Source: Microbacterium allomyrinae (GTDB lineage Bacteria > Actinomycetota > Actinomycetes > Actinomycetales > Microbacteriaceae). From it: DNA of 64,000 nt. The stretch spans positions 124,001-188,000 of the forward strand of contig NZ_JAGTTN010000006.1 of assembly GCF_020682705.1 (NCBI RefSeq), given 5' to 3'. The notes below the pieces were generated by a model that was not told where the DNA came from, did not search any database, and saw only the letters and a program-made list of their open reading frames with translations. The translations under genes were made by a program, and so were the position numbers. Below, piece after piece: positions 1 through 64,000 of this stretch (the stretch's first letter is position 1; every line of letters begins with the position of its first letter).

Positions 1-391
1 GACGGGGCTGACCTACCTCCGCAAGCTCGACATGCAGCTCGCCTCGAAGATGCGGTTCGTCTCCGCGCAGCTCGTGGCGCTCCTCGAAGGCGACCTGTGG
101 CTGCGCAACGCGTCGCATTCCAACGCCATGGCGCAGCGGCTGCGCGCGGGCATCGAGGCGGGCATCGCCGCCGGGTCGATCCACGGAGTGGAATTCACCC
201 AGCGGACGCAGGCGAACGGCGTCTTCGCGACGCTGCCCGACGGCGTCGCGGACCGCCTCCGCACGTCCTTCAGGTTCTACGACTGGGATGCCGCGAAGAA
301 CGAAGTGCGCTGGATGTGCAGTTTCGACACCTCCGAGAACGATATCGACGCGTTCCTGGCCGCGATCGCGCGCGAGACCTCGGCCGCGTAG
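1..391 (+). CDS. Threonine aldolase / beta-eliminating lyase family protein, C-terminal part
   Basis: The frame is open from the first bases of the window, so the gene begins upstream. The visible 129 or so residues match the C-terminal domain of PLP-dependent low-specificity threonine aldolases and related beta-eliminating lyases: a helix reading KLDMQLASKMRF, the segment LLEGDLWLRNASHSNAMA, and a final domain ending in a conserved FDTSENDIDAFL-type stretch. These enzymes split L-threonine or allo-threonine to glycine and acetaldehyde in the cytoplasm. The catalytic lysine would lie upstream and cannot be checked. The product ends normally at TAG. The 68 bases to the next gene are GC-rich with no clear terminator. 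Confidence 0.8.
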   Translation, partial: TGLTYLRKLDMQLASKMRFVSAQLVALLEGDLWLRNASHSNAMAQRLRAGIEAGIAAGSIHGVEFTQRTQANGVFATLPDGVADRLRTSFRFYDWDAAKNEVRWMCSFDTSENDIDAFLAAIARETSAA

Positions 392-459
392 CGGGCTCCG
401 CGTACGCGCGCAGCGCGCGGCCGCGCGCCGGCACCCGGCCGGAGGCACTCCGAATGGAG

Positions 460-2124
460 TCAGGACTCGGCGCGCTCGAGGTCGTCGTCGGACGAGTCCT
501 CGGCGCCGGCGCCGTCAGCCTCCGTCCGGTCCCCGCCGGCCTCGGCCTCGCTCTCAACCTCGGCGTTCTGGGCCGACGCGTTCTGCTCGACCAGCTGCGC
601 CAGTTCGGCGTCGACGTCGTCTGCCGACACGTCGTCGTCGGCAGCGGCCTCCGCGGCGGGTGCCTCCACCCCCGGCTCGATCGTGACATCCCCCGTCGAC
701 GGGGCGTCGGCATCCGTCGTCTGCTCGCGCGCCGCGGGGTGCACCGCACTGAGCGGACCCTCGGGACGGATGAGCTCCTTCACCTCTGACATGAAGCTCG
801 TGAGCTGGTGCTGCTGCCAGCGGAGCTGTCGGGTGCGGTCCTCGGCGTCGCGCAGCACGGTCTGCGAGTGCGACGTGACGAGGTCCATGATCTTCTGCGC
901 CTTCACCCGCGCCTGATCGAGGTGCTCGCGAGCGCGGAGCCTGGCATCTGCATCGATCTGCTGGGCCTGCGCGCGCTGGAGTCGCTCGAAGTCCTCCGCC
1001 TTGGACGACACCCGCTGGGCGTGGTCGAGCGAGGCTGCGACCTGCTCGTTCGCGTCCTGCGTGATGCGCTCCGCGTGGGCGACGGCCTGGGTGTGCAGCA
1101 CGAGGAACTCCTGGTGCGCGTCGTCCTGCCGACGGGTCAGGCTCTCTTCGAACTCGAGCGCCCGCACGCGCAGCTCGCGCACCGCCTCTTCGGCTTCGGA
1201 GCGGTCGCGCTCGGTCTCGCGGGCCACCATCGAGCGCAGCGCCGCCGCACCCTTCTCCGCCTCGGAACGGATCGCCGTGGCCTCGCGCTCGGCCTGGGCG
1301 ACCTTCTCGGCGGCGTGGGCGGCCTCGCGCTCGAGGGTCGCCTGGTGGGCGGTCAGCTCGGTGTCGATCTTGAGACGCGCCTGCTGCGAATCGTGGTGGG
1401 CGTGAGCGAGGATCGCCTCTGCTTCAGCGACGGCAGCGGTGCGGCGGTTCGCGTTCTCTGCGCGAGCGGCTTCGAGCAGCCGATCGCCCTGCACGCTGGC
1501 GTTGCGGATCAGCACGCTCGCCTGCTCTTCGGCGACCCGCAGGATCTCTTCGAACTGATGACGGTTCGGCGTCTCGTCGGGCGTGGCGACGAGTTCTTCG
1601 CTCAGCGCCTGCACCTGCTGCTCGGCGTTCGCCACCTGCACGCGGGCGGCGGCGAGTTCGATCTCGAGGCGCTGCACGACGTCGCCGTCCTGCGCCCGCG
1701 CGGCCGACACCTCGGCCCGCAGCCGCGCGATGTCGTCCTGGTGCTTCGCGTCGGCGGCGGCGAGCTGGTCCGTGAGGCGTTCGATCTCCGCGCGGCCTTC
1801 GGCGGCGGCATCGTCGACGGTCGTGGTGCGCTGCGCCTTCACCGCTTCGAGTTCGGCCTCCAGGCGATCGGCCTTCGCGCGGCTCTGCGCGACGGCGGCG
1901 CCGGCGCGGCGCTGGTGCTGCTTGAGCTGCAGCACCTCGTCGTCGGTCGCCCGCATGCGCGAGCTGAGGCCGGAGATCGCGGCGTCCACCTCATCCTTGT
2001 CGTAGCCGCGGAAGGATGTCGTGAAGGCTGCGCCGAAGGCGGTCGCGGCGTCTGCGATCAGGCTGTCGAACGGCGTCGCCTCTTCGCTGCCGCTGGAGTC
2101 TGCAGGAACGGTGGATTCGGACAT
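460..2124 (-). CDS. DivIVA-domain coiled-coil protein
   Basis: 554 residues. Residues 20-65 hold a DivIVA-like N-terminal motif (FRGYDKDEVDAAISGL), followed by a long coiled coil of heptad-rich A/E/R/Q sequence to about residue 460 and an acidic, alanine-rich tail. No signal peptide or membrane segment. DivIVA/Wag31-type proteins bind curved membrane at poles and septa and recruit growth or chromosome-segregation partners; this one is longer than classical DivIVA, so it is probably a paralogue with a scaffold role. It stands alone, with a candidate promoter about 180 bases upstream. The exact cellular role is inference. Confidence 0.75.
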   Translation of the reverse strand: MSESTVPADSSGSEEATPFDSLIADAATAFGAAFTTSFRGYDKDEVDAAISGLSSRMRATDDEVLQLKQHQRRAGAAVAQSRAKADRLEAELEAVKAQRTTTVDDAAAEGRAEIERLTDQLAAADAKHQDDIARLRAEVSAARAQDGDVVQRLEIELAAARVQVANAEQQVQALSEELVATPDETPNRHQFEEILRVAEEQASVLIRNASVQGDRLLEAARAENANRRTAAVAEAEAILAHAHHDSQQARLKIDTELTAHQATLEREAAHAAEKVAQAEREATAIRSEAEKGAAALRSMVARETERDRSEAEEAVRELRVRALEFEESLTRRQDDAHQEFLVLHTQAVAHAERITQDANEQVAASLDHAQRVSSKAEDFERLQRAQAQQIDADARLRAREHLDQARVKAQKIMDLVTSHSQTVLRDAEDRTRQLRWQQHQLTSFMSEVKELIRPEGPLSAVHPAAREQTTDADAPSTGDVTIEPGVEAPAAEAAADDDVSADDVDAELAQLVEQNASAQNAEVESEAEAGGDRTEADGAGAEDSSDDDLERAES

Positions 2125-2303
2125 CGGGTGTCTCCGCTTCTTCGGATCGCGGTGTCGGCGATGACGGGGACAGAGGCGGCACGACCGTGCGCATCTCGCA
2201 CCAGCGGAGGGGGTGGACGCCTGCTGCGGGACTCACGGAACGCGACGCCCTCGACGACACCGGGGGGTTGCGTCGCAGGGTGACTGCGGGTCGGGTAGGT
2301 GGA

Positions 2304-2332
2304 ACAATACCCGCCCGACATGTGTCTGCGAA
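2304..2332 (-). promoter_or_regulatory. Candidate promoter for the DivIVA-like gene
   Basis: On the minus strand TTCGCA (2332-2327), a 17-base spacer and TATTGT (2309-2304) form a good sigma-70-type promoter. The -10 lies in an inverted repeat CGGGTA (2292-2297) / TACCCG (2308-2313). It implies a leader of about 170 nt. The rest of the 297-base gap up to the M3 peptidase gene shows no gene. Confidence 0.45.
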
Positions 2333-2421
2333 ACGCGCGAACGCCCCGGCGCGGGGACGCACGCGCGGCCGCCCGGCACGGGCACTCCGGCGGCGGGATC
2401 AGGGACGCTGCGGGGAAGGCG

Positions 2422-4335
2422 TCACTCGCCCGCGAGCCACTCCCGATACGCCGCGAATGCCGTCGGACGCCCCAGGAAAGCCTCGACGAGCTCGGTCGCG
2501 TCGCGCGATCCGCCGCGTTCGAGCACCTCGGTGCGGTACCGGCTCGCCGCCTGGGGGTCCATGAGTCCGTTCGAGAACCCGGTGAGCAGATCGCGCGCGA
2601 TCACGAGGCTCCACTGGTACGTGTAATAGCAGGCGCCGTAGCCGGTGAGGTGCCCGAACCCCGCGTACGGGTGCAGGCCGGGCAGCGGCTGCACCGGGCT
2701 GGACGTGGCGTAGAGTCGCTCGGTCTCGGCCTGCAGGTCGGCCGGTCGATCGACGTGCAGATGGTACGAGACGTTCGCGTGCCCGAGCTGGCGGCGCACC
2801 TCCAGCGCCCGCCCGAACGCATCGGCGGTGCGCATGCGGGCGACGAGATCGGCCGGGATCGGCTCGCCCTCGGCGTTGGCGGTGAACGACGCGAGCACGT
2901 CGGCATCCCACGCCCACTCCTCGAGGAGCTGGCTGGGCGCCTCGACGAAGTCCCACTCGGTCGCCACCCCCGAGAAGCTTGCGAAGCGCTGGGCTCCGCC
3001 GAGAATGTCGTGCACCAGGTGCCCGAACTCGTGGAAGAACGTCACGACCTCGTCGTGCTCGAGCAGGCCCCGCGAGAAGTTGCACAGCAGCGCGGCCTCG
3101 GGCATGACCCGGCCGGTGACTCCCGGCGCGAGCGGGAAGCACGCGGCATGGCTGAACTTGCCGTCGCGCGGGTGAAGGTCGAGGTGGATGCGCCCGATGC
3201 GCGCGCCGTCGCGCACGACGTCGTACGAGCGCACGTCCGCGTGCCACGTCGGCACATCGACCGGCTCGTATCCGACGTCCAGCAGGCGCCCGGTCACGTC
3301 GAGCACGCCGCTCACGACTCGCTCGAACGGGAAGTACGAACGCACCAGCTGCGCGTCGACGTCGTACTCCTCGCTCTTGAGCGTCGAGAGCACGTGCCAG
3401 AAGTCCGCGATGGTGACGCTCTCGGCATCGGGGACGTCGCGCCGCAGCCTTTCGAGGAGCAGCGGGTACTCCGCTTCGGCGGCGGGGGCGGATGCCTCGT
3501 CCAGCCGCGCGAGGAAGGCGCGAATCTCGGCACCCGAGCCGATCATCCGGGTCTCGGTCTCGTAGTCCGCCCAGTCCTCATAGCCCAGGAGCGCGGCGCG
3601 CTCGGCCCGCACTGCGAGGAGCTCGGCCAGCACCGGCTCGTTGTCGGGCCAGGCCATGTCGTTGTACGCGGCGATGATCGCCACCCGCGTCGCGCGATCC
3701 TTCGCGTACTCGCGCACCGGCATCAGGTCGGGGTAGTCGGTCGAGAGGGTGACGTCGCCATGCTCGTCCACCGGATGCGCGTCGATGAAGTCCTGCGGCA
3801 GCCCCGCGAGCCCCGCCGCCGGCACGGTGACCTCGCGGCGTCCGTCGCGGACGTTGCGGGAGAAGGTCAGCGACAGCTCGGTGTCGCGGTCGGCGAGCTC
3901 GCGCACCCGCTCGCGGTCGGCATCCGCCAGCTGCACGCCGCCGCGCCGGAAATCGCGCAGCAGGTGGGCGAGAAGGCGTGCCTGATCGGCGTCGAGACCC
4001 TCGGTCGAGGACTCCGCGAACGCATCCCACAGCTCGCGGTCGAGCAGCCGAGCCGCCGACAGCGATTCGATCCGCTGCACCTGACCCTCGGCGATCTCGC
4101 GCACGGCGGCGTCGGAGTGTGCCTCGCTCACGACGTACGCCTCGCTGAGCGCGCCCCTGAGCGCGATGTCGGCGTCGTTCCACAGCTCGAGGCGATCCTG
4201 GATCGACAGCGCGGGCTCGCTCTTCAGGCGGGCATCGATGTCGTGCACACGCGCGAGGGCCTCGGCCGGACGATCGGTCGCGAAGGCGGTCCATCCGGAG
4301 GCGTCGGCGGGGAAGGCGAGGGGCTCGAAGGTCAC
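2422..4335 (-). CDS. M3 family metallopeptidase (oligopeptidase A / Dcp type)
   Basis: 637 residues, close to the usual 650-700 of M3 peptidases. The zinc site HEFGH is at residues 435-439 with the flanking VVTFF and LVHDILGG typical of the family; the third ligand region (FVEAPSQLLEEW) follows about 25 residues later. The fold is all-helical with no signal peptide, so it should be a cytoplasmic enzyme that trims short peptides left by larger proteases. The start is GTG; a TAGGCT box ends 6 nt before it, which suggests a leaderless mRNA. The gene stands alone between the DivIVA-like and NUDIX genes. Confidence 0.93.
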   Translation of the reverse strand: MTFEPLAFPADASGWTAFATDRPAEALARVHDIDARLKSEPALSIQDRLELWNDADIALRGALSEAYVVSEAHSDAAVREIAEGQVQRIESLSAARLLDRELWDAFAESSTEGLDADQARLLAHLLRDFRRGGVQLADADRERVRELADRDTELSLTFSRNVRDGRREVTVPAAGLAGLPQDFIDAHPVDEHGDVTLSTDYPDLMPVREYAKDRATRVAIIAAYNDMAWPDNEPVLAELLAVRAERAALLGYEDWADYETETRMIGSGAEIRAFLARLDEASAPAAEAEYPLLLERLRRDVPDAESVTIADFWHVLSTLKSEEYDVDAQLVRSYFPFERVVSGVLDVTGRLLDVGYEPVDVPTWHADVRSYDVVRDGARIGRIHLDLHPRDGKFSHAACFPLAPGVTGRVMPEAALLCNFSRGLLEHDEVVTFFHEFGHLVHDILGGAQRFASFSGVATEWDFVEAPSQLLEEWAWDADVLASFTANAEGEPIPADLVARMRTADAFGRALEVRRQLGHANVSYHLHVDRPADLQAETERLYATSSPVQPLPGLHPYAGFGHLTGYGACYYTYQWSLVIARDLLTGFSNGLMDPQAASRYRTEVLERGGSRDATELVEAFLGRPTAFAAYREWLAGE

Positions 4336-4425
4336 CGTTCGAGCCTATGCGGGCTTCGGTCCGCTTCGCGGGAGCATGAGCGCACCCTCATGTGCGCAGG
4401 TCGGTGCCGTCGCCTGCCGTGCGGA

Positions 4426-5094
4426 TCAGCGCAGCGCCCCGACGCTGGCCAGGGCGAGCCGGATGAGCGTGCCCCTGCCGCCTTCCATCTCGGCGGCGAG
4501 CGCGTCGGATGCCGCCTCCTGGGGCGCCATCCACGTCACCTCGAGCGCATCCTGACGGGGCTCGCACGTGCCGGTGACCGGCACCACGAACGCGAGCGAC
4601 ACCGCATGCTGACGGTCGTCGTGGAACGCACTGAGGCCGGGCATCGGGAAGTACTCGGCGACAGTGAAGGGGTTCGGCTGCGGCGGCAGGAGCGGAAACG
4701 CCATCGGGCCGAGGTCGTTCTCGAGGTGGCGGAACAGCGCGTCGCGGACGGTCTCGCCGTATCGCACACGGCCCGACACGATCGTGCGGGTCATCTCCCC
4801 GAGCGGGGTGGCGCGCAGCAGGATGCCGACCTCGATGACGGTGCCGAGTCCGTCGGTGCGCACGGGCACGGCTTCGACGTAGAGGATCGGCATCCGTCGC
4901 CGCGCTTCGGCGAGTTCGATGTCGGTCAGCCAGCCGGGGTTCGCGGAGCTGCCCGGGGTGGGCGAGCCGAAGGATCCGTCGCCGACGGGGTGCCCGGGGT
5001 TCGTGAAGGAGGCGCCCATGCCGCGCAGCGGATCACGCGGCGTCCCGTCGTCATCGCGCTCGTTCGGATCGGGGTCAGGCGTTCGGACCGGCAT
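4426..5094 (-). CDS. NUDIX-family (DUF4916-like) protein
   Basis: 222 residues from the ATG at 5094; a GTG seven codons upstream is also possible. After a proline/aspartate-rich N-terminus comes WLTDIELAEARRRMP, then a NUDIX-like core with VSGRVRYGETVRDALFRHLENDLGP and DDRQHAVSLAFVVPV. This pattern fits a family of actinobacterial NUDIX-fold proteins whose box is degenerate (no canonical GX5EX7REUXEEXGU), so hydrolase activity is uncertain. A TATACA box sits 6 nt before the ATG, again suggesting a leaderless transcript. Confidence 0.75.
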   Translation of the reverse strand: MPVRTPDPDPNERDDDGTPRDPLRGMGASFTNPGHPVGDGSFGSPTPGSSANPGWLTDIELAEARRRMPILYVEAVPVRTDGLGTVIEVGILLRATPLGEMTRTIVSGRVRYGETVRDALFRHLENDLGPMAFPLLPPQPNPFTVAEYFPMPGLSAFHDDRQHAVSLAFVVPVTGTCEPRQDALEVTWMAPQEAASDALAAEMEGGRGTLIRLALASVGALR

Positions 5095-5188
5095 GTGTCC
5101 TGTATACCCCGCCACCGCCCACTAAGCACCATGCCGGTCCGTGCGGGTGCCGACTGTCGGTGTGCACGGGCAGGATAGGGGGGTGGTG

Positions 5189-5848
5189 ATGAACGATTCC
5201 CTCGACGCCGATGCCGTGCTGTGGTCACACGCCTCCGCCGAGCGGGACGAGCGCCCACTGCTCGTGCTGCTCCACGGCTACGGCGCCGATGAACGCGACC
5301 TGTTCGGCCTGGTCCCGTATCTGCCACCGGACTTCGCGGTCGCCGCGCTGCGCGCGCCGCTCGCCCCGCCCTTTCCCGCACCGGGCTACTCCTGGTACCC
5401 GATCGAGGGCCTCGAGAGCCGGGATCCGCGTCATGTCACCGCCGCCGCCAGGCGGGTGCTCGAGTGGACGGATGCCGTGGCGACAGGTCATCGCCCGATC
5501 GGGCTGCTCGGCTTCTCGCAGGGCGCCGCCGTGTCGCTGCAGGCGATGAGGCTCGCGCCCGAGCGATTCGCGTTCGCCGTCAACTTGTCGGGGTACGTGA
5601 CACCCGGCGATGTGGCCGGCGACGCCGCACTCGCAGAGCGCCGGCCGCCGGTCTTCTGGGGCCGGGGAACCAACGACGACGTGATCCCCGCGTTCCTCGT
5701 CGAACACTCCACCGAGTGGCTGCCCGGCCACGTCGAGCTGAGCGGGCGCGTGTACTCCGGGCTCACCCACAGCGTGTCCGAGCAGGAGCTCGCCGACGTC
5801 CGCGTGTTCCTCGACAAACGGCTCGAAGCGCTCGCCGCAGACGGCTGA
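5189..5848 (+). CDS. Alpha/beta hydrolase, phospholipase/carboxylesterase family
   Basis: 219 residues. The nucleophile elbow GFSQG places Ser at 110; the acid is in GTNDDVIP and the histidine in GLTHSVS, giving a full catalytic triad in the order of the YpfH/acyl-protein-thioesterase type. The oxyanion region LLHGYGADERDLFGL is also typical. No signal peptide, so cytoplasmic. I chose ATG 5189, preceded by a G-rich stretch, rather than earlier codons, because homology-like sequence begins at NDSLDADAVLW. It is transcribed away from the NUDIX gene. Confidence 0.85.
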   Translation: MNDSLDADAVLWSHASAERDERPLLVLLHGYGADERDLFGLVPYLPPDFAVAALRAPLAPPFPAPGYSWYPIEGLESRDPRHVTAAARRVLEWTDAVATGHRPIGLLGFSQGAAVSLQAMRLAPERFAFAVNLSGYVTPGDVAGDAALAERRPPVFWGRGTNDDVIPAFLVEHSTEWLPGHVELSGRVYSGLTHSVSEQELADVRVFLDKRLEALAADG

Positions 5849-5858
5849 ACCCACTCAC

Positions 5859-5887
5859 GAGACATTCGCCACGGCATCCGCTATCGT
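5859..5887 (+). promoter_or_regulatory. Candidate promoter of the ABC-F gene
   Basis: GAGACA (5859-5864), 17 bases, TATCGT (5882-5887). The predicted start, near 5894, would give a leader of roughly 215 nt before the ABC-F start codon, holding a short ORF and a hairpin. Confidence 0.5.
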
Positions 5888-5910
5888 GTGTTCCGGCCTT
5901 TGTCCCCTCT

Positions 5911-5994
5911 GTGAGGAACTCCGTTGAAGCTGATCGCCGCGACCGCGCTGTAATCGCGCTGCTCCGTCGATCCCTCGACGTGCCAGCGCTCTGA
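5911..5994 (+). CDS. Possible leader peptide ORF upstream of ABC-F
   Basis: A GTG-started 27-codon frame (MRNSVEADRR... ending in VPAL) begins about 17 nt after the predicted transcription start and ends 115 nt before the ABC-F gene. It has no clear Shine-Dalgarno site. Antibiotic-responsive ABC-F genes are often controlled by stalling in such leader ORFs, so position is the main argument. The sequence alone does not prove translation. Confidence 0.3.
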   Translation: MRNSVEADRRDRAVIALLRRSLDVPAL

Positions 5995-6036
5995 TTCGCG
6001 CTGACCGTCGATCCTGCCGCTTCCTCCTCGGCTTCT

Positions 6037-6054
6037 GCCGGCTCATCCGCCGGC
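6037..6054 (+). promoter_or_regulatory. Hairpin in the ABC-F leader
   Basis: Perfect stem GCCGGC (6037-6042) and GCCGGC (6049-6054) around a 6-base loop. No T-run follows, so it is not a classical terminator; it could be an attenuator or sequester element. Confidence 0.35.
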
Positions 6055-6109
6055 GTCGGGTGATTCGCGGCATCCGGTGTCAGCGCATGACCGACACCAC
6101 GGAGGCCTC

Positions 6110-7774
6110 ATGCCCGCTCCTACCCTCACCCCTGCCGTCGTCCTCGATCGCGTCTCGTTCGCGTGGCCGGACGGCACCACTGCCCTCACAGACGTCTCGG
6201 GCTCGTTCGGCTCCGGCCGCACGGGTCTCGTCGGCCGCAACGGCTCGGGCAAGTCGACGCTCCTCCGGCTCATCGCCGGCGAGCTCGACCCCGCCACCGG
6301 CCACATCGCGAGAACCGCAGATGCGGCGTACCTGCCGCAGCGACTGACCCTCGATGTCGACCGGCCCGTCGCCGACCTGCTCGGCGTGGGCGAGACCCTT
6401 CGGGCGCTCCGCGCCATCGAGTCCGGCGACGCCGATCCCCGCCACTTCGACGCCGTCGGCTCGGACTGGGATGTCGAGGCCCGCTCGCACGTCGCGCTCG
6501 CCGAAGCGGGCCTCGCGCCCGACATGCTCGATCGCCGCGTCGGACAGCTGTCGGGAGGCGAGGCGGTGCTGACCGCGATCGCCGGGATCCGGCTGCGCGA
6601 CGCGCCCATCACGCTGCTCGACGAGCCCACCAACAACCTCGACCGCGAGGCCCGCGCGCGTCTGTACGAGATGGTGCGCGGGTGGCGCGGCGCGCTCGTC
6701 GTCGTCAGTCACGACACCGCTCTGCTGGAACTCGCGGACGACACCGCCGAGCTCTACAGCAGCACGCTGTCGACGTTCGGAGGCCCGTACTCCGAGTGGC
6801 GCGCGTGGCTCGACGCCGAACAGGGCGCCGCGCGCGACGCCGAGAGCGCGGCCAAACAGGTGATGCGGCGCGAGAAGCGCCAGCGCATCGAGGCCGAGAC
6901 GACGATCGCCCGCCGCGCCGCCATGGGCCGCAAAGCCCAGGTCGAGAAGCGCGTGCCCGGGATCATCGCGGGCGGCCGCAAGATGGCCGCGGAGGTCTCG
7001 GCGGGAAAGCTCCGCGGCGAGAAGGCCGACCGCGAGGCATCCGCACGCGCGGCGCTGGATGTCGCCGAGCGTCGCGTCCGCGACGACGACACCGTGAAGA
7101 TCGACCTGCCCGACCCCGGGGTCCCCGCGGGTCGCCGCATCGCGACGCTCGGAGACGGCGAGCGGTCCTGGGTGATCCAAGGGCCAGAGCGCGTGGCGAT
7201 CATCGGCCCGAACGGCGCCGGCAAGACCACGTTGCTGGAGGGGCTGGTCAGGCATGTCGTCCACAACTCCTCCGAATTCGGCGACACGGAGGCCGATCCG
7301 GCCTCTGACACGGGTCGCGAAGGATTTCTGAGGGGTTCGGCGCGCGGGTCGCTGCACACCGACCTCGTCGGGTACCTCCCGCAGCGAGTGGACGGGCTCG
7401 AGGAGTCCGCCTCGGTGCTCGACAACATCGCGTCGGCGGCGCCGCGGGTCAGCACGGTCGAGCTGCGCAATCGGCTCGCGCGGTTCCTCATCCGCGGCGC
7501 CGCCGTCGATCGCCCGGTCGCGACCCTGTCGGGCGGTGAGCGCTTCCGGGTGGCCCTCGCCCGGCTGCTGCTGGCCGACCCGCCGCCGCAGCTGCTCGTC
7601 TTCGACGAGCCGACGAACAACCTCGACCTCGACACGGTCGACCAGCTCGTCGAGGCTCTCGCCGTCTACCGTGGCGCCGTGCTCGTGGTCAGCCACGACG
7701 ATGCGTTCCTGAAGCGCCTCGGGGTCGGCCTCGTCCTCGAGCTCGACCGAGACGGCACGTTGACCGAGCGGTAG
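6110..7774 (+). CDS. ABC-F family ATPase
   Basis: 554 residues with two ABC domains and no membrane segments. Walker A motifs: GRNGSGKST (42-50) and GPNGAGKTT (366-374). Signatures LSGGEAVLTAIAG and LSGGERFRVALAR; both Walker B/D-loops read DEPTNNLD. A basic, helical linker between the domains (QVMRREKRQRIEAETTIARR) is the typical ABC-F interdomain arm. ABC-F proteins bind the ribosomal E site and regulate translation or protect against ribosome-targeting drugs; which applies here is unknown. ATG 6110 follows GGAGG and is preferred over an ATG 11 codons upstream. Confidence 0.93.
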   Translation: MPAPTLTPAVVLDRVSFAWPDGTTALTDVSGSFGSGRTGLVGRNGSGKSTLLRLIAGELDPATGHIARTADAAYLPQRLTLDVDRPVADLLGVGETLRALRAIESGDADPRHFDAVGSDWDVEARSHVALAEAGLAPDMLDRRVGQLSGGEAVLTAIAGIRLRDAPITLLDEPTNNLDREARARLYEMVRGWRGALVVVSHDTALLELADDTAELYSSTLSTFGGPYSEWRAWLDAEQGAARDAESAAKQVMRREKRQRIEAETTIARRAAMGRKAQVEKRVPGIIAGGRKMAAEVSAGKLRGEKADREASARAALDVAERRVRDDDTVKIDLPDPGVPAGRRIATLGDGERSWVIQGPERVAIIGPNGAGKTTLLEGLVRHVVHNSSEFGDTEADPASDTGREGFLRGSARGSLHTDLVGYLPQRVDGLEESASVLDNIASAAPRVSTVELRNRLARFLIRGAAVDRPVATLSGGERFRVALARLLLADPPPQLLVFDEPTNNLDLDTVDQLVEALAVYRGAVLVVSHDDAFLKRLGVGLVLELDRDGTLTER

Positions 7775-7881
7775 CGCGTGGCCGCGGCATCCGCTCCCCT
7801 GTCGAACGGATACCGCGGGCGCGGGGCACCGGGAACATCCGTCACGCCCAGACCTATCGGCGCGGGGACGGATACGGCACC

Positions 7882-8076
7882 ATGGACGCCATGGCCCAGC
7901 TCGTACGTCCTCGCTCCGGTCGCGTCATCGGCGGCGTGTGCGCGGCGATCGCGAATCGCTTCGAGATGAGCGCCACGGTGGTGCGGGTGCTCATGGTCGG
8001 CTCGATCCTGTTCTTCGGCCTGTCGATCGGGCTGTACCTGATCCTGTGGCTGCTGATCCCCCTCGACCGCAGCTGA
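7882..8076 (+). CDS. PspC domain protein
   Basis: 64 residues. The whole protein is one PspC domain: basic N-terminus LVRPRSGRVIGGVCAAIANRF, then a hydrophobic membrane segment (VVRVLMVGSILFFGLSIGLYLILWLLIPL). Such small inner-membrane proteins are linked to envelope stress in other bacteria. A second ATG three codons inside is possible. It is flanked by unrelated genes. Confidence 0.88.
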   Translation: MDAMAQLVRPRSGRVIGGVCAAIANRFEMSATVVRVLMVGSILFFGLSIGLYLILWLLIPLDRS

Positions 8077-8167
8077 CATTCATCGTGCGTCACCCGACGC
8101 CGGGTGTCCGGTCCCGCAGCCGCCGCCCCGCAGCCCCGATGTCGGCGCGGGCGACGAAGATGGAGTG

Positions 8168-13099
<4,932 letters not shown>

Positions 13100-13238
13100 G
13101 CGGGAGCCCACCGCGGCGTGCACGGAATCGGACCACCCGCGCGACACGTCCTGCCGAGCCGCCCGCTCCCGGCGCGTCCTCGGTGATCTCCGATCCTGTG
13201 CCCACGCCCTCCCGGCATGACGAGCGCGAGACGAACAG

Positions 13239-14027
13239 ATGCCTGAGGGCGACACGGTCTTCCGCACCGCGCATCGACTCGACGACGTGCTCGCGGGAGC
13301 CACCGTCACCCGCTTCGAGCTGCGGGTGCCGCAGGCGGCGACGGTCGACCTCCGGGGAGAGACGGTGCATGGCGTTCTCTCGCGCGGCAAGCACCTGCTC
13401 CACCGCATCGGCGAGAACACGCTCCACTCGCACCTCAAGATGGAGGGCGAGTGGCACGCCTACCGACGCGGTGAACGCTGGCGCAAGCCCGCTTACACGG
13501 CCCGCGCGATCATCGGCGCGACGGCTCCCGACGGTGCCGAATGGGAGACGGTGGGGTTCGACCTCGCCGACATCTCGGTCGTGCTGACGCGCGACGAGGA
13601 TCGTCTCGTCGGCCATCTCGGACCCGATCCGCTGTCGGACGACTGGGATCCCGCCGAAGCGGCGAGACGACTCGGAGCAGACCCTCGACCGGTGCACGTG
13701 GCTCTGCAGGACCAGCGCAGCATCGCCGGATTCGGCAACGAGTACGTCAACGAGATCCTGTTCGTGCGAGGCGTCCTTCCCACGACTCCCGCAGACGAGA
13801 CGGATGCCGCCGCCATCGTCGATCTCGGAGCCCGCATGATCCGCGCCAACCGCGATCGCAGCGACCGCACGTTCACGGGCGACGCGCGCCCGGGGCGGAC
13901 CACCTGGGTCTATCGCCGCGACGGACGTCCGTGCCGGCGATGCGGCACGCTGATCCGCCGCAGCAGTCTCGGCCCCGACCCGTCGCGCGAGCGCATCATC
14001 TTCTGGTGCCCTCGCTGTCAGCGCTGA
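13239..14027 (+). CDS. Endonuclease VIII-like DNA glycosylase (Nei2 type)
   Basis: 262 residues of the Fpg/Nei family. The mature N-terminus starts PEGDTVFR, with Pro2 and Glu3 as catalytic residues. The H2TH region is around GFGNEYVNEILF, and a C-terminal zinc finger is formed by CRRC and CPRC. The protein would remove oxidised pyrimidines and cut at abasic sites. It lies 139 bases after lhr on the same strand; the gap has no clear terminator, so co-transcription is possible. Confidence 0.93.
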   Translation: MPEGDTVFRTAHRLDDVLAGATVTRFELRVPQAATVDLRGETVHGVLSRGKHLLHRIGENTLHSHLKMEGEWHAYRRGERWRKPAYTARAIIGATAPDGAEWETVGFDLADISVVLTRDEDRLVGHLGPDPLSDDWDPAEAARRLGADPRPVHVALQDQRSIAGFGNEYVNEILFVRGVLPTTPADETDAAAIVDLGARMIRANRDRSDRTFTGDARPGRTTWVYRRDGRPCRRCGTLIRRSSLGPDPSRERIIFWCPRCQR

Positions 14028-14044
14028 GCCCTCTCCCCGAAGCA

Positions 14045-14147
14045 GACGATCTGTCGGCCCCCTGCGAGGCATCCGTCTCGATGGATGGTGTGCCCGTCGA
14101 AACCGCGCGGTTTCCTGTCCGTTACACAGGGCCGGACGATCTGTCGG
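14045..14147 (+). promoter_or_regulatory. Twin direct repeats and a 16-base palindrome upstream of potA
   Basis: GACGATCTGTCGG occurs twice (14045-14057 and 14135-14147), 90 bases apart. Between them is a perfect palindrome GAAACCGCGCGGTTTC (14099-14114). The 260-base gap between nei2 and potA holds no gene. The repeat word recurs near other amine-use genes in this window, so these look like operator sites; the palindrome could instead be part of the nei2 3' end. Confidence 0.45.
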
Positions 14148-14287
14148 GGTGGGAGGTTCCGCACCGCGGATCGTCCGGTTCGCGGGTGCGCGCGTTGCGG
14201 GGGGCGAGAGCGCCGATATTGAATACCCCACACATCCCACCCGACCGTGCACCGTCGCGCGGCCCGCGATCAGGAGGACCTCACGAG

Positions 14288-15481
14288 GTGACCACGGCGA
14301 CCGATGCGGAGACTCCTCCCGCGACAGACCCCGTCTCGCAGGACGGCGGGAACGCTCCACGCGGAGCCGTCGTGCTCTCGGGCGTCACGAAGCTCTACGG
14401 CGACCAGCTCGCCGTGGACGACCTCTCGCTCACGATCCAGCCGGGCGAGTTCATCTCTCTGCTCGGCCCCTCCGGGTGCGGCAAGACCACGACGCTGCGC
14501 ATGATCGCAGGCTTCGAGCATCCCGACGCCGGCGACATTCTCATCTCGGGGCGTTCGGTGCTCAACGCCCCGCCGTACCGGCGTGATGTCAACACGGTGT
14601 TCCAGGCATACGCGCTGTTCCCGCACATGTCGGTGGCCGAGAACGTCGCCTACGGCCTGCAGCAGCGTCGGACGCCCAAGTCCGAGATCCGCGACCGCGT
14701 CACCCAGGCGCTCGACCTGGTGCAGATGCGCCGGTTCGGCGACCGCCGCCCCGCGCAGCTCTCGGGCGGCCAGCAGCAGCGCATCGCGCTGGCGCGCGCC
14801 CTGGTCAACCGCCCGTCGGTACTGCTGCTCGACGAGCCCCTCGGCGCGCTCGACCGGCAGCTGCGCGAAGAGATGCAGCTCGAGCTCAAGCTCCTGCAGT
14901 CGCGGCTGGGCATCACCTTCGTCTTCGTGACGCACGACCAGGGCGAGGCGCTGTCGATGAGCGACCGCATCGCGATCATGCGGGCCGGCCGCATCGAGCA
15001 GCTCGCCGACGCCGACACGGTCTACGCCCGTCCCGCATCGGCGTACGTGGCCGCGTTCGTCGGGCAGCAGAACTTCTTCCGTGGCGCCGTGACGGAGTCC
15101 GGCGCCGCCGTCTCGTCGACGCACGCGCTCGTGCGCGGCACCGCCCCGGTGCTGGTGAACGCCGCACAGGGCGAGGCCGCGGTCCGCCCGGAGTACGTCC
15201 GGATCGAGAAGGACCCGCAGGCCGGCTCGGCGACGGCCTCGACCGACCTCAACGCCGCCCGCGGTGAGCTGATCGGCGTCGCGCACCTCGGCGACACGAT
15301 GCAGTACCTCGTGCGGCTGGGCGACGACCAGAGCCTCATCGTGCGGCGGCCGACGCCCGATGCGCCCGCTCTGACCGTGGGCGATCCGGTGCTCTGCACG
15401 TGGGCCGCGCACCACGTCCTGCTCTTCCCCGCCGATGACGCGGCACAGGAGGGCGGCTACGTCGCCCCACCGACCGAGTGA
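14288..15481 (+). CDS. potA: Polyamine-type ABC transporter ATP-binding protein (PotA-like)
   Basis: 397 residues. Walker A GPSGCGKTT (60-68), Q-loop near NTVFQAYALF, signature LSGGQQQRIALARAL, Walker B LLLDEPLGALD, H-loop VTHDQ, and a C-terminal TOBE-like domain (AAVRPEYVRIE...). It energises uptake through the PotB/PotC pair. The GTG start follows AGGAGG at 14272 with a 10-base gap. It opens a four-gene transporter operon; substrate (putrescine, spermidine or another amine) cannot be told from the ATPase alone. Confidence 0.9.
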   Translation: MTTATDAETPPATDPVSQDGGNAPRGAVVLSGVTKLYGDQLAVDDLSLTIQPGEFISLLGPSGCGKTTTLRMIAGFEHPDAGDILISGRSVLNAPPYRRDVNTVFQAYALFPHMSVAENVAYGLQQRRTPKSEIRDRVTQALDLVQMRRFGDRRPAQLSGGQQQRIALARALVNRPSVLLLDEPLGALDRQLREEMQLELKLLQSRLGITFVFVTHDQGEALSMSDRIAIMRAGRIEQLADADTVYARPASAYVAAFVGQQNFFRGAVTESGAAVSSTHALVRGTAPVLVNAAQGEAAVRPEYVRIEKDPQAGSATASTDLNAARGELIGVAHLGDTMQYLVRLGDDQSLIVRRPTPDAPALTVGDPVLCTWAAHHVLLFPADDAAQEGGYVAPPTE

Positions 15482-15580
15482 CCCCGCCCGATCGCCCCGC
15501 CCCATACCCTCCGCAGCACCTCACCGCCCACAGCCGCAGCATCCGCACCACCGGCTCCCGACCCGAACCCGGAGACACCG

Positions 15581-16783
15581 ATGACCCTGAAGAGCGCTAT
15601 GAGTTCGTCGCGCAGCCCGCTGCGTATCCTCGCCCCCGAGGCGTCGGGCCCCGCCATCGTCCGCGAGCTGTCGCGGCGGCGCTTCCTGAGTCTGGCCGCC
15701 CTCGCCGGCGGCGCCACCGTGCTCGCCGCCTGCTCCCCGGCCGGCAGCGGGTCGCCCGCGCCGCAGGCCACCGGCGGCACGCTCGAAGACAACCTGTCGG
15801 TCTACACCTGGGGCGACTACGACTCGCCCGACGTGGTCTCGGCCTTCACCGCGGAGCTCGGCCCCAAGGTCACCCTCGACTCGTACTCGTCGAACGAAGA
15901 GCTCATCGCCAAGCTCATCGCGGCGAAGGGCACCTCCGGCTACGACATCGTGGTGCCCACGGGCGTGTTCATCCCGCAGATGATCGAGAACGGCCTGCTG
16001 ACCGAGTTCAACAAGGATCTGCTCCCCAATCTCTCCAACATGGACCCGGCGTACCTCGGCCGAGCCTGGGATCCGGGCAACGACTACTCGGTGTGCAAGG
16101 CCTGGGGCACGACCGGCTTCGTATACGACAAGACCGTCATCACGCGCGAGCTCGCCACCTGGAACGACTTCTTCGACGCAGCGCAGAACGAGGCGAGCGG
16201 CAAGACCTCGATGTCGGACGACCCCGCGGGCATCATCGGCTCGTACTTCTGGGCGAACGACCTCGACTGGAACACCACGGATCCCGACGAGCTCGAGGCG
16301 TGCCGCGTCTTCCTGGTCGAGCAGATCGCCCCGCACATCTCGGCCTTCGACTCTTACCCCGGGACGAACGCGATCCCGCAGGGAACCCAGGTCCTGATGC
16401 AGGCGTGGAACGGCGACGCGCGCCTGGGCTTGCTCGAGTCGAGCGAGCCGGAGCGCTGGCAGTGGGTGCTGCCGGGTCCGCAGACCGAACTGTGGATGGA
16501 CAACTGGGCGATCGCGGCGGGTGCCCCGCACCCGGAGGCGGCGCATGCGTTCATCAACTTCTCGATGTCGCCCGAGAGCCTGGGTCTGAACCTCGACTAC
16601 ATCGGCTACAACGTCGGAGGCCAGGGCCAGGAGCAGACCGCGGTCGAGTCCGGCCTCGAACTCACCGACCTGATCTTCTTCACCCCTGAGCAGCTCGAGA
16701 CGATGCACGAGCAGGAGCTGAACGACTCGCAGACCGTGCGCGTGGAGATCTGGAACGAGATGAAGGCCGCCGCTGGTGCGTAG
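15581..16783 (+). CDS. potD: Polyamine-type substrate-binding lipoprotein (PotD-like)
   Basis: 400 residues. A twin-arginine motif (SRRRFLSLAALAGG) leads to a lipobox ending in LAAC, so the protein is probably Tat-exported and lipid-anchored outside the membrane. The mature part reads LSVYTWGDYDSPDVV, then EELIAKLIAAKGTSGYDIVVPTG, which is typical of the spermidine/putrescine-binding family. It is 99 bases after potA and overlaps potB by 8 bases. Confidence 0.92.
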   Translation: MTLKSAMSSSRSPLRILAPEASGPAIVRELSRRRFLSLAALAGGATVLAACSPAGSGSPAPQATGGTLEDNLSVYTWGDYDSPDVVSAFTAELGPKVTLDSYSSNEELIAKLIAAKGTSGYDIVVPTGVFIPQMIENGLLTEFNKDLLPNLSNMDPAYLGRAWDPGNDYSVCKAWGTTGFVYDKTVITRELATWNDFFDAAQNEASGKTSMSDDPAGIIGSYFWANDLDWNTTDPDELEACRVFLVEQIAPHISAFDSYPGTNAIPQGTQVLMQAWNGDARLGLLESSEPERWQWVLPGPQTELWMDNWAIAAGAPHPEAAHAFINFSMSPESLGLNLDYIGYNVGGQGQEQTAVESGLELTDLIFFTPEQLETMHEQELNDSQTVRVEIWNEMKAAAGA

Positions 16784-17717
16784 CCGCTCGGCAGGAGCCG
16801 CCCTCGCCGCTCCCGCGTGGGCGTGGCTGCTCCTGTTCTTCGTCGCCCCCGTGGCGATGGTGGTGTGGTTCAGCTTCGGCTACAAGCCGGGCATCTTCGG
16901 CACGCATGCGAACGACATCCTCTCCTTCGATCGCTACGCCGAAGCGATGTCGCCGACGTTCTTCGCGACGTTCCAGAACACCCTCTGGGTGGGCGTGATC
17001 GGCACGGTGCTGTGCTTCGCGATCGGCGCGCCGGTGGCGTATTGGATGGCGTTCAAGGTCAAACCGGAGCGCCGGGGCATCCTGATCGCTCTCGTGCTCG
17101 TGCCGTTCTGGACGAACTTCCTCGTGCGCACGATCGGCTGGCAGGTGATCATGGCGCCCGAGGGATGGCTGTCGACGGCGCTGCAGGCGATCGGCGTGCT
17201 GGACGGCCCGCTCGATCTGCTGTACACGCGCACCGCGGTGATCGTCGGCGTCGTCTACAACTATCTGCCGCTCATGGTCCTGCCGCTGTTCGTCGCGTTC
17301 GACCGGGTCGGTCCGGCGCTGCGCGAGGCGTCGAAGGACCTCGGCGCCGGCAAGCTGTCGACGTTCTTCCGCATCACGCTGCCGCTGTCGCAGCCGGGCA
17401 TCATCGCGGGCGTGCTGCTGGTCTTCATCCCGCTGATGGGCGACTACATCACCGCGACGGTCCTCGGCGGCGCGAAGGGGAACATGGTCGGCCAGCTGGT
17501 CGCGAGCCAGTTCCAGACCGCGCAGAACTGGGCGCTCGGCTCGGCGATGGCGGTGCTGCTCATGCTGGTGATCATGTTGACGATCGGCGTGGCCGCCGGC
17601 ATCATCTGGCTGGTCACGCTCCCCTTCCGCTCCCGCAGCCGGCTCGTCCTCGGGCCGGCGCCGCAGGAGATGCGGGTGGATTCCGTGACCCGGAACGCGC
17701 TGGAGGTGACGCGATGA
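16776..17717 (+). CDS. potB: Polyamine-type ABC permease (PotB-like)
   Basis: 313 residues with six hydrophobic segments. The EAA loop (DRVGPALREASKDLGAGKLSTFFRITLPLSQPGI) lies near residue 180-215, where PotA docks. It starts at GTG inside the last codons of potD and its stop overlaps the potC start by 4 bases, so the genes are translationally coupled. Confidence 0.92.
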   Translation: MRSRSAGAALAAPAWAWLLLFFVAPVAMVVWFSFGYKPGIFGTHANDILSFDRYAEAMSPTFFATFQNTLWVGVIGTVLCFAIGAPVAYWMAFKVKPERRGILIALVLVPFWTNFLVRTIGWQVIMAPEGWLSTALQAIGVLDGPLDLLYTRTAVIVGVVYNYLPLMVLPLFVAFDRVGPALREASKDLGAGKLSTFFRITLPLSQPGIIAGVLLVFIPLMGDYITATVLGGAKGNMVGQLVASQFQTAQNWALGSAMAVLLMLVIMLTIGVAAGIIWLVTLPFRSRSRLVLGPAPQEMRVDSVTRNALEVTR

Positions 17718-18643
17718 CTCGCCCTGAGACCATGACGGCGACCGAGACGATCCTGCGCGCACGCGACGACCAGTCCGCCCCGGCCCGGCCCGTTCGCCGG
17801 CGGGCCCGGCGGTCCTGGTCCGACATCGCGTTCGCGGTGTGGGGCGTGGCCGTGATGCTCTTCCTGTTCCTGCCGATCATCGTGATCGTGATCTACTCCT
17901 TCAACACCGGCCGGCTGCTGGTGTCGTGGGACGGGTTCGGGCTCGACGCCTTCGCGACGATCCTCGAGAAGCCCGCGATCCAGAACGCGGTGCGCGTATC
18001 GCTGATCACCGCCCTGTTCGCCGCGGTGATCGCGACGGCGCTGGGCACGCTGGCCGGAATCGCCATGGCGCGCCACCCCGGCAAGTGGACGTGGTGGTTC
18101 CTGGGCCTCCTGCTGCTCGTGTCGGTGACGCCCGAGATCGTCGACGCCGTCGCGCTGCTGCCGTTCATGGTGTTCCTCGGCCAGGACCTCGGCCTGAGCA
18201 TGTTCAACGACGGCATCGTGCGCCTGTCGGTCGGCTCGTCGCTGTTCGCGACGGCGGTGGTGTCGTACATCGTGCGCGCCCGCCTGGTGGGCCAGGACGC
18301 GAACCTCGAAGAGGCTTCCGCCGACCTGTACGCCAAGCCGCTCACGACGTTCCGCCGCGTGACCCTCGCCCTCGCGATGCCCGCGGTGCTCGCCGGTTTC
18401 CTGCTGGCGTTCACGCTCAGCCTCGACAACACCGTCGTCGCCGCCTTCGTGCAGGTGTCTGGCACCACTCCCTGGCCGGTCTACGTGCTGAGCGCGGTCC
18501 GCTCGGGCCTGCGTCCCGAGATCGCGGCGGTGTCGACGATCATGCTCCTGCTGACACTGGTGGCCTTCGCCCTCGTCGCGCTCGTGCTCAAGCGCGCCGG
18601 CGACTCGGCGACCCAGATCGCCCGGACGATGACCGGCGGCTGA
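17714..18643 (+). CDS. potC: Polyamine-type ABC permease (PotC-like)
   Basis: 309 residues. A basic cytoplasmic N-terminus (ARPVRRRARRSWSD) is followed by six membrane segments and an EAA loop (NLEEASADLYAKPLTTFRRVTLALAMPAV). The ATG overlaps the potB TGA. It completes the importer. The amidohydrolase gene starts 60 bases later on the same strand. Confidence 0.92.
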   Translation: MTRPETMTATETILRARDDQSAPARPVRRRARRSWSDIAFAVWGVAVMLFLFLPIIVIVIYSFNTGRLLVSWDGFGLDAFATILEKPAIQNAVRVSLITALFAAVIATALGTLAGIAMARHPGKWTWWFLGLLLLVSVTPEIVDAVALLPFMVFLGQDLGLSMFNDGIVRLSVGSSLFATAVVSYIVRARLVGQDANLEEASADLYAKPLTTFRRVTLALAMPAVLAGFLLAFTLSLDNTVVAAFVQVSGTTPWPVYVLSAVRSGLRPEIAAVSTIMLLLTLVAFALVALVLKRAGDSATQIARTMTGG

Positions 18644-18703
18644 GCTCGCGGCATCCGCTCGCCCGTCCCGCCGCTTCGCGTTGCGCTCCTCGAGGGAAGA
18701 ACC

Positions 18704-20359
18704 ATGACCTACGCCGACCTCGTCTTCACCGGGGGGCCCGTGTTCACGGCGAACAGCGTGCGCTCGCGCGCGGGCTCGGTCGCCGTCAAGGACGGCCGCA
18801 TCATCGCGGTCATGCCCGGCGACGCCGCCGATCTGGTCGGCCCGCGCACCGAGATCGTCGATCTGAAGGGGCGGATGCTCCTCCCCGGCTTCCAGGACGC
18901 GCACGTGCACCCGGTGTGGGGCGGCCTCGACATGCTGCGGTGCGACCTCGCCGCGTACGGCACGGCACCGGAGTACCTGGACGCGATCGGCATGTACGTC
19001 GCCGCGCATCCCGAGGGCGAGTGGGTCCTCGGCGGCGGCTGGCAGATGTCGGCCTTCCCCGGCGGCACGCCGACGGCGGCGGCGCTGGACGCGGTGACGG
19101 GAGACCGGCCGGCGTTCTTCCCGAACCGCGACGGGCACGGCGCGTGGGTGAACTCCGCCGCGCTGCGGCTGGCCGGGATCGACCGAAGCACTCCGGATCC
19201 CCCCGACGGCCGGATCGAACGCGACGCCGCGGGCATCCCGACCGGCACGCTGCACGAGGGCGCGATGGGCCTCGTCAACCGCCTGCTTCCCGAGGAATCA
19301 CCCGAGCGCCTCACCGAGGCGCTGCTGGTCGGTCAGCGCTACCTGCACTCGTTCGGCATCACCGCCTGGCAGGACGCCATCGTCGGCTCGTACGGGGATG
19401 CCGGAGACCCCGGACCCGCGTACCTCCGGGCCGCCGCCGACGGAACACTGACGGCCCGTGTCGTCGGCGCCATCTGGTGGGATCGCGGAGCCGGCCTCGA
19501 GCAGATCCCGTCGATCCTGGAGCGGCGCGAGCAATACCGCGGCGGGCGATTCGCGGCGACCTCGGTCAAGGTCATGCAGGACGGTGTGGCCGAGAACTTC
19601 ACCGCCGCCATGCTCGAGCCCTACGGCGACGGGCACGGGCACTTCACCGACAACTCGGGCATCTCGTTCGTCGATCCCGCGGTGCTGAACGAGGCCGTGC
19701 CGATCCTGGATGCCGCGGGCTTCCAGGTGCACTTCCACGCCATCGGCGACCGCGCGGTGCGGGAATGCCTCGACGCCGTCGAGCACGCGATCGCCCGCAA
19801 TGGGCGCCGCGACAACCGCCATCACATCGCGCACATCCAGGTCGTCCATCCCGACGACATCGCGCGCTTTCGCGATCTCGGCGTCGCAGCCAACATGCAG
19901 ACGCTGTGGGCCGCTCTCGAACCTCAGATGGTCGACCTGACGCTGCCCTTCCTGGGGTCGCCCCGCGACGCCTGGCAATACCCGTTCGGCGATCTGCTGC
20001 GGGCAGGCGCCGTGCTCGCCGCCGGCAGCGACTGGTCGGTGTCGACGCCCGACCCGCTCGCCGCGATCCACGTCGCCGTCAACCGGATCGCCGCGCCGGG
20101 TCACGAGGAGGGCGAGTACGACGCCTTCCTGCCCGAACAGGCGATCGACCTGGCCACCTCGCTCACCGCGTACACGGCGGGGTCGGCGTGGGTGAACCAC
20201 CTCGATGACACCACCGGCACGATCGAGGCCGGCAAGTACGCCGATCTCGTCGTGCTCGACCGAGACCCCTTCGCCGGCCCCGCCGACGAGATCGGCGGGG
20301 CACGGGTGCTGCAGACCTTCGTCGAGGGCGAGCGCGTCTACGCGGCCCCCGGCGTCTAG
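18704..20359 (+). CDS. Amidohydrolase (YtcJ-like, Amidohydro_3 type)
   Basis: 551 residues. The metal-binding HxH of the amidohydrolase TIM barrel is in PGFQDAHVHPVW near residues 63-74; later ligands lie in VHFHAIGDRA and HHIAHIQ; the final aspartate is in LAAGSDWSVSTPDP. The C-terminus returns to the composite beta domain (GTIEAGKYADLVVLDRDPF). No signal peptide. The family hydrolyses C-N bonds of varied substrates. Its place after potABCD suggests that it may act on an imported amine derivative, but this is inference. Its end overlaps the convergent epimerase gene by 4 bases. Confidence 0.88.
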   Translation: MTYADLVFTGGPVFTANSVRSRAGSVAVKDGRIIAVMPGDAADLVGPRTEIVDLKGRMLLPGFQDAHVHPVWGGLDMLRCDLAAYGTAPEYLDAIGMYVAAHPEGEWVLGGGWQMSAFPGGTPTAAALDAVTGDRPAFFPNRDGHGAWVNSAALRLAGIDRSTPDPPDGRIERDAAGIPTGTLHEGAMGLVNRLLPEESPERLTEALLVGQRYLHSFGITAWQDAIVGSYGDAGDPGPAYLRAAADGTLTARVVGAIWWDRGAGLEQIPSILERREQYRGGRFAATSVKVMQDGVAENFTAAMLEPYGDGHGHFTDNSGISFVDPAVLNEAVPILDAAGFQVHFHAIGDRAVRECLDAVEHAIARNGRRDNRHHIAHIQVVHPDDIARFRDLGVAANMQTLWAALEPQMVDLTLPFLGSPRDAWQYPFGDLLRAGAVLAAGSDWSVSTPDPLAAIHVAVNRIAAPGHEEGEYDAFLPEQAIDLATSLTAYTAGSAWVNHLDDTTGTIEAGKYADLVVLDRDPFAGPADEIGGARVLQTFVEGERVYAAPGV

Positions 20360-21213
20360 ACGACCGCCGCGCGCCGGTCGAGCGCTCGCTCGCCGAGGAC
20401 GCTCGCGTGCTCCGGGATCCAGCCCAGCGCCCGCGCCTCGGCGCCATCCGCCTGCTGGTCGAGCAGCAGCGCGTCGGCGAACGCGGCCCCGAGGCGCGCC
20501 CGCGTAGCCTCGATCGGTTCGGACACGGCGCGGGATCCTGCCGCCTCGGCGACCGCACGCACCGTCTGGGATGCTCCGTCGCTCGCGATGACCCGGCCCA
20601 GCGCTGCGGGGTGTTCGAGCACGCGGAGGTACAGGCGGGCGAGGTCGTCGACGTGGACCCACGTCCAGTGCTGCGCGCCGTCTCCGATGAGAGTGAGTGC
20701 TCCGTCGGCCGTGCGGGGTGCGTCGACGATGAGCGACAGCAGGCCCTTGTCTCTCCCGTACACCACGCCCGGCACGATGATCGTGGTCGCCACCGCCGAG
20801 GCGAGCAGCCGCTCCTCGATGGGCACGCGCCACGCGACGAGCGCAGGCGGGTTCGGCACATCGTCACCACGGATGTCATCACCCGCGCCGTACTCCCAGA
20901 TCCCGCTCGTGAGGATGAAACGCCTCCCTGTGCCGCCGTACTCCTGCTCGACCGCCTCCGCCACCGCGAGATTGAGCCGGGCGGAGTCGTCCGAGGCCGC
21001 CACGTGGATCGCCGCGTCCGTGTCTGCGAGCAGGCCCGCAGACCATGCGACGTCGCTCAGGTCGCCGACGGCCGCGGTGGCGCCGCGTGCCGTAACGACG
21101 GCCGCGGCGGATTCGCTGCGCACGGGGGCGAGGACGCGATGTCCCGCCTCGACGAGAACGTCGAGAACGGCGGAGCCGATGTATCCGGTTGCACCGGTCA
21201 GTAGGATCTTCAT
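20356..21213 (-). CDS. NAD(P)-dependent epimerase/dehydratase family protein (atypical SDR)
   Basis: 285 residues starting MKILLTGATGYIGS, a Rossmann nucleotide-binding motif. No clear YxxxK: the matching region reads TSGIWEYGAG, so it belongs with atypical SDRs of uncertain activity. I chose the ATG at 21213 because upstream frame sequence is the mirror of the divergent gene. It is divergent from the HxlR regulator, whose target it may be. Confidence 0.85.
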   Translation of the reverse strand: MKILLTGATGYIGSAVLDVLVEAGHRVLAPVRSESAAAVVTARGATAAVGDLSDVAWSAGLLADTDAAIHVAASDDSARLNLAVAEAVEQEYGGTGRRFILTSGIWEYGAGDDIRGDDVPNPPALVAWRVPIEERLLASAVATTIIVPGVVYGRDKGLLSLIVDAPRTADGALTLIGDGAQHWTWVHVDDLARLYLRVLEHPAALGRVIASDGASQTVRAVAEAAGSRAVSEPIEATRARLGAAFADALLLDQQADGAEARALGWIPEHASVLGERALDRRAAVV

Positions 21214-21241
21214 GCCATCGACGGTAGAGCCCGACCCGCCG

Positions 21242-21272
21242 GTTACCGCAACGGAACTACTCCCGAGGTAAC
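21242..21272. promoter_or_regulatory. Candidate HxlR operator
   Basis: Inverted repeat GTTACC (21242-21247) and GGTAAC (21267-21272), 19 bases apart, in the 85-base divergent gap. Arm spacing gives about 25 bases centre to centre, compatible with two helix turns for a dimeric winged-helix regulator. Confidence 0.4.
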
Positions 21273-21298
21273 TCCACCGGCCGTGCCAGGAGGACCGC

Positions 21299-21664
21299 AT
21301 GACAGAGATCGCCGCCGACAGGAACGTCCTCGCGCTCACGTGCCCGAGTCGTGTGATCTTCGCGCGAATCGGCGACCGCTGGACGATGTTCATCGTTCTC
21401 GCCCTTGCCGATCGCACGATGCGGTTCACCGAGCTGAAGAACAGCATCGGCCCTGTGGCACCGAAAGTCCTCACCGAGACGCTGCGCGCGCTCGAGGACG
21501 ACGGACTCGTCGCGAGAGACTCGTTCCCCGACTCACCGCCGCGCGTGGAGTACTCCCTCACCGACCTCGGCCGGTCGCTGCTCGAGCCCATCGCCGCGAT
21601 GCGGGCATGGGCCGAGCGTCACGTTCCCGAGGTGCTCGCCTCACGCGAACGCGCGCTGGACTGA
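21299..21664 (+). CDS. HxlR family transcriptional regulator
   Basis: 121 residues, a single winged helix. The CPSRVIFARIGDRWTMFIVLALADRTMRFTELKNSI segment is the usual HxlR opening with its cysteine at residue 15, a residue that senses electrophiles or aldehydes in some relatives. AGGAGG sits just before the ATG. Divergent from the SDR-like gene, which is the natural target. Confidence 0.92.
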   Translation: MTEIAADRNVLALTCPSRVIFARIGDRWTMFIVLALADRTMRFTELKNSIGPVAPKVLTETLRALEDDGLVARDSFPDSPPRVEYSLTDLGRSLLEPIAAMRAWAERHVPEVLASRERALD

Positions 21665-21746
21665 CGCGCACCCCGCCCGCCGACCACGCGCAGCCCCGCC
21701 GCGACCGGCTCGCCCGCGCCGTGATCGAGGGTCTTAGGCTGATGCG

Positions 21747-22304
21747 GTGACCCGCCTGCTCCTGCTCATCGACATCCAGCGCGACTACTTCCCGGGTGGG
21801 CGGCATCCGCTCGTCGATTCGGATGCCGCAGCCGACGCCGCCGGGCGCCTGCTGGCGGGCTTCCGCACGGCGGGCGAGCGCGTCGTGCACGTGCAGCACG
21901 TGTGGGACGGACCGGATGCAGCTTTCTTCGCTCCGGGAACGCCGGGCGTCGAGTTCGACCCGCGCGTGGCGCCCGATGGTGCGGAGCAGGTGATCGTGAA
22001 GGCCCGCCCCAACGCGTTCCTCGGCACCGGGCTGGAAGCACTGCTGCGGGCCGCTGCCCCCGACGAGCTCGTGGTGGCGGGAATGATGTCGAGCATGTGC
22101 GTCGATGCGACCGTGCGCGCGGCATCCGATCTCGACTTCCCCGTCGCCGTCGCGCAGGACGCGTGCGCCGCGCCGGATCTCGCGTTCGGCGGCACGGTCG
22201 TCCCGGGTGCCCAGGTGCACGCCGCATTCATGGCCGCCCTCGACGGCACCTACGCACGCGTGACCGATGTCGACGCGTTGATCGGCAAGCCGGTCGCCGG
22301 CTGA
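21747..22304 (+). CDS. Isochorismatase-like cysteine hydrolase
   Basis: 185 residues. Catalytic Asp9 (LLLIDIQRDYF), a lysine in VIVKARPNAF and Cys118 (MSSMCVDATVRAA) form the usual triad. The family includes nicotinamidases, N-carbamoyl amidases and similar C-N hydrolases. The GTG start is 6 nt after TAGGCT (21735-21740), so the mRNA is probably leaderless. It precedes the PuuB-like oxidase on the same strand but has its own promoter; its substrate is unknown. Confidence 0.88.
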   Translation: MTRLLLLIDIQRDYFPGGRHPLVDSDAAADAAGRLLAGFRTAGERVVHVQHVWDGPDAAFFAPGTPGVEFDPRVAPDGAEQVIVKARPNAFLGTGLEALLRAAAPDELVVAGMMSSMCVDATVRAASDLDFPVAVAQDACAAPDLAFGGTVVPGAQVHAAFMAALDGTYARVTDVDALIGKPVAG

Positions 22305-22366
22305 TCCCACCCCGGCGGCGGTGCGCAGACGGGATCACCGACTTCCCCGCGAATTACCGTCACCCC

Positions 22367-22377
22367 GACAGGCTGTC
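22367..22377 (+). promoter_or_regulatory. GACAG-G-CTGTC site upstream of the PuuB-like gene
   Basis: An 11-base near-palindrome followed by CGG. Its right half resembles the CTGTC part of the repeats upstream of potA and mmsA. The surrounding 165-base gap holds no gene. Confidence 0.3.
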
Positions 22378-22469
22378 CGGCCGGCCCGGCACCTTCCGAC
22401 ATCCACCCCGTGCCGCCGCGACCGTCCCCGCGCGATGATGGAGGAAACATCGCATCGGAGTTGATACCC

Positions 22470-23900
22470 GTGGGCACGACCGTCTTCGAACGACAGCGGC
22501 CGGCAGCATCCGTCGTCCGTCATTCCCTCGCCGACACGAAGCACTCCGTGTTCTGGCGAGACGATCTTCCGGCCGGCCTGCTGCCCGATCGTCCGCCCCT
22601 CACCGGAACCCACCGCGCCGATCTCGTCGTGGTCGGCGGCGGGTACACGGGCCTGTGGACCGCACTGCTGGCGACCGACCGCGACCCGGGCATGAAGGTC
22701 GTCGTCGTCGAGGCGCAGCGCGTCGGCTGGGCGGCCTCCGGACGAAACGGCGGATTCTGCGAGGCGAGCCTCACCCACGGCCACGAGAACGGCGTGGCGC
22801 GCTGGCCGAACGAGATGCCGACGCTCGACCGGCTCGGCCGGGCGAACCTCGACGCGATCGAGGCCTCCGAGGCGACGTACGGCATGGACTTCCAGTTCGA
22901 GCGCACCGGGCAGCTCGCCCCCGCGACCGAGCCGCACCAGGTGGAGTGGCTGAAGGAGTGGGCCGCCGAGGGCGAGGGGGGCGTGGTCTTCCTCGACGAG
23001 GCCGAGGCCCGGGCATCCATCGCGTCGCCCACCTACCTCGCGGCGGTCTGGGAGCAGCAGACGTGCGGCATGGTGCACCCGGCGCGCATGGCGGCCGAGC
23101 TGGCGCGGGTATGCGAGGAGCGCGGCGTCGAGATCTTCGAGCGTTCGCGGGTGACGGCGCTCGACACGAACGGCCCGGGCGTCGTCGTCGCGACCGAGAC
23201 CGCCCGCGTCGAGGCATCCCGTGCCGTGCTCGGCACCAACGTGTTCCCGTCGCTGCTCACGCGCAACCGGCTCATGACCGTGCCCGTGTACGACTACGTG
23301 CTCATGAGCGAGCCGCTGACCCCCGACCAGTTGCGATCGATCGGTTGGCGGGACCGCCAGGGCGTCGGCGATATGGCGAACCAGTTCCACTACTACCGGA
23401 TCACGAAGGACGACCGGATCCTGTTCGGCGGCTACGACGCGATCTACCACTACGGCCGAAAGGTGCGTCCCGAGTACGAGAACCGGCCCGAGACGTGGGA
23501 ACGTCTCGCGAACCACTTCTTCACGACGTTCCCGCAGCTCGCAGGCCTTCGCTTCAGTCACCAGTGGGCGGGCGCGATCGACACGTCGACGCAGTTCACG
23601 GCGTTCTTCGGCACTGCCCGCGAGGGGCGCGTCGCGTACGCCGCGGGCTTCACGGGCCTCGGCGTCGGGTCGACGCGCTTCGCCGGCGAGGTCATGCTCG
23701 ACCTGCTCGACGGCGTCTCGAACGAACGAACCGCACTCGAGATGGTGCAGAGGCGCCCACTGCCCTTCCCACCCGAGCCCGCCGCCGCGATCGGCATCAA
23801 CGCGACCCGCTGGTCGCTGGATCGTGCCGACCACAACCGCGGCAAGCGCAACATCCTGCTGAAGACTCTCGACGCGCTCGGACTGGGATTCGACTCATGA
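22470..23900 (+). CDS. FAD-dependent amine oxidoreductase (PuuB / DAO family)
   Basis: 476 residues from the GTG at 22470. Near the N-terminus ADLVVVGGGYTGLWTALLA is the FAD-binding Rossmann motif, followed by VVVVEAQRVGWAASGRNGGFCEA, the hallmark of gamma-glutamylputrescine oxidase-like enzymes; the C-terminal FAD contact is YAAGFTGLGVGSTRFAGE. The family oxidises amines to aldehydes with release of ammonia and H2O2. GGAG lies about 11 bases before the GTG; a frame-open ATG 20 codons earlier is less likely. The cupin gene overlaps its stop by 4 bases. Confidence 0.88.
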   Translation: MGTTVFERQRPAASVVRHSLADTKHSVFWRDDLPAGLLPDRPPLTGTHRADLVVVGGGYTGLWTALLATDRDPGMKVVVVEAQRVGWAASGRNGGFCEASLTHGHENGVARWPNEMPTLDRLGRANLDAIEASEATYGMDFQFERTGQLAPATEPHQVEWLKEWAAEGEGGVVFLDEAEARASIASPTYLAAVWEQQTCGMVHPARMAAELARVCEERGVEIFERSRVTALDTNGPGVVVATETARVEASRAVLGTNVFPSLLTRNRLMTVPVYDYVLMSEPLTPDQLRSIGWRDRQGVGDMANQFHYYRITKDDRILFGGYDAIYHYGRKVRPEYENRPETWERLANHFFTTFPQLAGLRFSHQWAGAIDTSTQFTAFFGTAREGRVAYAAGFTGLGVGSTRFAGEVMLDLLDGVSNERTALEMVQRRPLPFPPEPAAAIGINATRWSLDRADHNRGKRNILLKTLDALGLGFDS

Positions 23901-24238
23901 TCGCGGGCTACGTGACGGATGCCGCGGCGCTCGCCCTTCGGCACGAGCCGGTGCCGACCGAACAGGTCGTCGCGGGCGCCCCCACCACCGCCTCCGTCGA
24001 GCTCGACACCATCGGCGACGTCGAGGTCGGGGTGTGGGAGATGACCCCGGGCGCGATGCGCGACGTCGAGGCCGACGAGGTGTTCATCGTGCTCGCGGGC
24101 TCCGCCGACGTGGTCTTCGACGACCCGGCGCTGCCGCCGATCGAACTGCGCCCGGGCTCGGTGGTGCGCCTGACCACCGGCATGCGCACCGTGTGGACCG
24201 TGAGCGAGACCCTCCGCAAGATCTACGTCGCGGGCTGA
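23897..24238 (+). CDS. Cupin domain protein
   Basis: 113 residues, one small beta-barrel (GVWEMTPGAMRDVEADEVFIVLAGSADVVFDD... LRPGSVVRL). It resembles the cupin family with the DUF861/EutQ-like shape often coupled to DAO-type oxidases. The metal-binding histidines are not conserved, so it may be a partner or accessory protein. Translationally coupled (ATGA) to the oxidase. Convergent to pucR with only 9 bases between. Confidence 0.85.
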   Translation: MIAGYVTDAAALALRHEPVPTEQVVAGAPTTASVELDTIGDVEVGVWEMTPGAMRDVEADEVFIVLAGSADVVFDDPALPPIELRPGSVVRLTTGMRTVWTVSETLRKIYVAG

Positions 24239-24247
24239 GGCGGGGAT

Positions 24248-25909
24248 TCAGTGGCCGGCGCTGCGGCGAACGAGCAGCGCCAGGTGCAGCGCCGTCTGCG
24301 TCTCGCCGTCGTCGAGGTCCGAGCCCAGGAGGTCTTCGATGAGAGCGATGCGCTGATAGAACACCGAGCGCGAGAGATGGGATGCCGCGGCCGCCGCCGT
24401 GCGATTGCCCGGGTGGGCGAGCATCGCTTCGAGCACGTCGAGCAGGTCGCCCGAGCGGCTCAGGTCATACGCGATCAGCGGCGCCAGCATGCGCTCGCCG
24501 TGCTCGATCACCCGGTGGTCGTCGCGCAGCGCCGTGACCAGCTGAACGAGGGGCCGGTTCTCGGCGCGGCGCAGGTGCGGCCCCCGGACGGACCGTCGCC
24601 GCCGCCCCCGTGCGAGCCCGACGGCCTCGTGCAGCGAGGCGAGAGCCGGATCGATTCCTTCGGCGCTGCGCCCGACCGACACCGTCACTCGATCAGCGTC
24701 GGCGCCGTCGACCAGCGCGCGGGCGAAGCGCAGTACGGTGTCGTCGTCGAACACCGTGTCGGCGGGAAGAGAGAGCAGCATCGCCGCGGCCGGAGCGGGC
24801 ACGCCATCGGGCGCAGAACCTGCGAGCGCGCGCCCGCGCAGGCTGCGGGCCGCGGCATCCGCTCGTTCCGTCGCGATCGCCGCTCCCGACACGACGATGC
24901 CGTACAGCTTCGCCCCGCGAAGCGGCATGCCCGCCGCCTCGAGACGCGCCGCCGCACCCCCGGCGCCCGCGAATCGTCCGGCCAGCAGCCCGTCGACGAG
25001 GCGCCGGCGGCCGATGCGCGCCCACTCGTCGCTCTCGCCGTCGGCCAGGCGTCCGACGGCCAGTGCGATCGCTCCCTGCTCGAGCACGGCCGTGCGCCCG
25101 GCCGCATGGTCGGGCCCCGGCAGCGCGATGAGATTGCCCCACCGGATGCCGCGTGCCTCGACCGGCACGATCAGCCAGTCGTCGGCGCCCGGTGACGCGC
25201 CGCGTTCGCTGCGCTGCTCGGCGCGGCGGTGCGCCGAGCGCGACCGCAGCTCCCATTCGGTGAAGAGGTCCTCCTCCATCGCGAGCGGCACCTCGACCGA
25301 GACGACCTCGTGCGCGAGGTTCTCGAGCACCACCGGCGCGCCGAGCGTCTGCGCGAGCTGGTGCACGATGAAGTCGGCCGGCGAGCCGCGCAGGACCAGC
25401 GCCGTGAACCGCTCGCGCACCTCGTCACGGGCACGCAGCGCATCGTTCTGCCCCGCGATGATGCGGCTGTGCACCGCCTCGGTGACGGTGACGAACTTCA
25501 CCTCGCGGTGCAGAACGACAAGAGCGAGGCCCTGCTCGGCAGCCGCCTCGATCACGACGGCCGGCACGTAGCGGTAGTGCACGCCCAGCTCGAGCACGAG
25601 TCCGGCCAGCCCCGCCTCCGACAGCGCGCCGATGAAGCGGCGGAGGTCGGCGGGCTCGGCGGGCCACGACGATCCGGTCGACAGCAGCAGCTCGCCGCCG
25701 TCGAGCAGACGGGCGACACCCGCACTGTCGGACACATGCAGCCAGCGCACGCGCGCGTCGAGCGCGTCGTCACCGACGAGCACCTCGGGCACGCCGTTCG
25801 CCACGGCGTCGAGCGCGATCACTTCACGCACGGTGGGAAGGGTCTCGTTGGTGGATCGATGCGCCGGACGATCCGTTTGGATCGTCCGATCTTCGCGACG
25901 GTCGGGCAC
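24248..25909 (-). CDS. PucR family transcriptional regulator
   Basis: 553 residues. An N-terminal PucR domain begins at LPTVREVIALDAVANGVPEVLVG; a GGDEF-like middle region follows; the C-terminus has the PucR helix-turn-helix (NRTAAAAASHLSRSVFYQRIALIEDLLG). The GTG at 25909 is the furthest start; the domain starts only at about residue 24, and a GTG at 25831 is an alternative. If the later start is right, the 10-base inverted repeat at 25865-25888 lies in the promoter. Divergent from mmsA, so probably the local regulator of amine catabolism. Confidence 0.88.
   Translation of the reverse strand: MPDRREDRTIQTDRPAHRSTNETLPTVREVIALDAVANGVPEVLVGDDALDARVRWLHVSDSAGVARLLDGGELLLSTGSSWPAEPADLRRFIGALSEAGLAGLVLELGVHYRYVPAVVIEAAAEQGLALVVLHREVKFVTVTEAVHSRIIAGQNDALRARDEVRERFTALVLRGSPADFIVHQLAQTLGAPVVLENLAHEVVSVEVPLAMEEDLFTEWELRSRSAHRRAEQRSERGASPGADDWLIVPVEARGIRWGNLIALPGPDHAAGRTAVLEQGAIALAVGRLADGESDEWARIGRRRLVDGLLAGRFAGAGGAAARLEAAGMPLRGAKLYGIVVSGAAIATERADAAARSLRGRALAGSAPDGVPAPAAAMLLSLPADTVFDDDTVLRFARALVDGADADRVTVSVGRSAEGIDPALASLHEAVGLARGRRRRSVRGPHLRRAENRPLVQLVTALRDDHRVIEHGERMLAPLIAYDLSRSGDLLDVLEAMLAHPGNRTAAAAASHLSRSVFYQRIALIEDLLGSDLDDGETQTALHLALLVRRSAGH
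25865..25888. promoter_or_regulatory. 10-base inverted repeat in the pucR-mmsA gap
   Basis: Arms CGGACGATCC (25865-25874) and GGATCGTCCG (25879-25888) around GTTT. The left arm with its flanking C, CCGGACGATC, also occurs upstream of potA at 14132. Probable PucR operator. Confidence 0.5.
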
Positions 25910-25965
25910 CGTGGCCGCCTCTTCTGCTCTGACAAACTGGGTCGCATCAGCCTACGGGATCGCCA

Positions 25966-25976
25966 CACGATCTGTC
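25966..25976 (+). promoter_or_regulatory. CACGATCTGTC site just before mmsA
   Basis: The word ACGATCTGTC is identical to both repeats upstream of potA. It ends 20 bases before the mmsA start codon, where a bound protein would block transcription or translation start. Confidence 0.4.
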
Positions 25977-25996
25977 CGGCCACGAGAGGATCTCGC

Positions 25997-27565
25997 ATGA
26001 CCATTGCCGAAGCCGCCGTCGATTCACCCGGAACGGATGCCGATGCGCGCGTGATCTCGCACTGGATCGACGGCGCGGAGCACCCGTCGTCGAGCGGCCG
26101 CACCTCGCCGGTCTACAACCCCGCGACGGGCGCGGTCTCGGCGTACGTCGCGCTGGCCGATGAGGCGGAGATCGCCGCGGCGATCTCGTCCGCCGCGCGC
26201 GGCTACGAGGTCTGGAGCGGGTACTCGATCGCGCGGCGCCAGGGCGTGCTTTTCGCGTTCCGCGAGCTGCTCAACTCCCGCAAGGGCGAGCTGGCGGAGA
26301 TCATCACGGCTGAGCACGGCAAGGTGGTCTCCGACGCGATGGGCGAGATCCTCCGCGGCCAGGAGGTCGTGGAGCTCGCGACCGGCTTCCCGCACCTGAT
26401 CAAGGGCGCGTTCACCGAGAACGCGTCGACCGGTGTGGATGTGTACACGCTGAAGCAGCCGCTCGGCGTCGTCGGCATCATCAGCCCGTTCAACTTCCCC
26501 GCGATGGTTCCCATGTGGTTCTTCCCGATCGCGATCGCCGCCGGCAACGCGGTGGTCCTCAAACCGAGCGAGAAGGACCCGTCGGCGGCGCTGTGGATGG
26601 CGCAGCTGTGGAAAGAGGCAGGGCTGCCGGATGGCGTGTTCACGGTCCTGCAGGGCGACAAGCTCGCCGTCGACGGGCTGCTGACCAGCCCCGACGTGGC
26701 CTCGATCTCGTTCGTGGGATCGACGCCGATCGCTCAGTACATCTACGAGACGGCCTCCCACCACGGCAAGCGGGTGCAGGCCCTGGGCGGTGCGAAGAAC
26801 CACATGCTGGTGCTTCCGGATGCCGATCTCGACCTCGTCGCCGACCAGGCCGTCAACGCCGGCTACGGCGCCGCCGGGGAACGCTGCATGGCGATCTCGG
26901 TCGTGCTGGCGGTCGAGCCCGTCGCGGACGAGCTGATCGAGAAGATCACCGAGCGCATCGGCCGGCTCCGGATCGGCAACGGTGCGGGTGCAGACGGCGT
27001 CGAGCCCGACATGGGGCCGCTGATCACCGGCGTGCACCGCGACAAGGTCTCGTCCTATGTCGACATCGCCGAAGCCGATGGAGCGAAGATCGTCGTCGAC
27101 GGCCGCGGATTCACCGTCGCCGGTCTCGAGGACGGCTTCTTCTTCGGCCCCACGCTGATCGACGAGATCCCCACCACGTCCCGCGCGTACCAGGAGGAGA
27201 TCTTCGGCCCCGTGCTCTCGGTCGTGCGCGTCGCCTCGTACGACGAGGGCCTGGAGCTCATCAACTCGGGTCAGTTCGGCAACGGCACCGCGATCTTCAC
27301 CAACGACGGCGGCGCAGCCCGCCGCTTTCAGAACGAAGTCCAGGTCGGCATGATCGGCATCAACGTACCCATCCCGGTGCCGGTCGCGTACCACTCCTTC
27401 GGCGGGTGGAAGCAGTCGCTGTTCGGCGACGCGAAGGCCTACGGCGTTCACGGCTTCGACTTCTTCACCCGCGAGAAGGCCGTCACCAGCCGCTGGCTCG
27501 ACCCCGCCACGCGAGGTCTCTCCGCGCAGCGCGGGATCAACCTCGGCTTTCCCCAGAACCACTGA
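25997..27565 (+). CDS. mmsA: CoA-acylating (methyl)malonate-semialdehyde dehydrogenase
   Basis: 522 residues of the aldehyde dehydrogenase family. Catalytic Cys297 is in GYGAAGERCMAIS, and the family signatures GAKNHM, INVPIPVPVAYHSFGGWK and the final HGFDFFTREKAVTSRW mark the MmsA/IolA branch, which converts malonate or methylmalonate semialdehyde to acetyl- or propionyl-CoA. ATG 25997 follows GAGAGG. With the aminotransferase behind it, a beta-alanine to acetyl-CoA route is likely. Confidence 0.92.
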   Translation: MTIAEAAVDSPGTDADARVISHWIDGAEHPSSSGRTSPVYNPATGAVSAYVALADEAEIAAAISSAARGYEVWSGYSIARRQGVLFAFRELLNSRKGELAEIITAEHGKVVSDAMGEILRGQEVVELATGFPHLIKGAFTENASTGVDVYTLKQPLGVVGIISPFNFPAMVPMWFFPIAIAAGNAVVLKPSEKDPSAALWMAQLWKEAGLPDGVFTVLQGDKLAVDGLLTSPDVASISFVGSTPIAQYIYETASHHGKRVQALGGAKNHMLVLPDADLDLVADQAVNAGYGAAGERCMAISVVLAVEPVADELIEKITERIGRLRIGNGAGADGVEPDMGPLITGVHRDKVSSYVDIAEADGAKIVVDGRGFTVAGLEDGFFFGPTLIDEIPTTSRAYQEEIFGPVLSVVRVASYDEGLELINSGQFGNGTAIFTNDGGAARRFQNEVQVGMIGINVPIPVPVAYHSFGGWKQSLFGDAKAYGVHGFDFFTREKAVTSRWLDPATRGLSAQRGINLGFPQNH

Positions 27566-27610
27566 TCCCGCCCGATCGCCGACCCGCGCAGACCGAGTCA
27601 GGAGAATCCC

Positions 27611-28984
27611 ATGACCGACATCCTCACCTCCGCCCGTGCCGATCTCGAGGCCGATGCGCGCGTGCGCGCGGACGACCGCGGTCACGTGTTCCACTCGTGG
27701 AGCGCGCAGGCGCTCATCGATCCGCTCCCGGTCGCGGGCGGCGAAGGCTCGACCTTCTGGGACTACGCCGGAAACTCGTACCTCGACTTCAGCTCACAGC
27801 TGGTGAACCTCAACCTGGGCCACCAGCATCCGGATCTCGTCGAGGCGATCCAGCGGCAGGCCGGCCGTCTCTCCACGATCCAGCCCGCGATGGCCAACGA
27901 CGTGCGCGGCCAGCTGGCCCGTCGCATCACCGAGGTCGCCGGCGACGGATTCGAGAAGGTGTTCTTCACCAACGGCGGCGCCGACGCGAACGAGAATGCC
28001 GTGCGCATGGCGCGCCTCGTGACCGGACGCCGCAAGGTGCTGTCGATGTATCGCAGCTACCACGGCAACACGTCCACCGCCATTGCGCTCACCGGCGACC
28101 CGCGGCGCTGGCCGAACGAGCCGGCCGATGGCTCGACCGCGAAATTCTTCGGGCCTTACGCGTACCGCTCGGCGTTCCACTCGTCGAGTCCCGAGGAAGA
28201 GGCGCAGCGCGCGCTCGAGCACCTCGAGCAGACGATCATCCTCGAGGGCGCCGCCACGATCGCGGCGATCGTGATCGAGACGATCGTCGGCACGAACGGC
28301 GTGCTGGTGCCGCCGCCGGGCTATCTCGCCGGTGTGCGAGAGCTCTGCGACCGCTTCGGCATCGTCTACATCGCCGACGAGGTCATGGTCGGCTTCGGCC
28401 GGGTGGGCGAGTGGTTCGCCTTCCAGGCGTTCGACGTGCAGCCCGACCTCATCACGTTCGCCAAGGGCGTGAACTCCGGCTACGTGCCGCTGGGCGGCGT
28501 GGTCATCTCCGACCGCATCGCGTCGCACTTCGACACGGTGGCGTTCCCCGGCGGCCTGACGTACTCGGGTCACCCGCTCGCCTGCGCGGCCGGCGTCGCG
28601 ACGTTCGAGGTGTTCGAGCGCGACGGCATCCTGGAGCGCGTGCGCGACCTCGGCTCGCGGGTAGTCGAGCCGCGTCTGCGTGAGATCGCGTCGCGGCATC
28701 CGTCGGTCGGCGATGTGCGCGGGCTCGGCCTCTTCTGGGCGATCGAGCTGGTCTCGGACCGAGAGACCCGCGAGCCGCTCGTCCCCTTCAACGCATCGGG
28801 AGCGGATGCCGCACCCGTTGCAGCGGTCGCCGCAGCGTGCAAGCGCGAAGGGGTGTGGCCGTTCACCCACTTCAACCGGGTGCATGTCGCGCCTCCGCTC
28901 GTGATCACCGAGGACGAGCTGGTGCGCGGGCTCGATGTGATCGACCACGCGCTGACCGTGGCCGACGAGCACGCCTCGCACTGA
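27611..28984 (+). CDS. Class III aminotransferase (omega-amino acid / taurine-pyruvate type)
   Basis: 457 residues. PLP lysine K285 (ITFAKGVNSGYVPLGG), PLP-binding aspartate in IYIADEVMVGFGR. The N-terminal HSWSAQALIDPLPVAGGEGSTFWDYAGN and SSQLVNLNLGHQHP resemble taurine-pyruvate and beta-alanine aminotransferases. The 45-base gap after mmsA with a GAGTCAGGAG site suggests one operon. It would feed a semialdehyde to MmsA. Confidence 0.88.
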   Translation: MTDILTSARADLEADARVRADDRGHVFHSWSAQALIDPLPVAGGEGSTFWDYAGNSYLDFSSQLVNLNLGHQHPDLVEAIQRQAGRLSTIQPAMANDVRGQLARRITEVAGDGFEKVFFTNGGADANENAVRMARLVTGRRKVLSMYRSYHGNTSTAIALTGDPRRWPNEPADGSTAKFFGPYAYRSAFHSSSPEEEAQRALEHLEQTIILEGAATIAAIVIETIVGTNGVLVPPPGYLAGVRELCDRFGIVYIADEVMVGFGRVGEWFAFQAFDVQPDLITFAKGVNSGYVPLGGVVISDRIASHFDTVAFPGGLTYSGHPLACAAGVATFEVFERDGILERVRDLGSRVVEPRLREIASRHPSVGDVRGLGLFWAIELVSDRETREPLVPFNASGADAAPVAAVAAACKREGVWPFTHFNRVHVAPPLVITEDELVRGLDVIDHALTVADEHASH

Positions 28985-29002
28985 GCATCCTTTCCCTGTC
29001 TA

Positions 29003-29074
29003 CTTCATGTGCTCTCACCGAGCGCTCACGACGTTCGCGCGCACAACGTGCGGTTTCGGCGAGAGCACATGAAG
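29003..29074. repeat. Palindromic repeat, family A, copy 1
   Basis: CTTCATGTGCTCTC (29003-29016) pairs perfectly with GAGAGCACATGAAG (29061-29074); after one A-C mismatch four further pairs form. The interior holds a small inner repeat ACGTT/AACGT. Copy 2 lies at 51932. Located at the 3' end of the aminotransferase gene. Confidence 0.85.
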
Positions 29075-29090
29075 CGCACGTTGAGTGGGT

Positions 29091-29120
29091 GACGCTCGCG
29101 CGGGTGGACGCTCGCGCGGG
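29091..29120 (+). repeat. Two tandem copies of GACGCTCGCGCGGG
   Basis: Two exact 14-base copies separated by TG, between repeat A and the hexapeptide-repeat gene. Confidence 0.8.
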
Positions 29121-29194
29121 CGCTCGGGAGGGTGATGTGAGGCTCGCAGGGCGGGAAGTCGAGCACGCTGCGAGGCCGTCTTCGAATCGTTCCG

Positions 29195-29677
29195 ATGCAC
29201 GGGAATGAATCGGCGGAAACCGCGGTTATTCCTGTACTCAGCACCGAACAGATGCTGCCGGAGGGGATCGTGGGCAAGAACTACGTCGACATCGAGAACG
29301 ACCGGGGCGAGACGCTGCGCTACCGCAAGCACGTCAACGGCCGCGGACTGATCGCGCACGGGGCGAAGGTGCACCCCAGCGCCATCGTCGAAGCGGGGGC
29401 GTATGTCGAACCCGGGGTTCAGATCGCCGCGGGCGCGCACGTCGGCCGCGGCGTATGGGTGGAATCGGATGCCGTCATCGGCCCGGACGCCGAGATCTCG
29501 CCCCACGCGCACATCGGCCCGCGCGCGGCCATCGGCGCCGGCGCGAAGATCGGCGTGCGCACCCAGGTCGGCTCCGAGGCCCGCGTGGCCGTCGGCTCGC
29601 TGATCGGAGACGACGTCACGATCGGCGACGGCGAGCGCATCGCGACCGACCGCCGCGGACTGCACCTGGCCGCCTGA
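29195..29677 (+). CDS. Left-handed beta-helix (hexapeptide repeat) protein
   Basis: 160 residues. From about residue 50 the sequence follows the [LIV]-G-x4 pattern (VHPSAIVEAGAYVEPGVQ..., AEISPHAHIGPRAAIGAGAKIG) for roughly eight rungs. Such folds are found in acyltransferases and gamma-carbonic anhydrase relatives. The catalytic histidine of known acyltransferases cannot be assigned. The start is uncertain: ATG 29195 or an internal ATG 19 codons later (MLPEGIVGKNYVDI). Confidence 0.75.
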   Translation: MHGNESAETAVIPVLSTEQMLPEGIVGKNYVDIENDRGETLRYRKHVNGRGLIAHGAKVHPSAIVEAGAYVEPGVQIAAGAHVGRGVWVESDAVIGPDAEISPHAHIGPRAAIGAGAKIGVRTQVGSEARVAVGSLIGDDVTIGDGERIATDRRGLHLAA

Positions 29678-29732
29678 CCCGCGCGCCGCGGCGCGCCGCG
29701 CAGGACGCTGCTTGTGCGCCGCGCTTGCGCAC

Positions 29733-30059
29733 GCCGTGCGCGCGAAACCGGGGATTCCTCGCGAAACCGAGGACGACGCCCCTTGGCTCGGCGAGAATCC
29801 CTTGGCTCGACGCGAATCGCCCGGCGTGTGTGCGCGCCGGGTCTGCGCGCGCCGCTTGCGCGCGCCGTGCGCGCGAAACCGGGGATTCCTCGCGAAACCG
29901 AGGACGACGCCCCTTGGCTCGGCGAGAATCCCTTGGCTCGACGCGAATCTCCTGGCTCGACGCAAATCCCCGACGCGCACCGCGTGCGCGCGAAACCGGG
30001 GATTCCTCGCGAGACGGAGGACGACGCCCCCGGGCTCGGCGAGAATCCCTTGGCTCGGC
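29733..30059. repeat. Three-copy array of degenerate palindromic repeats (family B)
   Basis: Two copies of an 86-base unit (29733-29818 and 29864-29949) are identical in every base; a third, diverged copy runs from about 29981 to 30059. Each unit contains GGGGATTC...GAATCCC arms and a CGAAACCGAGG...GGCTCG inner part, resembling the palindrome at 49419. No gene is credible here despite open frames. Confidence 0.8.
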
Positions 30060-30219
30060 GCAAACCCCGGGCTCGGCGCAAACCCCGGGACTCGGCGCAA
30101 ACCCCGGACTCGGCGCAAACCCCGGGACTCGGCGCGAACCCCGGACTCGGCGCAAACCCCGGGGCTCGACGCAAACCCCGAGGCTCGACGCGAACCCCGG
30201 ACTCGGCGAGAACCCCCGG
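30052..30219. repeat. Nine tandem 18-19 base units
   Basis: Units follow GRCTCGRCGCRAACCCCG, directly after the family B array. The units resemble one arm of the family B palindrome. The array ends about 40 bases before the nuclease gene and abuts its promoter. Confidence 0.85.
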
Positions 30220-30259
30220 GGCCGGGCGCGCTGTCGACGGATGCCGCTACCCTGGCGCG

Positions 30260-30862
30260 GTGGCGCGGTCGAGGCGATTCAGGAGAGCGGTGGTCGTGCT
30301 CGCCGCACTGGCCCTCGCCGGAGTCCTGGCGTGGCTCGTGCTCGACGGCCGGCTGCCCTGGGCGGGCGGCGACGCCGCCGCACCGGCGGCGACCGATCCC
30401 GCGGCGCCGGGAAGGGGCATCCCGGCACGTCCCGACGATGCCTTCGCGCTCACCGTGACCTACGTGTTCGACGGCGACACGATCGAGGCGAGGATGCAGG
30501 AGCCGAACGACATCGTCACGACGGCGGATCCGATCCGCATCCGTCTGATCGGCATCGACACGCCCGAGGGCGCTCCCACGCCGGAGTGCTGGGCCGAAGA
30601 GGCCCGCGCGCATCTGATCGAGCTGCTGCCCGAGGGCGCCACCGTGTGGGCGGCGCCCGACGCCGACACGTGGGACGACTACCAGCGTCGGCTCTTCAAT
30701 CTCTGGACCGACGACGGCCGGTTCGTGAACCACGAGCTCGTCGCGGCCGGCAGTGCCGAGGCGATCCGCGTGTGGCCCAACGTCGCGTTCTACGATCTGC
30801 TCGACGATGCGCAGACTCACGCCGAGGCATCCGGAGCCGGACAGTGGGGCGCGTGCCCCTGA
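30260..30862 (+). CDS. Secreted or membrane-anchored thermonuclease-family protein
   Basis: 200 residues. Basic N-terminus and one hydrophobic segment (VVVLAALALAGVLAWLVL), then a staphylococcal-nuclease (TNase) fold: VTYVFDGDTIEAR, IRLIGIDTPEGAPTPECWAEEA, DDYQRRLFNLWTDDGRFVNHELV. Active-site Arg/Asp/Glu residues of the SNase type (IRIRLIGIDTPE; DTWDDYQRR) are visible. GTG 30260 lies 6 nt after TACCCT (30248-30253), a leaderless arrangement; codons before it are part of the repeat array. It ends 4 bases from the convergent DUF1304 gene. Confidence 0.88.
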   Translation: MARSRRFRRAVVVLAALALAGVLAWLVLDGRLPWAGGDAAAPAATDPAAPGRGIPARPDDAFALTVTYVFDGDTIEARMQEPNDIVTTADPIRIRLIGIDTPEGAPTPECWAEEARAHLIELLPEGATVWAAPDADTWDDYQRRLFNLWTDDGRFVNHELVAAGSAEAIRVWPNVAFYDLLDDAQTHAEASGAGQWGACP

Positions 30863-30866
30863 GCGC

Positions 30867-31265
30867 TCAGGCGAAGAGGAAGAGCACGAACCCGATGAGC
30901 GGCAGCGTGCCCTGGATGAGCGCCGCCCGCAGGTATTTGAGGCCCGTGGTGAGCAGCACCAGCGAAGCGGCGACCATCGAGCCGAGGCTGAAGAGCACCA
31001 GCGCGAGGCCCGCCGCGCGCACCGGCGCAGCATCCGCGCCGGCGAAGATCAGCACCAGCCCGATCACGACGCCGATCGCCAGGAACAGGTTGTAGAAGCC
31101 CTGGTTGTAGGCCATCGGCTTCGTCACCTCGGCGGCCGCCTGGTCGGCGACGCCGAAGCGCTTGTAGATCTTCGGCTGCGTCCACTGCACGCTCTCCATC
31201 ACGAAGATGTACACGTGCAGCAGCGCCGCCAGCGCCGCGAAGACCGTTGCGAGGATCGCCACCAT
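30867..31265 (-). CDS. DUF1304 membrane protein
   Basis: 132 residues with four hydrophobic helices. FVMESVQWTQPKIYKRFGV followed by NQGFYNLFLAIG is the signature of the DUF1304 family, function unknown. ATG is 6 nt after TATCGT; divergent from the LysR-like gene, whose own TACGCT box is only 10 bases away. Confidence 0.88.
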   Translation of the reverse strand: MVAILATVFAALAALLHVYIFVMESVQWTQPKIYKRFGVADQAAAEVTKPMAYNQGFYNLFLAIGVVIGLVLIFAGADAAPVRAAGLALVLFSLGSMVAASLVLLTTGLKYLRAALIQGTLPLIGFVLFLFA

Positions 31266-31300
31266 GAGCGAACGATAGCGCCCCGGCTACGCTGAACGGT

Positions 31301-32062
31301 ATGAGCAAGGGCGGCAGTTCGCGAGGACGCACGGGCAAGCCGCGACGGGATGCCTCGGCCACGCGCTCCGGCGGTGCCAAGAAGTCAGGCGCCAAGCCCG
31401 CCCGCGCGCAGCGGCCCACGCCGCGCCCCTCCCCCGGTCCGTCACCGGTCGCCGAGTCCGTCGAGGTTCCCCAGGCGTTCACACTCGGTGCGATCCCAGG
31501 AGCCACGCCCGGGAAGTGGATCGACGTGTGGAAGGAGCGGATGCCGCTCACCGCGCTGGAGCTCATCCCCCTGTCGTTCGCCGAACAGCGCCGCGCGCTC
31601 GTCGACGGCGACGTCGAAGCCGCACTCGTGCGCCTGCCGATCGATGCCGAGGAACTGCACGTCATCCCGCTCTACGACGAGGTGCCCGTCGTCGTGACCT
31701 CGACCGAGTCGCACCTGACCGCGGCCGACGATCTCGCGCTGTCCGACCTTGCCGGCGAGGTCGTGATCGTGCCGCAGGACGACGTTCTCGGGCTGACGGT
31801 GCCCGGCGGGGTCGCGGCATCCTTCGCCCCTCCCGCCGACACCGGCGAGGCCGTCGCCATCGTCGCCGCCGGGGTCGGCGTCGTCATCGTGCCGATGTCT
31901 CTCGCGCGTCTGCATCACCGCAAGGACGCCGAGTACCGCGTGCTCCGCGACGCTCCGGTGTCGACCGTTGCCCTCGCCTGGGTGGCCGAGCGGACCACGC
32001 CGTCGGTCGAGGCCTTCGTCGGCATCGTGCGCGGACGCACCGCGAACTCTTCGCGCGGCTGA
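31301..32062 (+). CDS. LysR-type substrate-binding domain protein lacking an HTH
   Basis: 253 residues. The first 50 are basic and S/P/A-rich (GRTGKPRRDASATR...), not a winged helix. Residues 60-250 look like the periplasmic-binding-like effector domain of LysR regulators (WKERMPLTALELIPLSFAEQRRALVDGDVEAALVRLP, then IPLYDEVPVVVTSTESHLTAADDL, VAIVAAGVGVVIVPMSLARLHH). It starts 7 nt after TACGCT, so probably leaderless. Its last 25 codons are duplicated at 33805-33880. Could be a ligand-sensing partner or a degenerate regulator. Confidence 0.75.
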   Translation: MSKGGSSRGRTGKPRRDASATRSGGAKKSGAKPARAQRPTPRPSPGPSPVAESVEVPQAFTLGAIPGATPGKWIDVWKERMPLTALELIPLSFAEQRRALVDGDVEAALVRLPIDAEELHVIPLYDEVPVVVTSTESHLTAADDLALSDLAGEVVIVPQDDVLGLTVPGGVAASFAPPADTGEAVAIVAAGVGVVIVPMSLARLHHRKDAEYRVLRDAPVSTVALAWVAERTTPSVEAFVGIVRGRTANSSRG

Positions 32063-32087
32063 TCGCGTCCGTTCACCGGGAACGGAT

Positions 32088-32260
32088 GCAGGGGATGTCG
32101 CCGACCTGGGCCCCTGCGACATCCCCCGTGGATCCGGCTCCGGAGATCTGCGCGTCAAGGACGCGTCCCCATTTCGATCTCCTGCCCCCAGTATCCGAAG
32201 CCCCCCAGCTCGGACTGCAGGAGCCGTTCCACAATGAGGGAGCGTGGCGAAGGGGCGGTG
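32088..32260 (-). repeat. Duplicated intergenic element R, copy 1
   Basis: About 170 bases that closely match 35131-35310. It opens with an inverted repeat GGGGATGTCGC (32091-32101) / GCGACATCCCC (32116-32126) that can alternatively pair as GCAGGGG/CCCCTGC. A second small hairpin CGCGTC-AAG-GACGCG follows. On the minus strand it holds a 25-codon GTG frame (32232-32155) containing GYWGQEIE. Function unknown: structured RNA, regulator or small ORF. Confidence 0.7.
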
Positions 32261-32329
32261 ATACACGTGTGGCCAGTGAGCCGCTGAAGAAGGGCGCCCT
32301 ATCCGGGACGCCCTTCCGATGCACCGAGG

Positions 32330-32578
32330 TCAGTTGGTCATGCCGTGCGGGTTGATGGCGGACCCGTTGCCCGTGAACGGGTTCGTGATCGATCCGTTCG
32401 TCTTGGAGTGCGGGTTGATGACGTCGTTCGTGGAGCCGTACGGGTTCACGACCGACCCGTTCGACTGTCCGAACGGGTTCGTCACCGACCCTCCCGGTGC
32501 CGCCGTAGCGACCGCAGGAGCGCTGAGCAGCGCGATGACAGCGGCCGACGCCAGGCCGAGAGTGATCTGCTTCTTCAT
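32330..32578 (-). CDS. Small secreted protein with NP[FYH] repeats
   Basis: 82 residues. A clean Sec signal peptide (MKKQITLGLASAAVIALLSAP) ends near VATAA. The mature 55 or so residues are five tandem 10-11 residue units: TNPFGQSNGS, VNPYGSTND, INPHSKTNGS, TNPFTGNGS, INPHGMTN. There is no cysteine or enzyme motif. TAGCGT (32635-32630) may be its own -10, and a GGCGCC-loop-GGCGCC hairpin lies in the leader. The TNPF words match the repeats in the S8 protease of the same strand. It may be a signal, a surface-binding peptide or a protease substrate; none is proven. Confidence 0.75.
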   Translation of the reverse strand: MKKQITLGLASAAVIALLSAPAVATAAPGGSVTNPFGQSNGSVVNPYGSTNDVINPHSKTNGSITNPFTGNGSAINPHGMTN

Positions 32579-32677
32579 TGAGCGTGGTCCAATCTTCGGG
32601 GGAAAGGCGCCGGGGCGGCGCCGGGCTACACGCTAGCGCCCGCCTCGCCCACAGCGGAAGGCCTGATCTCCGGTGTC

Positions 32678-33883
32678 TCAGAAGCCTGCGCCGTGCACCT
32701 GGAACGGCGCGACGATTCCGGTGCGCTCGGATGCCGCGGCCAGCGCCTCGGATGGCGAGACACCCGCAGCGAGTCCTGCGTGCATCGCACCCAGCAGCTC
32801 GCAGGCATCGTCGTCGGCCACGACCACCGGCGTTGCGACCACGCATCGCGCGCCCGCATGAAGCCAGATTCGTGTCATGCCCACGGCTTCCTCGCCCCAG
32901 CGCACCGAGGAACGACCCACCTTGCAGGCGGAGAGAACGACTGTGTCCGGGAGCGTCGGGATGAGATCGATGTCGTAGCCGAACAGCGTCCCGTCGGAGA
33001 GTTCGAGACCAGAGAACAACGGGTTGTCGATCGCGTGGCGCCCGTGCGCCGCGACGTGGAGCACGTCGGCGCGCGACGCCATCACCGTGACCCGCTCAAC
33101 TGTCGCAGCATCGGCGGTGACCGCTGTGGATCTCGTCCAAGCAGCGACAGCGGTCTCGATCTCCTCCTCGGCACGGGTGACGCGTGGGCCTGCGGCGAAT
33201 GCGGCCATGTCGTGCGCAAAGGGACCCCGCCGGCGCATCCGCTCCCACCGGGTCGCCGATACGGCGACGGTGAACGCCCTTCCGGCCATGCCGGGGAGCA
33301 TCGCCCACGGAATGCCGTTCAGGATGCCGGGGGCAGTGATGACGAGCCTGTCCGCGTCCGCGACGCCGGCGGGCCCGTCCAGCACCGAGCGCGACAGGGA
33401 CGCGAGACGGTCACTCAGCGAACGCGCAACGACCCCGGCCACAGGCCCCGTCCGCATGGTAGCCGCCATGTCGAGGTCCGCGCGCAGGCCGGGAAGGGAG
33501 TGCGCCACGGCGGCCCAATCGCCGAGTGCCACCAGCTGCGCCCGGTCATGGCGGACGACGACCGCGGCGAGCGCATCACCGGTGAACACATACGCGATGA
33601 GGGCTGTCCTCGCATCGAGCTCGGCGCGCACCGTATCGATATCGATGCGCGCCTGCACTCCGCGCGATCCGGTGCCGCTCCATTGGCGCTCGCGCGCCCG
33701 ATCGCGCAGACGCTCGGCCTCGGCCGATGCCTGCCATGCTCCGGACGGGTCGTCTGCGCGCATCATCCGCAACTGCGCGAGATCGGAGGCGAGCTCCTCG
33801 TCGGGCAGACGACGCCTTCGGTCGACGCGTTCGTCGGCGTCGTGCGCGGACGCACTGCGAACTCGTCGCGCGCCTGACCGCAC
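32678..33883 (-). CDS. Truncated CHAT-domain protease paralogue
   Basis: Up to 401 residues. From about residue 26 it aligns with the C-terminal half of the full CHAT protein at 35331, through to the identical end IVAPFQVHGAGF. The catalytic dyad is intact: HVAAHGRH and LSACKVG. The TPR-like N-terminal half is missing. The first 25 codons read antisense across the duplicated tail of the LysR-like gene, so the true start may be an internal ATG (33766 or 33763). Coding looks undamaged, which suggests that it is still in use or only recently freed from selection. Confidence 0.7.
   Translation of the reverse strand: MRSGARRVRSASAHDADERVDRRRRLPDEELASDLAQLRMMRADDPSGAWQASAEAERLRDRARERQWSGTGSRGVQARIDIDTVRAELDARTALIAYVFTGDALAAVVVRHDRAQLVALGDWAAVAHSLPGLRADLDMAATMRTGPVAGVVARSLSDRLASLSRSVLDGPAGVADADRLVITAPGILNGIPWAMLPGMAGRAFTVAVSATRWERMRRRGPFAHDMAAFAAGPRVTRAEEEIETAVAAWTRSTAVTADAATVERVTVMASRADVLHVAAHGRHAIDNPLFSGLELSDGTLFGYDIDLIPTLPDTVVLSACKVGRSSVRWGEEAVGMTRIWLHAGARCVVATPVVVADDDACELLGAMHAGLAAGVSPSEALAAASERTGIVAPFQVHGAGF
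33805..33880 (+). pseudogene. Fossil 3' end of the LysR-like gene
   Basis: Bases 33805-33880 repeat the last 75 bases of the gene ending at 32062 (about 85% by eye), coding TTPSVDAFVGVVRGRTANSS before a stop. No upstream part of the gene remains. It marks the breakpoint where the truncated CHAT gene begins. Confidence 0.75.
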
Positions 33884-33898
33884 TGCGTTCCGCGGCCG

Positions 33899-35038
33899 CT
33901 ACGGCTCCTCGGTGGGATCGGGCGACGGGCTCGGAGTCGGTTCCGTCTGCGAGAGCTCGGAGAGCGCCTCGTGGAACGCGGTGACGGTCGCGGCGTCCAC
34001 CGTGCCCGTGGGCGGAACGTCCAGCTCGGTCTGGAACGCGATCACGGCCTCGGTCAACGCCGGTGTCCACACGCCATCGACCGGACCGTCCCAGAACCCT
34101 GCGAGCTTCAGTGTCTGCTGGATCGCGGCCGTCGTCGCCACCGACTCCTGAGCGGCAGCCCCGCCCAGCGCCGCCAATTCGGCCTGCAGGGCTGCGGCGG
34201 TGGCTTTGTCGACCGCGCCCGTGACCGGCAGCCCGTTCGCGGTCTGGAGGTCTTCGACCGCCCCGACCGTCTCCGGTCCGTAGACGCCGTCGATAGCGCC
34301 TGCGTAGTACCCCGCATCAGCGAGATCCTGCTGGAGCGCGGTCGAATACGCGCTGACTGCCGCTGCGGCTTGCTGCGCCTGCTCGTCGGGCACGCACCCG
34401 GCATCGACGAACAAGCGCAGCCACGCCATCTCGAGTGCGACGGCGGCGCTGTTGAACTGCTCGGATGCCGCGGCCAGCGGCGTCTGGTCGGTGATGGCGC
34501 CCTGCGCCGCCGTGAACTCCGCCTCGGCCTGCGTGACGCGGTCGACCGTCGCCGTCGGCACCGCAGGCGCGGTGGTCGCCGATGCGGTGTCAGGTTCGCT
34601 GGGCGCGGCCGACGCGCCGGCCTCTGCCTCCGCCTCGGCGAGCGCCACGCGGGCTTCCGCGAGCTCCTGCTCCGCCGCGGCGACATCCTCCTGGGCGGCG
34701 ACCGCGGCCTCAGCATCGGTGAAGGCATCCTCGCGCGGCTCGGTGAGGTCGGCGCCGGCATCCCTGACATCGCCGACCGTGGGTGCCGTGGCGTTCAGCA
34801 CGTCGCCGTACTGATCGAGTGCCCCGATGTAGGTCTCGCTCGCCTGGCAGAAGGCCTCCGACGCCGCAATCGATTCAGCCTGGGCGTCCGCCGCGGCTTT
34901 CTCTTTCACACTCACCTGGGCCTGTGCCCGCTCGACGCTGCTGACGCCGTCCGCGCAGCCGGCAAGCCCGGCTGCGGCGAGCGCAAGCAACAGGACCGCT
35001 CCCGCCCGTGTTGCGCCGGTCGATCTCGCTGTTCTCAT
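33899..35038 (-). CDS. Lipoprotein with two peptidoglycan-binding domains
   Basis: 379 residues. Lipobox LAAAGLAGC at the N-terminus, a long alanine/glutamate-rich coiled region, then two PG_binding_1 repeats: LQQDLADAGYYAGAIDGVYGPETVGAVEDLQ and IQQTLKLAGFWDGPVDGVWTPALTEAVIAFQ, each about 60 residues. A P/S/T tail ends the protein. It should sit on the outer face of the membrane and touch the wall. The start is the ATG at 35038; longer frames upstream run through element R and are not supported. It lies between the two CHAT genes on the same strand. Confidence 0.88.
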   Translation of the reverse strand: MRTARSTGATRAGAVLLLALAAAGLAGCADGVSSVERAQAQVSVKEKAAADAQAESIAASEAFCQASETYIGALDQYGDVLNATAPTVGDVRDAGADLTEPREDAFTDAEAAVAAQEDVAAAEQELAEARVALAEAEAEAGASAAPSEPDTASATTAPAVPTATVDRVTQAEAEFTAAQGAITDQTPLAAASEQFNSAAVALEMAWLRLFVDAGCVPDEQAQQAAAAVSAYSTALQQDLADAGYYAGAIDGVYGPETVGAVEDLQTANGLPVTGAVDKATAAALQAELAALGGAAAQESVATTAAIQQTLKLAGFWDGPVDGVWTPALTEAVIAFQTELDVPPTGTVDAATVTAFHEALSELSQTEPTPSPSPDPTEEP

Positions 35039-35130
35039 GTGGGGACCCTCCGTTGCCGAGGTTATCGGCCACGGCCGCGCAGTCGTCATCCACATCGGGT
35101 GATCCCTCGGACGTGATGCGGGGGGCGTGA

Positions 35131-35310
35131 TGCGGGGGATGTCGCCGACCTGGGTCTCTGCGACATCCCCCGTGGATCCGGCTCCCGGAGATCTACGCGT
35201 CACCGACGCGTCCCCGTTTCGATCTCCTGCCCCCAGTATCCGAAAGCCCCCCGGCCTCGGACTGCAGGAGCCGTTCCATCGTGAGGGAGCGTGGGGTGGG
35301 TGCGCTGATA
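35131..35310 (-). repeat. Duplicated intergenic element R, copy 2
   Basis: Copy 2 of the element at 32088, roughly 90% identical by eye. Its first hairpin is CGGGGGATGTCGC (35133-35145) / GCGACATCCCCCG (35160-35172), 13 pairs; the second is CGCGTC-ACC-GACGCG, with the stem kept and the loop changed. The short frame found in copy 1 starts here with ATG but is shifted by two extra bases. It lies between the CHAT stop and the lipoprotein start and fills most of the 292-base gap. Confidence 0.7.
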
Positions 35311-35330
35311 CATGCGCCGGGGAGAAGTTT

Positions 35331-37838
35331 TCAGAACCCTGCCCCGTGCACCTGGAACGGCGCGACGATGCCGGTGCGCTCGGATGCCGCAGCCAGCGCC
35401 TCGGAGGGCGAGACACCGGCGGCAAGGCCCTCGTGCATGACACTCAGCAACTCGCACGCGTCGTCATCGGCAACGGCGACCGGCGCGGCGACGACGCTGC
35501 GTACGCCCGCATGGAGCCACACGCGTGTCATCCCAATTGCCTCCTCGCCCCATCGGATCGACGATCGCCCGACTTCGCAGGCCGAGAGGACGACCGCGTC
35601 CGGCATGTCGCGAATGAGGTCGATGTCGTATCCGAACAACGTGCCGTCGGCCAGCTCGAGGCCGGAGAACATCGGGTTGTCGGCGGCATGCCGACCGTGC
35701 GCAGCGACGTGGAGGACGTTCACTCTGGAGGCGATCTCCGTCAGCCGCCGCGCAGACGCGCCGGCACCGTGCTCGACGACAGGAGCACACCACGGCGCTG
35801 ATGCGCGCGCGAGCTCCTCGACGCCGCGCGCGACGCGGGGCCCAGCCACGAATCCTGCGCGAGTGGGCGTTGGTCGCGGAGTCCGCGCGAACCTGGCCCA
35901 CCGTGTCGCCGACACAGCCAGCGTGAATGGTCGCTCCCGGAGGCCGGGAAGCATTCCCCACGGAACCTCCCGCAGAATCCCCGGCACCGTGAGGATGACG
36001 CGTTCCGCGCCGGCGACTCGAAGCGGTTCGGCGATCAGAAGTTCGGCCAGCACCGCGAGCCGCTCATCGAGCGAGCGACGGACCACATCCGCGATCGGGC
36101 TGTTCCGAATCGTCGCGGACATGTCCAGATCCGAACGGAGCCCGGCGAGTGCGCGGCGCACTTCGCCCACGGGCGGGAGCGGCACCACCGTCGCACCGTT
36201 TGGCCTGATGACCACTGAGGAGAGCACCGCGCCAGTGAACACGAACGCGATGAGCGTGGCATCGTGCGGCAGCGTGGCCTGGAATTCCTCGAGATCGATG
36301 CGCTGCTCGACGGCGGCCGCGCCGGTCGATGACCACTGCCGCTGGCGCACTCGCTCGCGCAGAGCGGCGGTCCGCGGCTCTGACAGCCAGTCCTCCGATG
36401 CCGCCTCGGTGCGCAGCGCGCGCAGCTCTGCGACATCCTGGGCAACGCTGGGATCCGGCGGCGGGCGAAGCGGCACAACCTGCTGACTCAGGTGCCTGGC
36501 GCGCTCCGACCACGCGAAGATCACGTCGGCACGGCCGGATCGCACGGCGGATTCGATCCCTGAGTAGACGAGCGACCCCCCGTGCATCTGGATCGCGGAT
36601 TGCAGGTCGATGCTTCCCGATTCCTGCCAAGACGCGAGCGTGTCGAGTCCGGTCGCAAGTTGCCGGCGAGCCGTCGCGTGACGCCCGGCGGCGGTCGCTC
36701 GTGCAGCCCGAACCTCTTCGTCGAGCAGCCGGAGCTCGAGCGGCGCGGACCGCGGCACCCGCGTACGAGGTGCCAGCGTCGATCCGTCTCGTACCTGCGC
36801 GAGCTCAAAGGTCAGTCGTAGCGCGGCCGCCTCCATCCGGAACCCTCTCGTGGTGAGGCGCTCTGCCACGTCCTCGATTTCCGCGGCGCCTGCCCAGCGT
36901 CGTCGTCCAGGCTCCACGACCTGCCCTGAACTTCGACCGTGGTCCAGGAGCGCCCGCAACCGGAGGGCTTCGGCGCGGACTTCCCACGTCTCATTCCCGA
37001 GCCGAGCGAAGGTCCTGCTCGATCGCCCGGCCATCTTCGCGGACTCCGAGGCCGAGTGCGCCAGCAGCGAGCGCGCCAGCTGGAATCTGGCCTCCCCACT
37101 GGCGTGAGGCATGTGTCGACGCCCGAACGTGGTCGCCGCGTGCGCAAGAAGGGCTTCTGCTTCGGTCACGAGCCCGGCGTCGCGCAGCACCTGGGCGCGA
37201 TCCACATCGCAGATCGCCGCAGCGACCTCTGACGCGCTCGCAAGGGTCGCGCGCGCGTCGAGCATCTCGCGGAGTGCGGTGACCAGGTCGCCCCTCAGGA
37301 GGGCGATGTAGCCGAGATTGTGCTTGGCCTGCGCTTCGTCGAAGTCCATGTTGCGCAGTGCGTACACCCGCGCTGCCGCCTCGGCGTCCGCAGCGGCCGA
37401 CGCCAGTCGGCGCAGGTGCATGTTCACGACGCTCCGATTGACAAACATGCGCGCGGCGACGAGTGAATCGGCTTCCACCGAGCGGATCGCGCGTCCGAGC
37501 ATCTCTCGGGCTTCGTCGAGGCGTCCGCCATGCTCGGCGAGCGCACCGAGCTGGCCGTAGAGGATCGCGAGCGTCTCCCGAGAGATGCCCCCGCGTCCCA
37601 GCGTCTCCCGGCAGAGTGCCTCTGCACCCGTTGCGTCGCCCATCTGCGACATGACGAACGCCGTGGTCCCGGCGATGCGCGCGCCGAGGTCGGGGGCGTC
37701 CGAACGGAGTGCAGCGTCCTGGAGAAGTCGCAGAGCTTGCGGATACCGGCGACGGTTGGCTGCATCGACGCCGCGTCGATGCAGCGCCTGCGCCGAGGTG
37801 GTCACGGGATCATCTTGGCGTAACCCGCGGCCGCGCAC
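35331..37838 (-). CDS. TPR-CHAT domain protease
   Basis: 835 residues from the GTG at 37838; a GTG 11 codons later (TTSAQALHRRG) may be the true start. Residues 15-430 are helical repeats of TPR type (RRGVDAANRRRYPQALRLLQDA; GQLGALAEHGGRLDEAREMLGRAI; HNLGYIALLRGDLVTALREMLDA). The C-terminal CHAT domain has the His near 713 (HVAAHGRH) and Cys 754 (LSACEVG), the dyad of caspase-like proteases. No signal peptide. It is 15 bases after the S8 protease gene. CHAT proteases act in programmed proteolysis, as in gasdermin or Craspase systems; the target here is unknown. Confidence 0.9.
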   Translation of the reverse strand: MRGRGLRQDDPVTTSAQALHRRGVDAANRRRYPQALRLLQDAALRSDAPDLGARIAGTTAFVMSQMGDATGAEALCRETLGRGGISRETLAILYGQLGALAEHGGRLDEAREMLGRAIRSVEADSLVAARMFVNRSVVNMHLRRLASAAADAEAAARVYALRNMDFDEAQAKHNLGYIALLRGDLVTALREMLDARATLASASEVAAAICDVDRAQVLRDAGLVTEAEALLAHAATTFGRRHMPHASGEARFQLARSLLAHSASESAKMAGRSSRTFARLGNETWEVRAEALRLRALLDHGRSSGQVVEPGRRRWAGAAEIEDVAERLTTRGFRMEAAALRLTFELAQVRDGSTLAPRTRVPRSAPLELRLLDEEVRAARATAAGRHATARRQLATGLDTLASWQESGSIDLQSAIQMHGGSLVYSGIESAVRSGRADVIFAWSERARHLSQQVVPLRPPPDPSVAQDVAELRALRTEAASEDWLSEPRTAALRERVRQRQWSSTGAAAVEQRIDLEEFQATLPHDATLIAFVFTGAVLSSVVIRPNGATVVPLPPVGEVRRALAGLRSDLDMSATIRNSPIADVVRRSLDERLAVLAELLIAEPLRVAGAERVILTVPGILREVPWGMLPGLRERPFTLAVSATRWARFARTPRPTPTRAGFVAGPRVARGVEELARASAPWCAPVVEHGAGASARRLTEIASRVNVLHVAAHGRHAADNPMFSGLELADGTLFGYDIDLIRDMPDAVVLSACEVGRSSIRWGEEAIGMTRVWLHAGVRSVVAAPVAVADDDACELLSVMHEGLAAGVSPSEALAAASERTGIVAPFQVHGAGF

Positions 37839-37853
37839 GCCACGGGATGCGGA

Positions 37854-39542
37854 TCATCCAGGCAGAATCGTCTTCTTGAGGTCTCCCTTAATCTCCGTGT
37901 AGGCGTCGTTCAACGCCTTCGCCCGACTCACGGCGTCGTCCGCGGCGGTGCCGTCCATGAGCGCCTTCCCGACTGCCGCGGCAAGCTTCCCCGCTACGAG
38001 CGGCGCAGCGAACGAAGTGCCGCTCCACACCGCGAAGCCGGTGGCGAAGTCGTCCGGATCCAGCGACTCCCGCCGCACACCATCGCGGTCGAGGCGCGAC
38101 CCCGGCTGCATCCCGCCGCGAAATTTCGGCGACGCGCTGAGCACGGACACGCCACGGGCGAACGTATCTACCCATCGCCCGACATTGCTGAAAAGCGCTA
38201 CGGATCCGTTCGGGTTCAGTGCACCGACAGACACATGCGGCGCGCCCTTGGCCTCGGCGGGCTGCTTCACCGAGAACTCGGCATCTTTCCAGGTCCACAG
38301 GGCTGCGGGGAACGCGGGTCTCGACGTCGAGTCGTTGCCCGCCGAGCACACGACAGCGCAGCCGAGTTCCCGGATCTGCACGAGCAACTCGTTCAGAGTC
38401 AGATCGAACTGGCCGTCGTCCGGAGTCTCGTGGTAGTAGCCGAGCGAGATGTTCAGGACATCCACCGTCAGCCCACCCTTGAGTGCATCGAGAAGCGCCT
38501 GCACCGCATCGATGAAATCGCCCTCGAGCACTGTGCCCATGCTGTCGGCCACTCGGATCGGCAGCAGCACAACGTCGGGACAGGCCTGCAGGACGATACC
38601 TGCCACAAACGTCCCGTGCCCCGCCGCCCCGTCGAGAAATCCGTCGAGTGGGCCCGCGACGTCGCCGACGAGCTCCGGGTCGGCATCGGCGCCAATAACA
38701 CCGAGGATTGGCTGCGCCGCGATGACGCCGCCCACGAACCAATCGTGGTCGCGCCAGCAGCCGGTGTCGAGAAAGGCGACCACCGGTCGCCTTCCGACGA
38801 TCTCGTCATCTTCGAGTCGATTCGGAGCAGCGCCGACAAAGTCGACGACCTGACGGCCGCCGCTGCCCGGCAGGCCGTATGTGCCGGGTCCGTACGGGTT
38901 GGTCTGCGTGAACGGGTTGGTCTGTGTGAACGGGTTCGTCTGCGTGAACGGGTTCGTCTGCGTGAACGGGTTCGTCTGCGTGAAGGGGCCAAGCGCCATG
39001 ACGTGGTCCAGACCGATACCGCGCAGGGTCTCCGCCTCCTTGACGAGGTCGGCCCCGGTGGCACCTCGCCGGCGCGGCGCCCGTACGGTCGCATCAGGTT
39101 CGACAGGCTGCTCCATGCCGAGGACGAGCGCGCGCGTGCGTTGGAGGAGACGCCATGCGTCGATTGGCGGCACCGGCTGGTCGTCGCGTCCGGGGACCGG
39201 GTCAGGGCTTATCCGCACCCGACGCACGAGCGGCGCGTCGGGCTGCGCCCGCGCCACGCCCAGGGATCGACTCGCCGTTGCGGCATCCTGATCGGACGGA
39301 GCCGTATCGACCTCGACCTTCCACCCGAAGTCACCTGCCGCGACCGCGAGGTTCGTCACCGCTTCCGCGGCGCGCTCCGTGTCAGTCAGTAGCAGATGGC
39401 CCGGAGCGTATGCGGTGGGGTACGGGGTGAAGGTGTCGACCGGCTCCACCGCCGGATCGAGCACGACCCCCCTGGGACGGAATGCGTCGAAACGGGAGCG
39501 CCAGTCATCGCCCCCACCGCCACCGGTCACGACGTTGCTCAT
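37854..39542 (-). CDS. Cytoplasmic S8 (subtilisin-like) protease with NPFTQT repeats
   Basis: 562 residues without a signal peptide. The triad is complete: Asp259 (VVAFLDTGC), His309 (AAGHGTFVAG), Ser510 (SGTSFAAPLVAG), with the oxyanion Asn in VVCSAGND. Residues about 185-218 are five TNPFTQ units and a TNPYGPG end, between a helical N-terminal region and the catalytic domain, where a prodomain linker would be. The repeat may be a cleavage or docking linker. Follows the small unknown gene by 55 bases and precedes CHAT by 15. Confidence 0.92.
   Translation of the reverse strand: MSNVVTGGGGGDDWRSRFDAFRPRGVVLDPAVEPVDTFTPYPTAYAPGHLLLTDTERAAEAVTNLAVAAGDFGWKVEVDTAPSDQDAATASRSLGVARAQPDAPLVRRVRISPDPVPGRDDQPVPPIDAWRLLQRTRALVLGMEQPVEPDATVRAPRRRGATGADLVKEAETLRGIGLDHVMALGPFTQTNPFTQTNPFTQTNPFTQTNPFTQTNPYGPGTYGLPGSGGRQVVDFVGAAPNRLEDDEIVGRRPVVAFLDTGCWRDHDWFVGGVIAAQPILGVIGADADPELVGDVAGPLDGFLDGAAGHGTFVAGIVLQACPDVVLLPIRVADSMGTVLEGDFIDAVQALLDALKGGLTVDVLNISLGYYHETPDDGQFDLTLNELLVQIRELGCAVVCSAGNDSTSRPAFPAALWTWKDAEFSVKQPAEAKGAPHVSVGALNPNGSVALFSNVGRWVDTFARGVSVLSASPKFRGGMQPGSRLDRDGVRRESLDPDDFATGFAVWSGTSFAAPLVAGKLAAAVGKALMDGTAADDAVSRAKALNDAYTEIKGDLKKTILPG
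38890..38990 (-). repeat. 18-base tandem repeats coding for NPFTQT
   Basis: Five near-exact 18-base units read as TNPFTQ on the minus strand; three are almost identical, suggesting recent expansion by slippage. Confidence 0.92.
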
Positions 39543-39597
39543 GTCTTCTCCTCACACACAGCGGATGCCGGGCCCCCAGGCCTCGGCATCCGGATCC

Positions 39598-40065
39598 TTA
39601 CACTTCGAACTGCGGGGTCTGGAAGTCGCGGAGATCGCCCGAGGCATCGCGCACGACGAGGCGGAGCTGCGCCATTCCGGGTGTCACCTCGTCGAAGGCG
39701 AACCGTCCGTGCTCGCCGGCATCGGCGGTCCAGTCACGCTCACCCTGCACCAGACGGATCGCCAGGGCGGAGCCATCCACCCATCCGTCGACGCGGCGGC
39801 CGCCGTCCTCGGTGGCGGTCACGTGCAGAAGCACGCTGGTGGTGCCGTCGCTGAACTGCAGCGTCGCGGTGTCGGTCTCGCCGCGCACGGCGGCCAGCGT
39901 CCCGTCGACGAGCGTCAGCAGCGCGTACTCGCGGGAGAGATCCTCGACCGCGACGGCGGCGACCATCCGGTCGACGAGGTCGGCCGGCACCGGATCGATG
40001 TCCTCCCACATTCGGCGCATTCGTGCGAAGAGCGCGGCATCGGCCGCGAAGTCCTCAGTCTCCAT
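39598..40065 (-). CDS. Small unknown protein next to the sigma factor
   Basis: 155 residues, not recognised by name. The N-terminal 60 residues are helical (ALFARMRRMWEDIDPVPADLVDRMVAAVAVEDL); the rest is beta-rich (LLTLVDGTLAAVRGETDTATLQFSDG..., HGRFAFDEVTPGMAQLRLVVRD), like an Ig or carboxypeptidase-regulatory-type sandwich. Its start overlaps the sigma factor end by 11 bases, so the two are made together. An anti-sigma or sensor role fits the place but is inference. No membrane segment. Confidence 0.7.
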   Translation of the reverse strand: METEDFAADAALFARMRRMWEDIDPVPADLVDRMVAAVAVEDLSREYALLTLVDGTLAAVRGETDTATLQFSDGTTSVLLHVTATEDGGRRVDGWVDGSALAIRLVQGERDWTADAGEHGRFAFDEVTPGMAQLRLVVRDASGDLRDFQTPQFEV

Positions 40066-40786
40066 CGGGATCTCCTCCCCATCCGTCGCCCTCTAGAACG
40101 GCGCGGAGTTTGGCGAGACAGCGCTGGCGGGTCGGTCCGATCGATCCGATGGGCATCGCAAGGTCGGCGGCGATGCGTGCATAATCGGGGCGGTCCTCGA
40201 ACGCGACGATCCGCAGCAGGCGCTGGCATCGGTCGTTGAGAGTCTCGACCGCGACCCATAGACGACGGGACTCGTCGTCGGTGGCAGCGGTCTGCTCGGC
40301 GGATTCGTGGACCGGAAGATGGGGCTCGAGCGCTTCGGCCTCGGTCGGGTCGGCTCGGCGATGCTGCTTGCCGACCCGCCACGCCTCTCGCCGTGCGCAC
40401 ATCGTGAGCCATCCCGACACCGCCTGGGGGTCGAGGATCGTCTCATGACGGCGCACGAGCGTCAGCCACGTCGTCTGCACGACGTCCTGCGCGAGCGAGT
40501 GGTCGAGGCCGTACGACCTCACGACATGCCAGAGTGTCGGCGTCATGAGTCGGACGAGTTCGTCCATCGCGCGACTCTCGCCTTCGCGCCAGCGCAGGAA
40601 GAGCGCAGCCGCGCGCTGCCATCGCGCCGGCTCCGCGGAGTCGACGGTCCCCGCTGCCTCCCCACGCGCCGCTGACGCGTCGCGCGGATCCTCGGGCGGC
40701 GGGGGCCCAGACTCAGCGCTCGCGTGCGTCATAGCGCCCATTGTGTCCACACCATGCCAGAGAGCGATAGTGCGGGTTTGATACAT
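40055..40786 (-). CDS. Sigma-70 family (ECF-like) RNA polymerase sigma factor
   Basis: Up to 243 residues; inner starts at 40741 and 40732 are as likely. Region 2: RAMDELVRLMTPTLWHVVRSYGLDHSLAQDVVQTTWLTLVRR; region 4: LNDRCQRLLRIVAFEDRPDYARIAADLAMPIGSIGPTRQRCLAKLRAVL. The long low-complexity N-terminus (PPPEDPRDASAARGE) is unusual. It heads the minus-strand row of the small unknown, S8 protease and CHAT genes, so it probably controls their expression. Confidence 0.9.
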   Translation of the reverse strand: MYQTRTIALWHGVDTMGAMTHASAESGPPPPEDPRDASAARGEAAGTVDSAEPARWQRAAALFLRWREGESRAMDELVRLMTPTLWHVVRSYGLDHSLAQDVVQTTWLTLVRRHETILDPQAVSGWLTMCARREAWRVGKQHRRADPTEAEALEPHLPVHESAEQTAATDDESRRLWVAVETLNDRCQRLLRIVAFEDRPDYARIAADLAMPIGSIGPTRQRCLAKLRAVLEGDGWGGDPDGD

Positions 40787-40866
40787 CTTCGCCGCGACGA
40801 TTCCCGCGTATCGGTCGATGACTCCCGGCTCGCGGCGCGCCGAGTCGCCGACTTAGAATTCTCCCC

Positions 40867-41616
40867 ATGACGACCGCGCCGCTGCTCTATGTCTGCGTTC
40901 GCCCGCAGCAGGGCGCGGCTGCCGCTGAGTACGAGTCGTTCCGCTCCGCCATGCGCATCGACGAGGGCCGCCTGGCACGACACGATCTGGTGCGCGAACC
41001 GCTCCCCGCCGACGCGTTCGAGCGCTACAGCGGCTTTCTCATCGGCGGCAGTCCCTTCAACCTGACCGACCCCGAGTCGACCAAGACCGACGCCCAGCGC
41101 CGCCTCGAATCAGACCTCGAACGGATCGCGGCGCACGCCGCACGAGGCGAGGGACCCCCGGCGCTGTTCACCTGCTACGGCATCGGCGTGGTCACCCGCC
41201 TGCTCGGAGGCCGCGTCAGCCGCGCTTTTCCGGAAGACACCGGCCCCGTCGCCGTCGAGCTGACCCCCGAAGCCGCTGCGGATCCTCTCTTCGGCGGACT
41301 CGCGAACCGGTTCACCGCCCTCACCGCGCACAAGGAGGGGACCGAGTCCCTGCCCTCGGGCGCGACCCTGCTCGCCGTCAACGACGCGTGCCCCGTGCAG
41401 GCGTATGTGGTCGGCGACCACCTGTACGCGACGCAGTTCCACCCCGAGCCCACGGCACGGGCCTTCACCGAGCGCATGGCCGTCTACCGCGACGACGGGT
41501 ACTTCGAGGCGAGCGCCTACGACGAGATCGCCGCGAAGGTGCTCGCGGCGTCGATCACCGAGCCCGCACGCCTGCTCCGCGCCTTCGCGCGGCACTTCGA
41601 GCCGGCTGAGGGCTGA
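40867..41616 (+). CDS. Class I glutamine amidotransferase-like protein
   Basis: 249 residues. Cys103 (LFTCYGIGV) and His192 (QFHPEPT), with the following Glu, form the GATase triad. It resembles GMP-synthase-like stand-alone amidotransferases. No synthase partner is nearby. TAGAAT (40854-40859) is 7 nt before the ATG, a very good leaderless promoter. Confidence 0.88.
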   Translation: MTTAPLLYVCVRPQQGAAAAEYESFRSAMRIDEGRLARHDLVREPLPADAFERYSGFLIGGSPFNLTDPESTKTDAQRRLESDLERIAAHAARGEGPPALFTCYGIGVVTRLLGGRVSRAFPEDTGPVAVELTPEAAADPLFGGLANRFTALTAHKEGTESLPSGATLLAVNDACPVQAYVVGDHLYATQFHPEPTARAFTERMAVYRDDGYFEASAYDEIAAKVLAASITEPARLLRAFARHFEPAEG

Positions 41617-42435
41617 TCACTCCGCGTTGCGGACCTCTTCGGACCGCCGCAGCGCGGTGCCTGCCAGCGGAACGAGGATGACGATCGCGGCCGCGACGAT
41701 CGCGGCGATCCCCAATGTCGCGTTCGACGGCTCGAATGCGAGGCGGCCCACCCCGATCCACGTCAGCCCCCACGCCATCGCGAGCCCGGGCGCGATGCGC
41801 CAGCCGCTCGCCCATGCGATCGCGACGCCCACCAGCACCACGACGACCAGCACCGCGATGCCCCACGCGGTCGCGGCATCCGCCCACGACTCCGGAGCGA
41901 TGCGCGTGAGCCATGCGGCCGTGTTCGCGACCGTCGCGAGCGTCACCCACCCCAGGTGCAGACCCGTCACACCGTCGATGAGGAGAGCGTCGGCCAGACC
42001 CCGGCCGGGGTCTTGGACGGTACGGCGGAACGTCACGCCGAGCACCGCGACCAGCACCACGATCGCGAGGACGGTCAGCGGCAGCGACCCGAACTGCGCG
42101 CAGACCAGCCACACCCCGTTGAGCACCATCGTCGCGGCGATGAGCCAGCCCAGTGATCGCTGCCGCTCGCGCTCACGCTGACCCGGCAGCGCCTGCCACA
42201 GTGTGTAGGCGAAGAGGCCGACGTAGATGACCGTCCAGATGGAGAACGCCGGACGCGCCGGCGCGAGGTACGAACCGTCGGCGTCGAGCGCGCCATCCTG
42301 CAGATCCTGCACGGGAGTGCCGCCGAACAGCCCGGTGCCGACCATCGCCGCAACGATCATGAAGCAGAAGGCGCTGATCACCACGACCTGCCGGATGAGG
42401 CCACTCGATCGGGGGGAGTCTGTGGATGCTGACAT
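41617..42435 (-). CDS. TspO/MBR-like (tryptophan-rich sensory) membrane protein
   Basis: 272 residues with about seven hydrophobic segments. The PAFSIWTVIYVGLFAYTLWQALP motif is typical of the tryptophan-rich sensory protein family, though it is longer than TspO. Ends next to the convergent amidotransferase stop. ATG is 6 nt after TAGCGT. Confidence 0.82.
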   Translation of the reverse strand: MSASTDSPRSSGLIRQVVVISAFCFMIVAAMVGTGLFGGTPVQDLQDGALDADGSYLAPARPAFSIWTVIYVGLFAYTLWQALPGQRERERQRSLGWLIAATMVLNGVWLVCAQFGSLPLTVLAIVVLVAVLGVTFRRTVQDPGRGLADALLIDGVTGLHLGWVTLATVANTAAWLTRIAPESWADAATAWGIAVLVVVVLVGVAIAWASGWRIAPGLAMAWGLTWIGVGRLAFEPSNATLGIAAIVAAAIVILVPLAGTALRRSEEVRNAE

Positions 42436-42606
42436 CCGCTCACGCTAGAGCCGCGGACGCCGCGGGGCACCGGGTTGACAACCTCGGCGGCGCCCATTAG
42501 CGCGCCGCCGATTCATCCGATCCGGGTGATGCGCGCCGTGCGCCGGCGCTTCTAGCGTCGGCGTGGGGCGGCGAGCGCCGTCCGCGAACGACGAAGGGCG
42601 AGAACG

Positions 42607-42993
42607 ATGAACCTCTGGGACTACCTGGTGTGGATCTTCTGGATCTGGCTCATGATCGCGTGCCTGTGGATCTTCATCTGGATCGTGATCGATGTGTTCC
42701 GTGATCACACCTTGAACGGCTGGGCCAAGGCGCTCTGGGTGATCTTCCTGGTCTTGCTCCCGTTCCTGGGTGCACTGGTCTACCTCATCGCACGGGGCGG
42801 CTCGATGACGGCTCGTGAAGCCGCACGCGCATCCGCGGCGCAGCAGGCGCAGGCCGCCTACATCCGTGACGTGGCGGGGACGACGTCATCGCCGTCGCCC
42901 GCGAACGAGATCGAGCGCGCGCAGCAGCTGCTGGCCTCGGGCACGATCACGCAGGCCGAGTTCGACTCGCTCAAGGCCAAAGCACTGGCCTGA
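42607..42993 (+). CDS. Small PLDc_N / SHOCT domain membrane protein
   Basis: 128 residues. Two membrane helices (LVWIFWIWLMIACLWIFIWIVIDVF; ALWVIFLVLLPFLGALVYLIARG) of the PLDc_N type, then a linker and a C-terminal SHOCT motif (EIERAQQLLASGTITQAEFDSLKAKAL). GAAGGGCGAGAACG provides the ribosome site. Function unknown; SHOCT domains often mediate oligomer contacts. Confidence 0.85.
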   Translation: MNLWDYLVWIFWIWLMIACLWIFIWIVIDVFRDHTLNGWAKALWVIFLVLLPFLGALVYLIARGGSMTAREAARASAAQQAQAAYIRDVAGTTSSPSPANEIERAQQLLASGTITQAEFDSLKAKALA

Positions 42994-43001
42994 TCGCGAC
43001 T

Positions 43002-43033
43002 CCGCCCGCGAGGGGTCACGCCCTCGCGGGCGG
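43002..43033. terminator. Bidirectional terminator between convergent genes
   Basis: CCGCCCGCGAGGG (43002-43014) and CCCTCGCGGGCGG (43021-43033): a perfect 13-base stem with a 6-base loop. It overlaps the last codon of the gene at 43016. No T-run, as usual for this GC-rich genome. Confidence 0.75.
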
Positions 43034-43561
43034 ATCGAGCAGCAGCGCGATCCGCTCGGCGAGATAGCCATCGAGGGGCACGTAGCCGCCGGCCGCGCTC
43101 CAGCGGACGCTCACGACGCCGTCGACGAGGGCGAGCGGCTCGGTCCTCCCGGCCTCTCCTCGCACCGCTGGCGCGTCCTGCCGGCCCTCGGGCGACCTGG
43201 GCCCCGCCGCGCCCCGATCCACGGCCTCGGCATCCAGCACCCGCCATCCGATGTGCACCGTCTCGCCCTCGCGGAAGCCGCCTCTGCTGGCGGCGGCCGC
43301 GAGTTCCGCGCGTCGGCGCTGAGCCACGGCGGTGTACCCGCGCGGGGCATCCGCGCGCGCCCGCACGACCTCGCCGGTCGCGAGCACCGCATCGTCGGTG
43401 AGCAGCAGCACGCCCAGGTGCCACGCCTCGCCCCGTCGCTCCACACGCGGAGCCCGTGCGACGCCGAAGATCCGCCGGGGCTCGACGAGCTCGCCCAGCG
43501 CCTCGCGCGGCGCCTCGCTCAGCCGTGCGCGCGCTGCGTCGAGAAGCTGCCGGCACGTCAT
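43016..43561 (-). CDS. Unknown protein translationally coupled to an antiporter
   Basis: 181 residues, unrecognised. The start codon overlaps the antiporter stop (4 bases). The sequence is soluble and arginine/alanine-rich, with LGVLLLTDDAVLATGEVVRARADAPRGYTAVAQRRRAEL and a C-terminal VRWSAAGGYVPLDGYLAERIALLLDP. It may be a cytoplasmic regulator of the antiporter or unrelated; relatives have no function known to me. Confidence 0.7.
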   Translation of the reverse strand: MTCRQLLDAARARLSEAPREALGELVEPRRIFGVARAPRVERRGEAWHLGVLLLTDDAVLATGEVVRARADAPRGYTAVAQRRRAELAAAASRGGFREGETVHIGWRVLDAEAVDRGAAGPRSPEGRQDAPAVRGEAGRTEPLALVDGVVSVRWSAAGGYVPLDGYLAERIALLLDPPARA

Positions 43562-44757
43562 GCCATGTCGTCCTGCATCGCCCCGCTCGAGCGCACCTTC
43601 TCACCGCGCAGCGCCATGCCGATGAGCGGGAACAGCAGGACCGACAGCATGCCGGTCGCGACGAGCACGGCCTGCTGCGACGAGGTCAGGATGCCTTCGT
43701 CGACGCCGATCGCGGTGACGGCGACGATGATCGGCAGCCCGGTGGCCCCCAGCAGAACGATCGAGAAGCGCTCGCGCCGGCTCGAGCCCTCGGGCGCGGC
43801 CAGCATGGACGGCAGCCCGCGGATGACGAGCAGGGCCACGAGACCGACGGGCAGCAGCAGGAACAGCACGGGCTGGTCGAGCAGCGCCTGCAGGTCGAAG
43901 GTGACACCGGTGTAGATGAAGAACACCGGCACGAGGAAGCCGAACGCGACGCCCTCGATCTTGCTCTCGACGGCCTCACGGTCCTCTTCGGAAGCGTCGC
44001 GCATGATCAGGCGCCAGATGATGCCGGCGGTGAACGCACCCAGCAGCATGTCGAGATCGAGGACGATGCTGAGGGCGACCAGCGCCGCAAGGATGAGGAA
44101 GACGACACGGATCGCGAACTGCCCGGACGTGTGCAGCGTCGTGTTGACGAACTTGTGCATCGCACCGTGGGGCAGCTGCAGCGCCAGCCAGATGCCGCCC
44201 GCGGCGACCAGGACGAACACCGCGAGGATGACGGTCGAGAGTCCCGGCTCGCGCCCGCCGAGGAAGATCGAGATGGCCACGAGCGGCCCGAACTCGCCGA
44301 TCGCGCCGATCGCGCCGACGGCCCGCCCGAACGGGGTGCGCAGCTCACCGGCATCGCGGAGGATCGGCAGCAGCGTGCCGAGGGCGGTGGAGCACAGCGC
44401 GACCCCGATGACGATGGCGGCTTCGCCCGGCGCCAGGAGGAACCCTGCCGCGATTCCCGCGGCAAGACTGATCAGCCAGCCCAGAGATGCCCGCCGGCCG
44501 AGGCGGCCTTGGAACGAACCGAACTCGATCTCGGTGCCGGCGACGAAGAACAGCATCGCCAGGCCGAAGTTGGCCAGCGTGTCGACGAAGTCCGACGGCA
44601 CGGCCCAGCCGAGCAGAGCGGGACCGACCACGATGCCGAGCACGAGCTCGAACACCACCACCGGGATGCGCACCCAGCGGCCGAGCCCTCTCGCGAAGAG
44701 GGGCGCGAGCACCGCCAGGATCGGAATCACCAGCAGCGTCGGTTCGAGGTCGTCCAC
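43558..44757 (-). CDS. Cation:proton antiporter (CPA2 / KefB-like)
   Basis: 399 residues with 11-13 hydrophobic helices. FFVAGTEIEFGSF and the following segments are the typical CPA2 core; there is no C-terminal TrkA-N domain, so the protein is short for a Kef system. It would exchange K+ or Na+ for H+. The GTG start lies 6 nt after TAGTCT. Confidence 0.88.
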   Translation of the reverse strand: MDDLEPTLLVIPILAVLAPLFARGLGRWVRIPVVVFELVLGIVVGPALLGWAVPSDFVDTLANFGLAMLFFVAGTEIEFGSFQGRLGRRASLGWLISLAAGIAAGFLLAPGEAAIVIGVALCSTALGTLLPILRDAGELRTPFGRAVGAIGAIGEFGPLVAISIFLGGREPGLSTVILAVFVLVAAGGIWLALQLPHGAMHKFVNTTLHTSGQFAIRVVFLILAALVALSIVLDLDMLLGAFTAGIIWRLIMRDASEEDREAVESKIEGVAFGFLVPVFFIYTGVTFDLQALLDQPVLFLLLPVGLVALLVIRGLPSMLAAPEGSSRRERFSIVLLGATGLPIIVAVTAIGVDEGILTSSQQAVLVATGMLSVLLFPLIGMALRGEKVRSSGAMQDDMA

Positions 44758-44814
44758 GTGAGAAGACTAGCGATGCGGGGTCATCGGGTCTCGACACCGT
44801 CGACGAAGGCTCCG

Positions 44815-46032
44815 TCAGCCGGTGGCGACGCGATCGAGCCAGCGCAGCATCGCGGGCAGCGCCAGGAACGCGATCGTCCCGTGCGTCGCGATCGGGACCT
44901 CGTGGAGCGTCACGGGGATTCCGAGGGATGCCTCGTGCCGAGCGAACTTCTCGGTGTCGGCGGGCAGGATCAGCTCGTCGTCGAGACCCTGCGCGAGGAA
45001 CAGCGGTGCGTCGAAGGCGGTCGCACCCGCGGAATTCTCGGCGAACAGGCTCGCCCACGGCTCGGTCTTGGTGGGATCGGCGGTCGTGAAGTCCCCCACG
45101 AGCGGGCCGCCGATCTCGTGCAGCTCGGAGATGTGCGTCAGCAGACACAGCTCGTTCATACGCGGAACGGTCTCGAGCGCAGCGGGCGTGAGGATGCCGT
45201 CGAGCGGCGCATCAGGGTAGACGCCGGCGTACGCGGTGAACGCATACGAGCCGATGGTGACTCCCGAGATGTCGTCGAGATGATCGCTCATGAGCCCCGA
45301 CAGGTCGGCCGCCGGCGCAGCTGCGGCGACGGCGAGGATGTCGAGTTCGGGGGCGTACGCCGCGGCCCGCTCGGCCGCGAAGAGCACCGCCTGCCCTCCT
45401 TGCGAGTGCCCCCACAGCACGACCCGGTCGTTCGCCCGAGCCTCGGGCACGGCCCGCGCGGCACGCGCGGCGTCGAGCACCGCATTGCCGCCAGTGGCGC
45501 CCACGAGGTACGAATCGGCACCGTCGGTGCCCATCCCGACGTAGTCGGTCGCGACGACCGCGTAGCCCCGATCGAGGAGGAAGCGCAGGCCCTCGATACC
45601 GAGGAACGGGTCGAAGCCGTACGACGGCGCGCACTCGCGCGCAGCCCCTGTCGTCGGATGCCCCCACGACACGATCGTTCTGCCTTGGGGCGGGGCCGGC
45701 GTGAGCGGCACGACGAGCACACCGGTCGACACCGCCGGGTCGCCGTGCACGTCGGTCGTCCGGTACATGATGCGCCACGCACGACTCGCGAACGGCGTGC
45801 CGAGGAGAGCATCGAGCTTCACGATCGTGCCGGGATCGCCCACCGCCGCATCGGCCGGCTGGCTGTAGAACGCATCGACGCCCGGCCGCTCCAGCGCGTC
45901 ACCGACCACGCGCACCTGCTCCACGGCGACAACACCGCCCACCACCGCGAGCGCCGCAGCCATGAATGCGATGGCGAAGCGAGGGCCACGCCCCCGACCG
46001 CGCGCTCGTCCCGTGCGCAGTTGACGTGACAT
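44815..46032 (-). CDS. Secreted lipase-family alpha/beta hydrolase
   Basis: 405 residues. A basic N-terminus and one hydrophobic segment (FAIAFMAAALAVVGGVVAV) export or anchor it. The nucleophile motif is GHSQGG; the acid is in AQGLDDELI and the histidine in ATHGT. WGHPTTGAARECAPS is typical of secretory (LIP-type) lipases. Stands alone; ATG is 6 nt after TAGCGT. Confidence 0.88.
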   Translation of the reverse strand: MSRQLRTGRARGRGRGPRFAIAFMAAALAVVGGVVAVEQVRVVGDALERPGVDAFYSQPADAAVGDPGTIVKLDALLGTPFASRAWRIMYRTTDVHGDPAVSTGVLVVPLTPAPPQGRTIVSWGHPTTGAARECAPSYGFDPFLGIEGLRFLLDRGYAVVATDYVGMGTDGADSYLVGATGGNAVLDAARAARAVPEARANDRVVLWGHSQGGQAVLFAAERAAAYAPELDILAVAAAAPAADLSGLMSDHLDDISGVTIGSYAFTAYAGVYPDAPLDGILTPAALETVPRMNELCLLTHISELHEIGGPLVGDFTTADPTKTEPWASLFAENSAGATAFDAPLFLAQGLDDELILPADTEKFARHEASLGIPVTLHEVPIATHGTIAFLALPAMLRWLDRVATG

Positions 46033-46077
46033 GCGCCGACGCTATCGCCTTCGGCGGGTCCAGGTGTGCGGCGGGCG

Positions 46078-46941
46078 TCAGATCGCGCGGGTGCGAACCG
46101 TTCCGGTGACGGGTGCCGCGGCATCCGTCGACGACACGGGCGCACTCTCGGCGGACGGCGCTGTGTCAGCGATCCGATCGTCGCCTGCCTCGACGGGAGC
46201 GCCACCCTCGTCGATCTCGGCATTCTCGCCCACGCCGGCGTCGACCCCGCCGCCGCGGTTGCCGCCGCGCCGGATCTCGGTGTGCAGACGCTCCATGCGC
46301 TGGTCGAGCTCGGCGGCGGTGTCGGCGGCATCCTTGAGGCTCGCGAGGAGCCCGTCCGGCACGCGGGTGTCGTACTTGTAGTAGATCTTGTGCTCGAGGC
46401 TGGCCCAGAAATCCATCGCTATCGTGCGGAACTGCACTTCGACGGGCACCTCGATGCGGCCCGTAGAGAGGAACACCGGCACCTCGATGATCGCGTGCAG
46501 GCTCTTGTATCCGTTGGTCTTGGGCTCGGCGATGTAGTCCTTGACGGTGATGAGGCGCACGTCATCCTGTGCCGTGAGCAGGTTGAAGAGGCGGTAGACG
46601 TCGGCGACGAAGCTGCAGGTGATGCGCACTCCGGCGATGTCGGTGATGTTCTTTCGGATCGCCGCGAAGTCACCGTCGACGCCCTTGCGCTGCACCTTCT
46701 CGACGAGGCTGTCGGGCGACTTCACCCGGCTCGAGACGTGCTCGATCGGGTTGTAGTCGTGCGTGAGCAGGAACTCATCACGCAGGATCCCGATCTTGGT
46801 CTCGATCTCCTGCAGCCCGAAGCGGTACTCCATGAGGAACCGCTGCAGCTCGTCGCGCAGCTCTCGCAGCTCTGCGGCCGAGACGGTGATCTCGGCATCG
46901 TCGGACGTGGTCGCGTGCACCAATGGTGCGGGATTCGCCAT
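46078..46941 (-). CDS. Small alarmone synthetase, RelA/SpoT domain
   Basis: 287 residues. The (p)ppGpp synthetase domain spans about 20-205: IEHVSSRVKSPDSLVEKVQRKG, DIAGVRITCSFVADVYRLFNLL, KDYIAEPKTNGYKSLHAII, VEVQFRTIAMDFWASLEHKIYYK. No HD hydrolase domain. The last 70 residues are an acidic, A/G/D-rich tail. A TAGCGT box and GGAGG both lie before the ATG. Confidence 0.92.
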   Translation of the reverse strand: MANPAPLVHATTSDDAEITVSAAELRELRDELQRFLMEYRFGLQEIETKIGILRDEFLLTHDYNPIEHVSSRVKSPDSLVEKVQRKGVDGDFAAIRKNITDIAGVRITCSFVADVYRLFNLLTAQDDVRLITVKDYIAEPKTNGYKSLHAIIEVPVFLSTGRIEVPVEVQFRTIAMDFWASLEHKIYYKYDTRVPDGLLASLKDAADTAAELDQRMERLHTEIRRGGNRGGGVDAGVGENAEIDEGGAPVEAGDDRIADTAPSAESAPVSSTDAAAPVTGTVRTRAI

Positions 46942-47022
46942 GCCTCCACGCTATGCAGGATGCCTACGAGAGTCCTGTGAAGAGCGGATGCCGTCCCGCC
47001 GTTGCGGAGGCGGGCGAGCGGA

Positions 47023-47880
47023 TCAGAGGGTGTCGAGCGTGCGCTTCGCGCGGTCGGCGTCTGCTCCGGCAATGCGGGACTTCTCCTTCGCCCGGGCGTG
47101 CTCCTCATCGAGGCCCGCGAGCTTCGCCGTCGCCTCGGATGCCTCCTCCTCGAGACGGGCGAGATCGCGGCGGAGATCCTCGATGCGCTCGGCGATGTGG
47201 TCGGCGCGTTCCTGCGCCTTGACCTGCCGCGCGTCGATGCGCGCCAGCTCGCGGTCTGCCTCGTTCGCGAGCCTCTCGGCCTCACGGACCGCCTTCTCCG
47301 CCGCCTTGCGCGCGCGGCGTTCGGCCAGATCGTCCCGCACCGGGGGCACTTCGGCTCCCGGGATCGAACCCCCCACCGCTTCGGCGAGCGCACCGGGTTC
47401 GATGTCGCCGGCCTCCAGCGGCGCGACGAGCCGGGCGGTCAGGACGGCGGCCGCGGCCGAGGCATCCACCACCGCCGCGTTGATCGTCTTCTCGACGTCG
47501 TCGCGCGCGGCCCCGCTGACGGCGACACCGGCGCTGCGCGCGAGCTCGACCGCCTGCGACGCGAGCCCGGCGACGAGCGCCCGCCGCTGCCGGCCGAGAC
47601 GCGAGAGCTCGGCGGAGTCGAGGTCGTCCTGAGCCTCGCGCAGCGCTGCCGACAGCTCGACCGCCTCGGCGAGCTGCCCCTCGCGCGCGAGCAGATTCAC
47701 CGTCCAGGCCGCGACCGTCGCCTTGCGCAACGCCTTGACCCGCTTCGCGAGAGAGGGATCGGATGCCGCCGCCCGCGCATTGCGGGCCGCGGTGAACTCC
47801 GCCGGGGGCAGGGCGTACAGCTCGGCGGCGATCGCGTCGAGCTGCGCATCGACATCATCGGCGGCATCGGACTGCGGCAT
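47023..47880 (-). CDS. Conserved coiled-coil protein of unknown function
   Basis: 285 residues. The N-terminal half is helical (AAELYALPPAEFTAARNARAAASDPSLAKRVKALRKATVAAWTVNLL), the C-terminal half a coiled coil (VREAERLANEADRELARIDARQ... LRRDLARLEEEASEATAKLAGLDEEHARAKEK). No signal peptide. It resembles widespread actinobacterial hypothetical proteins; no function can be assigned. Confidence 0.75.
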   Translation of the reverse strand: MPQSDAADDVDAQLDAIAAELYALPPAEFTAARNARAAASDPSLAKRVKALRKATVAAWTVNLLAREGQLAEAVELSAALREAQDDLDSAELSRLGRQRRALVAGLASQAVELARSAGVAVSGAARDDVEKTINAAVVDASAAAAVLTARLVAPLEAGDIEPGALAEAVGGSIPGAEVPPVRDDLAERRARKAAEKAVREAERLANEADRELARIDARQVKAQERADHIAERIEDLRRDLARLEEEASEATAKLAGLDEEHARAKEKSRIAGADADRAKRTLDTL

Positions 47881-47903
47881 CCGTCCATTCTGCCGCTCCG
47901 CGG

Positions 47904-47999
47904 TTCACAACTCCGGAAATGCGAAACCGAACCCGCAGTTGCGTCGCGAAAACACCGGCTTCCCCGCCTCCGGAGGCTCCTCGCCTCCGGAGTTGCGAA
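47904..47999. repeat. Palindromic repeat, family C
   Basis: TTCACAACTCCGGA (47904-47917) pairs with TCCGGAGTTGCGAA (47986-47999), one mismatch in 14. The interior holds CCTCCGGAGG and repeated GCGAAAAC/GCGAAACC words. It lies upstream of the coiled-coil gene and downstream of xylB in a 192-base gap without genes. Confidence 0.7.
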
Positions 48000-48072
48000 C
48001 ACCCGGGAGGCTGCGGAGGACGCGACGCGGCTGCCGCAGGGGGCGCGGGCAGAACTCCTCGCCCGCGGCGGG

Positions 48073-49395
48073 TCAGCCGGCGGCCAGCACCGACGCCGCC
48101 TGGCGGGCCGCGCCGAGGGCGACGTATTCACCGGGCTCCGCAACGACGACGGGCAGGCCCAGCACGAGCGGCGCGATGGCCCGCACCGCTTCGGACTGGG
48201 CCCCGCCGCCGACGAGGAGGGCGCGCTCGAGGGGGACGCCCAGCCCGCGCAGCGCCTCGAGACCCGCGGCGAGCCCCGAGAGCATGCCCTCGACCGCCGC
48301 GCGGGCGAGGTTCTCACGAGTCGTCGAAGCGAGGGTCATGCCCGTGAGCGACCCCGTCGCATCCGGGAGATTCGGAGTGCGTTCGCCCTCGAAGTACGGC
48401 ACCAGGGCGAGCCCATCCGCACCGGGAGAAGCCGCCAGAGCGAGCCGGGAGAGCTCGGCGTGATCGACTCCGAGCACGCGCCCGATCGCATCGAGCACGC
48501 GGGCGGCATTGAGGGTCGCGACGAGGGGAAGGAACCGGCCCGTGCAGTCGGCGAAGCCGGCGACCGTCCCGGTGGGGTCGATCGTGCGATGCTCGCTGAC
48601 GGCGAAGACCGTTCCGCTCGTGCCGATCGACACCACGACGTCTCCGGGCCCCGCACCGAGCCCGAGGGCTGCACCCGCGTTGTCGCCGGCGCCGCCGCCG
48701 ACGCGGCGACTCGCGGCATCCGTCACCCATTCGTCGGGGCCGAGCACGCGCGGCAGCACCGCGTCACGGCCGAGCGCGGCGACCAGCAGGTCGCGGTCGT
48801 AACCGTCGGTGCCCGCCGGCGGCGAGCGCGGGTTCCAGTAGCCGGTGCCCGAGGCATCCGATCGATCCGTCACGAGCTCGTCGAGCACCGGCCCGCGCGG
48901 AGCCTCGTCTTCGGGACCGAATCCGCGCAGGCGCCAGGTGAGCCAGTCGTGCGGCAACGCCACCGCGGCGACCCGCGCGGCGTTCTCGGGCTCGCTGTCG
49001 CGGAGCCAGCGCAGCTTCGTGATCGTGAAGGATGCGACGGGCACCAGGCCCGTCCGGCGAGCGAGTTCGTCCGCACCGAACTCGGCGATGAGATCTGCTG
49101 CGGCGCCCGCCGAGCGGGTGTCGTTCCACAGCAGGGCGTCGCGGATCACACGGCCGTCGGCATCGAGAGCGACCATGCCATGCTGCTGCCCGCCGATCGC
49201 CCATGCCTCGACGTCTTCGAGCCCGCCGGCGTCGGCGATCGCGGCCTGCAGCGCCCGCCACCACGCCGCGGGGTCGACGGACGTGCCGTCGGGGTGCGAG
49301 GCGCGGCCCTGGCGCACGATCGCGCCGGTCGCGGCATCGGTCAGCATGACCTTGCACGATTGCGTCGATGAATCGACGCCCATCACGAGCGGCAC
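48073..49395 (-). CDS. xylB: Xylulokinase
   Basis: 440 residues of the FGGY kinase family. [15 protein letters not shown] (phosphate-1 loop), [11 protein letters not shown], the ATP-site segments [15 protein letters not shown] and [12 protein letters not shown], and a C-terminal [17 protein letters not shown] are typical. It phosphorylates D-xylulose to xylulose 5-phosphate. AAGGAG sits 5 bases before the GTG start. Downstream of xylA with a hairpin repeat between them. Confidence 0.92.
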
Positions 49396-49418
49396 GGTTG
49401 CTCCTTGCGTGTGAGGCT

Positions 49419-49483
49419 GAGACAGGGGATTCCGCACGAGACCGGGGGCATAGCCCTCGGTCTCGGCGTGAATCCCCTGTCTC
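49419..49483. repeat. Palindromic repeat, family B, between xylA and xylB
   Basis: Outer arms GAGACAGGGGATTC (49419-49432) and GAATCCCCTGTCTC (49470-49483), 14 perfect pairs; a 4x4 internal loop; inner arms CGAGACCG (49437-49444) / CGGTCTCG (49458-49465). It could slow exonucleases and lower xylB expression relative to xylA. Confidence 0.9.
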
Positions 49484-49508
49484 GGCGAGAGGTGTGCGGT
49501 CGGATGCC

Positions 49509-50696
49509 TCAGCGCGCGCCGAGGAGGTGCTCGGTGGCGAGCTGCTGCAGACGCACGAACCCGAAGCCCTTGCCGCCGAGGTACGCGTCGGTGTCGAAGT
49601 CCTCGTAGGCGGACCGGTCCGCGAGGAAGTCGTCGTACGACTCCCCCGGGTTGAGGGTCGGCACCGAGAGCTCGGCGACCTTCGCCGCGGCGAGCGCCTC
49701 CTGCACCTCGGGATCGGCGCGGAAGGCCGCGGCGCGCTCCTTGAGCAGCAGGTACGTGCGCATGTTGGCGGATGCCGAGGCCCACACTCCGGTCTCGTCC
49801 TCGGTGCGCGAGGGCTTGTAGTCGAAGTGCCGGGGGCCGTCGTAGGCCGGCACGCCGCCCGGGCCGCCGTTCTCGAGCAGGTCGACGAGGGCGAACGCAT
49901 TGTGCAGGTCGCCGTGACCGAAGACGAGGTCCTGGTCGTACTTGATGCCGCGCTGACCGTTGAGGTCGATGTGGAAGAGCTTGCCGTGGTACAGCGCCTG
50001 GGCGATGCCGGCGGCGAAGTTGAGCCCGGCCATCTGCTCGTGGCCGACCTCGGGGTTGACGCCCACGAGCTCGGGGCGCTCGAGCGAATCGATGAACGCG
50101 ATCGCGTGACCGAGCGTCGGCAGCAGGATGTCGCCGCGGGGCTCGTTGGGCTTGGGCTCGATCGCGAAGCGGATGTCGTAGCCCTTGTCGGTGACGTAGT
50201 CGCCGAGCAGGTTCACGGCTTCGCGGTAGCGCTCGAGCGCCGCGCGGATGTCTTTCGCCGAGTCGTACTCCGCGCCCTCGCGGCCGCCCCACATGACGAA
50301 CGTCTTGGCACCCAGCTCAGCGCCGAGGTCGAGCTGGCGGAACACCTTGCGCAGCGCGAAGCGTCGCACGTCGCGGTCGTTCGAGGTGAACCCGCCGTCT
50401 TTGAAGACGGGAGCCGAGAACAGGTTGGTCGTCACCATCGGCACGATGAGGCCGGTGTCGGCGAGCGCGCCCTTCAGCCGGTCGATCTGGGTCTGACGCT
50501 CGGCGTCGGTCGATCCGAACGCGAACAGATCATCGTCGTGGAAGGTGAGGCCGTAGGCGCCGAGCTCGGCGAGCTTCTCGACCGCGTGGACCACGTCGAG
50601 ATGATTGCGGGTCGGACCGCCGAAGGGGTCGGTGCCGTTGTAGCCGACGGTCCAGAGACCGAACGAGAACTTGTCGGCGCGAGTGGGGGTGGGCAT
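49509..50696 (-). CDS. xylA: Xylose isomerase
   Basis: 395 residues of the actinobacterial class I type. [32 protein letters not shown] (catalytic His), [26 protein letters not shown] (metal ligands) and [17 protein letters not shown] are all in place. It converts D-xylose to D-xylulose. ATG 50696 follows AGGAGC; an upstream ATG five codons earlier lies in the operator palindrome and is less likely. Confidence 0.95.
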
Positions 50697-50705
50697 GACG
50701 CTCCT

Positions 50706-50740
50706 GTTCACCGGTGAACCTAATTGTTGTTGACGACAAC
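50706..50740. promoter_or_regulatory. Two operator-like palindromes in the xylA-lacI gap
   Basis: GTTCACCGGTGAAC (50706-50719) is a perfect 14-base palindrome with the central CG common to LacI-family operators, just before the xylA ribosome site. GTTGT (50726-50730) and ACAAC (50736-50740), five bases apart, form a second site. Either could bind the LacI or ROK regulator of this region. Confidence 0.5.
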
Positions 50741-50858
50741 CTATACCAGATCGGATGCCGCGTCCACTCCCGATGGCACACGCAGGTCTTCACTCGGCCA
50801 TCCCGCGGTCGGAACATCGAATCGCGATTTCGATAGTTTCGAGCGCTACGATCGACGC

Positions 50859-51866
50859 ATGACCGACGGCTCGCGCGTGACCCTCGCCGCCATCGCCGCC
50901 GAGGCCGGCGTCTCGCTCGCGACGATGTCGAAGGTGCTCAACGGACGCACCGATGTGGCCCCCGACACGCGTGCGCGTCTCGAGGAGCATCTCGCGCGTC
51001 ACGGATATATGCGGCGCGGGGCATCCCCGCGCAAGGAGTTCGTCGAACTCGTGTTCCACGAACTCGAGCCGAGCTGGTCGATGGAGGTCATCGAGGGCGT
51101 CGAGGACGTCGCCCACGCCGCCGGCCTCTCGGTCGTGCTCACGGTGAGCGGCGACCGCCACACCCCTTCCGCGGACTGGATCGACGGGGTCCTCCGCCGC
51201 CGACCGGTGGGCGTCGTGCTGGTGTTCTCCGACATCCAGGAGCGTCACCGCGAAAAGCTGCGCTCGCGCGGCATCCCCTTCGTCATCGTGGACCCGGCAG
51301 GCGACCCCTCGCCCGACGTGCCGTCCGTGGGCTCGGCGAACTGGTCGGGCGGGCTCATGGCGACACGCCACCTCATCGAGCTGGGGCATCGACGGATCGC
51401 CGCCATCACCGGGCCCGAAGACATGATGTGCTCGCTCGCCCGCGTCGACGGCTACCGCTCCGCCATGAACGCCGCAGGGCTGCCGATCGACCCCGACCTC
51501 ATCCGCTTCGGCGACTTCCACCCCGCCGGTGGCGAGCGCCATGCCCACGACCTGCTGGCCCTCGCCGACCCGCCGACCGCCATCTTCGCCGGCAGCGACC
51601 TGCAGGCGCTCGGCGCGATCGCGGCCGGTTCGGCTGCGGGGCTGCGCGTTCCCGACGACCTGTCGGTGGTCGGCTACGACGACATCGCCCTCGCACGCTG
51701 GATGAGCCCGCAGCTCACGACCGTGCACCAGCCGCTGCGGCGCATGGGCGAGGAGGCCACCCGCCTCGCGCTGCGACTGGCCGACGGCGCCACCGCCGAG
51801 ACCCTCCGCATGGACCTCGCGACGCACCTCGTGGTTCGCGGCAGCACGGCCGCGCCCTCTCGCTGA
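50859..51866 (+). CDS. LacI family transcriptional regulator
   Basis: 335 residues. HTH at VTLAAIAAEAGVSLATMSKVLNGRTDVAPDTRARL; then a sugar-binding periplasmic-like domain (VELVFHELEPSWSMEVIEGVEDVAHAAGLSV ... VVGYDDIALARWMSPQLTTVHQP). Divergent from xylA, so the likely controller of xylose genes. TACGAT (50847-50852) is 6 nt before the ATG, suggesting a leaderless mRNA. Confidence 0.93.
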   Translation: MTDGSRVTLAAIAAEAGVSLATMSKVLNGRTDVAPDTRARLEEHLARHGYMRRGASPRKEFVELVFHELEPSWSMEVIEGVEDVAHAAGLSVVLTVSGDRHTPSADWIDGVLRRRPVGVVLVFSDIQERHREKLRSRGIPFVIVDPAGDPSPDVPSVGSANWSGGLMATRHLIELGHRRIAAITGPEDMMCSLARVDGYRSAMNAAGLPIDPDLIRFGDFHPAGGERHAHDLLALADPPTAIFAGSDLQALGAIAAGSAAGLRVPDDLSVVGYDDIALARWMSPQLTTVHQPLRRMGEEATRLALRLADGATAETLRMDLATHLVVRGSTAAPSR

Positions 51867-51931
51867 GCAGGAGCATCCGCTCGGCAGGCTCAGGGAGATG
51901 CGCCGCGCCCCGAAACCTGCCTGTCTCAGGC

Positions 51932-52013
51932 GTCCATTTCATGTGCTGTCACCGACCGCACACGATCCACCCGCACCCAGCGTGTGGCCTCGGCGAGAGC
52001 ACATGAAGTGGAC
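51932..52013. repeat. Palindromic repeat, family A, copy 2
   Basis: GTCCATTTCATGTGCT (51932-51947) pairs with AGCACATGAAGTGGAC (51998-52013) through one G-T pair, followed by the same A-C mismatch and CACCGA/TCGG core as copy 1. A second, weaker fold (GCGCTCC 52031 / GGAGCGC 52057, inside CAGGAG/CTCCTG) lies next to it. The elements fill the 269-base gap between the convergent lacI and GH3 genes. Confidence 0.85.
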
Positions 52014-52135
52014 TGACGTGCAGGAGAACTGCGCTCCCACAGGAGCTTCGCGCCGCGGAGCGCCCCACCGCCAATCCTCCTGTGGAGGCGCACATCTCGT
52101 GTGAACACGCGGCGACAGGCACGCCGGCGAGCGCG

Positions 52136-54526
52136 TCACCGGCCGCGTGTCACCGTCACCTCCGCGTGCAGCGCGCGCGTGTGGTCGACGACACGCGGCT
52201 CGCCGGTGATCCGCACGGAGCGCGTGGCCACGATGTCGGCGCTGGAGCGGCCGAAGCCCAGCACGAGTTCGCCCGGCTCGACGATCCGCCGCCCGTCCGC
52301 TCCAGTGAACGCCGCCAGATCGGCCGGCACCTCGAACGACACGCGGACGCGCTCCCCCGGCTCCAGCGGCACCCGCGCATAGGCGATGAGCCGCTGCACC
52401 GGGCGCACGACCGAGGCGACCGGATCGTGCAGGTACAGCTGCACGACCTCCGCGCCCGCACGCTCCCCGGCGTTGCCGACGTGGATCGACACCGTGACAG
52501 CGCCGTCGGCAGGCATCTCCGGCGCCGAGGATGCGGCATCCGACCACACCGACAGGGCATAGCCGAGACCGTGCCCGAACGCGTACGCGGGTGCGGGATC
52601 GATGTTCGACACATCGCCCCCGCGCGCGAGGGTCGAGGCGAGATACGTCGACGGCTGGGCACCGGGGTCGCGAGGGATGCTCACCGGCAGCCGTCCGCTC
52701 GGGTTCACCCGGCCGCTCAGCACGCCGGCGATCGCACCCGTTCCCTCCTCGCCCGCGAAGAAGGTCTGCACGATCGCCGAGGCGCGCTCGGGCGCGGAGC
52801 CGAGCGCGTACGGCCGCCCGGCGAGCATCGTGACGATCGTCGGCACCCCGGCCTGGAGCATCGCATCCAGCAGCTGCTGCTGCGATCCCGGAAGCGTGAG
52901 GTCGGCCGCGTCACAGCCCTCACCGCTCGTGCCGCGCCCGAACAGCCCCGCACGATCACCGAGGGCGAGGACGACGACATCGGCGCTGGAGGCGACGTCG
53001 AGGGCCTCGGCGAATCCCTCGGTCTCGCCGCCGTCGATCGTCGTGCCGGCGGCGAACGCGATCTCGGCGTGCGGGAACTCGGTCGCCAGCGCGTCGCGCA
53101 AGGTCGGCAGCTCGATCCCGAGGGGGACTTCCGGATGCCGCACCCCGACGTGGGAAGGGAACGAATAGCATCCGAGCACCGCGTACGGGTCGTCCGCCAC
53201 CGGGCCCACGACAGCGATGCGCGTCGCTCGGGTGAGAGGCAGCACTCCGTCGTTGCGCAACAGCACGATCGCCTGCTCGGCGATGCGGCGTGCGAGCGCG
53301 CGGTTCTCGGGCGGATCCAGATCGACTCGCCCGCGGACGGCGTCGGCCGAGATATCACCGGCAGAGGACCCGCCTGCGTCTGATCCGCCGAAGGCTGCCG
53401 GCACCGGGCTCCAGTCCGCGTCGAGCATGCCGAGTCCGGCCTTCTGACGCAGGACCCGACCGAGCGCTCGGTCCACGAGCGCCTCGTCGACCCGGCCCTC
53501 CTCGACGGCGCGCACGAGGTCGGTGCCGAAGGTCTTGACGGTGGGCAGCTCGACGTCGATCCCCGCCGCGAGGGCGGCGGCCGCGGCATCCGTCCATGTC
53601 TCGGCGATGCCGTGGAGCTCGCGCAGGAACGCGATCGAGAAGTAGTCGGCGACCACCGTTCCGTCGAAGCCCCAGGTCTCTCGCAGCAGCTCGGTGAGAA
53701 GACGCGGGTCGGCGGCCGTGGGGATGCCGTCGAGGTCTGTGTAGGAGTTCATCACCGACCGCACCCCGCTTTCGCGCAGTGCCATCTCGAATGGCGGCAG
53801 CAGCACGTCTGCGAGTTCCCGCGGACCGACCGAAACGGGTGCCAGATTGCGTCCGCCCTTCGAGGCCGAGTAGCCCACGAAGTGCTTGAGTGTCGCGATG
53901 ACCCCCGCCGACTCGACGCCCTGGATGTAGGCGGTGGCGACGGTGCCGACGAGATACGGGTCCTCGCCGATCGTCTCCTCGACCCTGCCCCAGCGCGCAT
54001 CGCGCACGACGTCGAGCACCGGGGCGAGCCCCTGGTGCACGCCCACGGCACGCATGTCGGCGCCGATCCGGCCGCCCATCTCGCGCACCAGCGCGGGGTC
54101 GAACGTCGCGCCCCAGCTGAGCGGAACGGGGTAGGCGGTCGCACCCCAGGTCGCGAACCCGGCGAGGCACTCCTCGTGCGCGAGAGCCGGGATGCCGAAC
54201 CGGTTCGCCGCCATGATCCGCTGCTGCGCGCGCATCAGCGACAGGGCGCCCACCGCGGGATCCACCGGAGCCGTCCCGAACGGGCGCGTGAGCTGACCGA
54301 GACCGGCCGGAAGCAGCGCGTCGAGATCGACCTCGTCGTTCATGTCGTGCTGGTGCGGGGCCACGTCTTCCCCGTCGGCGGATGCTCCGACCCACACTCC
54401 GTAGAGCTGGGCGATCTTCTCCGTCACCGTCATCTCGGCGATGAGGGCGTCGACGCGTTCCGCGACCGGTCGCGCGGTCTCGCGCCACGAAGGTGTGCGG
54501 ATCGTGGAGTGCTGTTCGAGGGTCAT
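52136..54526 (-). CDS. Glycoside hydrolase family 3 beta-glycosidase
   Basis: 796 residues. N-terminal TIM barrel with GEDPYLVG, LKHFVGYSASKGGRNLAPVSVG and nucleophile Asp294 (GTVVADYFS); a C-terminal alpha/beta domain (IAVVGPVADDPYAVLGCY) and a fibronectin III-like end (VTVSIHVGNAGERAGAEVVQLYL). No signal peptide, so it acts on imported oligosaccharides. The family includes beta-glucosidases and beta-xylosidases; the nearby xylA/xylB favour xylosidase, but this is inference. Start overlaps the upstream permease stop (4 bases). Confidence 0.9.
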   Translation of the reverse strand: MTLEQHSTIRTPSWRETARPVAERVDALIAEMTVTEKIAQLYGVWVGASADGEDVAPHQHDMNDEVDLDALLPAGLGQLTRPFGTAPVDPAVGALSLMRAQQRIMAANRFGIPALAHEECLAGFATWGATAYPVPLSWGATFDPALVREMGGRIGADMRAVGVHQGLAPVLDVVRDARWGRVEETIGEDPYLVGTVATAYIQGVESAGVIATLKHFVGYSASKGGRNLAPVSVGPRELADVLLPPFEMALRESGVRSVMNSYTDLDGIPTAADPRLLTELLRETWGFDGTVVADYFSIAFLRELHGIAETWTDAAAAALAAGIDVELPTVKTFGTDLVRAVEEGRVDEALVDRALGRVLRQKAGLGMLDADWSPVPAAFGGSDAGGSSAGDISADAVRGRVDLDPPENRALARRIAEQAIVLLRNDGVLPLTRATRIAVVGPVADDPYAVLGCYSFPSHVGVRHPEVPLGIELPTLRDALATEFPHAEIAFAAGTTIDGGETEGFAEALDVASSADVVVLALGDRAGLFGRGTSGEGCDAADLTLPGSQQQLLDAMLQAGVPTIVTMLAGRPYALGSAPERASAIVQTFFAGEEGTGAIAGVLSGRVNPSGRLPVSIPRDPGAQPSTYLASTLARGGDVSNIDPAPAYAFGHGLGYALSVWSDAASSAPEMPADGAVTVSIHVGNAGERAGAEVVQLYLHDPVASVVRPVQRLIAYARVPLEPGERVRVSFEVPADLAAFTGADGRRIVEPGELVLGFGRSSADIVATRSVRITGEPRVVDHTRALHAEVTVTRGR

Positions 54527-55419
54527 CCCTTCACCGCCCCGGTGAGACCGCCGACGATCCGCTTCTCGGCGAGGAGGAAGAACACCAGCGCCGGGATCAT
54601 CGCGAGCGACGTGTACGCCAGCACGGCCCCGGTGTCCTGCGAGTACTGCGACGAGAACTGCGTCACCCCGAGCGGCAGCGGCCACAGCTCCTGCGGCAGC
54701 GAGCCGGTGGAGATCACCAGCAGCGGCAGCAGATATCCGTTCCAGCTCGCCACGAACGCGAGGATGCCGACCGTGATCAGGCCGGGCTTGGCGAGCGGCA
54801 GGAGGATGCGCCAGAAGAAGCCGATGCGCGTCGCGCCGTCGATCATCGCCGCCTCTTCGAGCTCGTCGGGAATGGCCCGCAGGAACGGCACCAGGATGAT
54901 GATGGTCGTGGGCAGCGCGAACGCGATGCCCGGGATGATCACGCCGAGGTACGTGCCGTGCAGGCCCAGCGTGCGCAGCAGCAGTGTGAGCGGCAGGGCG
55001 GCGACCGTCAGCGGGAACATGAGCCCCGCGGCGAACAGCGTGTAGAGCCCCTGCCGGCCGCGGAAGTCGTACCGCGCGAGCACGAATGCCGCCATGATCC
55101 CGGCGATCACGACGCCGACGGTGGTGGCGACCGCCAGCAGGGTGCTCGCGAAGACGTTGCCCCAGAACCGGGGGGCGCTGAGCACCGCGATCCAGTTCTG
55201 CACGGTCCACGGGTCGGGCCATCCCGCAGGGTCGGCGTTGAGGTCGGCAGTCGTGCGGAACCCGCCCAGGAAGACGTAGACGACCGGGCCGATCGCGACG
55301 GCGGCGACGACCAGGGCGACGAGGTAGACGAAGGGCTGGCCCCAGTCGAACCGGCGACCGGCCGGCTCCGCGGCGCGGGGCGCCGCGTCGCCGGTGACGA
55401 TGGTGGTGGTGGCGGACAT
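54523..55419 (-). CDS. Sugar ABC transporter permease, MalG type
   Basis: 298 residues, six membrane helices. The EAA loop IPDELEEAAMIDGATRIGFFWRILLPLAKPGL is typical of the second permease in carbohydrate importers. One base separates it from the first permease, and its stop overlaps the GH3 start. No ATPase gene is in the operon, so a shared MsiK-type ATPase is probably used, as in other actinobacteria. Confidence 0.92.
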   Translation of the reverse strand: MSATTTIVTGDAAPRAAEPAGRRFDWGQPFVYLVALVVAAVAIGPVVYVFLGGFRTTADLNADPAGWPDPWTVQNWIAVLSAPRFWGNVFASTLLAVATTVGVVIAGIMAAFVLARYDFRGRQGLYTLFAAGLMFPLTVAALPLTLLLRTLGLHGTYLGVIIPGIAFALPTTIIILVPFLRAIPDELEEAAMIDGATRIGFFWRILLPLAKPGLITVGILAFVASWNGYLLPLLVISTGSLPQELWPLPLGVTQFSSQYSQDTGAVLAYTSLAMIPALVFFLLAEKRIVGGLTGAVKG

Positions 55420-55420
55420 C

Positions 55421-56449
55421 TCAGCGCACCGCCTTTCTGCGGGAAGCGGGCTTTCTGCTGCGGCGTGGTGCGGTCACGGCGCCCGTGAGGTCTCGGCGCA
55501 GCGCGAAGCGCTGATACGCCAGAGCGATGACGAGGGAGATGACGAAGAGGATCACGGCGATGGCGCTGCCGTAGCCGGGCTGCCCGGCGAACTGCCCCTG
55601 CTGCACCATGTAGGTCGCCATGGTCTCGGTCGCGATGCGCCGGACCGCGGGCGCGACCGTGACCCAGACCATGTCGAAGACCTGCAGCGATCCGATGATG
55701 GACAGGAACGCCCAGATACGGATCGTGGGTCCCAGGAGCGGCAGCGTGATGTGCCGCTGCACCTGCCACCAGGTCGCCCCGTCGATCTGCGCCGCCTCGG
55801 CGAGCTCTTCGGGGATGCCCTGGAGCCCGGCGAGGAACAGCAGGATCGCGAAGCCGATGTACTTCCAGGTGAGGATGAAGAAGATCGTCCACAGCGCGAT
55901 CGAGGGATCGGCGAGCCAGTTGCGGGTGAACGCGCCGAGGCCGAGCGACTCGAGAGTCGCGTTGACGGCGCCGTTCGGCTGCAGGATCAGCTTGAAGGAG
56001 AGTCCGGCGATGACCTCCGCCAGCACATACGGGACGAAGATCAGCAGGCGGAAGATGCTTCTCCCGCGGAGCCGGCGGTTCAGCAGCAGCGCGACCCCGA
56101 TCGCGATCGGCCCCTGCACGAGCAGCGACATCGCGAGGATGAAGAAGGTGTTGCCGATCGCGCGCTGGAACTCGGGAGTGGTCAGCGCGCGGACGTAGTT
56201 GTCGAACCCGACGAAGCGTCCGGACTCGGCGAGGTCCTCCCACTGGAACGCGGGGGGCAGGTTGTAGAAGCTGTAGACCCCGGCGAGGATCACCGGCAGG
56301 ATCACGAAGCCGAGGAACAGCACGAGCGCGGGGCCGGCGAACAGGAGGATCTCGAGACGCTTGCGTCCCGAGCGGCGGCGGGGCGCGCGCACCGGCAGGG
56401 GGCCCGGGCCCGCGGTGACCGCGGGCCCGGGCGTGGTGAGGGTCGCCAT
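55421..56449 (-). CDS. Sugar ABC transporter permease, MalF type
   Basis: 342 residues. A basic, proline-rich N-terminus (PVRAPRRRSGRKRLE), six helices, and the EAA loop IPEELAEAAQIDGATWWQVQRHITLPLLGPTI. Start ATG 56449 is two bases from the binding-protein stop. Earlier in-frame codons run over that gene and are excluded. Confidence 0.92.
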   Translation of the reverse strand: MATLTTPGPAVTAGPGPLPVRAPRRRSGRKRLEILLFAGPALVLFLGFVILPVILAGVYSFYNLPPAFQWEDLAESGRFVGFDNYVRALTTPEFQRAIGNTFFILAMSLLVQGPIAIGVALLLNRRLRGRSIFRLLIFVPYVLAEVIAGLSFKLILQPNGAVNATLESLGLGAFTRNWLADPSIALWTIFFILTWKYIGFAILLFLAGLQGIPEELAEAAQIDGATWWQVQRHITLPLLGPTIRIWAFLSIIGSLQVFDMVWVTVAPAVRRIATETMATYMVQQGQFAGQPGYGSAIAVILFVISLVIALAYQRFALRRDLTGAVTAPRRSRKPASRRKAVR

Positions 56450-56451
56450 GG

Positions 56452-57747
56452 CTACAGGGTCGCCGCCGCGTCCTGCATCCGCTGCACGATCTCTTCGGGC
56501 GTTCCGGTGCCTGCGAACAGGTTGACGATGCCCTCGTTCATCGCGTTTCCGACGGTGGTGCCGAATGCGGTGTCGAACCAGAGCTGCACGAAGGATGCCG
56601 CGGCGAGGCCGTCGGCGACCATCTTCAGGTTGGGGTCCTCGAGCGAGGACTGCGCCGCGGGCACCGTGGGGATGCCGGAGCCGCTGGCCGCGAACTTCTT
56701 CTGCACGTCTTCGCTCATGATGTAGGCGAGCAGTTCTGCGCACTCCGGCGGAGCATCCGCGGAGCAGCCGAAGCCGTCGCCGCCGCCCAGCGCGGCGGTC
56801 GGGTCGCCGTCGGCACCGGCGATGCCGGGCACGGGGAACCAGCCGAGGAAGGCGGGCACCTCCTGATCGGGCGTGAGGCCGCCGATCACGCCGGCGTTCC
56901 AGTGGCCCATGAGCTCCATCGAGGCCTGGCCGTTGGCGACGAGGCCTGCCGAGCTGCCTGCGCCCTGCTGGGCGGGCGTGCCGAGGAAGCCGTCCTGGAA
57001 CGGCTCGACGCCGAGGAAGTCCTGCAGCTGCTCGCCCGCTTCGACCCAGCACGGGTCGGTGAAGTCGAACTCGGTCTCGGCGGCGGCGAGCGTCTCGGGC
57101 GAGCACGACTTGAGCGCGAACTGGTACCACCAGTGCGCCGCCGGCCAGCCGTCGCCCGCACCGACGGCGATCGGCGTGCTGCCGGCCTCGCGGAGGGCGC
57201 CGACGACCTCGACCAGCTCGTCGAAGGTGGTGGGCACCTCGGCGCCCGCGTCGGCGAACTGCTCGGTGTTGTACCAGAAGCCCTCGACGCCGAAGGTGAA
57301 CGGGATGCCGTAGGTGACGCCGTCGACCTGCCACGGGTTCACCGTCGCACCGACGCTCTCGACGGTGTCGCCGATGACGTCATCGAGCGGCATGAGATAG
57401 CCGTTCTCCACCTGGCCCCGCAGCTCGCCGCCCGGCCACACCTGGAAGAGGTCGGGCGGATCGCCCGCAGCCAGCGCGTTCGGGATGAGCGTGCGCTGCA
57501 GCTCCTCGTTCTGATAGCCGGTCTGCTCGACCGTGACGCCGGGGTGGGCCTCTTCGAACTCGGCGGCCACCTCTTCCCAGACCGCGGGCATGGGTCCCGA
57601 AGTGGCGTTGTGCCACCACGTGAGAGTGACCCCGTCGCCGTCTTCTCCGCCGCCGCCATCGCCGGCCGAACAGCCGGCGAGAGCGCCGGCCGCGATACCT
57701 GCTGCGGCGATTCCTGCGAAGACGCGCATCCTGCTGCGTGTGTTCAT
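56452..57747 (-). CDS. Sugar ABC transporter substrate-binding lipoprotein
   Basis: 431 residues. Lipobox AAGALAGC, then VTLTWWHNATSGPMPAVWEEVAAEFEEAHPGVTVEQ, the usual opening of family 1 sugar-binding proteins, with DPPDLFQVWPGGEL and a cysteine-rich end region. GAGAGG precedes the ATG. First gene of the ABC-GH3 operon, divergent from the ROK gene over two palindromes. Confidence 0.92.
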   Translation of the reverse strand: MNTRSRMRVFAGIAAAGIAAGALAGCSAGDGGGGEDGDGVTLTWWHNATSGPMPAVWEEVAAEFEEAHPGVTVEQTGYQNEELQRTLIPNALAAGDPPDLFQVWPGGELRGQVENGYLMPLDDVIGDTVESVGATVNPWQVDGVTYGIPFTFGVEGFWYNTEQFADAGAEVPTTFDELVEVVGALREAGSTPIAVGAGDGWPAAHWWYQFALKSCSPETLAAAETEFDFTDPCWVEAGEQLQDFLGVEPFQDGFLGTPAQQGAGSSAGLVANGQASMELMGHWNAGVIGGLTPDQEVPAFLGWFPVPGIAGADGDPTAALGGGDGFGCSADAPPECAELLAYIMSEDVQKKFAASGSGIPTVPAAQSSLEDPNLKMVADGLAAASFVQLWFDTAFGTTVGNAMNEGIVNLFAGTGTPEEIVQRMQDAAATL

Positions 57748-57759
57748 CTTCGAACCTCT

Positions 57760-57784
57760 CGAAAGTTTCGACTTCGACGTCGAA
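57760..57784. promoter_or_regulatory. Candidate ROK operators
   Basis: CGAAAGTTTCG (57760-57770) and the perfect 12-base TTCGACGTCGAA (57773-57784) lie side by side just before the binding-protein gene, in the divergent gap. Both share TTCGA-type half-sites. Confidence 0.5.
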
Positions 57785-57881
57785 AGTGATGTGGACGTGC
57801 TCAGAGTACGTCAGAGAGGGATTTGAGGTCAAGGGCAACAAATACCCTGAACGGGGGCATTCCGCCCGTACAGTGAGTCGG

Positions 57882-59048
57882 GTGACCGATCCGCTTCCCG
57901 CCGTCGAGGGCATCCGCCAGCGAAACCTCGCCCGGCTGCTGCGCCTCGTGCACCTCGAGGGCCCGCTGTCACGGGCCAGCCTCACCGAATCCACCGGCCT
58001 GAACCGCTCGACCGTCGCCGACCTGGTGGCAGAGCTCGCCCGTCTCGGCCTCGTCGCCGAGCACGCTCCCGACCCGTCCCGACGCGTCGGACGCCCCTCC
58101 CCCGTGGTCGCCGTCGATCACACCGTGCTCGCCCTCGCCGTGAACCCCGAAGTGGACGCCCTCACCATCGCCGCGGTCGGGCTCGACCACACCATCGCGC
58201 GGCGGGAGCGCATCGACCTGGACCACCTGCTCACTCCCGCCGAGACCGCTGCCCTCGTCGCCGCACGACTGCGCGCCTGGCGCTCCGGCCCGCTCGCCGC
58301 GGCACGCATCGTCTCGGTGGGCCTGGCGGTGCCCGGACTCGTCCGCGCAGCCGACGGGCTGGTGCGCAACGCCCCTCACCTGCGCTGGATCGACGCGCCG
58401 CTGCGCGACCTCGTCTCGGCCGCCACGGACCTTCCGACCGTCGTGGGCAACGACGCCGCGCTCGGCGCCCTCGCCGAGCACCTCTACGGCGCCGCACGCG
58501 GCATCGATGACGTCGTCTACCTCAACGGCGGCGCGAGCGGCATCGGCGGCGGGCTGATCGTGCACGGGATGCCGGTGGCCGGCGCCGGCGGATACTCCGG
58601 CGAGTTCGGCCAGAACCGCCCCGGCATCGCCGCCGACACCGACCGCCGCGCCGAGAACGGGGTGCTCGAGGACGAGGTCAGCCGGGCGCGCCTGCTCGCC
58701 GCCGTCGGCCTGCACACCGCGGACGAGCCGACCCTCGCCGCCGCACTCGGGGCATCCGAAGACCCCGCGGTGGAGGCGGAGCTCGCCCGGCAGCGCCGCA
58801 TCCTCTCCACCGCCCTCGCCAACGCCGTGAACGTGCTGAACCCCTCGGTCGTTGTCCTGGGCGGCTTCCTCGCCACGATCGCCGCCCACGATCCGCAGGG
58901 GCTCCTCGACGCCGTCGCCGCACAGGCCATGCCCTCCACGATGGAGGGTCTCGACATCCGCGTCGCCTCCCTCGCCGAGGACCGCCTGCTCATCGGCGCC
59001 GCCGAAGCCGCCTTCGCGGATCTGCTCCGCGACCCGACCGCGCTCTGA
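57882..59048 (+). CDS. ROK family transcriptional regulator
   Basis: 388 residues. N-terminal winged helix (RQRNLARLLRLVHLEGPLSRASLTESTGLNRSTVADLVAELARLGL), then a ROK kinase-like domain with VGLAVPGLV, VVGNDAALGALAEHLYGAARG and VYLNGGASGIGGGLIV. The zinc cysteines of ROK glucokinases are absent. GTG 57882 is 7 nt after TACAGT (57869-57874), so probably leaderless. It should repress the ABC-GH3 operon until sugar binds. Confidence 0.93.
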   Translation: MTDPLPAVEGIRQRNLARLLRLVHLEGPLSRASLTESTGLNRSTVADLVAELARLGLVAEHAPDPSRRVGRPSPVVAVDHTVLALAVNPEVDALTIAAVGLDHTIARRERIDLDHLLTPAETAALVAARLRAWRSGPLAAARIVSVGLAVPGLVRAADGLVRNAPHLRWIDAPLRDLVSAATDLPTVVGNDAALGALAEHLYGAARGIDDVVYLNGGASGIGGGLIVHGMPVAGAGGYSGEFGQNRPGIAADTDRRAENGVLEDEVSRARLLAAVGLHTADEPTLAAALGASEDPAVEAELARQRRILSTALANAVNVLNPSVVVLGGFLATIAAHDPQGLLDAVAAQAMPSTMEGLDIRVASLAEDRLLIGAAEAAFADLLRDPTAL

Positions 59049-59091
59049 CGCGCCCCGCGCCGCCCCCGCGCCGGATGCCCGGCCATCCGCA

Positions 59092-59108
59092 CGGCGGACG
59101 GTCCGCCG
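59092..59108. promoter_or_regulatory. 17-base inverted repeat upstream of the aminotransferase
   Basis: CGGCGGAC (59092-59099) and GTCCGCCG (59101-59108) around one base. It could end the ROK transcript or act as an operator. TATCGT (59164-59169) is the likely -10 of the next gene. No gene lies in this 150-base gap. Confidence 0.4.
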
Positions 59109-59198
59109 CAACGACCGGCGGATCAGGACGAACCGTCGTGGACACGCTCGATGTCCTCGCGAGTATCGTCGGGAGCACGTCCAGACGGAAGGCCCGCT

Positions 59199-60620
59199 AT
59201 GTCGACCACGACCGAACGCCACGCCCGCACCGACCGCCCCGCGAGGAGCGAGGCCGAGCTGCAGCAGATGGCGAAGGACCACCTCTGGATGCACTTCGCA
59301 CGGCAGTCCGTCATGACCGACGGTCCGGGCGTGCCCATCATCGTCAAGGGCGAGGGCCACCACATCTGGGACTCGCAGGGCAAGAAGTACATCGACGGCC
59401 TCGCGGGGCTCTTCGTGGTCGCCGCCGGCCACGGTCGCAAGCGGCTCGCCGAGGTCGCGGCCACGCAGGCCGAGCAGCTCGCGTTCTTCCCCATCTGGTC
59501 GTACGCGCACCCGGCGGCCATCGAGCTGGCCGATCGCCTGGCCGACTACGCGCCGGGCGACCTCAACAAGGTCTTCTTCTCGACGGGCGGCGGCGAGGCC
59601 GTCGAGACCGCGTTCAAGCTCGCCAAGTACTACTGGAAGCTGCAGGGCAAGCCCACCAAGCACAAGGTGATCTCACGCGCGGTCGCCTACCACGGCACTC
59701 CGCAGGGCGCGCTGGCGATCACCGGCATCCCCGCCATGAAGGCGATGTTCGAGCCCGTGACGCCGGGCGGATTCCGGGTGCCGAACACGAACTTCTATCG
59801 CGCCGACGACATGGGCGCCCCCTCTCACGACATCGAGGCGTTCGGCGTATGGGCGGCCGACCGCATCGAGGAGATGATCCAGTTCGAGGGTCCCGACACG
59901 GTCGCCGCCGTCTTCCTCGAGCCGGTTCAGAACTCCGGAGGCTGCTTCCCGCCGCCGCCCGGATACTTCCAGCGCGTCCGCCAGATCTGCGACAAGTACG
60001 ACGTGCTGCTGGTCAGCGACGAGGTCATCTGCGCCTTCGGGCGCATCGGTCACATGTTCGCGTGCGACGCGTACGGCTACGTCCCCGACATGATCACGTG
60101 CGCGAAGGCGATGACCAGCGGCTACTCGCCGATCGGCGCGACCATCGTCAGCGACCGCATCTACGAGCCGTTCGCGCACGGTGACACGGCGTTCTACCAC
60201 GGCTACACCTTCGGCGGGCATCCGGTCTCGGCCGCCGTCGCGCTCGAGAACCTCGACATCTTCGAGGAGGAGGGGCTGAACCAGCACGTGCGCGAGAACT
60301 CGCCGATCTTCCGCTCGACGCTCGAGAAGCTCACCGATCTGCCGATCGTCGGCGACGTGCGCGGAGACGGGTACTTCTTCGGCATCGAGCTCGTCAAGGA
60401 CAAGACGACCAAAGAGACGTTCGACGACGACGAGTCCGAGAGGCTGCTGCGCGGATTCCTCTCGAAGGCGCTGTTCGATGCCGGCCTGTACTGCCGTGCG
60501 GACGACCGCGGGGATCCGGTCATCCAGCTGGCGCCGCCCCTCACGGTGGGCCCCGCCGAGTTCGACGAGATCGAGCAGATCCTCCGCGGCGTGCTCACCG
60601 AGGCCTGGGCCAGGCTCTGA
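59199..60620 (+). CDS. Class III aminotransferase (putrescine/beta-alanine-pyruvate type)
   Basis: 473 residues. PLP lysine K303 (ITCAKAMTSGYSPIGA); LLVSDEVICAFGR carries the PLP aspartate. KVFFSTGGGEAVETAFKLAKYYWKLQGKPTKHKVISR and AVFLEPVQNSGGCFPPPPGYF are typical of SpuC-like putrescine or diamine aminotransferases. ATG 59199 with GGAAGG upstream. A distant amine transporter (potABCD) in the same window could supply it. Confidence 0.9.
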   Translation: MSTTTERHARTDRPARSEAELQQMAKDHLWMHFARQSVMTDGPGVPIIVKGEGHHIWDSQGKKYIDGLAGLFVVAAGHGRKRLAEVAATQAEQLAFFPIWSYAHPAAIELADRLADYAPGDLNKVFFSTGGGEAVETAFKLAKYYWKLQGKPTKHKVISRAVAYHGTPQGALAITGIPAMKAMFEPVTPGGFRVPNTNFYRADDMGAPSHDIEAFGVWAADRIEEMIQFEGPDTVAAVFLEPVQNSGGCFPPPPGYFQRVRQICDKYDVLLVSDEVICAFGRIGHMFACDAYGYVPDMITCAKAMTSGYSPIGATIVSDRIYEPFAHGDTAFYHGYTFGGHPVSAAVALENLDIFEEEGLNQHVRENSPIFRSTLEKLTDLPIVGDVRGDGYFFGIELVKDKTTKETFDDDESERLLRGFLSKALFDAGLYCRADDRGDPVIQLAPPLTVGPAEFDEIEQILRGVLTEAWARL

Positions 60621-60627
60621 CGCCTGC

Positions 60628-60948
60628 TCAGCCCTGAGCGTCGGGCAGTTCGTCCTCGGTGGGCTCGGGCAGGATGGTCAGCCCGCTCGGGCCGCTCGCG
60701 GCCTGCATGAGCTCTTCGATCCACGCACGATTGATGCGGGGCTGACGACTGCCGAAGAAGTGGAACTGCAAGGGCACCGCGGGGTGGATCCAGAAGCTGC
60801 GGCGACCGCTGCCGTCACCGATCTCGATGTCGAACATGAAGGGCTCCGACCGGCGGAGCTTGTTCATCACGACGATCCGAAGGTGCGCGAGAGTACGGTC
60901 GTCGATATCGACGGAACTGCCCGTCGTGTCGTAGATGAACCTGCCCAT
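60628..60948 (-). CDS. Small Microbacteriaceae family protein
   Basis: 106 residues. MGRFIYDTTGSSVDIDDRTLAHLRIVVMNKLRRSEPFMFDIE resembles a short family often labelled ATP-dependent DNA ligase in databases, although it has no ligase motif (no KxDG). A short acidic tail follows. ATG lies 6 nt after TAGGCT. Function unknown. Confidence 0.7.
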   Translation of the reverse strand: MGRFIYDTTGSSVDIDDRTLAHLRIVVMNKLRRSEPFMFDIEIGDGSGRRSFWIHPAVPLQFHFFGSRQPRINRAWIEELMQAASGPSGLTILPEPTEDELPDAQG

Positions 60949-60968
60949 ATCTGGAGCCTAGTGCCGCG

Positions 60969-61550
60969 TCATCGCGGAGCGAATGCGGCGCGGAAGAGCG
61001 CTCTGGCACGCGCGGCGACGGCGGGCCGCTGCGCGGGATCGGATCGCGCGAGTTCGGTCGCGAGCATGCCGGTCGCCATCGTCACGTCCTCCGTCTCGAC
61101 GTGTCCGCCGATCCGGCCCGCGTCGCGGTCGCGCTCCACGACGCGCGCGACCAGATCGTGGAAGCGCGCCCCGAGTCCGGCGACGCGGGGGTCGCGCAGG
61201 TCGGCGGTGATCAGCTCGATGAACGCGGTCGAGACGACGGCCTGCTCCACGACCAGGTCGAGCAGATCGTCGATGGTGCGGTCGGCAGGAGCGGTGTCGT
61301 CCTCGAGACCGCGCACATTGTCTTCGAAGACCGCGACGGCCAGCGCCGTGCGGTCGGGGAAGTGCCGGTAGAGGCTTCCCTGGCCGACACCGGCGCGCTT
61401 GGCCACGGCGCTGAACGGCGCACCCAGCCCGCCCTCGGCGTAGACCTCGCGCGCGGCGGCGATCAGGGCGCGGCGATTGTCGGCTGCGGCGGCGGGACCG
61501 CGGTTCTGGCGTGAGAGGGAACTCACGCGGGGGGATGCGGTACTCGGCAC
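60969..61550 (-). CDS. TetR family transcriptional regulator
   Basis: 193 residues. HTH at RRALIAAAREVYAEGGLGAPFSAVAKRAGVGQGSLYRHFPDRTALAVAVF; the C-terminal ligand domain is typical. GTG is 6 nt after TAGGCT. Divergent from the SDR gene over a clear operator, so self-regulated and controlling the SDR. Confidence 0.93.
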   Translation of the reverse strand: MPSTASPRVSSLSRQNRGPAAAADNRRALIAAAREVYAEGGLGAPFSAVAKRAGVGQGSLYRHFPDRTALAVAVFEDNVRGLEDDTAPADRTIDDLLDLVVEQAVVSTAFIELITADLRDPRVAGLGARFHDLVARVVERDRDAGRIGGHVETEDVTMATGMLATELARSDPAQRPAVAARARALFRAAFAPR

Positions 61551-61555
61551 GGGTG

Positions 61556-61584
61556 TAGCCTAGTACCGGACACTGTTGTCCGGT
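61556..61584. promoter_or_regulatory. TetR operator over overlapping divergent promoters
   Basis: ACCGGACA (61565-61572) and TGTCCGGT (61577-61584), four bases apart, are a perfect inverted repeat. The word TAGCCTA (61556-61562) reads as TAGCCT on plus and TAGGCT on minus, so both -10 boxes overlap. The plus-strand transcription start would fall inside the operator. Confidence 0.75.
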
Positions 61585-61599
61585 TGAAAGGAAGCAATC

Positions 61600-62670
61600 A
61601 TGACCACCAGCACCACGCCGCTGACCGGCGACACCTCCATCGCGAACTGGCTCGACGACCCCATCGGCGGCGCCATCCTTCGCGACATGCTCGCCCAGGG
61701 CGGGCAGACCGCCGACGCCTTCAAGCCCGTCCGGCGCCTCGCGATCAAGCGCCTCGTGAAGCTGAGCCGCGGCGCGTTCACGCAGGAGGCCCTCGACGAC
61801 ATCATCCGCCGCGCTGCGGCCGGCGAGGTGCCCGAGGGCGCCCCGGCGCCGAGCACGATCGACGAGGACGAGGCATCCGCCCCCGCCGCACCCGCGGTCG
61901 CACTCCGCGAGTGGACCGAGCGCCTCGACCAGGGCCGATTCACCGGCAAGACCGTCATCGTCACCGGGGCCGGCTCCGGCATCGGTCGCGCCACCGCCTC
62001 GCGCGTCGCGCGCGAAGGCGGACGCGTGGTCGCCGTCGACGTCAGCGGCGAGCGCCTCGACGAGTTCGTGGCCGAGCATCCCGCCGCCGACATCGTGCCC
62101 CTCGTCGCCGACATCACCGACGACGCCGGCATCGCGCAGATCATCGCCGCCGCCGGTGAGACCGTCGACGCCCTCGCCAACATCGCCGGGATCATGGACG
62201 ACATGACGCCGGTGGGCGAGATGACGGATGCCGTGTGGCAGCGCGTCTTCCGCGTGAACGTCGACGGCACCATGAAGCTCATGCGCGCGGTGATCCCCGG
62301 CATGCTCGCCCAGGGCGGCGGATCGATCGTGAACACCGCCTCGGAGGCGGCGCTGCGCGGCTCGGCCGCCGGCGCCGCCTACACGGCCTCCAAGCACGCC
62401 GTCGTCGGCCTCACGAAGTCGAGCGCGTTCATGTACGGCCCCAGCGGCATCCGCGTCAACGCCGTCGCACCCGGTGCCACCATCACCAACATCGAGGCCA
62501 CGTTCGCGTCACCGCTGGGCGCGGAGCGCGTGCGCACCGCGATGGCGATCCTCCCCGACCCCGCCGAGGCCGATGCCCTCGCGGCGTCGATCACATTCCT
62601 GCTCAGCGACGACGGCGTGAACGTCAACGGCGTCGTGCTCGCGAGCGACGGCGGCTGGTCGGCCGCCTGA
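61600..62670 (+). CDS. SDR oxidoreductase with an N-terminal extension
   Basis: 356 residues. Residues 115-356 are a classical SDR: TGAGSGIGR, NIAG (NNAG position), Ser and YTASK of the catalytic triad, and the end VVLASDGGW. The first 85 residues form a separate helical domain (IANWLDDPIGGAILRDMLAQGG... KRLVKLSRGAFTQEALDDIIRRA) followed by an A/P/E-rich linker. The extension is also seen, from memory, in other actinobacterial SDRs and is of unknown use. AAGGAAG precedes the ATG. Confidence 0.9.
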   Translation: MTTSTTPLTGDTSIANWLDDPIGGAILRDMLAQGGQTADAFKPVRRLAIKRLVKLSRGAFTQEALDDIIRRAAAGEVPEGAPAPSTIDEDEASAPAAPAVALREWTERLDQGRFTGKTVIVTGAGSGIGRATASRVAREGGRVVAVDVSGERLDEFVAEHPAADIVPLVADITDDAGIAQIIAAAGETVDALANIAGIMDDMTPVGEMTDAVWQRVFRVNVDGTMKLMRAVIPGMLAQGGGSIVNTASEAALRGSAAGAAYTASKHAVVGLTKSSAFMYGPSGIRVNAVAPGATITNIEATFASPLGAERVRTAMAILPDPAEADALAASITFLLSDDGVNVNGVVLASDGGWSAA

Positions 62671-62683
62671 TCCCGAACCGCGG

Positions 62684-62712
62684 CGCCCCGGCCGACCCGA
62701 ACGGCCGGGGCG
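62684..62712. terminator. Bidirectional terminator between SDR and transporter genes
   Basis: CGCCCCGGCCG (62684-62694) and CGGCCGGGGCG (62702-62712) form a perfect 11-base stem with a 7-base loop between the convergent genes. Confidence 0.75.
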
Positions 62713-62723
62713 TCGCGCACCAC

Positions 62724-64000
62724 TCAGAACGGCCAGATGAGCGGGACGTAGAAGACCGCCATCAGGAGGAAGAACAGCACGAGCGGCAGTCCGAGCTTCC
62801 AGTAGTCGCCGAAGCGGAATCCCGCCGGCTCCATCACCATGAGGTTGACCGGGGTCGCGATCGGGGTGAGGAACGCCGCGGCGCCCGCGACGGTGAGTGC
62901 CATCATGAACGGCTGCACCGAGAGGTCGAGCGCCTGCGCGACCGAGATCGCGATCGGCGCCACGATGAGCACCGTCGCGGTGTTGCTGATGAGCTGCCCG
63001 AGCACGACGGTCAGTCCGCACAGCGCGAGCAGGGCGGCATGGGGCCCCGCGTCACCGAGGGCCGACAGCATCCATCCCGCGACGAGGTCGGCGGTGCCGG
63101 TCTGGATGAAGGCGGTCGACAGCGGGATCATCCCCGCGATCAGCACCACCGTCGTCCACGAGATCGAGTGGTAGGCCTGCGTCGAGGTCACCGTGCGCGT
63201 GAGCACGAGCGCGCACGCGGCCAGCAGCGCCGCGACAGCCGGCGGCACGAGCCCGGTCGCCAGCAGGATGATCATCGCGAGCAGGATGACGATCGCGCGC
63301 TTCGCGCCGCGCCCCAGCGGCACCGAGCGCCGCAGCCGCTGCGGGTCGTCGACCGCCAGGATCCCCGGCTCGCTGGAGCGCCTCGACAGGTCGTCCCACG
63401 CGCCCTGCAGCAGCAGCGCATCGCCGGCCTGCACGAGGAACTCCGTTCCCTTCAGCTGCTCGTCGCCGCGGCGGGCGGCCAGCACCACGAGGTCGCCGTC
63501 AGGGGTGGTCATGCCGGCGCAGACCCGCTTGCCGATGAGCGGCGACCGGGGCGCGACGACGACCTCGGTGATGCCGGTGTTCGGGCCGAGCAGCGTGCCG
63601 GTGTCGAGCGTGAGCGAGTACTGCTGGCGCAGCAGCCGCGCATGGCGCACGAGGTCGACCGGCATGAGCGCCCCGGTCCGTTCGGGCACGAGCCCGCCGC
63701 CGAGCAGGAGGATCACGACGGCGCCCACCACGACGGGGATGCCGACCAGCGCGAACTCGAAGAAGCCGAACGTGCGCCCGCCGGCCGCCGCCGCGAAGTC
63801 CGAGACGAGGATGTTCACCGGGGTGCCGGTCAGCAGCAGCAGCGAGCCCGCGGATGCCGCGAACGCCAGGGGCATGAGCAGCCGCGACGATGTGATCCCC
63901 GCGCGCGCTGCCACCACGACGACCAGCGGCAGGAGCGCCGCGACGGCGCCGTTGATGCTGATCAGGGCCGACAGCACCGCCACCAGCAGCGCGATAACGA
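62724..64000 (-). CDS. SLC13-type (DASS) transporter with TrkA-C domains, partial
   Basis: The frame is open to the window edge, so the N-terminus is missing. Visible: hydrophobic helices with the SNTATVLIVAPIA and TGTPVNILVSDFAA signatures, two cytoplasmic TrkA-C (RCK_C) domains (TGITEVVVAPRSPLIGKRVCAG... GDALLLQGAWDDL), then further helices ending FYVPLIWPF. SLC13 family members move di- or tricarboxylates, sulfate or similar anions. The substrate is not clear. Confidence 0.85.
   Translation of the reverse strand, partial: VIALLVAVLSALISINGAVAALLPLVVVVAARAGITSSRLLMPLAFAASAGSLLLLTGTPVNILVSDFAAAAGGRTFGFFEFALVGIPVVVGAVVILLLGGGLVPERTGALMPVDLVRHARLLRQQYSLTLDTGTLLGPNTGITEVVVAPRSPLIGKRVCAGMTTPDGDLVVLAARRGDEQLKGTEFLVQAGDALLLQGAWDDLSRRSSEPGILAVDDPQRLRRSVPLGRGAKRAIVILLAMIILLATGLVPPAVAALLAACALVLTRTVTSTQAYHSISWTTVVLIAGMIPLSTAFIQTGTADLVAGWMLSALGDAGPHAALLALCGLTVVLGQLISNTATVLIVAPIAISVAQALDLSVQPFMMALTVAGAAAFLTPIATPVNLMVMEPAGFRFGDYWKLGLPLVLFFLLMAVFYVPLIWPF

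Follow-up and report, generated by a model that had tools for sequence, protein, structure and literature searches.

A conserved sigma factor, subtilisin and TPR-CHAT cassette with an allelic peptide array in Microbacterium: a possible protease-gated switch

The stretch of DNA analysed here (the window) comprises 64,000 nucleotides of the Microbacterium allomyrinae genome (NZ_JAGTTN010000006.1, positions 124,001 to 188,000). The list of open reading frames and their translations revealed seven ORFs at 32330-40786, all on the minus strand, in agreement with the seven genes on one strand in about 8.4 kb described in the initial annotation. The first four encode an ECF-type sigma factor (40055..40786), a 155-aa small protein (39598..40065), an S8 (subtilisin) protease with a prodomain, a peptide array and a catalytic domain (37854..39542, PF00082), and a TPR-CHAT protease, CHAT1 (35331..37838). 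The close packing reported for these four genes was also confirmed: the sigma and small-protein ORFs overlap at 40055-40065, and the gaps are 55 nt between the small protein and S8 and 15 nt between S8 and CHAT. A lipoprotein, a second CHAT protein and a repeat peptide follow. The sigma factor scored above the cut-offs of PF04542 and TIGR02937 (the general ECF model; 55.8 bits against 42.9, residues 73-229), and the Pfam match covered sigma-70 region 2 only. Because the ORF start at 40786 overlaps a promoter-like motif, TGTATCA-N16-CTC, that lies in front of the gene (40760..40785, minus strand), the true start of the sigma factor is probably M16 (about 40741) or M19.

The neighbouring genes of 60 other loci were compared by targeted searches. 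The sigma factor, the 155-aa protein, S8 and TPR-CHAT were all matched in 60/60 neighbourhoods, one of the CHAT genes being cut by a contig end, and the order of the four genes was unchanged in 57. They form a real conserved cassette, within the genus and beyond, and the conservation across loci rules out chance for both the cassette and the array. Its distribution is patchy (109 of 198 genomes), and CHAT was also missing from 14 of the 15 S8-negative genomes. In one genome (G032) the sigma factor, small protein and CHAT occur without an adjoining S8, and no S8 was found in that genome; S8 is thus not an obligatory member. The chromosomal site is mostly fixed, with a LysR flank in 51/61 loci and a GATase flank in 48/61. 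The conserved-neighbourhood search divided the seven-gene, two-protease module of the initial annotation: the first four genes travel together, and the last three do not. As a unit of seven genes the module was rejected, since the lipoprotein had no match at any of the 60 other loci and the peptide lies away from the cassette elsewhere. The lipoprotein, the second CHAT and the peptide are local extras. Back-translated patterns of S8 found no relatives in the genome contigs, and no description of such a two-protease/array switch was found in the literature searched.

The lipoprotein (33899..35038, minus strand) has a lipobox by eye and two PG_binding_1 stretches (PF01471). CHAT2 (32678..33883, minus strand) is a truncated CHAT without the TPR part. 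It is 59% identical to CHAT1 and 60-65% identical to the CHATs of other species among the best matches listed; the last residues of CHAT2 and CHAT1 are identical. A recent tandem duplication was rejected as its origin, because CHAT2 is no closer to CHAT1 than to the other species' CHATs. Probably, CHAT2 is what remains of an allele that has been displaced. Abutting its 5' side lie 80 bp (33802..33881, plus strand) that duplicate the 3' end of the adjoining LysR-type gene; self-BLAST found them to be 86% identical to 31987-32066 in the same orientation. This copy is probably the joint of an allele insertion.

Between the prodomain and the catalytic domain of S8, at residues 186-215 (38898..38987, minus strand), the unit PFTQTN is repeated five times in tandem, and these are the NPFTQT repeats seen in the initial annotation. 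Arrays were present in 65/65 S8s, two of them (L034 and L156) placed by hand, and together held 305 units, with 3-9 near-identical copies of 5-7 residues each. They were also present in 53/53 further S8 reads, of which 3 repeat an S8 read elsewhere and 13 came through a search favouring NP units, and at the same site in 6 distant S8s from distant families, with unlike units. The unit sequence varies among species. With most units, Pro-Phe, Pro-Tyr or Pro-His recurs in series, whereas some do without this Pro-aromatic pattern (PVGGKT, GYGDGV) or without the Asn (PFGASL). The array might be seen as a passive spacer grown by repeat slippage, the identity of its copies reflecting recent duplication; copy number is commonly variable in short tandem repeats, and it varies here too (3-9). 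However, the copies had a pN of 0.015 against a pS of 0.505 (pN/pS 0.03), and of the 55 of 65 arrays that were perfect in protein none was identical in DNA. With synonymous sites diverged and the protein near identical, a slippage product was rejected. That distant families keep an array at this position, although their units are unlike, also speaks against a spacer, and we regard this explanation as largely refuted and very improbable. Even on the dull reading, the S8 array is a clear example of selection on protein holding repeats nearly identical while their DNA copies diverge.

The catalytic triad of the window S8 is D259/H309/S510 by eye, and the triad motifs were found in 64/65 loci, the exception (L089) having broken frames. 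The catalytic His and Cys could likewise be assigned by eye in CHAT1 (H714/C754) and CHAT2 (H280/C320), and no signal peptide was visible by eye in either S8 or CHAT; both protease types are thus catalytically complete and without a visible export signal, as had been proposed. Residues 47-562 of the S8 model aligned with pro-Tk-subtilisin and pro-subtilisins (Z 23.6, rmsd 4.1, 297 residues aligned). Unautoprocessed zymogens scored Z 23.4-23.6 and mature subtilisins about 22.6 over roughly residues 236-562, a tie within Z 1 or nearly so. The array region was modelled with low confidence, with pLDDT under 50 at residues 192-236. The T7SS mycosin model scored 62.9 bits on S8, far below its cut-off of 278.75. 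As modelled, S8 has a prodomain-subtilisin fold, with near-identical units making up the pro/mature junction.

The TPR-CHAT label of CHAT1 was well founded in its second half. PF12770 matched CHAT1 at 84.1 bits and CHAT2 at 90.7 bits against a cut-off of 24, and the CHAT His and Cys were kept in 62/62 aligned loci (L041, L070 and L089, with broken or cut genes, were excluded). The TPR part was recognized weakly, as TPR_12 reached 20.1 bits where its cut-off is 30.1. The distance tests covered the same 62 of 65 loci. The array, S8 and TPR parts co-vary in allelic fashion: between diverged alleles they switched together in 36 of the 43 locus pairs whose sigma factors are at least 90% identical. 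The jump is not all-or-none, as S8 identity was 50-75% in 15 of these 43 pairs. Distances correlated at 0.88 for sigma and small protein, 0.63 for CHAT and small protein, 0.61 for S8 and TPR, and 0.21 for S8 and sigma. Against the small protein plus sigma, the C-terminal part of CHAT gave r 0.63-0.75 and the whole CHAT domain 0.58-0.63. Unit identity followed the catalytic domain of S8 (partial r 0.24, p 0.002; second test p 0.004), a modest correlation between two parts of one gene; for the prodomain, which also flanks the array, the value was only 0.065 (p 0.09). With the other domains controlled, the partial correlation of the unit with TPR was 0.07 (p 0.08; second test p 0.16). For the CHAT catalytic domain the raw value of 0.15 fell to a partial -0.02 (p 0.66). 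A column association scan returned mixed residues, and the S8 substrate-pocket columns were not cleanly enriched.

These correlations bear on which protease acts on what. In a caspase-like arrangement, the array would be a string of CHAT cleavage sites, by which a sensor TPR-CHAT frees an executioner S8. The proteases are neighbours in 60/60 loci, the low-confidence array is probably flexible, and a TPR-CHAT protease is known, from the available text of PMC10028731, to cut a flexible loop of its partner. However, unit identity does not follow the catalytic domain of CHAT, and one cut would suffice, leaving the identical copies unexplained. We consider this arrangement unlikely. The correlations of CHAT with the small protein and sigma and of S8 with TPR, and the lack of one between the unit and CHAT, fit signalling from S8 to TPR and an action of CHAT on the small protein better than cleavage of the array by CHAT. 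The earlier suggestion, activation of one protease (or of a partner) by the other, is a possibility.

The replacement of alleles beside a sigma factor that stays close, like the patchy presence, would also suit a phage-defence or abortive-infection switch, with S8-TPR alleles diversifying under phage pressure and the array serving as bait or anti-inhibitor. Enzymes of the CHAT and S8 types are frequent in defence systems, and S8 gave weak matches of the IetS type, known from IetAS (17.3 bits against a curated cut-off of 900; PADLOC IetS at best 24.5 bits). However, PADLOC returned no match for the sigma factor, small protein or CHAT, and weak ones only for S8. Bait would profit from a mixture of units, yet the units are kept identical, and the mostly fixed LysR/GATase site is unlike that of mobile defence islands. 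A defence role of this kind seems improbable.

The AlphaFold model of the 155-aa protein (pLDDT 81.8, pTM 0.56, residues 48-64 below 50) has a two-helix N-terminus, a flexible linker and a β-sandwich. No family was found for it in Pfam, NCBIfam, PADLOC or PHROGs, and no solved chain matched at E 0.1 or better. The rows returned by the structural comparison leave the helical part uncovered, and the absence of a row in fold searches was never used as evidence. Pfam, NCBIfam and structure searches showed no resemblance to known anti-sigma factors. From its gene order and overlap, its co-variation of 0.88 with sigma and the two-domain model with a linker, the protein is a putative anti-sigma partner, and it is also a candidate substrate of CHAT.

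In the genus, the promoter-like motif precedes the sigma factor and precedes a structured RNA after CHAT. TGTATCA/TGATACA occurred in 57/65 upstream regions against 3.6% of random 310-bp pieces, and a spacing of 16 dominated between TGTATCA and CTC. The full motif had 100 same-strand matches in the 65 loci against 3 on the opposite strand. The script labelled 33 of the 100 as upstream of sigma, 52 as after CHAT and 15 as "elsewhere"; by position, 11 of these 15 lie at the sigma start, 1 after the broken CHAT of L041, 1 at the second RNA copy of the window and 2 elsewhere. The M. allomyrinae genome held 6 matches in all, 3 of them inside the cassette locus and the other 3 elsewhere, near the control level of 2. 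Outside the genus, six loci (L145, L146, L147, L153, L155 and L156) had one full match each, in every case on the opposite strand from the cassette genes, and the motif was not found in L144, L148 and L154; there it never precedes sigma in the cassette's direction. It was not found in the four peptide loci L157-L160 either. Within the genus, a promoter-like motif common to the regions in front of sigma and downstream of CHAT thus lends support to the proposal that the sigma factor may drive the module, and this support is lost outside it.

The motif and structured RNA occupy 35129..35312 (minus strand), where a three-way junction and a terminator-like hairpin are predicted. The element occurs twice in the window, which the initial annotation did not mention; the second copy (32082..32265, minus strand, fold z -3.75) is 89.7% identical to the first over 184 columns. 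RNAalifold on the MAFFT alignment recovered chiefly the terminator hairpin. For the outer stem, 76% of cells were paired and 6/9 pairs had changes on both sides; this stem was named from single folds and then counted, and the count leans to the source sequences. Of the five measures taken there, one, further pair types, was matched or exceeded in 43 of 500 shuffles. Folding of the body only was weaker, with a median z of -1.9, 19/40 below -2 and the outer stem in 30/40. Rfam searches of 31800-41300 up to E 0.5 gave two sub-threshold matches, neither on the element, and those of L031, L043, L045 and L082 gave none. A tiny conserved ORF after CHAT was rejected, as reading frames are not conserved and a structured RNA fits better. 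The RNA appears to belong to the sigma regulon.

The 82-aa peptide (32330..32578, minus strand) begins, judged by eye, with a Sec-type N-terminus and carries five NPxxxTN-type units, all of them different. Its NPF/NPY/NPH motif is that of the S8 array, a likeness that had escaped the initial annotation. The peptide family was found in 5/366 genomes of the genus, and in the four other genomes it lies off the cassette, in two on other contigs and in two over 300 kb away. The array might be a multi-copy peptide messenger, with S8 processing freeing 3-9 peptides that the TPR of CHAT binds like Rap-type receptors, and the secreted peptide being a tandem propeptide of the same kind. The unit length and tandem copies resemble the tandem pheromone propeptides read by TPR receptors that the available part of PMC11343458 describes; S8 and TPR distances correlate, and the peptide family combines a Sec-type start with several variant units. 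Against this, S8 has no signal peptide visible by eye, so that export is unexplained, the partial correlation of TPR with the unit is weak, and so few genomes hold the secreted peptide. We view a messenger as rather unlikely.

The units of the peptides are mixed: 8/12 are identical to S8 units of other species, and never to the own one. Among six-residue units, 7/11 matched other species' units against 4.3-4.8 expected (p 0.057 and 0.065), a borderline excess (p about 0.06). The own S8 unit was absent from the peptide in 5/5, which is expected anyway for rare units. The 4 peptides whose genomes have a different S8 allele all contain PHGMTN. In G129 the S8 unit is NPHGMT; its peptide is without PHGMTN, and carries PHGRTN where three of the four others have PHGMTN. 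The units could be private keys, each species' S8-TPR allele responding to no unit but its own. The secreted peptide would then be a set of other species' keys minus the maker's, released to trigger or jam neighbours' switches. The support from G129 is one case, and we hold this idea to be quite doubtful. If true, species would signal to or antagonise one another in an allele-specific manner, by way of intracellular proteases.

Taken together, we tentatively propose that the locus is a polymorphic, protease-gated sigma-factor switch, in which a self-reading S8 zymogen and TPR-CHAT gate sigma through the putative anti-sigma protein; we give this reading a probability of roughly one in three. 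The anatomy of the locus is as described above, and from it we infer the following mechanism. The array would be what the S8 active site itself reads. Pro-Phe is a classic P2-P1 preference of subtilisins (suc-AAPF-pNA), and most units carry Pro-Phe, Pro-Tyr or Pro-His in series. The zymogen may thus contain its own substrate, or inhibitory tail, in multiple copies, and cut through them once triggered. The TPR part of CHAT would sense this event, as freed S8, freed units or a clustered array, and the CHAT domain would then cut the small protein, the holder of sigma, in its flexible linker. Freed sigma would amplify the operon and make the structured RNA, while allelic variation of the unit would keep the switch of each species private. 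Phage, a non-self peptide or stress are candidate triggers. If this is right, two proteases and a sigma factor make a bacterial polymorphic intracellular recognition system. The array unit would be a sequence tag readable straight from genomes, which makes the specificity testable.

Several known systems share parts of this arrangement. In the EACC2/caspase/ECF-sigma neighbourhoods of bacterial Death and TRADD-N proteins (PMC8195603), an ECF sigma factor, a TPR protein and a caspase-type protease also occur together; these differ in having trypsin-like peptidases and EACC2/TRADD-N parts, and "subtilisin" occurs 0 times in the available text of that paper. RRNPPA quorum sensing also pairs TPR proteins with short peptides and multi-copy propeptides, and tandem pheromone propeptides hold several identical or variant copies, with TPR receptors as in Rap3T-Phr3T (PMC11343458, available part). 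Unlike these, the array of the cassette lies inside a protease without a visible signal peptide, and the TPR protein is a CHAT protease whose peptide binding is only putative. Pro-subtilisins with an I9-like prodomain (pro-Tk-subtilisin, pro-subtilisin E) share the prodomain and catalytic domain that align with S8 model residues 47-562. In contrast, the junction of the cassette S8 is a hypervariable array of 3-9 copies, and the protein is encoded with sigma and TPR-CHAT and is cytoplasmic by appearance. A parallel in logic is CASP/Craspase of type III-E CRISPR, where TPR-CHAT (Csx29), a CASP-sigma and a partner protein (Csx30) likewise share one locus, and Csx29 cuts the sigma inhibitor Csx30 (PMC10028731, available text). 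The PF03787 search found no Cas7-11 (RAMP) effector in the M. allomyrinae genome (0/1), and the control found PF03787 in 4/14. Unlike CASP, the cassette adds an S8 zymogen with an allele-specific array, its locus is polymorphic, and its 155-aa partner is without a match at E 0.1 or better among solved chains. If our reading is right, the cassette would be a CRISPR-free relative of the CHAT/inhibitor/sigma logic, with a new kind of zymogen junction.

All seven open reading frames proposed by the initial annotation were present on the minus strand of the window (G000:C15:124001-188000 in the G+C-rich, apparently actinobacterial 4.0-Mb host genome), and the stated domains were matched. The TPR-CHAT label was borne out for its CHAT domain, with the TPR part giving a weak match. 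The S8 protease (37854-39542, minus strand) also matched a PHROG family annotated 'protease' through its catalytic part (98.9 bits). With an E-value limit of 1e-15, this protein had matches in 109 of 198 Microbacterium genomes. From these S8-positive loci we took 60 neighbourhoods, comprising nearly all best matches and selected weaker ones. The anatomy and co-travel of the cassette were established computationally: the sigma factor, small protein, S8 protease and TPR-CHAT were all matched in 60/60. The annotation's module was thus upheld for these four genes and failed for the peptide, whose gene, in four other genomes (G049, G100, G101 and G129), lies away from the cassette in a neighbourhood common to them. 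The order was sigma, small protein, S8, CHAT in 57 neighbourhoods and sigma, small protein, CHAT, S8 in three (L074, L078 and L089). The CHAT of locus L070 was cut by the contig end, and the sigma, S8 and CHAT frames of L089 were broken, reflecting assembly quality or decay. Inserts or gaps occurred in L041, L062 and L090; in L041, a gene with a cell-wall anchor motif (PF00746; L041:6721-8751, minus strand) sits between S8 and CHAT on the opposite strand. At L037:4533-7831, two consecutive S8 genes with different arrays (NPFTRT and NPFGKT types) were followed by a single CHAT.

The chromosomal site was mostly fixed: of 61 fetched stretches, 51 had a LysR-type gene and 48 a glutamine amidotransferase gene. 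CHAT was absent from 14 of the 15 S8-negative genomes tested. The S8-negative genome G032 keeps the sigma factor, small protein and CHAT (L162:5823-9783) without the two flanks, and has the promoter-like motif just 3' of CHAT on both strands. S8 relatives were found in 7/296 phylum genomes, five of them outside the genus, and in 6/150 family genomes, four of them outside. The nine out-of-genus loci, one per genome, all held the four cassette parts, in varied order.

The promoter-like motif and the structured RNA were likewise established by computation. TGTATCA/TGATACA lay upstream of sigma in 57/65 loci and no more than 350 bp past CHAT in 50/65, against a background of 3.6% of random 310-bp pieces. 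The full motif, TGTATCA-N16-CTC, had 100 same-strand matches in 1.0 Mb and 3 on the other strand; about 44 were at sigma and 53 after CHAT, the latter position being occupied in about 53/65 loci. Within the host's own genome, three of six matches fell in the cassette locus (control, 2). After CHAT, a body of some 110 nt separates the motif from a hairpin, which has a stem of at least 8 in 42/51. Five structured RNAs folded with z of -3.2 to -6.2. The named outer stem and hairpin had both-side changes in 12/21 pairs, and their covariation of 0.251 (shuffled, 0.146) was reached by 0/500 shuffles. Searches of the window stretch and of four loci gave no threshold-level Rfam match. The window holds two copies of this RNA candidate (32082-32265 and 35129-35312, minus strand), both bearing a promoter-like motif of their own and ending in a strong hairpin. 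Outside the genus, the full motif stood on the non-cassette strand in 6/9 loci and was not found in 3/9. Behind it in L145 is a divergent gene for a Nal1/trypsin-like protein (L145:9956-11374, plus strand; Pfam scores below cut-offs); it may be a third protease, belonging to a remote form of the regulon. In L155 and L156, on the opposite strand near sigma, the motif precedes a similar short ORF (HPPLP..PGGLPELI...DG.IYPA), which is perhaps a small regulon product.

Every S8 carried 3-9 near-identical units between the prodomain and the catalytic domain, such as NPFTQT, NPYGST, NPHGRT, NPFKG and NPFGTKT. These units are kept near-identical by repeat selection. Between-unit pS was 0.505 and pN 0.015 (65/65 S8s, 305 units); 55/65 arrays were perfect at the protein level, and 0/55 of those were identical in DNA. 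Further S8 reads had arrays in 53/53, with three repeating an S8 read elsewhere and two arrays recognized by eye. Distant genomes retained the array site with different units (HPFWGG, HPFWVG, GYGDGV, NPAYQG, GPFTSG and HPMYDG). In the S8 AlphaFold model (pLDDT 76.3, pTM 0.83), the array part was of low confidence. Unautoprocessed pro-subtilisins could be aligned over residues 47-562 (297 positions, Z 23.6, rmsd 4.1), with mature subtilisins nearly tying, which places the array where such enzymes self-process.

The cassette displayed a distinct allele pattern. Sigma factors shared at least 90% identity in 43 pairs, of which 7 had an S8 catalytic identity of at least 85% and 36 a lower one (20 at 45-50%, 15 at 50-75%, one at 80-85%); the unit was identical in 7/7 and 5/36, respectively. 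Between L076 and L048, the flanks were 94 and 89% identical, sigma 99, small protein 96, S8 52 and TPR 47%, with units PHGMTN versus PVGGKTN. Over 1891 pairs, units were identical in 10/10 at S8 identity of at least 85%, 22/50 at 70-85%, 18/215 at 60-70% and 6/1616 below 60%. The closest association of unit distance was with the S8 catalytic domain (partial 0.24, p 0.002); those with TPR (0.07, p 0.08) and the prodomain (0.065, p 0.09) were weak, and the CHAT domain showed none (-0.02). A second test again associated S8 (p 0.004), and the other domains tried gave nothing significant. Distances correlated at 0.88 for sigma and small protein, 0.63 for CHAT domain and small protein, 0.61 for S8 and TPR, and 0.21 for S8 and sigma; the last 80 CHAT residues followed sigma and the small protein at 0.75. 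Plain linkage does not account for this pattern, because CHAT is usually the gene farthest from sigma. The pattern is explained either by functional coupling or by an exchange of the middle that leaves the conserved ends in place.

The peptide family occurred in 5/366 genus genomes (the host and the four named), all of which have S8. Of the other listed matches to its profile, 21/25 were S8 arrays, an unprompted sign that peptide and array motifs are the same. Eight of 12 distinct peptide units equalled S8 units of other species (null p ~0.06), and the maker's own unit was absent from the peptide in 5/5. In the window, CHAT2 shared 59% identity with CHAT1, and its best identities to CHATs of other species were 60-65%. 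A copied LysR 3' end adjoins it, and both CHATs have the structured element on their 3' side. This arrangement may represent a newer S8-CHAT allele inserted next to an old CHAT tail, with the peptide and lipoprotein as putative cargo. A direct repeat (116 columns, 85% identical; 30028-30216) lies close to the LysR-type gene.

The small protein may play an anti-sigma role in the proposed switch, whose order of events, array reader and trigger are inferred. No description of the cassette, array or alleles was found in literature titles and abstract starts, with subscription papers and preprints outside the scope; the novelty of the cassette rests on these searches. The systems compared were Csx29/Csx30 CASP (PMC10028731), tandem pheromone propeptides (PMC11343458) and EACC2/caspase/ECF-sigma neighbourhoods (PMC8195603). 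Although each protein family is known, no known system compared fits the whole, and we therefore judge the combination to be new.
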